Shown here: piece after piece, positions 1 through 32,369 of the stretch
Numbering within the stretch: the stretch's first letter is position 1
Layout: every line of letters starts with the position of its first letter
DNA from: Actinomycetota bacterium
Lineage (GTDB): Bacteria > Actinomycetota > Thermoleophilia > Gaiellales > Gaiellaceae
Direction: 5' to 3'
NCBI GenBank assembly: GCA_019237315.1
Contig: JAFAHG010000054.1
Span: forward strand, 1-32,369
DNA length: 32,369 bases
Translations under genes and position numbers: made by a program
The notes under the pieces: model-generated
Databases searched by the model: none
Told to the model about the DNA's origin: nothing
The model's input: only the letters and a program-made list of their open reading frames with translations

Positions 1-2
1 CG

Positions 3-1358
3 AGCAGCGCCGTCTACGCGTTCACGCCGGCGACCGGGAGTGTTACGCGAATCGGCACGCTGCCCGCACCGACGACGCACGCCGCCGCGGCGACGCTCGG
101 CGGCCTCGTCTACGTGATCGGCGGCCGTGGTGCCTCGGTCGACACGCCGACCGCGCGCATCGTCGCGGTGAATCCGAGCCGACGGACCGTCGTCGCGGCG
201 GGAAGCCTCGCCGTCGCACGCTCCGATCTCGCCGCCGCGACGGTCGGCGGGCGCATCCTCGTCGCAGGCGGCCACGCGGCCTCGGGGACGGTGGCGACGC
301 TGAGCACGCTCGTCCCGTCGGGCCGCGTGCACGCAACGCGCGCGCCTGCCGCGGCGACGCGGATCACGAACGTCTACGCCCACGATGGAGCGGGGATGCT
401 CGCGCCCGCGGCGCGACTCGCGGTTTCGCGCATCTATGTCCCGAACAGCGAGAGCAACACGGTCGACGTGATCGATCCGCACACGTTCCGGATCGTGGAG
501 CGCTTCGCCGTCGGCGCGCTGCCGCAGCACGTCGTCCCCGCGTGGAACCTGAGGACGCTGTACGTGACGAACGATCTCGGCAACAGCCTGACGACGATCG
601 ACCCGCGCACCGGCAAGCCGGGCCGGACGATTCCCGTCGAAGACCCCTACAACATGTACTTCACGCCGAACGGCCGCTACGCCATCGTCGTCGCGGAGCG
701 CCTGCACCACCTCGACTTCCGGAACGCGCACTCGTTCGCGCTCGTGAACTCCCTCGACATGCCGTGCGTCGGTCCCGACCACATGGATTTCTCCGCGCTC
801 GGCGACTACGCGCTCGTCAGCTGCGAGTTCTCCGGCGAGATGGTGAAGGTCGACGTGCAGAACCAGCGAGTTGCGGGAGTGCTGCACCTGCCCGGCGGCG
901 GCGCGCCGCAGGACGTGAAGCTGTCGCCCGACGGCCGCGTCTTCTACGTCGCCGACACGGTGCACGGCGGGATCTGGGAGATCGACGGGGCACGGCTGAA
1001 GGTGATCGGATTCCTGCGCACGGGCTCGGGTGCGCACGGTCTCTACCCGAGCCGCGACTCGAAGGACCTCTACGTCACGAACCGCGGCGAGGGGTCGATC
1101 TCCGTCGTGAGCTTCGCGACGCGCAAACAGGTCGCGAAGTGGCGGATCCCCGGCGGCGGGTCACCCGACATGGGCGGCGTCTCGGCCGACGGGAAGGTGC
1201 TGTGGGTGTCCGGCCGCTACAGCGGCGTCGTGTACGCGATCTCGACGCGGAACGGCAAGCTGCTCGCGAAGATCCCGGTGGGGGCGGGGCCGCACGGCCT
1301 CTGCGTCTGGCCGCAGCCCGGGCGCTACTCGCTCGGGCACACGGGCATCCTGCGCTAG
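3..1358 (+). CDS. Kelch/YVTN beta-propeller protein (5' end missing)
   Basis: The reading frame is open to the left edge, so the start lies outside the window; 451 residues are visible. The first part (to about residue 120) has Kelch-like blades with paired glycines (VYVIGGRG, ILVAGGH). From about residue 140 it changes to YVTN-type 40-residue repeats: RIYVPNSESNTVDVID, TLYVTNDLGNSLTTID, VFYVADTVHGGIWEID, DLYVTNRGEGSISVVS. Such propellers are usually secreted or surface-exposed binding or scaffold modules; a specific ligand cannot be named. Two propeller types in one chain is somewhat unusual. Its stop overlaps the stop of the convergent DUF4232 gene by 4 nt. Confidence 0.8.
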   Translation, partial: SSAVYAFTPATGSVTRIGTLPAPTTHAAAATLGGLVYVIGGRGASVDTPTARIVAVNPSRRTVVAAGSLAVARSDLAAATVGGRILVAGGHAASGTVATLSTLVPSGRVHATRAPAAATRITNVYAHDGAGMLAPAARLAVSRIYVPNSESNTVDVIDPHTFRIVERFAVGALPQHVVPAWNLRTLYVTNDLGNSLTTIDPRTGKPGRTIPVEDPYNMYFTPNGRYAIVVAERLHHLDFRNAHSFALVNSLDMPCVGPDHMDFSALGDYALVSCEFSGEMVKVDVQNQRVAGVLHLPGGGAPQDVKLSPDGRVFYVADTVHGGIWEIDGARLKVIGFLRTGSGAHGLYPSRDSKDLYVTNRGEGSISVVSFATRKQVAKWRIPGGGSPDMGGVSADGKVLWVSGRYSGVVYAISTRNGKLLAKIPVGAGPHGLCVWPQPGRYSLGHTGILR

Positions 1359-1882
1359 AGCACGCGCTTCGCGCTCAGCGCGCTCACGTGCACGATGCCG
1401 CACTGGAGGTGCGGGATCGAGCCGCCGTACGGCTGGATCGCGCCGCCCTTGCCGCGAAGCGTGAGCGACTGTTTCGCGCCTGGAGGCGTGAACGCGAGCG
1501 CCGCCGAGGCCGGGCACTTCAGGTTGCCGAAGCCGGTGGCGGCCGCGTAGTGGATCCCGAAGTACGCGGAGCCGCCGGGTGCGAGCGCGACCGTCGCGAC
1601 ATGGACGCCGTACGCACCCGGTGCGGGGCTGTCGCTCGTGTGCACGGGCGCGCCGGCGGCCGAGAGCATCGCGACCTTCGGATACCCGCTGAGACTGCAT
1701 GTGCCCGGGCCGCGATTCCGGAACGAGTACTCGACGTCGACCGATCCGGCGGCGCCGCCCGACGTGACGTACGCCACGGCGAGCCGCGGCGCGGAGCAGA
1801 GGGGCGCGTCGTCCCGCGCGCCCGAGGCGGCCGCGAGTGCACCCGCGACGGCGGCGACGAGAGTGAGAGCGAGAGCGCGCAC
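1355..1882 (-). CDS. secreted DUF4232 domain protein
   Basis: A 175-residue protein with an N-terminal hydrophobic signal sequence (RALALTLVAAVAGALAAASGA) and a DUF4232-type domain: an opening Cys (LCSAPRL), the GTCSLSGYPKVAML motif, and two further cysteines near the C-terminus (LKCPA, LQCG) that could form disulfides outside the cell. DUF4232 proteins are common exported proteins of actinobacteria with no established function. The start is a GTG. A TANNNT hexamer (TACCGT, minus strand, 1890-1895) lies 7 nt upstream of the GTG and there is no Shine-Dalgarno, so the mRNA may be leaderless. It therefore probably has its own promoter rather than being read through from phnY upstream. Confidence 0.75.
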   Translation of the reverse strand: MRALALTLVAAVAGALAAASGARDDAPLCSAPRLAVAYVTSGGAAGSVDVEYSFRNRGPGTCSLSGYPKVAMLSAAGAPVHTSDSPAPGAYGVHVATVALAPGGSAYFGIHYAAATGFGNLKCPASAALAFTPPGAKQSLTLRGKGGAIQPYGGSIPHLQCGIVHVSALSAKRVL

Positions 1883-1928
1883 CGACGGAACGGTACCCGT
1901 TGGCGGCGACGCCGTTCGCCCTCATTGC

Positions 1929-3377
1929 CTACGAGGCGATCGATCCCCAGGGAAGCGAGACGAGCTTCACGTTCGTCATCGCACGCATCGACTCGACAAC
2001 GCCTTCCTTCACGCCGAGGCCCGAGGCCTTCACGCCGCCGAACGGCGCCTCCTCGCTGCGGAAGCCCGGCACCTCGCGGACGTTCACGGTGCCGCACCGC
2101 AGCTCCGCAACGCAGCGCGTCACCGCGGCGAGGTCGTTCGTGACGACACCCGCAGAGAGGCCGTACTCCGTGTCGTTCGCCACCGAGATCGCCTCGTCGA
2201 GCGAGGCGACGCGGACGAGCGGGATCGCGGGCCCGAACGTCTCCTCGCGGACGAGCTCGCTCGTCGGTGCAACGCGGTCGAGCACCGGCGGCACGATCTG
2301 CGGACCCTCGCGCTCGCCGCCGCCGAGGAGTTGCGCGCCCTCCGCGAGCGCGGCGACGACGCGCCGCTCGACGCGGAGCGCAGCCTCTTCGTCGATCAAC
2401 GTCCCGACGTCGGTGCGCTCGTCGAGCGGATCCCCGACGACGAGCGTCCCGGCGCGCGCGGCGACGCGCGCGGCGAGCTCGTCGGCGACCGTTGCCTCCA
2501 CGAGCACGCGCTTCACGGCCGTGCAGCGCTGCCCGCTGTTCTGGGTCGCGCCGCGCACAGCGAGCGCAGCAGCTTCGTCGAGGTCGGCGTCTGCGAGGAC
2601 GATCAACGGATCGTTGCCGCCGAGCTCGAGCACGGTCCTGCGGTAGCCGGCGTTCGCGGCGAGCCAGCGTCCGACCTCGACGCTGCCGGTGAAGGCGACG
2701 ACCTCGACCGCCTCGTGCGCGAGCATCTCGCCGACGACGACGCGCGGCTCGCCCGTCACCACCGCGAGCGCGTCCGCCGCATAGCCGGCGTCGAGGATCG
2801 CGCGCGCGAGCCAGAGCGCGGCGAGCGGCGTCTTCTCCGACGGCTTCAGGACGATCGGCGCGCCCGCGGCGATCGCGGGCGCGAGCTTGTGCGCAACCTG
2901 GTTCAGCGGATGGTTGAACGGCGTGATCGCCGCGACGAGCCGGACCGGCTCGCGGACCGTGAACGCGCGGCGCGCGCGACCGTTCGGGGACACGTCGGCC
3001 GCGAAGGCCTCGCCGTCGTCGCGCAACGCCGCCCGCGCCGCCGAGCGGAAGACGTCACTCGCGCGTGCGATCTCGTGGCGCGTGTCCTTGAGCGAGAGGC
3101 CGGACTCGCGGGTGATCGCCGCGGCGAGTGCGTCGCCGGCCGCGTCGACCGATTCCGCGACGCGCTCGAGCACGCGGGTCCGACCGTAGCGGTCGAGCGC
3201 AACCCGCGCCGAGCCTGCGAGCGTGAGCGCACGCCGGATCTGCTCCGCCTCGAGCGACGGTGCGCTTCCGACGACCTCGCCGGTGTACGGGTAGACGACA
3301 TCGAAACGCTCGGCGCCGCGCACCTCGTCACCGCCGATCAGGCATGCCGGCTCGACGAGCTCGGGCGCGATCGTCAC
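1929..3377 (-). CDS. phnY: phosphonoacetaldehyde dehydrogenase PhnY
   Basis: A 482-residue aldehyde dehydrogenase that by family and context oxidises phosphonoacetaldehyde to phosphonoacetate with NAD(P)+ in the cytosol. Visible ALDH motifs: the Rossmann segment ITPFNHPLNQVAHKLAPA, KPSEKTP, AFTGSVEVGRWLA, the general-base glutamate in VLELGGNDP, the catalytic cysteine in NSGQRCTAVKR and the C-terminal EETFGP. Length matches the family. The start is the GTG at 3377, which shares 4 nt (GTGA) with the phnA stop and has GGAGG 6 nt upstream. The frame stays open further upstream through phnA, but that is only the GC-rich shadow frame. Pairing with phnA is what separates this from general succinate-semialdehyde or lactaldehyde dehydrogenases. 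Confidence 0.9.
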   Translation of the reverse strand: MTIAPELVEPACLIGGDEVRGAERFDVVYPYTGEVVGSAPSLEAEQIRRALTLAGSARVALDRYGRTRVLERVAESVDAAGDALAAAITRESGLSLKDTRHEIARASDVFRSAARAALRDDGEAFAADVSPNGRARRAFTVREPVRLVAAITPFNHPLNQVAHKLAPAIAAGAPIVLKPSEKTPLAALWLARAILDAGYAADALAVVTGEPRVVVGEMLAHEAVEVVAFTGSVEVGRWLAANAGYRRTVLELGGNDPLIVLADADLDEAAALAVRGATQNSGQRCTAVKRVLVEATVADELAARVAARAGTLVVGDPLDERTDVGTLIDEEAALRVERRVVAALAEGAQLLGGGEREGPQIVPPVLDRVAPTSELVREETFGPAIPLVRVASLDEAISVANDTEYGLSAGVVTNDLAAVTRCVAELRCGTVNVREVPGFRSEEAPFGGVKASGLGVKEGVVESMRAMTNVKLVSLPWGSIAS

Positions 3378-4552
3378 GCGGCCTCCCCGAGCAGCAGCCA
3401 GAAGACGTCCGAGTTCGCGACCGGCAGCTCGGGAAGCGCGGGCCGCGTCGACAGGATGATCGGCACGCTCTGCTCGTGCCTCCCGCCGTGCGACCGCAGC
3501 GGGCCGCGCAGCTTCGACAGGTCGTGGTCCTCGGGCCGCTTGCCGAACACCGTCCGGTCGTCGCCGAGGACGACGAGGTCGCCGATGCGGTCGGCCGGCA
3601 GGTGAAGTGCGTCGGCGGCCTCGTCGCGCGTGAGCACCTGCTCGACCCCTTCCACCGCACGGAGCGTCGCGGCGCACGCGTCGACCGGCTCGCCGTCGAC
3701 GTGCACCCAGCACGCGGAGCCGAGCGCGGCGTGGTGCACGACGTAGGGGTCGGTGATCGGGAGGACGACGCGCGCGCCGGGGAACGCGTGCAGCTCCTCG
3801 CCGAGGTAGCGAATGTCCGCCTTCGCGTTCATCCCGTGGTCGGCGACGAGCCCGAGCTCCCAGCCGGCGTCGAGGTACGCGCCGACGAGCTCGTCGAGCC
3901 GTCGCAGGTACGCGTCGCTCAGCTCGTCCCCGGGCGCCGCCGCGTGCTGCACGGCGTCCGTCAGCGACACGTAGAGCACCTCGACGTCGAAGCGGTCGGC
4001 CAGCGCGAACGCGAGCTCGAGCGCGTAGTGCGAGGCGTCCCAGGCGTAGATGTCCGGTTGCGGCCTGCCGACGGCACGCGCGACGCTCCCGAGCATCCCC
4101 GGAAGCGACTGCTTGTCGGCGCACTCCGCCGAGACCGAGTCGACCGAGCCCGAGCCGAGCAGCTTGCGCAGCTTCTCCTTCGTCGTCACGGCGAGCACAC
4201 GCGTCCCCGCGTCGCCGAGCGCGGCGAGGATCGTCGGCGCGCGCAGCTGGTCCGCACGGTCGAGCTGCACCTCTTCGCCGTCGGGCGCGAGGTAGTGGTT
4301 CCCGGGAAGACCGTGTACCGACGGCGGCGCACCCGTCACGATCGAGAGATTGTTCGGATTGGTGAAGCTCGGCAGCTGCGACAGGCCGAGCACGAAGGTT
4401 CCCGCGTCCGCGAGCTCCGCGATACGCGGCGTGAGTCCGCGGTCGAAGGCGTCCTCGAGGTACGCGGGGTCGACGCCGTCGAGGCAGAAGACGGCCGTGC
4501 GCTTCTGCGGACGCCGGTAGAGGCGACCGTTCACCGGGACCGGCTCGCTCAC
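3374..4552 (-). CDS. phnA: phosphonoacetate hydrolase PhnA
   Basis: A 392-residue member of the alkaline phosphatase superfamily that cleaves the C-P bond of phosphonoacetate to acetate and phosphate using two zinc ions. The di-metal residues are all visible: D25 (FCLDGVDP), nucleophile T64 (PSFTNPNN), D199 and H203 (DAVQH), D238-H239 (VADHGMN) and a late His in SHGGRH. The spacing of D25 and T64 agrees with the Sinorhizobium enzyme. The N-terminal VNGRLYRRP is also typical. GTG start; TACGCT (minus strand, 4561-4566) sits 8 nt upstream without a Shine-Dalgarno, suggesting a leaderless mRNA. It is the first gene of phnA-phnY and is transcribed away from phnDCE. Confidence 0.93.
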   Translation of the reverse strand: MSEPVPVNGRLYRRPQKRTAVFCLDGVDPAYLEDAFDRGLTPRIAELADAGTFVLGLSQLPSFTNPNNLSIVTGAPPSVHGLPGNHYLAPDGEEVQLDRADQLRAPTILAALGDAGTRVLAVTTKEKLRKLLGSGSVDSVSAECADKQSLPGMLGSVARAVGRPQPDIYAWDASHYALELAFALADRFDVEVLYVSLTDAVQHAAAPGDELSDAYLRRLDELVGAYLDAGWELGLVADHGMNAKADIRYLGEELHAFPGARVVLPITDPYVVHHAALGSACWVHVDGEPVDACAATLRAVEGVEQVLTRDEAADALHLPADRIGDLVVLGDDRTVFGKRPEDHDLSKLRGPLRSHGGRHEQSVPIILSTRPALPELPVANSDVFWLLLGEAA

Positions 4553-4685
4553 GCACCGCGAGCGTACTGTCGTTTCATCGGGTCCTAACGTGGGTTCTCC
4601 ACTTCGTCACCGCGCGGTAACCCATCGTGAGCGACGACCGGCGTAGCTTCGAGGCGTCTTGGATGTCGAACGAGAGAGGAGTCTC
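4553..4685. promoter_or_regulatory. divergent phnA / phnD promoter with PhoP-box-like repeats
   Basis: Three 7-mers occur exactly 11 bp apart: GTTCTCC (4594-4600), CGTCACC (4605-4611) and GGTAACC (4616-4622). They match 6, 5 and 5 of 7 positions of the actinobacterial PhoP half-site GTTCACC, and 11-bp spacing is what PhoB/PhoP operators use. A plus-strand TANNNT (TAGCTT, 4644-4649) puts the third repeat over the phnD -35 region. A minus-strand TACGCT (4561-4566) serves phnA. I infer phosphate-starvation control of both arms; the repeats and spacing are seen, the regulator is not. Confidence 0.55.
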
Positions 4686-5603
4686 ATGAGAGCTCGCCGA
4701 CTCGCGGTCGCGTTCGCCGCGTCCGTGCTGTCCGCAACGGCCCTGGTCGCGATGTCCGCTGTTTCCGCGACCGCCGCGAAGAACGTCAACGTCTGCCCCA
4801 GTGGCTCGGTCAACTTCGGCGTCGAGCCGTACGACGCGGGTGCCAAGTTCACCGGTGCGTACCAGGCCCTGACGAACGTGCTGTCGAAGGACCTGAACTG
4901 CCCCGTCAACCTGATCGTCACCGACAACTACACGAACGAGATCGAGGCGATGAAGTCGGGCAAGATCGACGTGGGCGAGTTCGGCCCTCTCGGCTACATC
5001 TTCGCGCACACGATCGCGAACGCCCAGCCGGTCGCCGTGTTCGCGACCGCGCAGCGCAAGCCCGTGACCTACACCGCGGGGCTCTGGGTTCCGGTCGACT
5101 CGACGATCAAGACGGTCGCCGACCTCAAGGGCCACACGATCGCGTTCTCCGACCCGGGCTCGACGTCGGGGAACCTCCTCCCGCGCTACGCGCTCATCAA
5201 GGCGGGCCTCAATCCGGACAAGGACGTGAAGATCATCTTCGCCGGCTCGCATCCCGCGTCGCTCCTCGCACTCACGAACGGCAAGGTCGACGCCGGCGAG
5301 GTGAACAGCCAGCAGCAGGCGACGGCGACCGCGGCGAAGCAGTTCGATCCGTCGAAGTACCGCGAGATCTGGAAGTCGGATCCGATCCAGAACGACCCCA
5401 TCACGGTGCGCGGCTCGCTCTCGCCGAGCTTCAAGGCGGCCGTCAAGAAGGCGCTGCTCAAGCTCACGCCGGCGCAGCTCAAGCTCGTCGACACCGAGCT
5501 CGGGGTCGACTCGGGCCCGATGATCCCCGCGAACGACGCGTGGTACAACCCGATCCGCGCGGTCGTGAACGCAGAGCACCTCCAGATCTCCGCAATCGGC
5601 TGA
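4686..5603 (+). CDS. phnD: phosphonate ABC transporter substrate-binding protein PhnD
   Basis: A 305-residue phosphonate/phosphite-type periplasmic binding protein. It has a signal peptide (about residues 1-33, ending near SATAA). The mature part shows VEPYDAG near the N-terminus, the GEFGPLGYIFA strand, and the family signature DPGSTSGNLLPRYAL, whose Ser/Thr residues hold the phosphonate oxygens. The ATG at 4686 is preferred over the in-frame ATG nine codons upstream because AGAGAGGAG lies just before it and the signal peptide then starts correctly. No lipobox cysteine is visible, which is unusual for an actinobacterial binding protein; how it is retained at the surface is unclear. First gene of phnDCE-tmpAB-oxidase. 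Confidence 0.92.
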   Translation: MRARRLAVAFAASVLSATALVAMSAVSATAAKNVNVCPSGSVNFGVEPYDAGAKFTGAYQALTNVLSKDLNCPVNLIVTDNYTNEIEAMKSGKIDVGEFGPLGYIFAHTIANAQPVAVFATAQRKPVTYTAGLWVPVDSTIKTVADLKGHTIAFSDPGSTSGNLLPRYALIKAGLNPDKDVKIIFAGSHPASLLALTNGKVDAGEVNSQQQATATAAKQFDPSKYREIWKSDPIQNDPITVRGSLSPSFKAAVKKALLKLTPAQLKLVDTELGVDSGPMIPANDAWYNPIRAVVNAEHLQISAIG

Positions 5604-5630
5604 CCGTCGCGCCGTCAGCTTTCCCGGCCA

Positions 5631-5660
5631 GGGGCGCGGAATCTGCAGGTTCCGCGCCCC
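5631..5660 (+). other. intercistronic hairpin between phnD and phnC
   Basis: A perfect 11-bp inverted repeat (5631-5641 with 5650-5660) with an 8-nt loop lies just after the phnD stop and 5 nt before the chosen phnC start. There is no T-tract, so it is not a classical terminator. Hairpins in this position commonly stabilise the upstream binding-protein mRNA or reduce read-through into the ATPase; that role is inferred. Confidence 0.65.
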
Positions 5661-5665
5661 CGCCG

Positions 5666-6415
5666 GTGTTGGAGGTCCGCGGGCTCCAGAAGCGGTTCGG
5701 GTCGCGCGAGGTGCTGCGCGGCATCGACGTCTCCGTGCGGCCCGGCGAGCTGACGGTCGTGCTCGGCGCGAACGGAAGCGGGAAGTCGACGCTCCTGCGC
5801 TGCGCGATCCGGCTCCTCGAGCCCGACGACGGCAGCGTTGCACTCTGCGGCACCGATCTCCTCGGCGTCCGCGGCGACGCGCTGCGCCAGGCACGCCGCC
5901 GCGCCGCGATGGTGTTCCAGAGCGTGCTCCTCGTCCGTCGCCGCAGCGCGCTCGAGAACGTCGCGTTCGGTGCGCTCGGCGAGCTCCCGCTGCGGCAGTC
6001 GTTCTCGACTCGACTCTTCCCGAACGAGATCCGCGCTCGCTCGCTCGAGTCCCTTGCGCGCGTCGGTCTCGCCGACCGCGCCGGCCAGCGCGCGGCGACT
6101 CTCTCGGGCGGGCAGGCGCAACGCGTCGCGATCGCGCGCGCGCTCTGCCAGCAGGCGAGCGTCATCCTCGCCGACGAGCCCGTGGCGAGCCTCGACCCGA
6201 AGGCGGCCGACGCCGTTCTCTCGCTGCTCGCGGACGTCGCACGGAACGAGCGCCTCGGCGTCCTCGTCGTCCTGCACCAGCCGGAGCTCGCGCGGAGGTA
6301 CGCGGACCGGCTGATCGGCTTCCTCGACGGTCGCATCGCGTTCGACCGCGCGCCGCACGCGGTGGACGACGCGGAGATCGAGATGCTCTACGGAGACGAC
6401 GATGACGAGCGCTGA
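5666..6415 (+). CDS. phnC: phosphonate ABC transporter ATP-binding protein PhnC
   Basis: A 249-residue ABC ATPase energising phosphonate import. Walker A GANGSGKST (residues 34-42), Q-loop MVFQ, signature LSGGQAQRVAIARAL, Walker B VILADEP and the H-loop in VLHQ are all intact. The start is uncertain. GTG 5666 gives the standard ABC N-terminus (LEVRGLQKRFG) but has no Shine-Dalgarno and sits directly behind the 5631-5660 hairpin. The frame is open further left, with a GTG at 5540 inside phnD and a CTG overlapping the phnD stop. Its 3' end overlaps phnE by 14 nt. Confidence 0.9.
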   Translation: MLEVRGLQKRFGSREVLRGIDVSVRPGELTVVLGANGSGKSTLLRCAIRLLEPDDGSVALCGTDLLGVRGDALRQARRRAAMVFQSVLLVRRRSALENVAFGALGELPLRQSFSTRLFPNEIRARSLESLARVGLADRAGQRAATLSGGQAQRVAIARALCQQASVILADEPVASLDPKAADAVLSLLADVARNERLGVLVVLHQPELARRYADRLIGFLDGRIAFDRAPHAVDDAEIEMLYGDDDDER

Positions 6416-7202
6416 CGTCGCCGTCGCCGCTCCCGGCCGCTCGTGGCTGCGTTCGCTGCGCTGGCTTGTCGGCGCCGGCGCGCTCGTCGCGCTCTACGTC
6501 CATGCGTGGGGCGATGCGAAGGTCGCGCCGCTCGAGTTCTTCCGGAGCTTCCACAACCTCGTCCGGATCGTGCAGCACATGGTGCCGCCGGACTGGGGCG
6601 TCCTCCGCAGCTCGATCCACGCCGCGATCCTGACGTTCGACACCGCACTCCTCGGGACGACAGCCGCGTTCGCGCTTTCGCTGCTGCTCACGCCGCTCGC
6701 GGCGCGCAACATCACGCCGCACCGGACGCTCTACGAGGCCTCGCGTGCGCTGATGGGATTCCTCCGGACCGTACCGCTCTGGGTCAGCGGCCTCCTGTTC
6801 CTCGTCGTCGTCGGCCCGAATGCCTTCGCGGGCGTCCTCGCGCTCACGTTCGAGACGGTCGGCGTGCTCGCGAAGCTCTACGCGGAGGCCGTCGAGGAGA
6901 TGGACATGGGGCCGGTCGACGCGCTGCGCGTGTCGGGCGCCGGCCGTACCCAGGTGTTCCTGCACGCGGTGCTGCCGAGCGTCGCGCCGACGTTCCTCGG
7001 GCTCGTCATCTACCGCATGGATTCGAACGTGCGCGCCGCGCTCGTCCTGAGCGCATTCGGCGCCGGCGGCCTCGGCTTCCAGATCTTCAACTCGATCGAG
7101 CTCTTCCAGTGGGCGCAGCTCGGCACGGAGCTGCTCGTGCTGCTCGTGCTCGTGCTGCTCGTCGAGCGCGTGTCGATCATCGCCCGCGCGAGGATCTCGT
7201 GA
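6402..7202 (+). CDS. phnE: phosphonate ABC transporter permease PhnE
   Basis: A 266-residue inner-membrane permease with about six hydrophobic segments. The EAA loop that contacts PhnC is recognisable (EAVEEMDMGPVDALRVSGAG), followed by the HAVLPSVAPTFLGL stretch typical of PhnE. The ATG at 6402 has GGAG seven nt upstream and overlaps the end of phnC. Only one permease gene is present, so the transporter probably uses a homodimer. The last transmembrane segment is encoded by a low-complexity run of GCTCGT/GCTGCTCGT units (about 7130-7165). The stop overlaps the tmpA GTG. Confidence 0.92.
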   Translation: MTSADVAVAAPGRSWLRSLRWLVGAGALVALYVHAWGDAKVAPLEFFRSFHNLVRIVQHMVPPDWGVLRSSIHAAILTFDTALLGTTAAFALSLLLTPLAARNITPHRTLYEASRALMGFLRTVPLWVSGLLFLVVVGPNAFAGVLALTFETVGVLAKLYAEAVEEMDMGPVDALRVSGAGRTQVFLHAVLPSVAPTFLGLVIYRMDSNVRAALVLSAFGAGGLGFQIFNSIELFQWAQLGTELLVLLVLVLLVERVSIIARARIS

Positions 7203-8218
7203 CCGCGCTGCTGCCGGAAGGGCTCGACCCGCTCGCACTGCGCGACGCGTGTCCCTGCGACGAGTGCCGCCATCCGGTCAGCGGCCAGCGATTGTTCGAG
7301 ACGACGGCGATCGTCCCGGAAGCGCGCATCGCGCACGTCACTGTCGACACCGACGTCGTTGCCGTCGACTGGGCCGACGGCCATCACAGCGTGTTCCGCC
7401 GCGAGCATGCCGCGGACGGCCGGCCGGCGCGCACGCTCTGGGATGCGTCGTTCGCGCCCGTGCAGGTCGGCTACGACGACGCCGTCGCGTCGCCAGACGC
7501 GCTGCGGCGCCTGCTGCGGGCCGTCGCGGAGTACGGCTTCGCCGTCGTGACCGGCGCACCGCGCGAGGACGGGACGGTCGCACGCGTCGCGGAGCTGTTC
7601 GGCCACGTGCGCGAGACGAACTACGGACGGATCTTCGACGTCCGGGTCAGCGTCGACCCGGCGAATCTCGCGTTCACGTCGCTACCGCTCTCGCTGCACA
7701 CCGACAATCCGTATCGCGATCCGCCGCCGTCCTTGCAGCTGCTGCACTGCCTGGAATCGGACGTGGACGGAGGCGACACCATTCTCGCCGACGGTTTCCG
7801 TGCCGTCTCCGAGCTGCAGGCGTGTGCGCCGGAGCAGGTGGCGCTGCTCGCCGGACAGCCGATCCGCTTCGCCTATCGCGACGAGACCGCCGAGCTCGTG
7901 ACCGAGGCGCCGGTCGTCGAGCTCGACACGCGCGGCCTTCCGCGCGCGATCCGCCTGAACAACCGCTCGAAGGGCGTGCCGACCGGCTCGACGGCGCTGG
8001 TACACGCGTGGTACGAGGCGTACTTCGCGTTCGTCGCCGTTCTCGAGGAGGGCGAAATCACGTTCCGGCTCGATCCTGGCGACGTCGTGCTCTTCGACAA
8101 CCTGCGCGTGCTGCACGGCCGCACCGGCTTCGAGAGCGGTGGCTCACGTCGGCTGCAGGGGTGTTACGCGGACCGCGATGCGCTGCTCAGCACGCTCGCC
8201 GTGCTGGAGCGCGCATGA
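7199..8218 (+). CDS. tmpA: TmpA-like 2-oxoglutarate/Fe(II) dioxygenase (trimethylaminoethylphosphonate hydroxylase)
   Basis: A 339-residue gamma-butyrobetaine-hydroxylase-type dioxygenase. The N-terminal zinc module has C18, C20, C23 and H62, exactly 20 below the ligands of human BBOX1. The Fe(II) facial triad is H167, D169 (SLHTDNP) and H306 (VLHGRTGF), with a 2-oxoglutarate arginine in SRRLQG. The BBOX1 trimethylammonium cage (Y177, W181, Y194) maps to Y142, F146, F159, so it stays aromatic. TmpA enzymes hydroxylate 2-(trimethylamino)ethylphosphonate at C1. Position next to an HD-domain partner and phosphonate importer argues against carnitine synthesis. GTG start, GTGA overlap with phnE. 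The exact substrate is inferred; PhnY* enzymes for unmethylated substrate belong to the PhyH family and lack the zinc module. Confidence 0.82.
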   Translation: MTALLPEGLDPLALRDACPCDECRHPVSGQRLFETTAIVPEARIAHVTVDTDVVAVDWADGHHSVFRREHAADGRPARTLWDASFAPVQVGYDDAVASPDALRRLLRAVAEYGFAVVTGAPREDGTVARVAELFGHVRETNYGRIFDVRVSVDPANLAFTSLPLSLHTDNPYRDPPPSLQLLHCLESDVDGGDTILADGFRAVSELQACAPEQVALLAGQPIRFAYRDETAELVTEAPVVELDTRGLPRAIRLNNRSKGVPTGSTALVHAWYEAYFAFVAVLEEGEITFRLDPGDVVLFDNLRVLHGRTGFESGGSRRLQGCYADRDALLSTLAVLERA

Positions 8219-8763
8219 CCGAGGTCGTCGACACGATCTTCGAGCACTTCCGCTCCGGCGGCGCCGGTGCGTATCTCGGCGAGCCCGTCACGCTTCGCGA
8301 GCACATGCTGCAGACCGCGTACGCCGCCGAGCAGGACGGTGCACCGGCCGACCTCGTCGCCGCGGCACTCCTCCACGACTTCGGACACCTGATCCACGCC
8401 GGTCCGGAGGACGCCGCCGAGCACGGCGTCGACACCGAGCACGAGGACGTCGGGTACGCGTTCCTCGCAACGCATTTCCCCGCGTCGGTGATCGACCCTG
8501 TCCGGCTGCACGTCGCCGCGAAGCGTTACCTCTGCGCGGTCGACCCCGCGTACGTCGACGTGCTCTCGCCTGCGTCGCGGCTCAGCCTCGAGCTCCAGGG
8601 CGGCCCGATGGACGCCGGGGAGGTTGCGGAGTTCGAAGCCGAGCCGCACTTCGAGGCGGCCTGCCGGCTGCGTCGCTACGACGACATCGCGAAGGACCCC
8701 GAAGTCGTGACCCCGCCGCTCGAGCACTATCTGCCGTACCTCGAAGCGGTCGTCCGCGCGTAG
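8215..8763 (+). CDS. tmpB: TmpB/PhnZ-like mixed-valence diiron HD oxygenase
   Basis: A 182-residue HD-domain protein of the PhnZ/TmpB family, which uses O2 and an Fe(II)/Fe(III) pair to cleave the C-P bond of a 1-hydroxyphosphonate. The iron ligands are visible: H30, H54-D55 (LLHDFGHL), H76, H99 and D157. Y20 and E23 in AYLGEPVT match the PhnZ Y24/E27 pair that gates the iron site (offset 4). With TmpA the expected products are glycine betaine and phosphate; with an unmethylated substrate they would be glycine and phosphate. ATG overlaps the tmpA stop (ATGA). The HD signature alone would suggest a phosphohydrolase, but the YxxE pair and context favour an oxygenase. Confidence 0.83.
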   Translation: MTEVVDTIFEHFRSGGAGAYLGEPVTLREHMLQTAYAAEQDGAPADLVAAALLHDFGHLIHAGPEDAAEHGVDTEHEDVGYAFLATHFPASVIDPVRLHVAAKRYLCAVDPAYVDVLSPASRLSLELQGGPMDAGEVAEFEAEPHFEAACRLRRYDDIAKDPEVVTPPLEHYLPYLEAVVRA

Positions 8764-9881
8764 TGCCGCGCGCCGTCGTCGTCGGCGCCGGGGTCGTCGG
8801 CTCCTTCCATGCGTACTTCGCGCTTCGCCGCGGGTACGAGGTCGTGCACGTCGAACGCGAGCTGACAGCGCGCGGCGCATCCGTTCGCAACTTCGGGCTC
8901 GTCTGGGTGAGCGGGCGCCGCGTGGGGGAGGAGCTCGAGTTCGCGCTCCGCTCGCGCGCGCTGTGGGAGGAGGTCGCCGATGACGTGCCCGGCTTCGGCT
9001 TCCGAGCGAACGGCTCGCTGACGGTCGCGCGCGACGACGCGGAGGCGCGCGTTCTCGAGGAGGTCGCTACGCGCGGCGACGCCGGGGAGCGAGGCGTCTC
9101 GCTTCTCGACGCGTCCGAAGCACGGGACGTGAACCCCGCCGTCAGAGGCGACCTCGTCGCGGCGCTCCATTGTGCGAACGACGCCGCCGTCGAGCCGCGC
9201 CTCGTCCCCGACGCGCTGCGCGCGGCCTTGACGCGCGAGCCCGGCTACCGCTTTCTCCCCGGTCGGCACGTCGTCGAGGTCGGCGACGCCTTCGCCGCGG
9301 ACCACACCGGCGAGCGGCATGAGGGGGATCTCGTCCTCGTCTGCCCGGGCGCCGCGACGAGCGGCTTCGCCGGGTGGCGGCCGGCGGACGCGCCGCTTCG
9401 CCGCGTCCGGTTGCAGATGCTCGAGACGGAGCCTTTCGGCGCGCGCGTCACGACGTCGCTCGCCGACGGCGACTCGCTGCGCTACTACCCGGCCTTCGAC
9501 GTCCCAGCGCTTGCCGACCTGCCGCCGCCCGCGCCGGTCGTCGCCGAGCGCAAGATGCAGCTCCTGCTCCAGCAGCGGCTCGACGGGCGCCTCACGATCG
9601 GCGACACCCACGACTACGACGAGCCCTTCCCGGTCGACGTCGACGACGAGCCGTACCGCCACCTCCTCGGCCGGGCGGAGGCGATCCTCGGGACCCCGCT
9701 TCCCCCTGTGCGCCGCCGCTGGGCGGGGGTCTACTCGCAGTCGATCACCGACGGGCTCTTCCACTGCGAGCAGGTGGGTACGGCGAGCTTCGTCGTCACC
9801 GGGGCGGGCGGCCGCGGCATGACCCTTGCTCCGGCGATCGCCGAGCGCGTCGTCGAGAGCACCGGCGCGTTTACCAAATAG
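8763..9881 (+). CDS. FAD-dependent aminophosphonate oxidase (TIGR03364-type)
   Basis: A 372-residue DAO-family flavoprotein. It has the N-terminal FAD motif GAGVVG (residues 8-13), SVRNFGLVWVSGR characteristic of the phosphonate-associated clade, a central GDTHDYDEPF, and the C-terminal RRWAGVYSQS and TGAGGRGMTLAPAIAE FAD-binding segments. Family knowledge: this clade is repeatedly found in phosphonate clusters, and characterised relatives oxidise 2-aminoethylphosphonate or its N-methyl form to phosphonoacetaldehyde. Its product here would feed PhnY and PhnA on the opposite strand. GTG start overlapping the tmpB TAG by one base, without a Shine-Dalgarno, so translation is probably coupled. 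It is the last gene of the six-gene operon. Confidence 0.8.
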   Translation: MPRAVVVGAGVVGSFHAYFALRRGYEVVHVERELTARGASVRNFGLVWVSGRRVGEELEFALRSRALWEEVADDVPGFGFRANGSLTVARDDAEARVLEEVATRGDAGERGVSLLDASEARDVNPAVRGDLVAALHCANDAAVEPRLVPDALRAALTREPGYRFLPGRHVVEVGDAFAADHTGERHEGDLVLVCPGAATSGFAGWRPADAPLRRVRLQMLETEPFGARVTTSLADGDSLRYYPAFDVPALADLPPPAPVVAERKMQLLLQQRLDGRLTIGDTHDYDEPFPVDVDDEPYRHLLGRAEAILGTPLPPVRRRWAGVYSQSITDGLFHCEQVGTASFVVTGAGGRGMTLAPAIAERVVESTGAFTK

Positions 9882-9921
9882 ACACACCGGCGGGCGCGCG
9901 GAACTGCACACTCCCGGTGCG

Positions 9922-10041
9922 ATGGCCGACCCAAACAAGAAGAAGAAGCTCCGCAAGAAGCAGCGCCGGCGCAAGCTCTCCCAGGCGCTCGACGAGAGCA
10001 AGCACCACAAGCGCGAGGAAGCGAAGAAGAAGGACGGCTAG
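9922..10041 (+). CDS. 39-aa lysine/arginine-rich protein
   Basis: A small predicted protein of 39 residues with 12 Lys, 5 Arg, 2 His and 6 acidic residues; it begins MADPNKKKKLRKKQRRRKL. Lysines use AAG and third positions are nearly all G/C, as in neighbouring genes, which supports real coding. No clear Shine-Dalgarno precedes the ATG. Its stop overlaps the stop of the convergent LuxR gene. The composition suggests binding to nucleic acid or acidic polymers, or a ribosome-associated role, but no family is recognised. Confidence 0.5.
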   Translation: MADPNKKKKLRKKQRRRKLSQALDESKHHKREEAKKKDG

Positions 10042-10670
10042 CCGCGGTCGGGGTCGGCCTTGGAGTCGCTTTCGATGTGCTCCGTCGAGAGCGGACGCCT
10101 CCCGAACAGGCCGCGTCGCGCACCCACGGCGAGCGCGTTCGTGCGTGAGCCGCCGCCGAGCTGGTCCAGGATCGACTGCACGTGGTTGCGGACCGTGGCG
10201 ACCGAGACGCCCAGCGTGCTCGCGATCTGCTCGGTCGACTGCCCGCGGGAGAGCTCGCGTAGCACCTCCGCCTGCCGAGGGGTGAGGTCGACGTGGAGCG
10301 CGGCTTCGCGGAGGACGGTGGCGATCCCGTCGCCGCGGTAGGCGAACACGAGGTAGCCGCCGGCCTCGTCCCCGCGGACGAGCGGGACGACGACGAGGCG
10401 TGACGAGAACCGGAACCCGTTCGCGTCGAAGACGATGCTGACCTCGCTGGGCTCGCGGGTCGCGAGCGCGCGCACGATCGCCTGTCGTGCGACGGAGTGA
10501 CTGGGCTCGGCGATGAAGCGGAAGATCGACTGACCCGTCATCTCCTCGTCGCGGACGCTCGGGAGCCTGCGCGCCGCGGCGTTGAAGAAGACGATCCGGT
10601 CCTGGAGGTCCTGCACGCTCGCCGGGATGGGAAGCAGGTCGAGCAGCGAAGGGTCGATGTTTTCGAACAC
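10038..10670 (-). CDS. PAS-LuxR transcriptional regulator
   Basis: A 210-residue regulator. Residues about 10-115 form a PAS domain (IPASVQDLQDRIVFFNAAARR, then VVVPLVRGDEAGGYLVFAYR). Residues about 125-195 form a LuxR-type helix-turn-helix (LTPRQAEVLRELSRGQSTEQ, VSVATVRNHVQSILDQLG). There is no receiver domain, so it probably binds a small ligand or a redox/light cofactor directly, or responds through protein contact. GTG start. It is divergent from the four-gene signalling operon and a plausible regulator of it, but its target is not shown by the sequence. Confidence 0.8.
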   Translation of the reverse strand: MFENIDPSLLDLLPIPASVQDLQDRIVFFNAAARRLPSVRDEEMTGQSIFRFIAEPSHSVARQAIVRALATREPSEVSIVFDANGFRFSSRLVVVPLVRGDEAGGYLVFAYRGDGIATVLREAALHVDLTPRQAEVLRELSRGQSTEQIASTLGVSVATVRNHVQSILDQLGGGSRTNALAVGARRGLFGRRPLSTEHIESDSKADPDRG

Positions 10671-10793
10671 AGCCGGCGCGCCTGCAACGCAGACGCGGCT
10701 ATACCCGGTTCTACTCAGAAGAAACCCGGGCTAAAGCTGAGTAATTCTGTCATATTCTGTAAAGGACCTTGTCGAAGTCGATGCATTTGCGTC
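10671..10793. promoter_or_regulatory. divergent promoter region of the signalling operon
   Basis: This spacer is clearly richer in A/T than its surroundings. ATTCTGT occurs twice, 10 bp apart (10744-10750 and 10754-10760), and the interval contains a TANNNT hexamer (TATTCT, 10753-10758) suited as the -10 of the kinase operon. An imperfect dyad with CCCGG arms lies around 10704-10730. No Shine-Dalgarno precedes the ATG at 10794. Confidence 0.4.
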
Positions 10794-11558
10794 ATGACAG
10801 ACACAAGCGTCCACGTTACCTTGTGGCAAAGGCAGGTCTACCTCGTTCGCCCAGTGACCTTCGTCCGACACCGCATCCCCGCGGCGCCGCGTGCCGGCGC
10901 GTCCTCGGAACAGGACGTGCTCGCGCGTGCGCTTGCGCACGAGCTCCGTGGGGCGCTCGGGTCGCTCGACGGATTCCTGCGCGTGCTCGAGCGAGGTCAC
11001 GCCGCCGAGCTGAGCCCGGAAGCCCGCCGCTTCATCGGCCTCGCGCGCAGCTCTGCGCACGAGATGAGCCGGGTCCTCGCAGCGCTCACCGACTTCACCC
11101 GCCTCGGAAGCCACGAGCTCCGCCCGGTCGACATCGACGTCGACGAGCTCGTCGAGTGCGTCGTCGGCGACTTTGCCGAAGCCATCGACGAGGCGGGCAC
11201 GGAGATGCGGCTCGGGCACTTGCCGCGATGCACGGCCGACCCGGTCCTTCTCGAGCGCGTGTTCTCGAACCTCGTCTCGAACGCGATCAGGTTCTCGCGG
11301 GACTCGGACATGCCCGTCGTCGAGATCGGGGCCGACGACGACGCGTTCTTCGTGCGCGACAACGGGGTCGGCTTCGACCCTGCCGAGGCGCCCAGGCTGT
11401 TCGGGATGTTCCAGCGTCTTCATGCAGGTGGGGGCGTCGGCGCGGGGCTCGCCATCGCGCGGCGGATCGTCGAGCGCCACGGCGGCCGCATGTGGGCCGA
11501 GGGCGTCCTCGGCGGGGGCGCGACGTTCTGGTTCACGCTGCCGGGAGCGGCTTCGTGA
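10794..11558 (+). CDS. histidine kinase without sensor domain
   Basis: A 254-residue kinase. After about 35 unstructured residues comes a HisKA dimerisation helix with the phospho-acceptor H49 (LARALAHELRGALGSLDGF), then a HATPase with N-box VFSNLVSNAIRFS, G1 box RDNGVGFDP and G2 box GAGLAIARRIVERHGG. It has no transmembrane segment and no input domain, so it must sense through a partner protein or act as a cytosolic relay. ATG 10794 is chosen as the first start after the promoter-like spacer; GTG 10854 would also leave the kinase core intact. The stop overlaps the next gene (GTGA). Confidence 0.8.
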   Translation: MTDTSVHVTLWQRQVYLVRPVTFVRHRIPAAPRAGASSEQDVLARALAHELRGALGSLDGFLRVLERGHAAELSPEARRFIGLARSSAHEMSRVLAALTDFTRLGSHELRPVDIDVDELVECVVGDFAEAIDEAGTEMRLGHLPRCTADPVLLERVFSNLVSNAIRFSRDSDMPVVEIGADDDAFFVRDNGVGFDPAEAPRLFGMFQRLHAGGGVGAGLAIARRIVERHGGRMWAEGVLGGGATFWFTLPGAAS

Positions 11559-14539
11559 ACATGCCGATCCGCGTCCTCGTCCTGGAGGACAAGCAGCTCC
11601 ACTACGAGGCACTCGTCAGCGAGCTCCGGCTCGGCGGCCTCGCGGTCGAAAGCCGGCACGCCGCGTCGGGCGGGGAGTTCACACGTGCGCTCGCGGAATC
11701 GTGGGACATCGTGCTCGCCGACTTCGTGCTACCCGGTTTCACCGCGCTCGATGCATTGCGCACGTTGAAGGAGCGCGAGATCGACACGCCGCTGATCGTC
11801 GTCTCGGGCACCATCGACGAGGAGTCGGCGCTGACCGTGTACCAGGGCGGCGCGCGCGACTTCGTCACGAAGGAACGGCTGGCGCGTCTCGTGCCGGCCG
11901 TCGTCCGCGAGCTCGAGGAAGCTGATACGCGCCGTGAGCGCCTCCGCGTCGAGCGAGAGCTCGAAAACAGCATCCGTCGGTTCGAGCTCACGCTCAGGCA
12001 GTTGCCCGGAATCTTCTGGACGACCGGCGTGGATCTCCGGATCGAGTCGGCGTTCGGCGGGGCGTTCGCGTCGCTCGCGCGGCCGGCGTCCGAGTACATC
12101 GGCGTGGCCGTGGAGGGCCCAGATTCGCCGTTCCCACCGGTCGTCGGCGAGGCCCATCGTCGCGCGCTTGCTGGGCAGGCCTCGCGCTACGAGCTCGCGT
12201 ACGAAGGGCGCGTCTACGACGCGTTCGTCCAGCCGATCCACGGCGAAAGCGGAGTCACGGGTGTCGTGGGCGTTTCTCTCGACGTGACGGAGCAGCGACA
12301 TGCGGAGGCGGAGGCGCGCCGAGCCGAGCGTGAGTTCGAGACGCTCGTCGAGAACTCGGACGACCTGATCCTCCGCGTCGACCGGGAGCTGCGCCTTCTG
12401 TACGTCAACGCGGCGACGGAGCAGGCGGTCGGGCGGAACCGGCACGATGTCCTCGGCCGGCAGATGGACGAGTACCTCTCGCCGCAGTCCCCCGCACTCC
12501 TGCGCGAGATGGTGCGCCAGATCGAGGAGTCGGGCGAGGGAAGGACCTTCGAGTTCGAGCACTCCGGACACGTCTTCCAGGCGCGGATCACGCCGGAGTT
12601 CGGCGACGAGGAAATCGAGTCGCTGCTCTTCGTCGCACGTGACGTCACCTCGCTCGTCGAGAAGGACCGCGAGCTGCGCACGAGCGAGGCGCACTATCGC
12701 GCGCTCGTCGAGGCGACGCTCGACGTCTTCAGCATCGTCGCAGCGGACGGCACGTTGCGGTACGCGGCGCCGTCCGTGGTCTCGACGATCGGCTACGCCG
12801 CCGACGAGCGCGTCGGTCGCAGCATCTTCGAGCACATCCACCCGGAGGATCGTGACGGCGTGGAGACGGCGTTCGCCCGCTGCGTCGCCCAACCAGGCAT
12901 GATCGCCAGGCTCGACTACCGGTATCGGCGTCGTGACGGCGTCTGGCGGCACCTCTCGACCCTGATCCGCAACCTCCTTGATGACGAGCTGGTCCAGGGA
13001 GTGGTCGCGAGTACCCGTGACGTGACCGAGCAGCGGGAGCGTGAGGCGCGCCTGCGCGAGAGCGAGAAACACTTCCGTTCGCTTTTCGACATGGCGGTGG
13101 ACGCGATCGTCCTCGCGGACGACCAGGGGCGCTGGATCGACGCGAATCCGGCCATGGAGCGGCTGGTAGGGCTTTCGCACGACGAGCTGCTCGGCATGTC
13201 CCCGGCTGACATCGTCGACGAGGCCGCGCGCGACTCGATATCGACCGCCTGGTCGACGTTCCTGCAGGAGGGTTCGATGACGGGTCAGTTCGAGCTCGTC
13301 CGTCCGGACGGGGAACGACGGTTCGTCGATTTCGCGGCCAAGGCCAACTTCGTGCCTGGACGGCACCTATCCATCATCCGCGACGTCAGCGAACGAAGGC
13401 GCCTCGAGGAGCAGCTCGTGCAGGCCCAGAAGATGGAGGCGGTCGGCCGGCTCGCGGGCGGCGTCGCGCACGACTTCAACAACCTCCTCCTCGTCATCCG
13501 CGGCTACGGCGACCTCCTTGCGAGCCGGTTCGCCGACGATCGCCAGGCGAGCGCCGACATCCGAGAGCTCCTCGACGCCGCCGATCGTGCAGCATCCCTG
13601 ACAGAACAGCTCCTCGCGTTCAGCCGGCGGCAGGTTGTCCAGCCGGTGACGATCTATCCGAACGAGGTCGTCGATGCGATGCGCAAGATGATCGGCCGGC
13701 TGATCGGCGAGGACATCGCGATGGTCACGGAGCTGGCAGAGCGCACGCCGCCCGTCTGCATAGACCGAGGGCAGCTCGAGCAGATTGTCATCAACCTTGC
13801 GGTGAACGCTCGCGACGCGATGCCGCACGGGGGTGTGCTGCGGATCGAAACCGCCGGGGTGTCGCCGTCCGACTCTGTCCTCGCGTCGCGCGGCCTTCAC
13901 GGTCGCGAGTTCCTTCGCCTCCGCGTCGGCGACAACGGCCTCGGAATGGATGCAGAGACCCTCGATCGCGCGTTCGAGCCGTTCTTCACGACGAAGCCGC
14001 CCGGCCTCGGAACGGGCCTCGGGCTTTCGACGGTCTACGGGTTGGTGCAGTCGGCCGGTGGGTTCGTGGAGGCACACAGCGTTGTCGGCCGAGGGACGAC
14101 CTTCGATGTCTACCTCCCGGCCGCCGAAGGCGGAGATGGATTCGCCGACGACGACGAGGAGGAATCGCCGCCGACTCTTCTCGGGACGGAGACGATCCTG
14201 CTCGTCGAGGACGAGGCGAAGGTGCGCTCGCTCGTCGAGCAGATGCTGAGCTCGTTCGGGTACTCGGTCGTCGCCTCGGAGAACGCGCGCGCCGCGGTCG
14301 ACCTCGCCCAGACGCTGCCGGTCGACCTGCTCCTCACGGACGTCGTGATGCCGGAGCTCGGCGGCGACGACGTCGCGGCGCTCGTCCGGCGGGCACGCCC
14401 CGACACACGCGTGCTGTTCATGTCCGGCTATCCCGATCGCGTCGCCGGACGCAAGATCGACGTCGAAGGGAACTTCATCAAGAAGCCCTTCTCGCGCGAC
14501 GAGCTCGCGCGCAAGGTCCGCGAGGTGCTCGACCGATGA
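11555..14539 (+). CDS. hybrid sensor kinase REC-PAS4-HisKA-HATPase-REC
   Basis: A 994-residue cytosolic hybrid kinase. Order: receiver (1-120, D56 in ADFVLPG, K106), coiled linker, four PAS domains (about 140-250, 255-370, 375-495, 500-620; linkers read DVTEQR, DVTSLV, DVTEQR, DVSERR), HisKA ([15 protein letters not shown]), HATPase ([30 protein letters not shown]) and a second receiver at the C-terminus ([19 protein letters not shown]). Receivers at both ends suggest it takes a phosphate from the upstream kinase and passes one on. GTG 11555 is preferred (GGGAG about 8 nt upstream, GTGA overlap); ATG 11561 is the alternative. The apparent continuation of the frame upstream to 10769 is a shadow of the preceding kinase. 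Confidence 0.88.
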
Positions 14540-15546
14540 GCGCGACCGCGTCGGTCCTCGTCGTCGACGACGAGGCGGGGATCCGCCGTCTCCTTCGTTC
14601 GGTGCTGCAGCGTGCCGGGTACGCGACCACGGAGGCTCCGACAGCGCAGGCCGCCGAGGACGCGCTCGAGGAGAACGCGTACGACGTCGCGCTCGTCGAC
14701 GTGCTTCTCGGCCACGCATCGGGTCTCGCTCTTGCGGCGCGGGTCGAGGAGGGGAGGCCCGACACCGCCGTCGTCATGATGAGCGGCGCCGACGATCCCG
14801 GCTCGCAGTCAGCGGCGATCGACGCAGGCGCGTACGGATTCCTGCTCAAGCCGTTCAGCAACAGCGAGCTGCTGATCGCGGTGAAGAACGCCTTGCGCCG
14901 GCGCGACCTCGAGCAGGCTCATCGCCGGCGCGAGGCCGAGCTCGCGGAAGCCGTCGCCGCACGCACGGCCGAGCTGGTGCAGTCGCGCGAGGAGACGATC
15001 CTTCGGCTCGCCGCAGCGGCCGAGGCGCACGACCCGGACGCGCGCGGGCATCTCGACCGCGTCGGTGAGCTGTCCCGCGCGCTTGCACACGAGCTCGCCC
15101 TTGGGTCGGAGCGCGAGGGCGTGCTTCGGCTCGCGAGCATGCTCCACGACGTCGGGAAGATCGCGGTGCCGCAGGACCTGCTGAGGAAGCCGGGGCCGCT
15201 GACCCCCGACGAGCGCGCGCTCGTCGAGCGGCACACGACCGAGGGTCACCGCATCCTTTCCGGGACGCACCAGGACGTCCTGGAGACGGCAGCGATGGTC
15301 GCGCTCACCCACCACGAGCGGCTCGACGGCTCCGGCTACCCGAACGGGCTCGTGGGCGAGGCCATTCCGCTCGAAGGGCGGATCGTCGCCGTCGCCGACG
15401 TCTTCGACGCGCTGACGAGCACGCGCGCATACCGCGGCGCGCTCTCCTGGCCGGCAGCGCTCTCGTACGTTCGCGCATCGGCGGGAACGCTGTTCGACGA
15501 CGCGATCGTCGAGGCGCTCGTGCGCGTCTGCGAGGCCCTCGCATGA
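14536..15546 (+). CDS. response regulator with HD-GYP domain (c-di-GMP phosphodiesterase)
   Basis: A 336-residue protein: receiver (1-120; acceptor Asp in ALVDVLLGHASG, Lys in FLLKPFS), coiled linker, and an HD-GYP domain from about residue 155. The metal and signature motifs are intact: MLHDVGKIAVP, HTTEGHRIL, HHERLDGSGYPNGL and VADVFDALTS. HD-GYP proteins hydrolyse cyclic di-GMP, so the operon probably connects phospho-signalling to a c-di-GMP output. ATG overlaps the hybrid kinase stop (ATGA), indicating coupled translation. Confidence 0.9.
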   Translation: MSATASVLVVDDEAGIRRLLRSVLQRAGYATTEAPTAQAAEDALEENAYDVALVDVLLGHASGLALAARVEEGRPDTAVVMMSGADDPGSQSAAIDAGAYGFLLKPFSNSELLIAVKNALRRRDLEQAHRRREAELAEAVAARTAELVQSREETILRLAAAAEAHDPDARGHLDRVGELSRALAHELALGSEREGVLRLASMLHDVGKIAVPQDLLRKPGPLTPDERALVERHTTEGHRILSGTHQDVLETAAMVALTHHERLDGSGYPNGLVGEAIPLEGRIVAVADVFDALTSTRAYRGALSWPAALSYVRASAGTLFDDAIVEALVRVCEALA

Positions 15547-16151
15547 CGAACTGCCTGATCGCGGACGACCATCCGCCGATCCTCGCTGCGCTCTCGCGAT
15601 ACCTGCCCGAGCACGGGTTCGAGATCGTCGGGACGGCGTCGACCGGCGAAGAGGCGGTCGAGAAGCTCGAGCGCATGCGGCCGCCGGTCGCGCTCGTCGA
15701 CATGCGGATGCCCGGGCTCGACGGGCTCGAGGTCGTGCGCCGCGTCGTCTTGTCGTCGGCGGGGACGGCGCTCATCGTCTACACCGGTGCCGCCGGCCAG
15801 GCCGATCTGCAGGCGGCGCTCGACGCCGGTGCGCGCGGGTTCGTCATGAAGGAAGCGCCGCTGCCCGATCTCGTCCGCGCGCTGCAGACCGCCGAGCGAG
15901 GCGGCGTCTACGTCGATCCCGTCCTCGCCGGGCTTGCGACGACGCACGACCGCTCTCCGACGTTGACCGCGCGTGAGCGGGACGTCCTGCGCCTCCTCGC
16001 CGACGGGTGCTCGAACGAGGAGATCGGGCGCAAGCTCTTCATCTCGCCGGAGACGGTGCGCGCCCACGTTGCGAAGGCATGCCGGAAGCTCGGGGCACGT
16101 ACGCGCACGCAGGCTGTTGCGACGGCGTTGCGGCTCGCGCTGATCGCGTAG
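15543..16151 (+). CDS. NarL/LuxR-family response regulator
   Basis: A 202-residue two-domain regulator. Receiver (1-120): acidic pair in IADDHPP, acceptor Asp in ALVDMRMPGLDG, conserved Lys in GFVMKEAP. The C-terminal LuxR helix-turn-helix (about 140-200) reads LTARERDVLRLLADGCSNEE then SPETVRAHVAKACRKLGART. It is the transcriptional output of the signalling operon and is joined to the HD-GYP gene by an ATGA overlap. Its targets are not evident. Confidence 0.9.
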   Translation: MTNCLIADDHPPILAALSRYLPEHGFEIVGTASTGEEAVEKLERMRPPVALVDMRMPGLDGLEVVRRVVLSSAGTALIVYTGAAGQADLQAALDAGARGFVMKEAPLPDLVRALQTAERGGVYVDPVLAGLATTHDRSPTLTARERDVLRLLADGCSNEEIGRKLFISPETVRAHVAKACRKLGARTRTQAVATALRLALIA

Positions 16152-16179
16152 GGGGCCGGCGGCGCCGACTCCACCGTCT

Positions 16180-16222
16180 CTTCGGGACGTGTCCGGGGTC
16201 TGACCCCGGACACGTCCCGAAG
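16180..16222. repeat. perfect 20-bp palindrome, REP-like
   Basis: Arms 16180-16199 and 16203-16222 are exact reverse complements with a 3-nt loop; the core reads GGGGTCTGACCCC. It lies between convergent genes 29 nt after the NarL regulator stop. There is no T-tract. A bidirectional transcription end point is possible, but the GGGGTCTGACCCC core is reminiscent of dispersed REP-type palindromes. It occurs once in this window. Confidence 0.7.
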
Positions 16223-16251
16223 CGGCAGGTCGTAGAGGGCCGCGGTGCGAC

Positions 16252-16356
16252 CTAGAGGCCGCTGTAGAAACCGAGCGGCCGGACCTTCGCGAGCCCGGAC
16301 GCAGCGAGCAGCAGGAGCGCCAGCAGCGGCAGCACACGAACGTAGGCGGTGCGCAA
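16252..16356 (-). CDS. 34-aa exported or membrane peptide downstream of the TPR gene
   Basis: A short reading frame with TTG start at 16356. An ideal Shine-Dalgarno (AAGGAGGTGA on the minus strand, 16362-16371) lies 5 nt upstream of the start, the strongest ribosome site in the window. The peptide has a basic N-terminus (MRTAYVR), a hydrophobic core (VLPLLALLLLAASGLA) and an 11-residue tail KVRPLGFYSGL. A signal peptidase site after GLA is plausible and would release the tail; otherwise it is a single-span membrane peptide. It starts 21 nt after the TPR gene stop, so it is co-transcribed. The layout recalls Bacillus Rap-Phr pairs (TPR protein plus exported peptide); homology is not claimed. 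Confidence 0.7.
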   Translation of the reverse strand: MRTAYVRVLPLLALLLLAASGLAKVRPLGFYSGL

Positions 16357-16377
16357 TCCTCTCACCTCCTTCCGTCG

Positions 16378-17382
16378 TCAGAAGTGGACGTCCTGGAGCG
16401 CCTCCGCGGCGCGCCGGTACAGGTCGGCTGCACGTGTCTCGTCGCCCGCAGCCCGTGCGACGTCGCCGCCGACGAGCCACGCGGCGGCGAGGTGGCTGTC
16501 CGATCCGAAGTCGCGGAGCGCGTCCTCCGCGCGCCGGAACGCCGCGTCGGCTTCCGGGACACGCGCGAGCGCCGCGAACGCGCGCGCGAGGACGAGGTTC
16601 GCACTCGCGACTTCGTTCGCATGGTCGACGCGGCCGTCGAGCTGGTCGAGCGCGTCGTGTGCGTCGACGATCGCGCCGGCCGCATCACCTGTCCGCAGGC
16701 GAAGCTGCGCGAGCGATGAGAGCGCGTAGCCGATGTCCAGGCGGCTCTCGCCCTCGCGCGCGATCGCGAGGGCGTCTTCGAGGCATTCCGTCGCCCGCAC
16801 GCCGTCGCCGAGGAGAAAGTGGATGCCGCCGAGGTTGTTCAGCACCTTGCCGAGTGCTGCGAGGTCGCCGGTCTCGGTGAGCAGGTCGCGGGCCTGTTCG
16901 GCGTAGTACCGCGCAACGAGCCACTGGCGCTCGCGCTCGGCGACGATCGACGCCTGGAACAGGACGCGTGCCGTTCGGAGCGGGTCGCCGAGCGCCTGCG
17001 CGAGCTCGACGGCGCGCTCGACGTCCGCACGCGCGGCTTCCCAGTCGCGCTGGCGCTGGTAGCAGCGTGCCCGCCAGTCGAGGATCTCGACACGAAGCGC
17101 ATCCGGTGCGAGCACCGAGCGGTCGCAGAGGTCGAGCGCGAGCGTGAGCAACGAGGCTGCGTTCGCGACCGAGCCCACGGCCAGCCGGCAGCGGCCGAGC
17201 CGAAAGAAGACTGCGGCGCGGTCGGCGTCGCCGAACGACGGCCCCTCGGTGAGGATGCGTGCGCGCTCGACCGCTGCGAGCGCGTGGCCGGTATTCCCTG
17301 CGTCGAGCTCGGCATCCGCTTCGGCGAGGAGTGCGTCGAGCACCCGCGGGCTCGCGGGCGCCTCGGCGAGGTACGCGGTCAT
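16378..17382 (-). CDS. tetratricopeptide repeat protein
   Basis: A 334-residue all-helical protein made almost wholly of TPR units, for example RAAVFFRLGRCRLAVGSVAN, KVLNNLGGIHFLLGDGVRAT, GYALSSLAQLRLRTGDAAGA and HLAAAWLVGGDVARAAGDET. No DNA-binding, ATPase or membrane domain is present, so it should act as a cytosolic binding protein. The ATG at 17382 overlaps the stop of the upstream membrane-protein gene (ATGA); an in-frame extension further upstream exists but would run through that gene. It is followed after 21 nt by the 34-aa peptide gene, which may encode its ligand. Confidence 0.8.
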   Translation of the reverse strand: MTAYLAEAPASPRVLDALLAEADAELDAGNTGHALAAVERARILTEGPSFGDADRAAVFFRLGRCRLAVGSVANAASLLTLALDLCDRSVLAPDALRVEILDWRARCYQRQRDWEAARADVERAVELAQALGDPLRTARVLFQASIVAERERQWLVARYYAEQARDLLTETGDLAALGKVLNNLGGIHFLLGDGVRATECLEDALAIAREGESRLDIGYALSSLAQLRLRTGDAAGAIVDAHDALDQLDGRVDHANEVASANLVLARAFAALARVPEADAAFRRAEDALRDFGSDSHLAAAWLVGGDVARAAGDETRAADLYRRAAEALQDVHF

Positions 17383-17963
17383 GCCCGCTCGAGCGCGACC
17401 GTCACGACGCCTTGCAGGTCGGCCGTCCGGAGTGCAGCGCCGGTGGAGCAGGTCGCAGCGCCCGAGAGGAGCGTGCGGCATGGGAAGGTGTGCGGTTCGC
17501 GTGCGTCATCGGTGCGGAGCACGGCCACGATGCGGGCGGACGAGAGACGCCGCTGCGGCCGGAAGCTGAGTGCGTCGACGACGCCGGGGCGGGAGGAGTC
17601 GAGGCGGACCGTGAGCGGGAGCTGCGCCGCGGCGCTTCCGGGTACGAGGACGTATGCGGGCACCGAGGTGAGGAGCCGCGCAGGCGCGACGTCGCTGAAT
17701 GTCTGCGGCGCGCCGGCCGTCGCGTGCCGGCTGGTGAGCGGCGTGAGCGGCAGCGTCCTCGGCGCGGCGTACGCGCTCTGGCCGACGCCGGCGGCGCCGA
17801 GCAGGATCCCGGCGCCCGTGATCGCCGCGGCGACGACGAGCACCGGCCGACCGAGCGAGTGGAGTGCCGCCGCCGGGGCGGCTCCCGGCGGCGGCGTCTT
17901 CCCTGCGGCATGTGCGGAGTGGGGCACGGCGAAATCTTCGGCCTTCCCGGCCGCCGCCGACAT
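17379..17963 (-). CDS. single-pass membrane protein, unknown function
   Basis: A 194-residue protein with a short Ala/Pro-rich cytosolic N-terminus, one hydrophobic segment at about residues 40-65 (PVLVVAAAITGAGILLGAAG) and an exported domain of about 125 residues with two cysteines (FPCRTLL, ATCSTG) that may form a disulfide. No family is recognised. The N-terminal start is uncertain, since no good Shine-Dalgarno precedes the ATG at 17963. It heads the operon membrane protein - TPR protein - peptide, an arrangement that would suit surface sensing or peptide processing. Confidence 0.65.
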   Translation of the reverse strand: MSAAAGKAEDFAVPHSAHAAGKTPPPGAAPAAALHSLGRPVLVVAAAITGAGILLGAAGVGQSAYAAPRTLPLTPLTSRHATAGAPQTFSDVAPARLLTSVPAYVLVPGSAAAQLPLTVRLDSSRPGVVDALSFRPQRRLSSARIVAVLRTDDAREPHTFPCRTLLSGAATCSTGAALRTADLQGVVTVALERA

Positions 17964-18083
17964 GCGCGGATCGAACCGTTGAGCCTCCCCGGTTCGGGTA
18001 TGTCGCCATCCCCGCCGAAGGACGTTTCAGCGCCTCGCCGAGGCTTCACCGGACGTTCATCACCAGAGTGCTCTGATTGGGCG

Positions 18084-19169
18084 ATGCGGCGCGCGCTCCT
18101 CGTCCTGGCCCTCGTCGGCGCGGCCGCCGCGGCGGCGTTCCTCTTGACCCGCAGCCACCGGCACGCCCCGCCGGCGTTCGTCGCGACGCGTCCCGCCGCG
18201 CCGCGCCTGCGCCCGGCGGCGCCGATCCCCGGCTACCTGCTCATCGCCGACCGCGGCAACGACCGGATGCTGCTCGTCGACGGAGCGAAGCACATCCTGT
18301 GGCGGTATCCGCGCGCGGGGCAGCGCACCGCGATGCCGTTCCGCTTCGACGACGACACGTTCTTCGGCCCGCGGGGGGACCGGATCATCTCGAACCAGGA
18401 GGATCAGCACACGATCCAGGTCATCTCGTTTCCCGGCGGCCGCGTGCTCTGGCGCTACGGGCACGTGAACGAGAAGGGATCGGCGCCCGGCTACCTCGAC
18501 ACGCCCGACGACGCCTACCTGCTCCGCAGCGGGCTGATCTCGGTCGCCGACGCCTACAACTGCCGGGTCATCTTCATCGACCCGAAGACGCACCGGATCG
18601 TCAACGCGTACGGCACGGCGACGCGTTGCGTCCACGATCCGCCCCGTAGCTTCGGCGCGGTGAACGGCGCGACGCCGCTGCCGGACGACGGGACGCTTGT
18701 CAGCGAGATCAACGGCTCGTGGGTCGACGACATCGGCCCGAACGGGAAGCTCCGGTGGGCGGTGCAGGCGCCCGTCCGCTATCCGTCGGATCCCCAGCTG
18801 CTCTCGCCGAACCGGATCCTGCTCGCCGACTACTCGCACCCCGGCGCGGCGGTCATCATGAACCGCGCCGGCCACGTCGTCTGGCGCTACGCGCCGCGCT
18901 CGGGGCCGGGCGAGCTGAACCACCCGTCGCTCGCCACGCGCATCGCGCCGGACCTGATCGCGATCAACGACGACTACCGCGACCGCGTCGTGCTCGTCAG
19001 CATCCGTACGCGGAAGATCGTCTGGCAGTACGGGCACACCGACAGGCCCGGGACCGCGCCGGGCTTCCTGAACACGCCCGACGGGCTGGACGTGCTCAGC
19101 CCGGCGGCTGCGAGCCGGAACCGGGCGGTCAAGCGCCTGCTGCTCGCCGCGCAGCGGGCACGTGGATGA
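18084..19169 (+). CDS. membrane-anchored beta-propeller protein
   Basis: A 361-residue protein with an N-terminal hydrophobic anchor or signal (ALLVLALVGAAAAAAFLL) and a PQQ/NHL-like beta-propeller. Blades repeat the pattern of a short read-out followed by W-R/Q-Y-G: HILWRYPRAG, RVLWRYGHVN, HVVWRYAPRSG, KIVWQYGHTD. The ATG at 18084 places the signal sequence at the N-terminus. An ATG at 18000 in the same frame would add 28 polar residues and has no ribosome site. No enzymatic residues are recognised. It is convergent with the phosphodiester glycosidase gene, with only 13 bp between stops and no terminator. Confidence 0.75.
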   Translation: MRRALLVLALVGAAAAAAFLLTRSHRHAPPAFVATRPAAPRLRPAAPIPGYLLIADRGNDRMLLVDGAKHILWRYPRAGQRTAMPFRFDDDTFFGPRGDRIISNQEDQHTIQVISFPGGRVLWRYGHVNEKGSAPGYLDTPDDAYLLRSGLISVADAYNCRVIFIDPKTHRIVNAYGTATRCVHDPPRSFGAVNGATPLPDDGTLVSEINGSWVDDIGPNGKLRWAVQAPVRYPSDPQLLSPNRILLADYSHPGAAVIMNRAGHVVWRYAPRSGPGELNHPSLATRIAPDLIAINDDYRDRVVLVSIRTRKIVWQYGHTDRPGTAPGFLNTPDGLDVLSPAAASRNRAVKRLLLAAQRARG

Positions 19170-19182
19170 ACTGCGCTCCCGG

Positions 19183-20403
19183 CTAGTTGAAGGGCACCGA
19201 GACGGGGCCGGGCAGCCGCCGGTAGACCGCGAAGAAGTCGCGGTCGTCCGGGACGAGGTAGCGCGTCGCCGGTTGCATCACGTTCGGGACGATCTTCGTC
19301 GGGACGAGTCCGTGGCCGTGCTGGTAGGTGATGAGACTCGGCCACTCGGGGTTGATGTCGAACTGCATCGCCTGCACGGCGCCGGCGCGCTCGAGGATCT
19401 GCGCGAGCGTGATGACGGTCTGGTCGTCGGCGGCCGCGTAGATCAGGTTGCCGTGCCGGTCGATGCCGACGCCGGTTCGCCAGACGCGCACCGCGTTCCC
19501 GAGTGTGGCGCCCCATTGCGACGAGTCGTTCAGCTGCGGGCTGAGCTTGCCGCCGACGATGATCGGCGGGAGGCTCTGCCGCGCGAAGACGATCCCGGGA
19601 CCGGCGTTCGGCCCGCCGTGCCAGGTCACGATCCGCACGCGTCCGTCGCGATAGCCGACGAGCGTCGCGAGCCCGTCCCTGAGGGGCTCGTACGTGCGCC
19701 CGTCGATCGATGAGCCGTTCAGTCCGTCGATGTACGTGAACCCGGCGTTGAACGTCGCGAGCAGACGCCAGCGCTGCGCGTTCGGGACCGACATCGGGCC
19801 GCGAACCGGCGCGCTCGGCGGCTCGTAGCGGCCGGGGTAGAACGCGAGCTGCGTGCGCGTGTGGTCGAACCACGCGACGTACGCGACGATGCGGGGGTAG
19901 TCGGTCTCGGTGCGGAACGTCGTCACGAGCACGGGCGGTGCGCCGTCGACGAGCGGCCCGGTGCGGGCCCAGATGCCCTCGCCCGGCAGCGGCTTCGCGA
20001 ACACAGGCTGGATCCGCGGCGGCCACGCGGCGAGCTCGACACGAGGCCGGTCGGCGCTGCGCACGGTCGGTGCGAACCCGACGCGCGGCAACGCCTTCAG
20101 CTGCGCGCCGCCCTTGCGCGGCGCCTTCCACCAGCCGTAGTACACGCGCTCGACGTCGTCCACGAGCCAGTTGCCGTGGTGCGTGCGCAGCCACTCGACG
20201 CTGCGGACGCCGAGCGGCAGGCTCGACGGCTGGAGCATCGTCGTCGTGTACGAGTAGATCGCGGGGGAGAGGACACCGAGCAGAACGGCGGTGCCGACGG
20301 CGAGGCGGCGGGGCCGGCGCACGCGCCGCCGCCGGCGGCGGGCGGTGAGGGGTGCTGCGACGACGGGGACGGGCGCCTCGGCCGCGTCCGACGGGGGGCT
20401 CAC
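19183..20403 (-). CDS. phosphodiester glycosidase (NAGPA-domain) family protein
   Basis: A 406-residue protein with a very basic cytosolic N-terminus (RRRRRRVRRPRR), one transmembrane anchor (LAVGTAVLLGVLSPAIYSYT) and an exported domain. The C-terminal half carries NAGPA/DUF2233-like features: ATFNAGFTYIDG, GVGIDRHGNLIYAAA, and MQFDINPEWPS. Family members cleave GlcNAc-phosphodiester bonds or bind related cell-surface polymers. The substrate in this organism is unknown; a cell-wall glycopolymer is a reasonable guess. GTG start; 45 bp separates it from the upstream membrane gene on the same strand. Confidence 0.75.
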   Translation of the reverse strand: MSPPSDAAEAPVPVVAAPLTARRRRRRVRRPRRLAVGTAVLLGVLSPAIYSYTTTMLQPSSLPLGVRSVEWLRTHHGNWLVDDVERVYYGWWKAPRKGGAQLKALPRVGFAPTVRSADRPRVELAAWPPRIQPVFAKPLPGEGIWARTGPLVDGAPPVLVTTFRTETDYPRIVAYVAWFDHTRTQLAFYPGRYEPPSAPVRGPMSVPNAQRWRLLATFNAGFTYIDGLNGSSIDGRTYEPLRDGLATLVGYRDGRVRIVTWHGGPNAGPGIVFARQSLPPIIVGGKLSPQLNDSSQWGATLGNAVRVWRTGVGIDRHGNLIYAAADDQTVITLAQILERAGAVQAMQFDINPEWPSLITYQHGHGLVPTKIVPNVMQPATRYLVPDDRDFFAVYRRLPGPVSVPFN

Positions 20404-20448
20404 GACGGAAGATTCGCCAGATCAGATGACAGGATGGTGAAGGTTCGA

Positions 20449-21087
20449 CTAAGTCTTCGCGACCCGGACCGCTGCGCCTCGGCCGTCGTGGTGGTCGCGC
20501 GGCAGGTCGATCCAGCGATGCTGGGCCGGGACGGTTGCGACGCCGGCCGCGATGCCCACGACGACCGCCGCCGTCACGAGATACGTACGCACGCTCGCCC
20601 CGGGCACCGCTGCGCGCGCCGACGGTGCCACGTCCTCGACGCTGCTCACGAAGGCGCGGCGCAGATACGCCAGCACGTGCACGGCCACGAGCAGCACCCA
20701 GGCAGCCGACGCGGGCCCGTGCAGCCGGCGGGCAACGACGAGCGGCCGTCCGTGCACGAGCCCCATGGCAACGCCGCTCGCGAAGAGGACGATCGTTACC
20801 GCGACGAGGAGCGGCGCGAGGAGGCGCAGCACGACCTGCGGCGGACCGCGCAACACGTAGCTCTCGTTCCGCGAGTAGTAGCGCGCGAAGCGCCAACCGG
20901 TCGCCGCGAGCTTGAGCAGGATCGGTGGGATCAGCACGAAGCCGATGAACACGTGCAGTGACATGAACGTGTGGACGCCGAGTGGGATCGTCGCGAGCTC
21001 GACGAGCGTCAGGACGAGCAGGACGATTCCGGTGGTTGCCGTGAGGCGTTCGTTGCCGACGGGGTTGAAGCGACGGGCGGACTGCAT
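20449..21087 (-). CDS. cytochrome b561-like membrane protein
   Basis: A 212-residue membrane protein with about five hydrophobic spans: TGIVLLVLTLVELATIPL, MSLHVFIGFVLIPPILLKL, VVLRLLAPLLVAVTIVLF, ASAAWVLLVAVHVLAYL and TYLVTAAVVVGIAAGVATV. Histidines lie in or next to spans at likely haem positions (HTFMSLHVF, RRLHGP, AVHVLAYL). This resembles DUF4405/cytochrome b561-type electron carriers. Haem binding is inferred. It starts 1 bp after the M14 gene stop, so the two are translationally linked. Confidence 0.65.
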   Translation of the reverse strand: MQSARRFNPVGNERLTATTGIVLLVLTLVELATIPLGVHTFMSLHVFIGFVLIPPILLKLAATGWRFARYYSRNESYVLRGPPQVVLRLLAPLLVAVTIVLFASGVAMGLVHGRPLVVARRLHGPASAAWVLLVAVHVLAYLRRAFVSSVEDVAPSARAAVPGASVRTYLVTAAVVVGIAAGVATVPAQHRWIDLPRDHHDGRGAAVRVAKT

Positions 21088-21088
21088 C

Positions 21089-21841
21089 TCAGCGGGCCGC
21101 GAATGCCGCGAGAAGCAAATGGAGGTCTGCGGCGTACCCGCGCGCGGTGCTGCCGTCGAGCGTCGGGCCGGGCAGCTCGACGTCGAACGCCGAATGCGGC
21201 GCGAGCGCGTCCTCCCAGCCGATCGCGCTGCCCGGATAATCGGGGAGAGGCTCGACGGGCAGCCCGGTTGCGCGGCCGAGGAAGCTCTCCGCCCAGCGTG
21301 GGCCCTGGGAGTCGTCGATCAAGGCGTAGGGCTGGTGCAACCACACCGTGAGCGCGGGACGAATGCGCCCGACGAACCCCTCGACTGCACGCGCCTCGGG
21401 CTCCGACGACGCGTGCCGCCCCGGGTAATACCGCCCGGCGCGCCTGCCGCCGCGCCACCGGAAGGGAAAGTTGCGGTTCAGGTCGACGCCGTGGGCATTG
21501 ACTCGTGTGTGGCGGGCGAGGCCGTCCGGGTTCACATCCGGGAGCACCCACACCGTCACACCGCGCGTCGGCGCGAGACGGGAGAGATCCTCGGCGACGG
21601 CGATACCGCCGGGCTCGTCGCCGGCGATCGAACCGACCACGAGAACCGTGCGCGGGCCGTCGCCGATGGCACGTGCGGTGATCGGCCGGTGCTCGACCGA
21701 GTACCCGATAACGAGCCATGCCGACCGATGCGCGGCCGGCGCCGACGTGAAAATCAGAGACAGGAGCGCCGCGGCGACCAGGTTCGGTTTGAAGACCCCG
21801 GCCTTCGCGGAATTCCCGCGCCCTTCGCCCGCGAACCGCAT
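21089..21841 (-). CDS. M14-family carboxypeptidase homologue lacking a zinc ligand
   Basis: A 250-residue exported protein of the M14 zinc carboxypeptidase fold (MpaA-like murein peptide amidase group). A hydrophobic signal (NLVAAALLSLIFTSAPAA) precedes it. Conserved parts are VNAHGVDLNRNFPF (substrate Arg), WLHQPY (second His ligand) and FDVELPG (catalytic Glu). The first zinc motif, normally H-x-x-E as in GSIHGDEP, reads GSIAGDEP: the His codon is replaced by GCC (Ala). The enzyme may be weakly active, use another ligand, or be a binding protein. Start ATG 21841; a TAAGG lies directly before it. Confidence 0.72.
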   Translation of the reverse strand: MRFAGEGRGNSAKAGVFKPNLVAAALLSLIFTSAPAAHRSAWLVIGYSVEHRPITARAIGDGPRTVLVVGSIAGDEPGGIAVAEDLSRLAPTRGVTVWVLPDVNPDGLARHTRVNAHGVDLNRNFPFRWRGGRRAGRYYPGRHASSEPEARAVEGFVGRIRPALTVWLHQPYALIDDSQGPRWAESFLGRATGLPVEPLPDYPGSAIGWEDALAPHSAFDVELPGPTLDGSTARGYAADLHLLLAAFAAR

Positions 21842-21904
21842 CCTTAGCCCGAAGACAACGCGCCGTTCACGCGCATCTCATCTCGGCGCGGCGAGCATGA
21901 CTCG

Positions 21905-21979
21905 GTGCACGACATCGTCGTCATGTGGGGCGCGACCGCGGTCATCGCGCTGGTCGGCTGGGCGCTGATGCGCTTCTGA
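21905..21979 (+). CDS. possible 24-aa single-span membrane peptide
   Basis: A short frame starting with GTG and ending TGA encodes MHDIVVMWGATAVIALVGWA followed by LMRF. It is almost wholly one hydrophobic helix with a basic end, and all third codon positions are G or C. No clear Shine-Dalgarno is present, so this remains tentative. It occupies most of the 21842-22034 spacer between two minus-strand genes. Confidence 0.3.
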   Translation: MHDIVVMWGATAVIALVGWALMRF

Positions 21980-22034
21980 GGCGTCGAGGCCGGGCGTGCG
22001 GCCGCCCGGCCCCGAGGAAGCGCCCGGATCGTCA

Positions 22035-22400
22035 CTACTTGACCACGAGGGTCGCGGCCATTCCCTTGTCCTCGTCCTTCCCGACCGACGAGTACACGTG
22101 GTAGGTGCCCTTCGCGAGCGTGAGGAACGTCGTCGTCGTGCTCTTCGAGATCGTGAGCGTCGCGCCGTACTCGAACTCGCCGTTGTGCTCGAGGCTGACG
22201 TTGTGGGGCGCCGCCGAGTTGTTCGTGAAGTTGATCCGGACGAGTCCGGGCCTGGCGGTGAACTGGGTCTGCGTGTAGTGCAGCGAGCCGTTCGCGACCG
22301 TGATGTCGACCGCGTTGGCCGTGCCGACCGAGCCCGCGAGGGCGGAGCCGCCGAGAGCGAGGGAGAGAGCGAGGATTGGAAGTACCGTGAGCCTTCTCAT
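22035..22400 (-). CDS. secreted cupredoxin-like protein with degenerate copper site
   Basis: A 121-residue exported protein: signal peptide (LTVLPILALSLALGGSALA) then a plastocyanin-type beta-barrel. The first copper histidine (APHNVSLEHNG) and the final Met (KGMAATLVV) are present. The loop that in blue copper proteins reads Y-C-S-V-x-x-H-x-x-x-G-M here reads YSSVGKDEDKGM, so Cys becomes Ser and His becomes Asp at unchanged spacing. A type-1 blue copper centre is therefore unlikely; it could bind Cu(I)/Cu(II) weakly, or act structurally. The ATG at 22400 has AAAGG about 8 nt upstream. Divergent from the CHRD-like gene. Confidence 0.8.
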   Translation of the reverse strand: MRRLTVLPILALSLALGGSALAGSVGTANAVDITVANGSLHYTQTQFTARPGLVRINFTNNSAAPHNVSLEHNGEFEYGATLTISKSTTTTFLTLAKGTYHVYSSVGKDEDKGMAATLVVK

Positions 22401-22560
22401 CGTGGGACCTTTCGTCGGGGAGCTCCAATGTTCCGAGGCGCCGATGAGAAGCGCGTGAAGCGGCCGAGTCGCGGATTTAAGAATCTGGTAAGAGCCCTGA
22501 AACAGCCGGGCAACCTCCCGCCGTGATGCTTGGGCCGTCCGTCCAACGAAGGAGGTCCCG
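22401..22560. promoter_or_regulatory. divergent promoter with 11-bp-spaced TAAGA repeats
   Basis: The spacer contains TAAGA at 22478-22482 and 22489-22493, exactly 11 bp apart, in an A/T-richer patch. This is the geometry of OmpR/PhoB-type operator half-sites, and an OmpR-type regulator is encoded downstream at 24237. A strong Shine-Dalgarno (AAGGAGGT) for the plus-strand gene lies at 22550-22557. Confidence 0.4.
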
Positions 22561-22950
22561 ATGCGTTCGACCACGCTCCTCGCGATCTGCGGTGCCGCGG
22601 TGCTCGCAGCCCCGGTCGCGCAGGCCGACACGATGCACCCCGAGCTCGGCGCCAAGCTCGCCGGTATGGGCGAGCACGGCGTCGTCAACCTGCAGGTGAA
22701 GTCGCACGATCTCTGCTGGACGTTCGACCTCGCCGCAAAGGGCCTCACGGCTGCGTCGATCCGCGACTCCGCCGGCATGGTCGTCGCGAAGCTCGGTGCG
22801 AACTACAGCGCGAAGAACTGCGCGATGCTGTCGCAGAAGGCGCTCGGGACGATCGACGCGAAGCCGGGCTCGTACATGGTCTGGGTCGACACGAAGGGCC
22901 ACCCCGGCGACCTGCGCGGCACGCTCTTCGCCGGCATGGCCCACATGTAG
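22561..22950 (+). CDS. secreted CHRD-like protein
   Basis: A 129-residue exported protein with a signal peptide ending near VAQA (residues 1-22). The mature part resembles a CHRD domain: VVNLQVKSHDLCWTFDL, then a central stretch containing NCAMLSQKAL, and PGSYMVWVDTKGHPGDLRGT near the end. Two cysteines (LCWTF, KNCAM) could form a disulfide. A very good Shine-Dalgarno, AAGGAGGT, precedes the ATG. It is the first gene of a five-gene operon with a molybdoenzyme, cytochrome b and a two-component system. The function of such small CHRD proteins is not established. Confidence 0.7.
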   Translation: MRSTTLLAICGAAVLAAPVAQADTMHPELGAKLAGMGEHGVVNLQVKSHDLCWTFDLAAKGLTAASIRDSAGMVVAKLGANYSAKNCAMLSQKALGTIDAKPGSYMVWVDTKGHPGDLRGTLFAGMAHM

Positions 22951-22952
22951 CG

Positions 22953-23639
22953 ATGCCGGACGCGCACGAAGGCAAACCGGTCGGCCGGGCCGTCTTCCTC
23001 ACGACGGTCGCCGCAGGAGTCACCTCGCTCCTGTGGGGCCGCGGCGTGTGGAGCCGCGTGTCGAGCGCGATCTCGCCGGTCGAGTCGCTCGTCCCGCTCG
23101 TGCCGACCGGCGGCTGGCGGATCTACACCGTCTCCGGCTCGATGCCCCGGTTCGATCCTGCGACGTGGAGGCTCGAGGTCGGCGGAGCAGTCGGCCGGCC
23201 CGCGGCACTCGACATCCACGAGCTCCGCGCCCTTCCGCGCGTCGACCAGGTCTCGACGTTCCACTGCGTGACCGGCTGGACCGTGAAGAACGTTCGGTGG
23301 GGTGGGGTGCGGATCGCCGACGTCCTGGCGCACGTCCAGCCGCAGCCCGGCGCGACCGCGCTCCGCTTCGTCTCGGCCGAGGAACCCTACGACGACTACC
23401 TGACCATGGAGCAGGCCGCGCTGCCCGACGTCCTCCTCGCGTACGAGATGGACGGCAAGCCGCTCCCGCGCGAGCACGGCGCACCCCTTCGTCTCGTCAT
23501 CCCGGACATGTACGGCTACAAGAACGTCAAGTGGCTCAAGCGGATCGAGGTCGTTCCGAAGGAGGGCACCGGCTACTGGGAGGGGTACGGATACGACCAG
23601 GATGCGTGGGTCGGCCACTCGAACGGGTACGGCACGTGA
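22953..23639 (+). CDS. sulfite-oxidase-family molybdopterin oxidoreductase (MsrP-like)
   Basis: A 228-residue single-domain molybdoenzyme. The molybdenum-ligating cysteine sits in STFHCVTGWTVKNVRWGG. Other family features are WRLEVGGAVGRP, EEPYDDYLTMEQA, LLAYEMDGKPLPREHGAPLR and MYGYKNVKWLKRIE. A hydrophobic N-terminal segment (VFLTTVAAGVTSLLWG) suggests export, yet only one Arg precedes it (VGRAVFL) where a Tat signal would have two. The enzyme family includes the periplasmic methionine-sulfoxide reductase MsrP (YedY). ATG lies 2 nt after the previous stop; its own stop overlaps the cytochrome b GTG, supporting a complex. Confidence 0.85.
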   Translation: MPDAHEGKPVGRAVFLTTVAAGVTSLLWGRGVWSRVSSAISPVESLVPLVPTGGWRIYTVSGSMPRFDPATWRLEVGGAVGRPAALDIHELRALPRVDQVSTFHCVTGWTVKNVRWGGVRIADVLAHVQPQPGATALRFVSAEEPYDDYLTMEQAALPDVLLAYEMDGKPLPREHGAPLRLVIPDMYGYKNVKWLKRIEVVPKEGTGYWEGYGYDQDAWVGHSNGYGT

Positions 23640-24232
23640 CCCGGTACGTCCGCCGCTTCTCGCGAACCGAGCGCACGCTGCACTGGGCGAACGCGCTCGG
23701 GTTCTTCGTCCTGCTCGCATCCGGGCTCGTCCTCTATCTGCCGAGCCTCTCCGTTCTCGTCGGCCGGCGGCCCCTCGTCAAGGACGTGCACTTCTGGTCC
23801 GGCATCGGGTGGGTCTCGCTGCTCGCGGCGATCGCCGTGCTCGGAGACCGGCGCGGGCTCGTGCGGACGGCCCGCGACGTCGACCGGTTCGGCAGCGACG
23901 ACGTGCGCTTCCTCCTGGGCCGCCGTCCCGCGCCACAGGGACGCTTCAACGCGGGGCAGAAGCTCAACACGGTGCTCACAGCCGCGTTCACCCTGCTGTT
24001 CTTCGTGTCCGGGATGCTCCTCTGGCTCGGCGAGCGCGACACGCGCTTCCGGCTCGCCGGCACGGTGATCCTGCACGACGGGCTCATGTACGTGTCGCTG
24101 CTGCTCCTCGTCGGCCATCTCTACCTGGCCGTCATCCATCCGGCGACGAGGCATGCGCTCCGCGGCATCACGCTGGGGACGGTCGATGCCGAGTGGGCCG
24201 CTCGCCATCACGCGAAGTGGACACCAGAATAG
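23636..24232 (+). CDS. cytochrome b, membrane partner of the molybdoenzyme
   Basis: A 198-residue membrane protein with four spans of the FdnI/cytochrome b561 type. Candidate haem ligands are H in TLHWANALGFF (span 1), DVHFWSGIGW (span 2), and VILHDGLMY plus VGHLYLAVIHP (span 4). It should pass electrons between the quinone pool and the molybdoenzyme encoded just upstream. GTG start in a GTGA overlap. In E. coli the analogous role for MsrP is played by MsrQ, a different membrane haem protein, so this is a functional analogue by inference. Confidence 0.83.
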   Translation: MTRYVRRFSRTERTLHWANALGFFVLLASGLVLYLPSLSVLVGRRPLVKDVHFWSGIGWVSLLAAIAVLGDRRGLVRTARDVDRFGSDDVRFLLGRRPAPQGRFNAGQKLNTVLTAAFTLLFFVSGMLLWLGERDTRFRLAGTVILHDGLMYVSLLLLVGHLYLAVIHPATRHALRGITLGTVDAEWAARHHAKWTPE

Positions 24233-24236
24233 GGGC

Positions 24237-24914
24237 GTGACCACGGTGCTGGTCGTCGACGACGAGCCGATCGTGCGCGACGTCGTCGTGCGCTACCTCC
24301 GGCGTGACGGCTTCGACACGCTCGAGGCCGCCGACGGCGAGGCCGCGCGCGCGGCAATCGAGACGGGGAGACCCGAGCTCGTCGTGCTCGACGTGATGCT
24401 GCCCGGCATCGACGGCCTGGAGCTCTGCCGTTGGATTCGCGCGCGGTCGCAGGTACCCGTGATTCTCCTCACGGCGCGAGGCGAGGAGGCGGACCGCATC
24501 GTCGGCCTCGAGCTCGGCGCCGACGACTACGTCACGAAACCGTTCTCGCCGCGCGAGCTCGCGGTTCGTGTGCGCACGGTGCTGCGGCGGTCCCACGGAC
24601 GTTCGACGCCGTCGAGGCAGCTCGGCTTCGGCGACGTCGCTCTCGACGGCGCGAGCAGGATCGTCACACGAGCCGGTGAGCCGGTACCGCTGACCGTGAA
24701 GGAGTTCGACCTCCTCTGGTTCCTCGCTTCGCACCCCCGCACGGTCTTCTCGCGCGACCAGCTGATGGACCGCGTATGGGACTACGCCGCCGCGGTCGAC
24801 ACCGGCACCGTCACGGTCCACGTGCGGCGGCTTCGCGAGAAGCTCGAGCGCGACCCCTCCGAGCCGCAGCACCTCAAGACGGTGTGGGGTGCCGGCTACC
24901 GGCTCGACCCGTGA
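24237..24914 (+). CDS. OmpR/PhoB-family response regulator
   Basis: A 225-residue regulator. Receiver: VVDDEP acidic pair, phospho-acceptor Asp in LVVLDVMLPGIDG, Thr/Ser in LLTARG and Lys in YVTKPFSP. Winged-helix DNA-binding domain from about residue 130: LTVKEFDLLWFLASHPRTVF, then VTVHVRRLREKLE and VWGAGYRL. GTG start 4 nt after the cytochrome b stop with GGGG just before it. It is paired with the kinase at 24911 (GTGA overlap) and likely controls its own operon and the divergent cupredoxin gene. Confidence 0.92.
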   Translation: MTTVLVVDDEPIVRDVVVRYLRRDGFDTLEAADGEAARAAIETGRPELVVLDVMLPGIDGLELCRWIRARSQVPVILLTARGEEADRIVGLELGADDYVTKPFSPRELAVRVRTVLRRSHGRSTPSRQLGFGDVALDGASRIVTRAGEPVPLTVKEFDLLWFLASHPRTVFSRDQLMDRVWDYAAAVDTGTVTVHVRRLREKLERDPSEPQHLKTVWGAGYRLDP

Positions 24915-25990
24915 TCGAGCTCGCCCTGATCGTCGCTGTCGCGAGCCTGGGGGTCGGGCTCGCGGCCGCCTACGTCCTGCGGGCCGCGCCGACGCTGTGG
25001 CTGCAGCTGGCCGGCCTGGCGCTGCTCTCGGTCGCAGTGCCGCTCGCGGCGGTTCTCTTCTCCGGCTGGGTGATGTTCCACATGGGGACCGATCTGAAGA
25101 TCCTGATCGTCGCCGCGGCGTCTGCGTCGGCCGCGGTGATCGCTTCGCTCGTCCTCGCCGGCTCGATCACCTCGTCCATCCGTCGCGTCGCCGCGTCGTC
25201 GCAGCGTTTCGCGACGGGCGACCTCGGTGCGCGCGCTCCCGTCGGCGGTGCTGCCGAGATCGCCGGGCTGGCGGATTCGTTCAACACGATGGCGGTGAGC
25301 ATCGAGCGGCTCTTCGACGCGCGTCGCGAGCTCGTCGCCTGGGCGAGCCACGATCTGCGCACGCCGATCGCATCGCTACAGGCGATGGTGGAGGCGCTCG
25401 AGGACGGACTCGTGGCGCCGGTCGAGTACCTTCCGGCGTTCCGCGAACAGGTGCGGGCGCTGTCCCTCCTCGTGGACGACCTGTTCGAGCTCGCACGGAT
25501 CGATGCGGGCGCGCTCACGCTCGAACTGCGCGACGTCCGTGTCGACAGCATCGTCGAGCCGGCGATCCGCGTACTCGAGCCCGATGCCCAGGCCCGCGGT
25601 GTGGCGCTGACCGCAGACGTCGACCGTGACGTGACGGCGACGGTCGAGCCGGAGAAGATCGAGCGCGTGCTCTTCAACCTGCTCACGAATGCGCTTCGGC
25701 ACACGCCGTCCGACGGCACGGTCGCCGTGCACGCCAAGCGCGACGGACAGGAAGTGCTCGTCGAGGTTGCAGATACCGGTGAGGGCCTCCCGGAGGACGG
25801 CGCCGCGAAGATGTTCGACCGCTTCTGGCGCGCCGACCGCGCGCGCAGCGAGGCCGGCGCAGGACTCGGTCTCGCGATCGCCCGTGGCATCGTCGAGGCA
25901 CACGGCGGCCGCATCTGGGCCGAGAACAGGCCTCAGGGCGGCGCGAAGGTGTCGTTCACCCTGCCTGCCGGGGCGCTGCCGGCTCGCTGA
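24911..25990 (+). CDS. membrane sensor histidine kinase
   Basis: A 359-residue kinase with two to three N-terminal spans (ELALIVAVASLGVGLAAAYV, WLQLAGLALLSVAVPLAAVL, VIASLVLAG) and only very short outside loops, followed by HAMP (about residues 90-145), HisKA (ELVAWASHDLRTPIASL) and HATPase (LFNLLTNALRHT, ADTGEGLP, GAGLGLAIARGIVEAHGG). The absence of a large extracytoplasmic domain suggests sensing within the membrane or through a partner, possibly the redox proteins of the same operon. Its 3' end overlaps the convergent aceK by 35 bp. Confidence 0.9.
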   Translation: MIELALIVAVASLGVGLAAAYVLRAAPTLWLQLAGLALLSVAVPLAAVLFSGWVMFHMGTDLKILIVAAASASAAVIASLVLAGSITSSIRRVAASSQRFATGDLGARAPVGGAAEIAGLADSFNTMAVSIERLFDARRELVAWASHDLRTPIASLQAMVEALEDGLVAPVEYLPAFREQVRALSLLVDDLFELARIDAGALTLELRDVRVDSIVEPAIRVLEPDAQARGVALTADVDRDVTATVEPEKIERVLFNLLTNALRHTPSDGTVAVHAKRDGQEVLVEVADTGEGLPEDGAAKMFDRFWRADRARSEAGAGLGLAIARGIVEAHGGRIWAENRPQGGAKVSFTLPAGALPAR

Positions 25991-27698
25991 CCTCGAACCG
26001 GTTGCAGAAGCGAAGCTCGTCGCGGTAGGGGAAGAAGTCGACGACCTCGCCGGCTGCGACGCGCCGCTGCGCGTCGCGCCAGAACTCGGGCCGGAGGAGC
26101 TCGGCGTGGTAGCGCATGAACGGCTCGCGCACACCCGGCGCGCCGAGCAGGAACGTCGAGAACTCCTCCGGGAAGACGTCCATCGGCCCGACGCCGTACC
26201 AGGCCTCGGCGGAGAGCTCCTGGTCGAGGTCCGGCGCGTCCGGGACGTCGCGGAAGACGCAGTCGGTCAGGTACTCGAGCTCGTCGTAGTCGTAACAGAC
26301 GACGCGCCCGTGTCTCGTGAGGCCGAAGTTCCGCCACAGGAGGTCGCCGGGGAAGATGTTCGCGATCGCGAGCTCGCGCAGGGTGTTTCCGTATTCACGC
26401 ACGACGTGGTCGGCGTCGTCCGTGGCTTCGCGGAGCTGGATGTCGAGCGGCGTCATCTTCCGCTCGACGTAGCAGTGCTTCACGACGAGCTCGCCGCCCT
26501 CGACCGCGATCGACGACGGCGTCAGGTCGTTCAGCTCCTCAAGGAGGGTCGGCGCGAAGCGGTCGAGCGGCAGGGCGAGGTCGACGAACTCGAGGGCGTC
26601 CACCATCCGCCCGACGCGGTCGACCTCCTTCACGATCTGGAACTTGCGCATCACCTCGTCGCGCGTCGTGTTCTTCGTCGGTCCGAAATGGTCGCGGATC
26701 AGCTTGAACACGTACGGATACGACGGCAGCGTGAAGACCGCCATCACCTGGCCGCGCGCGCCGGGCGCCTCGACGAACTGGTCCTCGGAGTGCGCGAGGT
26801 GGTAGAGGAGGTCCCGGAAGAACAGCGTCTTCCCCTGCTTCTCGAGACCGAGCGAGCTGTAGAGCTCCGACCGCGGCTTCGTCGGCATGATCGTTCGCAG
26901 GAAGTCGACGTACGCCGACGGGACGTCCATGTCGACGATGAAGTACGAGCGTGACAGCGAGAAGAGGATGTCGATGTCGCGCGGTGCCGTGATCACGGCG
27001 TCGACGGCAAGCCGGTTCTCGTCGCCGTGCACGACGGCGATCGCGAACGGAACCTCGTCGTTTCCGTTCACGACCTTCCCGATCACGTACGCGGCCTTGT
27101 TCCGATAGAACGGCGACGCGAGCACGCGGATCTGCAGGTTCGGCCTCGGCTCGGAGAGGAGCGGCGCGATCGTCCGCCCGATGCGCTCGGCGTCGAGGGG
27201 GAGATCGACGAAGGGGCGTTGCCACCCGACGTTCGACAGGATGGCCTCGAACACCGGCGCGAGCCGCGGCTTCGGGTAGTAGCTCCGGTAGGTGGGCGGG
27301 TCGCTCGGGATGTACTCCGTCGAGATCGTCGCCCGCACGAACATGAAGTCGTTGTGCAGGTAGCCGCGGCCGAGGACGCGCGTCGAGACCGAGTTGAAGA
27401 ACGTCTCGGCGAGCTCCGGCCGCCGGTGGTCGATCAGCCGCTCGGTGTAACGCAGCTTCGCGCGGCGCCAGATCTTGTCGTTCTGCGCCTTCCGGCCGAG
27501 CTCGCTGCGCACGCGCTCGACTGTGTCGTCGACGCACAGGTGCTCGAGGCGGATGCGCTCGCGCACGGCCGCATGGATGCCGTGCCAGTCGGCAGCCTCG
27601 AAGAGTTGCTTCGCGTCGGCGCTCACGGCGCGGAACCGGCCGTAGTCGTCGTCGAAGCCGCCGATCAGGAGGGCGGCGACACGCTCCGCGGCATCCAC
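25956..27698 (-). CDS. aceK: isocitrate dehydrogenase kinase/phosphatase AceK
   Basis: A 580-residue protein, matching E. coli AceK (578). It inactivates and reactivates isocitrate dehydrogenase by reversible serine phosphorylation, diverting carbon to the glyoxylate shunt. Conserved segments: [10 protein letters not shown] and ADWHGIH at the N-terminus, [20 protein letters not shown], the lysine loop [23 protein letters not shown]-like [15 protein letters not shown], the glutamate of [25 protein letters not shown] and [11 protein letters not shown] with the metal/catalytic aspartates. GTG 27698 fits the E. coli N-terminus. No Shine-Dalgarno is present and TAACCT ends 8 nt upstream, suggesting a leaderless mRNA. 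Unusual: AceK is mainly proteobacterial, and no aceA or aceB is in the window. Confidence 0.93.
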
Positions 27699-27728
27699 GC
27701 GCGGAAAGGTTACGGTTCTGGCCGGACC
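27699..27728. promoter_or_regulatory. 30-bp bidirectional aceK/icd promoter
   Basis: Only 30 bp separates the two divergent starts. A minus-strand TANNNT (TAACCT = AGGTTA at 27708-27713) for aceK and a plus-strand TANNNT (TACGGT at 27711-27716) for icd overlap by three bases. Both -35 regions must then lie inside the opposite coding sequence. The spacing to each start implies leaderless or nearly leaderless transcripts. Confidence 0.45.
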
Positions 27729-28975
<1,247 letters not shown>

Positions 28976-28979
<4 letters not shown>

Positions 28980-29743
28980 GGTTCGATCCGGTCGAGATCC
29001 ACCGCTTCGGTCTCGCGGGACGCGAGCCGTTGCTCCTGCTTCTCGCCGCGTCGTTCGTCACGCTCGCGGCGACGCGCGCGTGGACGAGGATCGCCCGCGT
29101 GCGCGGCTGGCGCAGCGGCCGGCTCGGCGACGTGCACGTGCACCACCTCGTCGTCGGGATCGTGCTCGTGCTCGTGACGGGGATGCTCGACATCTCGCTC
29201 CGGCCGGGCGAGTTCGGACGCGAGCTCCTCGCCGTCGTGTTCGGCGCGGGCGCCGCGCTCGTTCTCGACGAGTTCGCGCTCTCGCTCCATCTGCACGACG
29301 TGTACTGGTCGGCCGCCGGGCGGAGGTCGCTCGAGGTGAGCCTCATGTGGATGATGCTCGGCTTCCTCCTCCTCGTCGGCATCTCGCCGTTCGGGATCCA
29401 CGACCACAGCGAGATCCCGCGTGCCGTCGGGTTCGCGATCGTCGCCGTGAACATCGTCCTGTCGGTCGTCACGTGCCTCAAGGGCAGGCTCGTCCTCGGC
29501 CTGCTGACGATCTTCCTGCCGCCGGTCGGGCTCGTGGGCGCGTTGCGCCTCGCGCGTCCCGCGTCGGTGTGGGCGGCGATCTTCTACCGCGCCGACTCCA
29601 CGAAGCTCGAGCGCGCGCGGCAGCGTTTCGATCCGGAGCATTCGCGCGCGGAACGTCTGCGTCACGCGCTCGCGGACCTCGTGGGGGGCCGGCACGACGC
29701 CGACGTCCCGGCGACGGGTCGGACGAGAGAAGCGCGGCGATGA
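28976..29743 (+). CDS. histidine-rich integral membrane protein, unknown function
   Basis: A 255-residue membrane protein with about five spans ([89 protein letters not shown]). Histidine clusters flank the spans: [21 protein letters not shown] and GIHDHSE; with the acid in LDEFAL they could form a metal site. Similar actinobacterial proteins with a DEFAL...DVYW pattern are annotated only as integral membrane proteins. TTG start overlapping the icd stop. The hydrophilic C-terminus ends in an ATGA overlap with the cytochrome c gene. Confidence 0.7.
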
Positions 29744-30027
29744 AGCCCGTCGTCGGCGCACTCGTGCTGACGACGTTCACGATCGCGGCGGCCGGGTGCG
29801 GCGGGCCGACCGCGCTCGACCGCGGGCGCGCGATCTTCACGCGCGACTGCAGCTCGTGCCACACCCTCACCGGTCACGAAACCGCCGTCGCCGGCGGCGA
29901 CCTCGCGGTTGTCTCGATGAGCCTCGCCGACCTGGCGAGCTTCACACGCGCGATGCCGGTGCGGCTCTCGCCCGGCGAGGTGCGGGCGGTCGCCGCCTAT
30001 GTGCACGCGAGCATGCGGCGCGGCTGA
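29740..30027 (+). CDS. lipoprotein c-type cytochrome
   Basis: A 95-residue small monohaem cytochrome. A lipoprotein signal (ALVLTTFTIAAAGCGG, lipobox AAGC) anchors it outside the membrane. The haem site is CSSCH in FTRDCSSCHTLTGHE, and a Met in TRAMPVRLS is the likely sixth ligand. Its start overlaps the upstream membrane-protein gene (ATGA), which suggests the two work together, perhaps in electron transfer. The respiratory partner is not in the window. Confidence 0.88.
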   Translation: MKPVVGALVLTTFTIAAAGCGGPTALDRGRAIFTRDCSSCHTLTGHETAVAGGDLAVVSMSLADLASFTRAMPVRLSPGEVRAVAAYVHASMRRG

Positions 30028-30033
30028 GGCCGG

Positions 30034-30345
30034 CTACTCGGCCGCTTCGCCCCGCTCGCCGGCCTCGACGATGTCGCCGTCCGTGAACAGGATTGCGCGC
30101 AGCGCAGCCCGCCACTTCGGGGTTCGGCGCAGCAGGAACTCGAGGTCCATTCCGAAGTGCTTGAACTCCTCTTCCTGGGCGTTCGCCATGATCGCGCGCG
30201 CCTGCTCGTCGGGCTCGAGCGCGAGTCGCTGCTGGTACCAGCCGATCGCCTCGGCTTCCTCCGTGAGCGACGCGATCATCCGCGCGAACGTCCGTGCTTC
30301 CGCGGGGAGCTCGGCGGCCGGCTCGTGATACTGCTCGAATCCCAT
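30034..30345 (-). CDS. encapsulated-ferritin-like protein (EncFtn family)
   Basis: A 103-residue two-helix ferritin-like protein resembling Rhodospirillum EncFtn: it shares YHEP near the N-terminus, EEAEAIGWYQQR and LEFLLRRTP. The ferroxidase residues E32, E62, H65 of that protein map to E30, E60, H63 at a constant offset of two. Family members form decamers, oxidise Fe(II) and are packed into encapsulin shells. Here the C-terminus (AGERGEAAE) shows no shell-targeting peptide, and no encapsulin gene lies in the adjoining sequence. ATG start with TAACCT 6 nt upstream and no Shine-Dalgarno, suggesting a leaderless mRNA. Confidence 0.85.
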   Translation of the reverse strand: MGFEQYHEPAAELPAEARTFARMIASLTEEAEAIGWYQQRLALEPDEQARAIMANAQEEEFKHFGMDLEFLLRRTPKWRAALRAILFTDGDIVEAGERGEAAE

Positions 30346-30362
30346 CGCGACAGGTTACGACT

Positions 30363-30527
30363 TCAGGCCACGCCGGCGCGGACGAGTCCGTAGACGAGGT
30401 AGAGGACGAAAGCGGAGAAGGCGAGCTCGAAGATCGCCGCTGCAAGGAATGCGTAGTTCGCGGCGCGCCAGCCGTCCGTTCCGGCGAGCGACCGGCGGAA
30501 GAGAACCCACCCGAGGAACGTGACCAC
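30363..30527 (-). CDS. 54-aa two-span membrane protein
   Basis: A short gene with GTG start and TGA stop, upstream of the EncFtn gene on the same strand. Two hydrophobic segments (VTFLGWVLF and YAFLAAAIFELAFSAFVLYL) are joined by a polar loop RRSLAGTDGWRAAN. Third codon positions are strongly G/C-biased, as in verified neighbours, which argues for real coding. AGAGG precedes the GTG directly, which is close for a ribosome site. No family is recognised. The EncFtn gene has its own promoter-like TAACCT, which lies between the two genes, so co-transcription is not required. Confidence 0.6.
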   Translation of the reverse strand: MVTFLGWVLFRRSLAGTDGWRAANYAFLAAAIFELAFSAFVLYLVYGLVRAGVA

Positions 30528-30615
30528 CCTCTGTCTCTATGCCCGTTCTCGTCCGGAGAACACGTTTCCTGAGGGCCCGCACCTGCGGCCTCCCCGGATC
30601 GCTTAACCTCTCGGG

Positions 30616-32073
30616 GTGCCGCTCCGCTCCTCGCGTCTGCGGCAGGCGCTTCCGGGTCTCCTGGTCGGGCTCGGGGCCGCGCTGTTGGCTCTGCCGCACG
30701 CGCTGCACGACCCGCTGTGGCAGGACGAGGTCGCGTCGGCGCGCATCCTCGGCGAGCCGACGCTCGCAGCTCTGGTGCACCGGGTCGGGCAGACGGAGTC
30801 GACCCCGCCGCTCTGGTACGCGTTGGGGTGGGTCGTACATCGAGCCGGCTTCTCGATCGTGGAGGTGCGGTTGGTCTCGGTCGCGGCGATCGGGGCGACC
30901 GCCGCAGCCGTCGTCGCTCTGGCTCGGCGTGTCGCCGGTCGCACGCTCTCCGTGGTCGCCGGGCTGATCGTCGCGTGCGGCTCGCAGTTCGCCCAGCACG
31001 CGCACGAGCTGCGCGCGTACGCGCTCCTGACGTTCCTCTCGGTCGTGTTCGCCTGGCTGCTCGAGTCGTCGGTGACCCGGCCGACGCGGTGGAGGCTCGC
31101 TGCGCTTGCGTGCTGCACCGCTGCCGGCGACGCGACGCATTACTTCTTCCTGCTGACGCTGGCGGCAGGAGTCGTGTGGTTGCTCTGGGAAGCGGATGCG
31201 GCTGCCGTGCGACGCCGCGTGCTGGCCGCCGTCCTCATGGGCGCCGCCGTCTCGCTCGCGGTCGTCCCGCTTGCGTTGAGCCAGTACGCGCACGACCACA
31301 TCTGGTGGATCGGCGCGTTCGCGCTCGACAGCGTTCTCTCGGTTCCGATGCGGATGTTCTGGCCGTTCCAGCTGTCCGGGGTCGGCGGCGCGGTCGTGCG
31401 GCTTGCCGTGTTCGCTCTCGTGCTCGCGTCGGCGTGGCGTCTGCGGTGCCACTCGCGTCATGCTCGCTGCTACGCCGTGCTCGCACTCGGCCCGATGGTC
31501 GCGGCCGGGTTGCTCTGGCTCCTCGGGCTGCGCATCTTCGCGTTCCGCAACCTCATCGAGACCGGACCCTTCTTCGCGCTCGTTCTCGTGGGTGGTCTCG
31601 CGCTTCTGTCGCCGTTCGCACGAGCGGTTTCGAGCTCCGTGGTCGTCGTGCTCGTCGTCGCCGGATATGCGTGGAGCCAGAGCCTCCCGACGACGCCGTA
31701 CAACGCGATCGCGCACGCGCTCGTCGCGGAGGGCTGGCATGCACCGCAGCCGATCGCCGTGTTCGGCGATTTCTTCGACTTCCGCTCGCCGCTCGAGTGG
31801 TATCTGCCGCACGACCCCGAGCTCGGGCTCGCGGTGCCCGAGCGAGTGCCTTGCCGCACGCTCTTCGCGGTGATCGCCGCCGACACGCGGCTCGCGCGAC
31901 GGCATGCCGTGTCCTACCTCCGCGAAGGCGGCTTCGACGTGGAGCGCGTGCGGCTCGCGAATCTCGTGCAGGAGCGGCACTTCCTTCGCGACGCGGCGTT
32001 GCTCGGCGATCCCCAGCGTCCGCCCGGTTGCGCACGCGTCGTGCGCCGTGGCCGCTACGCCGCCGTCGTCTGA
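30616..32073 (+). CDS. GT-C family membrane glycosyltransferase (PMT/ArnT-like)
   Basis: A 485-residue polytopic protein with about ten spans. The first outside loop has the acidic pair of GT-C enzymes (LWQDEVASARILGEP), followed by TPPLWYALGWVVHRAG and the HELRAYALLTFL motif typical of dolichyl/polyprenyl-phosphate-sugar transferases. A soluble C-terminal domain (from about residue 375) contains FGDFFDFRSPLEWYLPHDP. It probably transfers a sugar from a polyprenyl-phosphate donor to an exported acceptor; both are unknown. GTG start, with TAACCT (30604-30609) 6 nt upstream and no Shine-Dalgarno, so probably leaderless. Confidence 0.8.
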   Translation: MPLRSSRLRQALPGLLVGLGAALLALPHALHDPLWQDEVASARILGEPTLAALVHRVGQTESTPPLWYALGWVVHRAGFSIVEVRLVSVAAIGATAAAVVALARRVAGRTLSVVAGLIVACGSQFAQHAHELRAYALLTFLSVVFAWLLESSVTRPTRWRLAALACCTAAGDATHYFFLLTLAAGVVWLLWEADAAAVRRRVLAAVLMGAAVSLAVVPLALSQYAHDHIWWIGAFALDSVLSVPMRMFWPFQLSGVGGAVVRLAVFALVLASAWRLRCHSRHARCYAVLALGPMVAAGLLWLLGLRIFAFRNLIETGPFFALVLVGGLALLSPFARAVSSSVVVVLVVAGYAWSQSLPTTPYNAIAHALVAEGWHAPQPIAVFGDFFDFRSPLEWYLPHDPELGLAVPERVPCRTLFAVIAADTRLARRHAVSYLREGGFDVERVRLANLVQERHFLRDAALLGDPQRPPGCARVVRRGRYAAVV

Positions 32074-32199
32074 CACCTCTTTACCGGCGCCTTACGCCGT
32101 TCTTTACCGGCCGGTTACGCGCGGCGAATGAGCGGCATACGCGGCGGCGGAGACTGCGACGCAACGTAGTCATCGCCTCTCCGAACAGGGGGACCCTCC
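32074..32199 (+). promoter_or_regulatory. promoter region with four TTAC direct repeats
   Basis: TTTACC (32080-32085), CTTACG (32091-32096), TTTACC (32103-32108) and GTTACG (32114-32119) are spaced 11, 12 and 11 bp, about one helical turn, on the same strand. This looks like an operator for a dimeric OmpR/PhoB-type or GlnR-like regulator. A Shine-Dalgarno AGGGGGA (32187-32193) lies 6 nt before the next ATG. Confidence 0.5.
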
Positions 32200-32369
32200 A
32201 TGAACTCCAGATCGTTCCGCATCGCAACAGGCGCAGTCGTCGCCGCGTTCTCGCTCGGTCTCGCGGGTGCCGCGAGCGCCGATCTGTCCGACGGCTCTGC
32301 GCTCGTCGGCCTCACGACCGACGGCACCGTCTACCTCGACAGCTCGAGCGACGGGTTCTGCCACTGGAT
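32200..32369 (+). CDS. secreted protein (3' end outside window)
   Basis: Only the first 56 codons are visible. They encode a clear signal peptide (SRSFRIATGAVVAAFSLGLA, cleavage near ASA) and the start of a mature domain, DGSALVGLTTDGTVYLDSSS. This start is reminiscent of DUF4394-type propellers, which open with a similar LTTDG strand, but too little is visible to decide. The ATG is supported by AGGGGGA 6 nt upstream and by the operator-like repeats further up. Confidence 0.65.
   Translation, partial: MNSRSFRIATGAVVAAFSLGLAGAASADLSDGSALVGLTTDGTVYLDSSSDGFCHW

Follow-up and report, generated by a model that had tools for sequence, protein, structure and literature searches.

A TPR protein and its downstream propeptide gene in Gaiellaceae as a probable RRNPP-like peptide-signalling pair

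Firmicutes are known to use peptide quorum sensing that works through cytoplasmic TPR receptors. In the Rap-Phr systems of Bacillus, RapF blocks the NarL-type response regulator ComA, whose DNA-binding domain it covers, and PhrF lifts this block (PMC3246441). A conserved asparagine in the TPR groove of RapF, Asn227, grips the peptide backbone (PMC3601957). Rap proteins arose by the loss of an HTH (PMC12700828), and the Bacillus phages phi3T and phi105 encode tandem Phr propeptides with several pheromone copies per precursor (PMC11343458). The signature used by RRNPP_detector comprises a receptor of 250–500 aa with TPRs and a propeptide of 10–100 aa, located within −60 to 400 bp and carrying a Sec signal; the corresponding large survey covered Firmicutes and viruses only and calls the signals of Actinomycetota typically small molecules (PMC10075063). 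In the literature outside subscription journals and preprints, we found no description of an RRNPP-type system in Actinobacteria, Streptomyces or Gaiella, in agreement with an earlier, sequence-only reading of the locus analysed here, which had suggested that it could be undescribed.

The window, the whole stretch of 32,369 nucleotides from a Gaiellaceae contig (JAFAHG010000054.1) that was analysed, encodes a receptor candidate of 334 aa containing TPRs, and a propeptide of 34 aa begins 21 nt past its stop codon. The pair fits the above signature in the length and TPR content of the receptor and in the length and position of the propeptide, and RRNPP-like signalling is the best explanation for how it works. 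We consider it quite probable that the TPR receptor and its own exported peptide ligand constitute a peptide-signalling module of Gaiellaceae operating like the RRNPP systems of Firmicutes. The sequence-only reading had proposed such a unit, and the conserved gene pair, the tail motif and the receptor–peptide co-evolution described below argue in its favour.

The gene pair and conservation of the small peptide gene

The features of the pair and its immediate surroundings are as follows.
17379–17963, minus strand: one-pass membrane protein of 194 aa, overlapping the TPR start by 4 nt
16378–17382, minus strand: TPR receptor candidate of 334 aa without an HTH, assigned from Pfam, homology and an AF2 model
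17182–17184, minus strand: codon of receptor Leu67, equivalent to position 162 of the L031 receptor (specificity position)
16834–16839, minus strand: codons of receptor Asn182–Asn183 (LNNLGG), nearly invariant; candidate peptide-backbone contact by analogy to RapF Asn227 (PMC3601957)
16362–16371, minus strand: Shine-Dalgarno AAGGAGGTGA of the propeptide gene, the sole perfect match in the window
16252–16356, minus strand: propeptide gene of 34 aa with a TTG start at 16356 and a stop at 16252, reading (M/L)RTAYVRVLPLLALLLLAASGLAKVRPLGFYSGL; assigned because homologous loci have a frame in the same place with the same kind of tail motif
16255–16287, minus strand: C-terminal 11 codons KVRPLGFYSGL, in which GFYSGL fits the tail motif GF[SFY][STN]G of the family
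16180–16222, no strand: palindrome (19-nt arms, 5-nt loop) in the gap that separates the peptide gene from the convergent response-regulator gene, a possible two-way terminator

The 34-aa gene, singled out earlier for having the best Shine-Dalgarno in the window, is real, and its tail reads as originally stated. Three matches to AAGGAGGTGA with one mismatch occur in the window, against 0.77 expected. Among the reading frames of the window, an alternative upstream GTG at 16365 would yield a propeptide of 37 aa. The upstream membrane protein had been regarded as the leading gene of the operon; it is present and overlaps the TPR start, but no homologue was found in 60 other related genomes (1/61, the window's own). 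The protein is therefore an orphan outside the conserved unit and was rejected as part of it.

A small frame was defined by a Shine-Dalgarno, a hydrophobic stretch, a length of 18–75 aa and a distance of at most 120 nt from the TPR stop. Such a frame after homologous TPR genes had been proposed as a check on the initial reading, which its lack of conservation would have refuted. It was found behind 84 of the 93 copies with enough downstream DNA, and the reading passed this check; among the other gene ends of these loci, 20 of 1039 had one. In several of the nine misses, the peptide is still encoded, at a greater distance or behind a poorer ribosome site (L034, L055, L141 and L100). Downstream of the HTH-less copies L168 and L176/L185, no recognisable peptide gene was found. 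A close orthologue of the window's own peptide was likewise not found, and its support comes from relatives with 43–49% TPR identity. The short frame, its TTG start and the plentiful chance frames of GC-rich genomes would suit a spurious ORF or a mere translation-coupling element. This explanation is already contradicted: the control counts rule out a chance frame or artefact, and dN/dS is below 1 in nearly all close peptide pairs listed (e.g. 0.08, 0.10 and 0.34). In addition, the protein motif is kept in differing nucleotide contexts and co-evolves with the receptor, leaving the spurious-ORF explanation scarcely credible.

All 91 collected peptides carry Lys or Arg ahead of a hydrophobic core with a median hydropathy of 2.86, in line with the signal-like N-terminus initially noted for the window peptide, and Sec export of the propeptide is likely on these sequence features. 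What the peptides conserve is the tail, with the short motif G-(F/M)-x-(D/S/T)-G, which co-varies with a receptor residue; the tail conservation proposed for testing at the outset was observed for this motif. Of the 81 peptides that were not placed in the HTH-less set, 67 have the dipeptide DG in the tail. It is found in the tail of none of the 10 HTH-less ones and is absent from the first 18 aa of all 91 peptides. Five precursors (L113, L119, L120, L139 and L053) contain tandem motif repeats with three to five copies of [MFA]xDG, for example SMFDGGSAFDGGSMFDGG in L113 and a fourfold (A)GM(H/Q)DGHG in L053.

The receptor family and its co-evolution with the peptide tail

TPR homologues are present in 29 of 41 related genomes, with the full-length ones approximately 40–51% identical to the window protein. 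A profile search detected the family in 92 of 103 Gaiellaceae genomes and in 83 of 299 genomes of the class Thermoleophilia, to which the matches were confined in a phylum-wide sample. Most homologues consist of an N-terminal XRE-type HTH (HTH_31, HTH_3) followed by TPRs, with about 430 aa from the HTH on, and one such paralogue is encoded in the window's own genome (G000:C181:10302-11588). The wider family is one of XRE-HTH and TPR regulators with a peptide, and the window copy is an HTH-less, Rap-like derivative. Two distant homologues from another family of the class (L098 and L099) possess the HTH-TPR architecture and lack the peptide frame. In a second family of the order, the HTH-TPR and peptide pair is found with the differing tails GFHEW or GFHQW (L061, L062, L173, L174 and L178).

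As had been read from the sequence, the window receptor is a pure TPR protein: Pfam assigns TPR_12 (1.7e-19) and TPR_2 and no other domain. Its AF2 model forms a TPR superhelix of eight helical hairpins, with block pLDDT mostly 93–98, and the model of the HTH-type paralogue comprises an HTH plus a TPR superhelix. The window model opens directly with paired TPR-like helices and has no Rap-type N-terminal three-helix bundle, and so the receptor is not a Rap. For the window protein, the top bacterial PDB fold matches are RapJ-CSF, RapF-ComA, RapI and RapH, and for the paralogue the top one is PlcR-PapR-DNA, with eukaryotic LGN outscoring the bacterial matches in both searches. Profile matches to RapJ (8.9e-7) and RapH (2e-5) are likewise exceeded by those to LGN and designed TPRs. 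The modelled fold agrees with a peptide receptor; it is not diagnostic of one and is no proof of kinship to Rap. An hhalign alignment to the Rap of pLS20 places an Asn at LNNLGG with 29% probability and an E-value of 6e-4, such an Asn being common among TPRs. When AF2 was given the receptor as one chain continued past its stop codon into the peptide, which lies in the same frame, the receptor folded well and the tail remained unplaced (pLDDT <50), a prediction that lends no support to peptide docking either way.

Receptor and peptide sequences indicate co-evolution at a predicted groove residue. Tyr162 (L031 numbering), which is position 12 of helix A in the TPR sequence register and is predicted to line the concave groove, tracks the Asp of the tail, and Phe, Val, Leu or His occupies this column where the Asp is replaced by Gly, Glu, Ser or Asn or is absent. 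On the receptor tree, Asp is lost or gained seven times, and six of these events share a branch with a change in column 162 (p = 9.6e-8), while the runner-up among 330 receptor columns reached p = 0.013. With column 162 omitted from the tree, five of seven events still coincide (p = 1.3e-5), and the result was unchanged under three rootings. The switch is visible among close relatives: L127 with Tyr and GHFDGR versus its sister L036 with Phe and GHFGGR, and L144 (Tyr, SDGG) versus L145 (Phe, SNGG) and L148 (Val, SSGG). Further sister or near pairs with a switch are L117 and L151, and the L079 group and L090. Exceptions to the Tyr–Asp pairing occur in both directions (L123, L062 and L174; L116, L034 and L112). 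The window copy combines Leu at the equivalent position with Ser in the tail, as do the other HTH-less members. Peptide binding by the TPR domain is indirectly supported by this co-evolution.

These data also bear on whether the small frame encodes a toxin, a RiPP precursor or another bioactive peptide, with the TPR/XRE protein as its regulator or immunity factor. Toxin and RiPP loci also show small hydrophobic peptides beside XRE regulators, and HaaT, a TPR protein involved in RiPP biosynthesis, is weakly similar to the TPR part, at a score far below its NCBIfam cut-off. However, a specificity switch between tail and receptor would be unexpected for a toxin, the conserved part of the peptide is the short tail and not the membrane segment, and the neighbourhoods of the HTH-less copies examined showed neither modification genes nor export genes. 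We judge this alternative to be very improbable.

The HTH-less branch, its two-component neighbours and the upstream elements of HTH-type genes

The HTH-less copies cluster together in a large tree (91/87), in which a single HTH loss is likely. In a small tree with more members, they are split among three lineages, which allows one or more losses. Two of the lineages, including that of the window, sit in two-component clusters. In the window, the cluster comprises the following genes.
15543–16151, plus strand: REC-LuxR (NarL-type) response regulator (Pfam Response_reg and GerE), convergent with the TPR-peptide pair; candidate target
14536–15546, plus strand: REC-HD (HD_5) response regulator
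10769–14539, plus strand: PAS hybrid histidine kinase, with an uncertain start codon

Relatives of the REC-LuxR protein with 48–55% identity lie within 5 kb of five other HTH-less TPR genes of the window's type, and relatives of the REC-HD protein and the PAS kinase are often beside these five genes as well. Each of the six genes of this kind thus has a response regulator no more than 5 kb away, for which a simple random-placement model gives a chance of about 1e-12. The peptide tails in these response-regulator-linked loci are GGFSSGN, YGFSTGN, FGFSTGA and LGFSSGN, with LGFYSGL in the window, while one copy (L176/L185) has none. On the basis of this gene neighbourhood, the REC-LuxR protein is the most likely candidate target of the window TPR protein. 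The third HTH-less lineage (L170, L166, L168, L169, L175, L171 and L177), from the window's genus, is flanked by an mdh/icd-like gene for malate/isocitrate dehydrogenase and, where covered, by citrate-synthase-like genes, as judged by reading.

Upstream of HTH-TPR genes, an operator-like direct repeat, GTCAAGTN6GTCAAGTGA, was observed (for example in L031:3450-3699; L131:2563-2812, minus strand; G000:C181:11750-11771), and it overlaps the −35 of the divergent promoter. The core GTCAAGN7GTCAAG is present in 45 of 74 upstream regions. A search of 25 genomes showed at most one such site per genome, located where present at the HTH-TPR gene's own divergent promoter, and no wide set of sites was seen. 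Approximately 50–245 nt from the operator lies a conserved small-RNA-like element (alignment A3), consisting of a GGCTGGGCCGCAGAGCC hairpin and a terminator with a GCCGCAG loop. The alignment of 27 sequences contains six pairs with compensatory changes, and an Rfam scan covering some of these loci returned no family at the gathering threshold, with weak, chance-level matches of E up to 10. The element may represent the output of the HTH-type receptor.

Proposed mechanism and comparison with known systems

In the proposed mechanism, the propeptide would exit through Sec and be processed to a short peptide from its C-terminal end, around GFYSGL, which would re-enter the cell via an oligopeptide importer and bind in the concave TPR groove of the receptor. 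At the window locus, the free receptor would restrain the response regulator at 15543–16151, as RapF does ComA, and the imported peptide would free the regulator. The same peptide might instead act as a TPR ligand inside the producer or at the membrane, as a built-in inhibitor or tether, with no export or re-import. Co-evolution requires binding alone, the hydrophobic stretch could serve as a membrane anchor, and the locus lacks a linked importer. On the other hand, the Lys/Arg n-region and hydrophobic core recur in every collected peptide, the window's genome encodes two SBP_bac_5 proteins, and the tandem tail repeats suit a precursor from which several mature peptides are released, like the duplicated Phr propeptides (PMC11343458). 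We therefore regard a purely intracellular or membrane-bound ligand as unlikely and favour export followed by re-import.

With somewhat less confidence, we also lean towards a broader proposal: receptor–propeptide signalling would extend across this whole actinomycetotal family with its own motif code, in which the groove Tyr reads the tail Asp, and HTH loss would have produced a Rap-like class joined to NarL-type regulators, parallel to RapF-ComA in Bacillus. If true, a conserved pair in nearly every sampled genome of the Gaiellaceae, soil bacteria represented in the sample mostly by metagenome assemblies, would extend the TPR-peptide mechanism to another phylum. With the co-evolving Tyr–Asp pair, short synthetic peptides would allow a direct test of specificity. 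The HTH-less copies would be a second example of the possible conversion of a transcription factor into an inhibitor of two-component regulators.

Among the known systems, PlcR-PapR and NprR-NprX combine an HTH with TPRs, and they resemble the rest of the Gaiellaceae family, with its XRE-HTH, TPRs and downstream propeptide, rather than the copy in the window, which lacks the HTH. The likeness includes the fold, with PlcR-PapR-DNA as the top bacterial match for the HTH-type protein. In contrast to these systems, the operator-like repeat is limited to no more than one copy per genome, at the gene's own divergent promoter and beside the small-RNA-like element. The precursors with several motif copies are comparable to the tandem Phr propeptides of phi3T and phi105, although the Gaiellaceae repeats are built on [MFA]xDG.

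The window pair differs from Rap-Phr in belonging to Actinomycetota instead of Bacillota, in replacing the three-helix bundle with eight TPR-like hairpins, in the GF[SFY][STN]G tail motif and in the response regulator encoded next door; by sequence, it is no closer to Rap than it is to other TPR proteins. Nevertheless, it shares with Rap-Phr a TPR receptor without a DNA-binding domain, a short secreted-type propeptide directly downstream with a predicted C-terminal active part, and an origin through HTH loss, as reported for Rap (PMC12700828) and suggested by the trees for the window family. Rap proteins are also its best bacterial fold matches, and its likely target, a NarL/LuxR-type response regulator, corresponds to that of RapF in the RapF-PhrF/ComA system.
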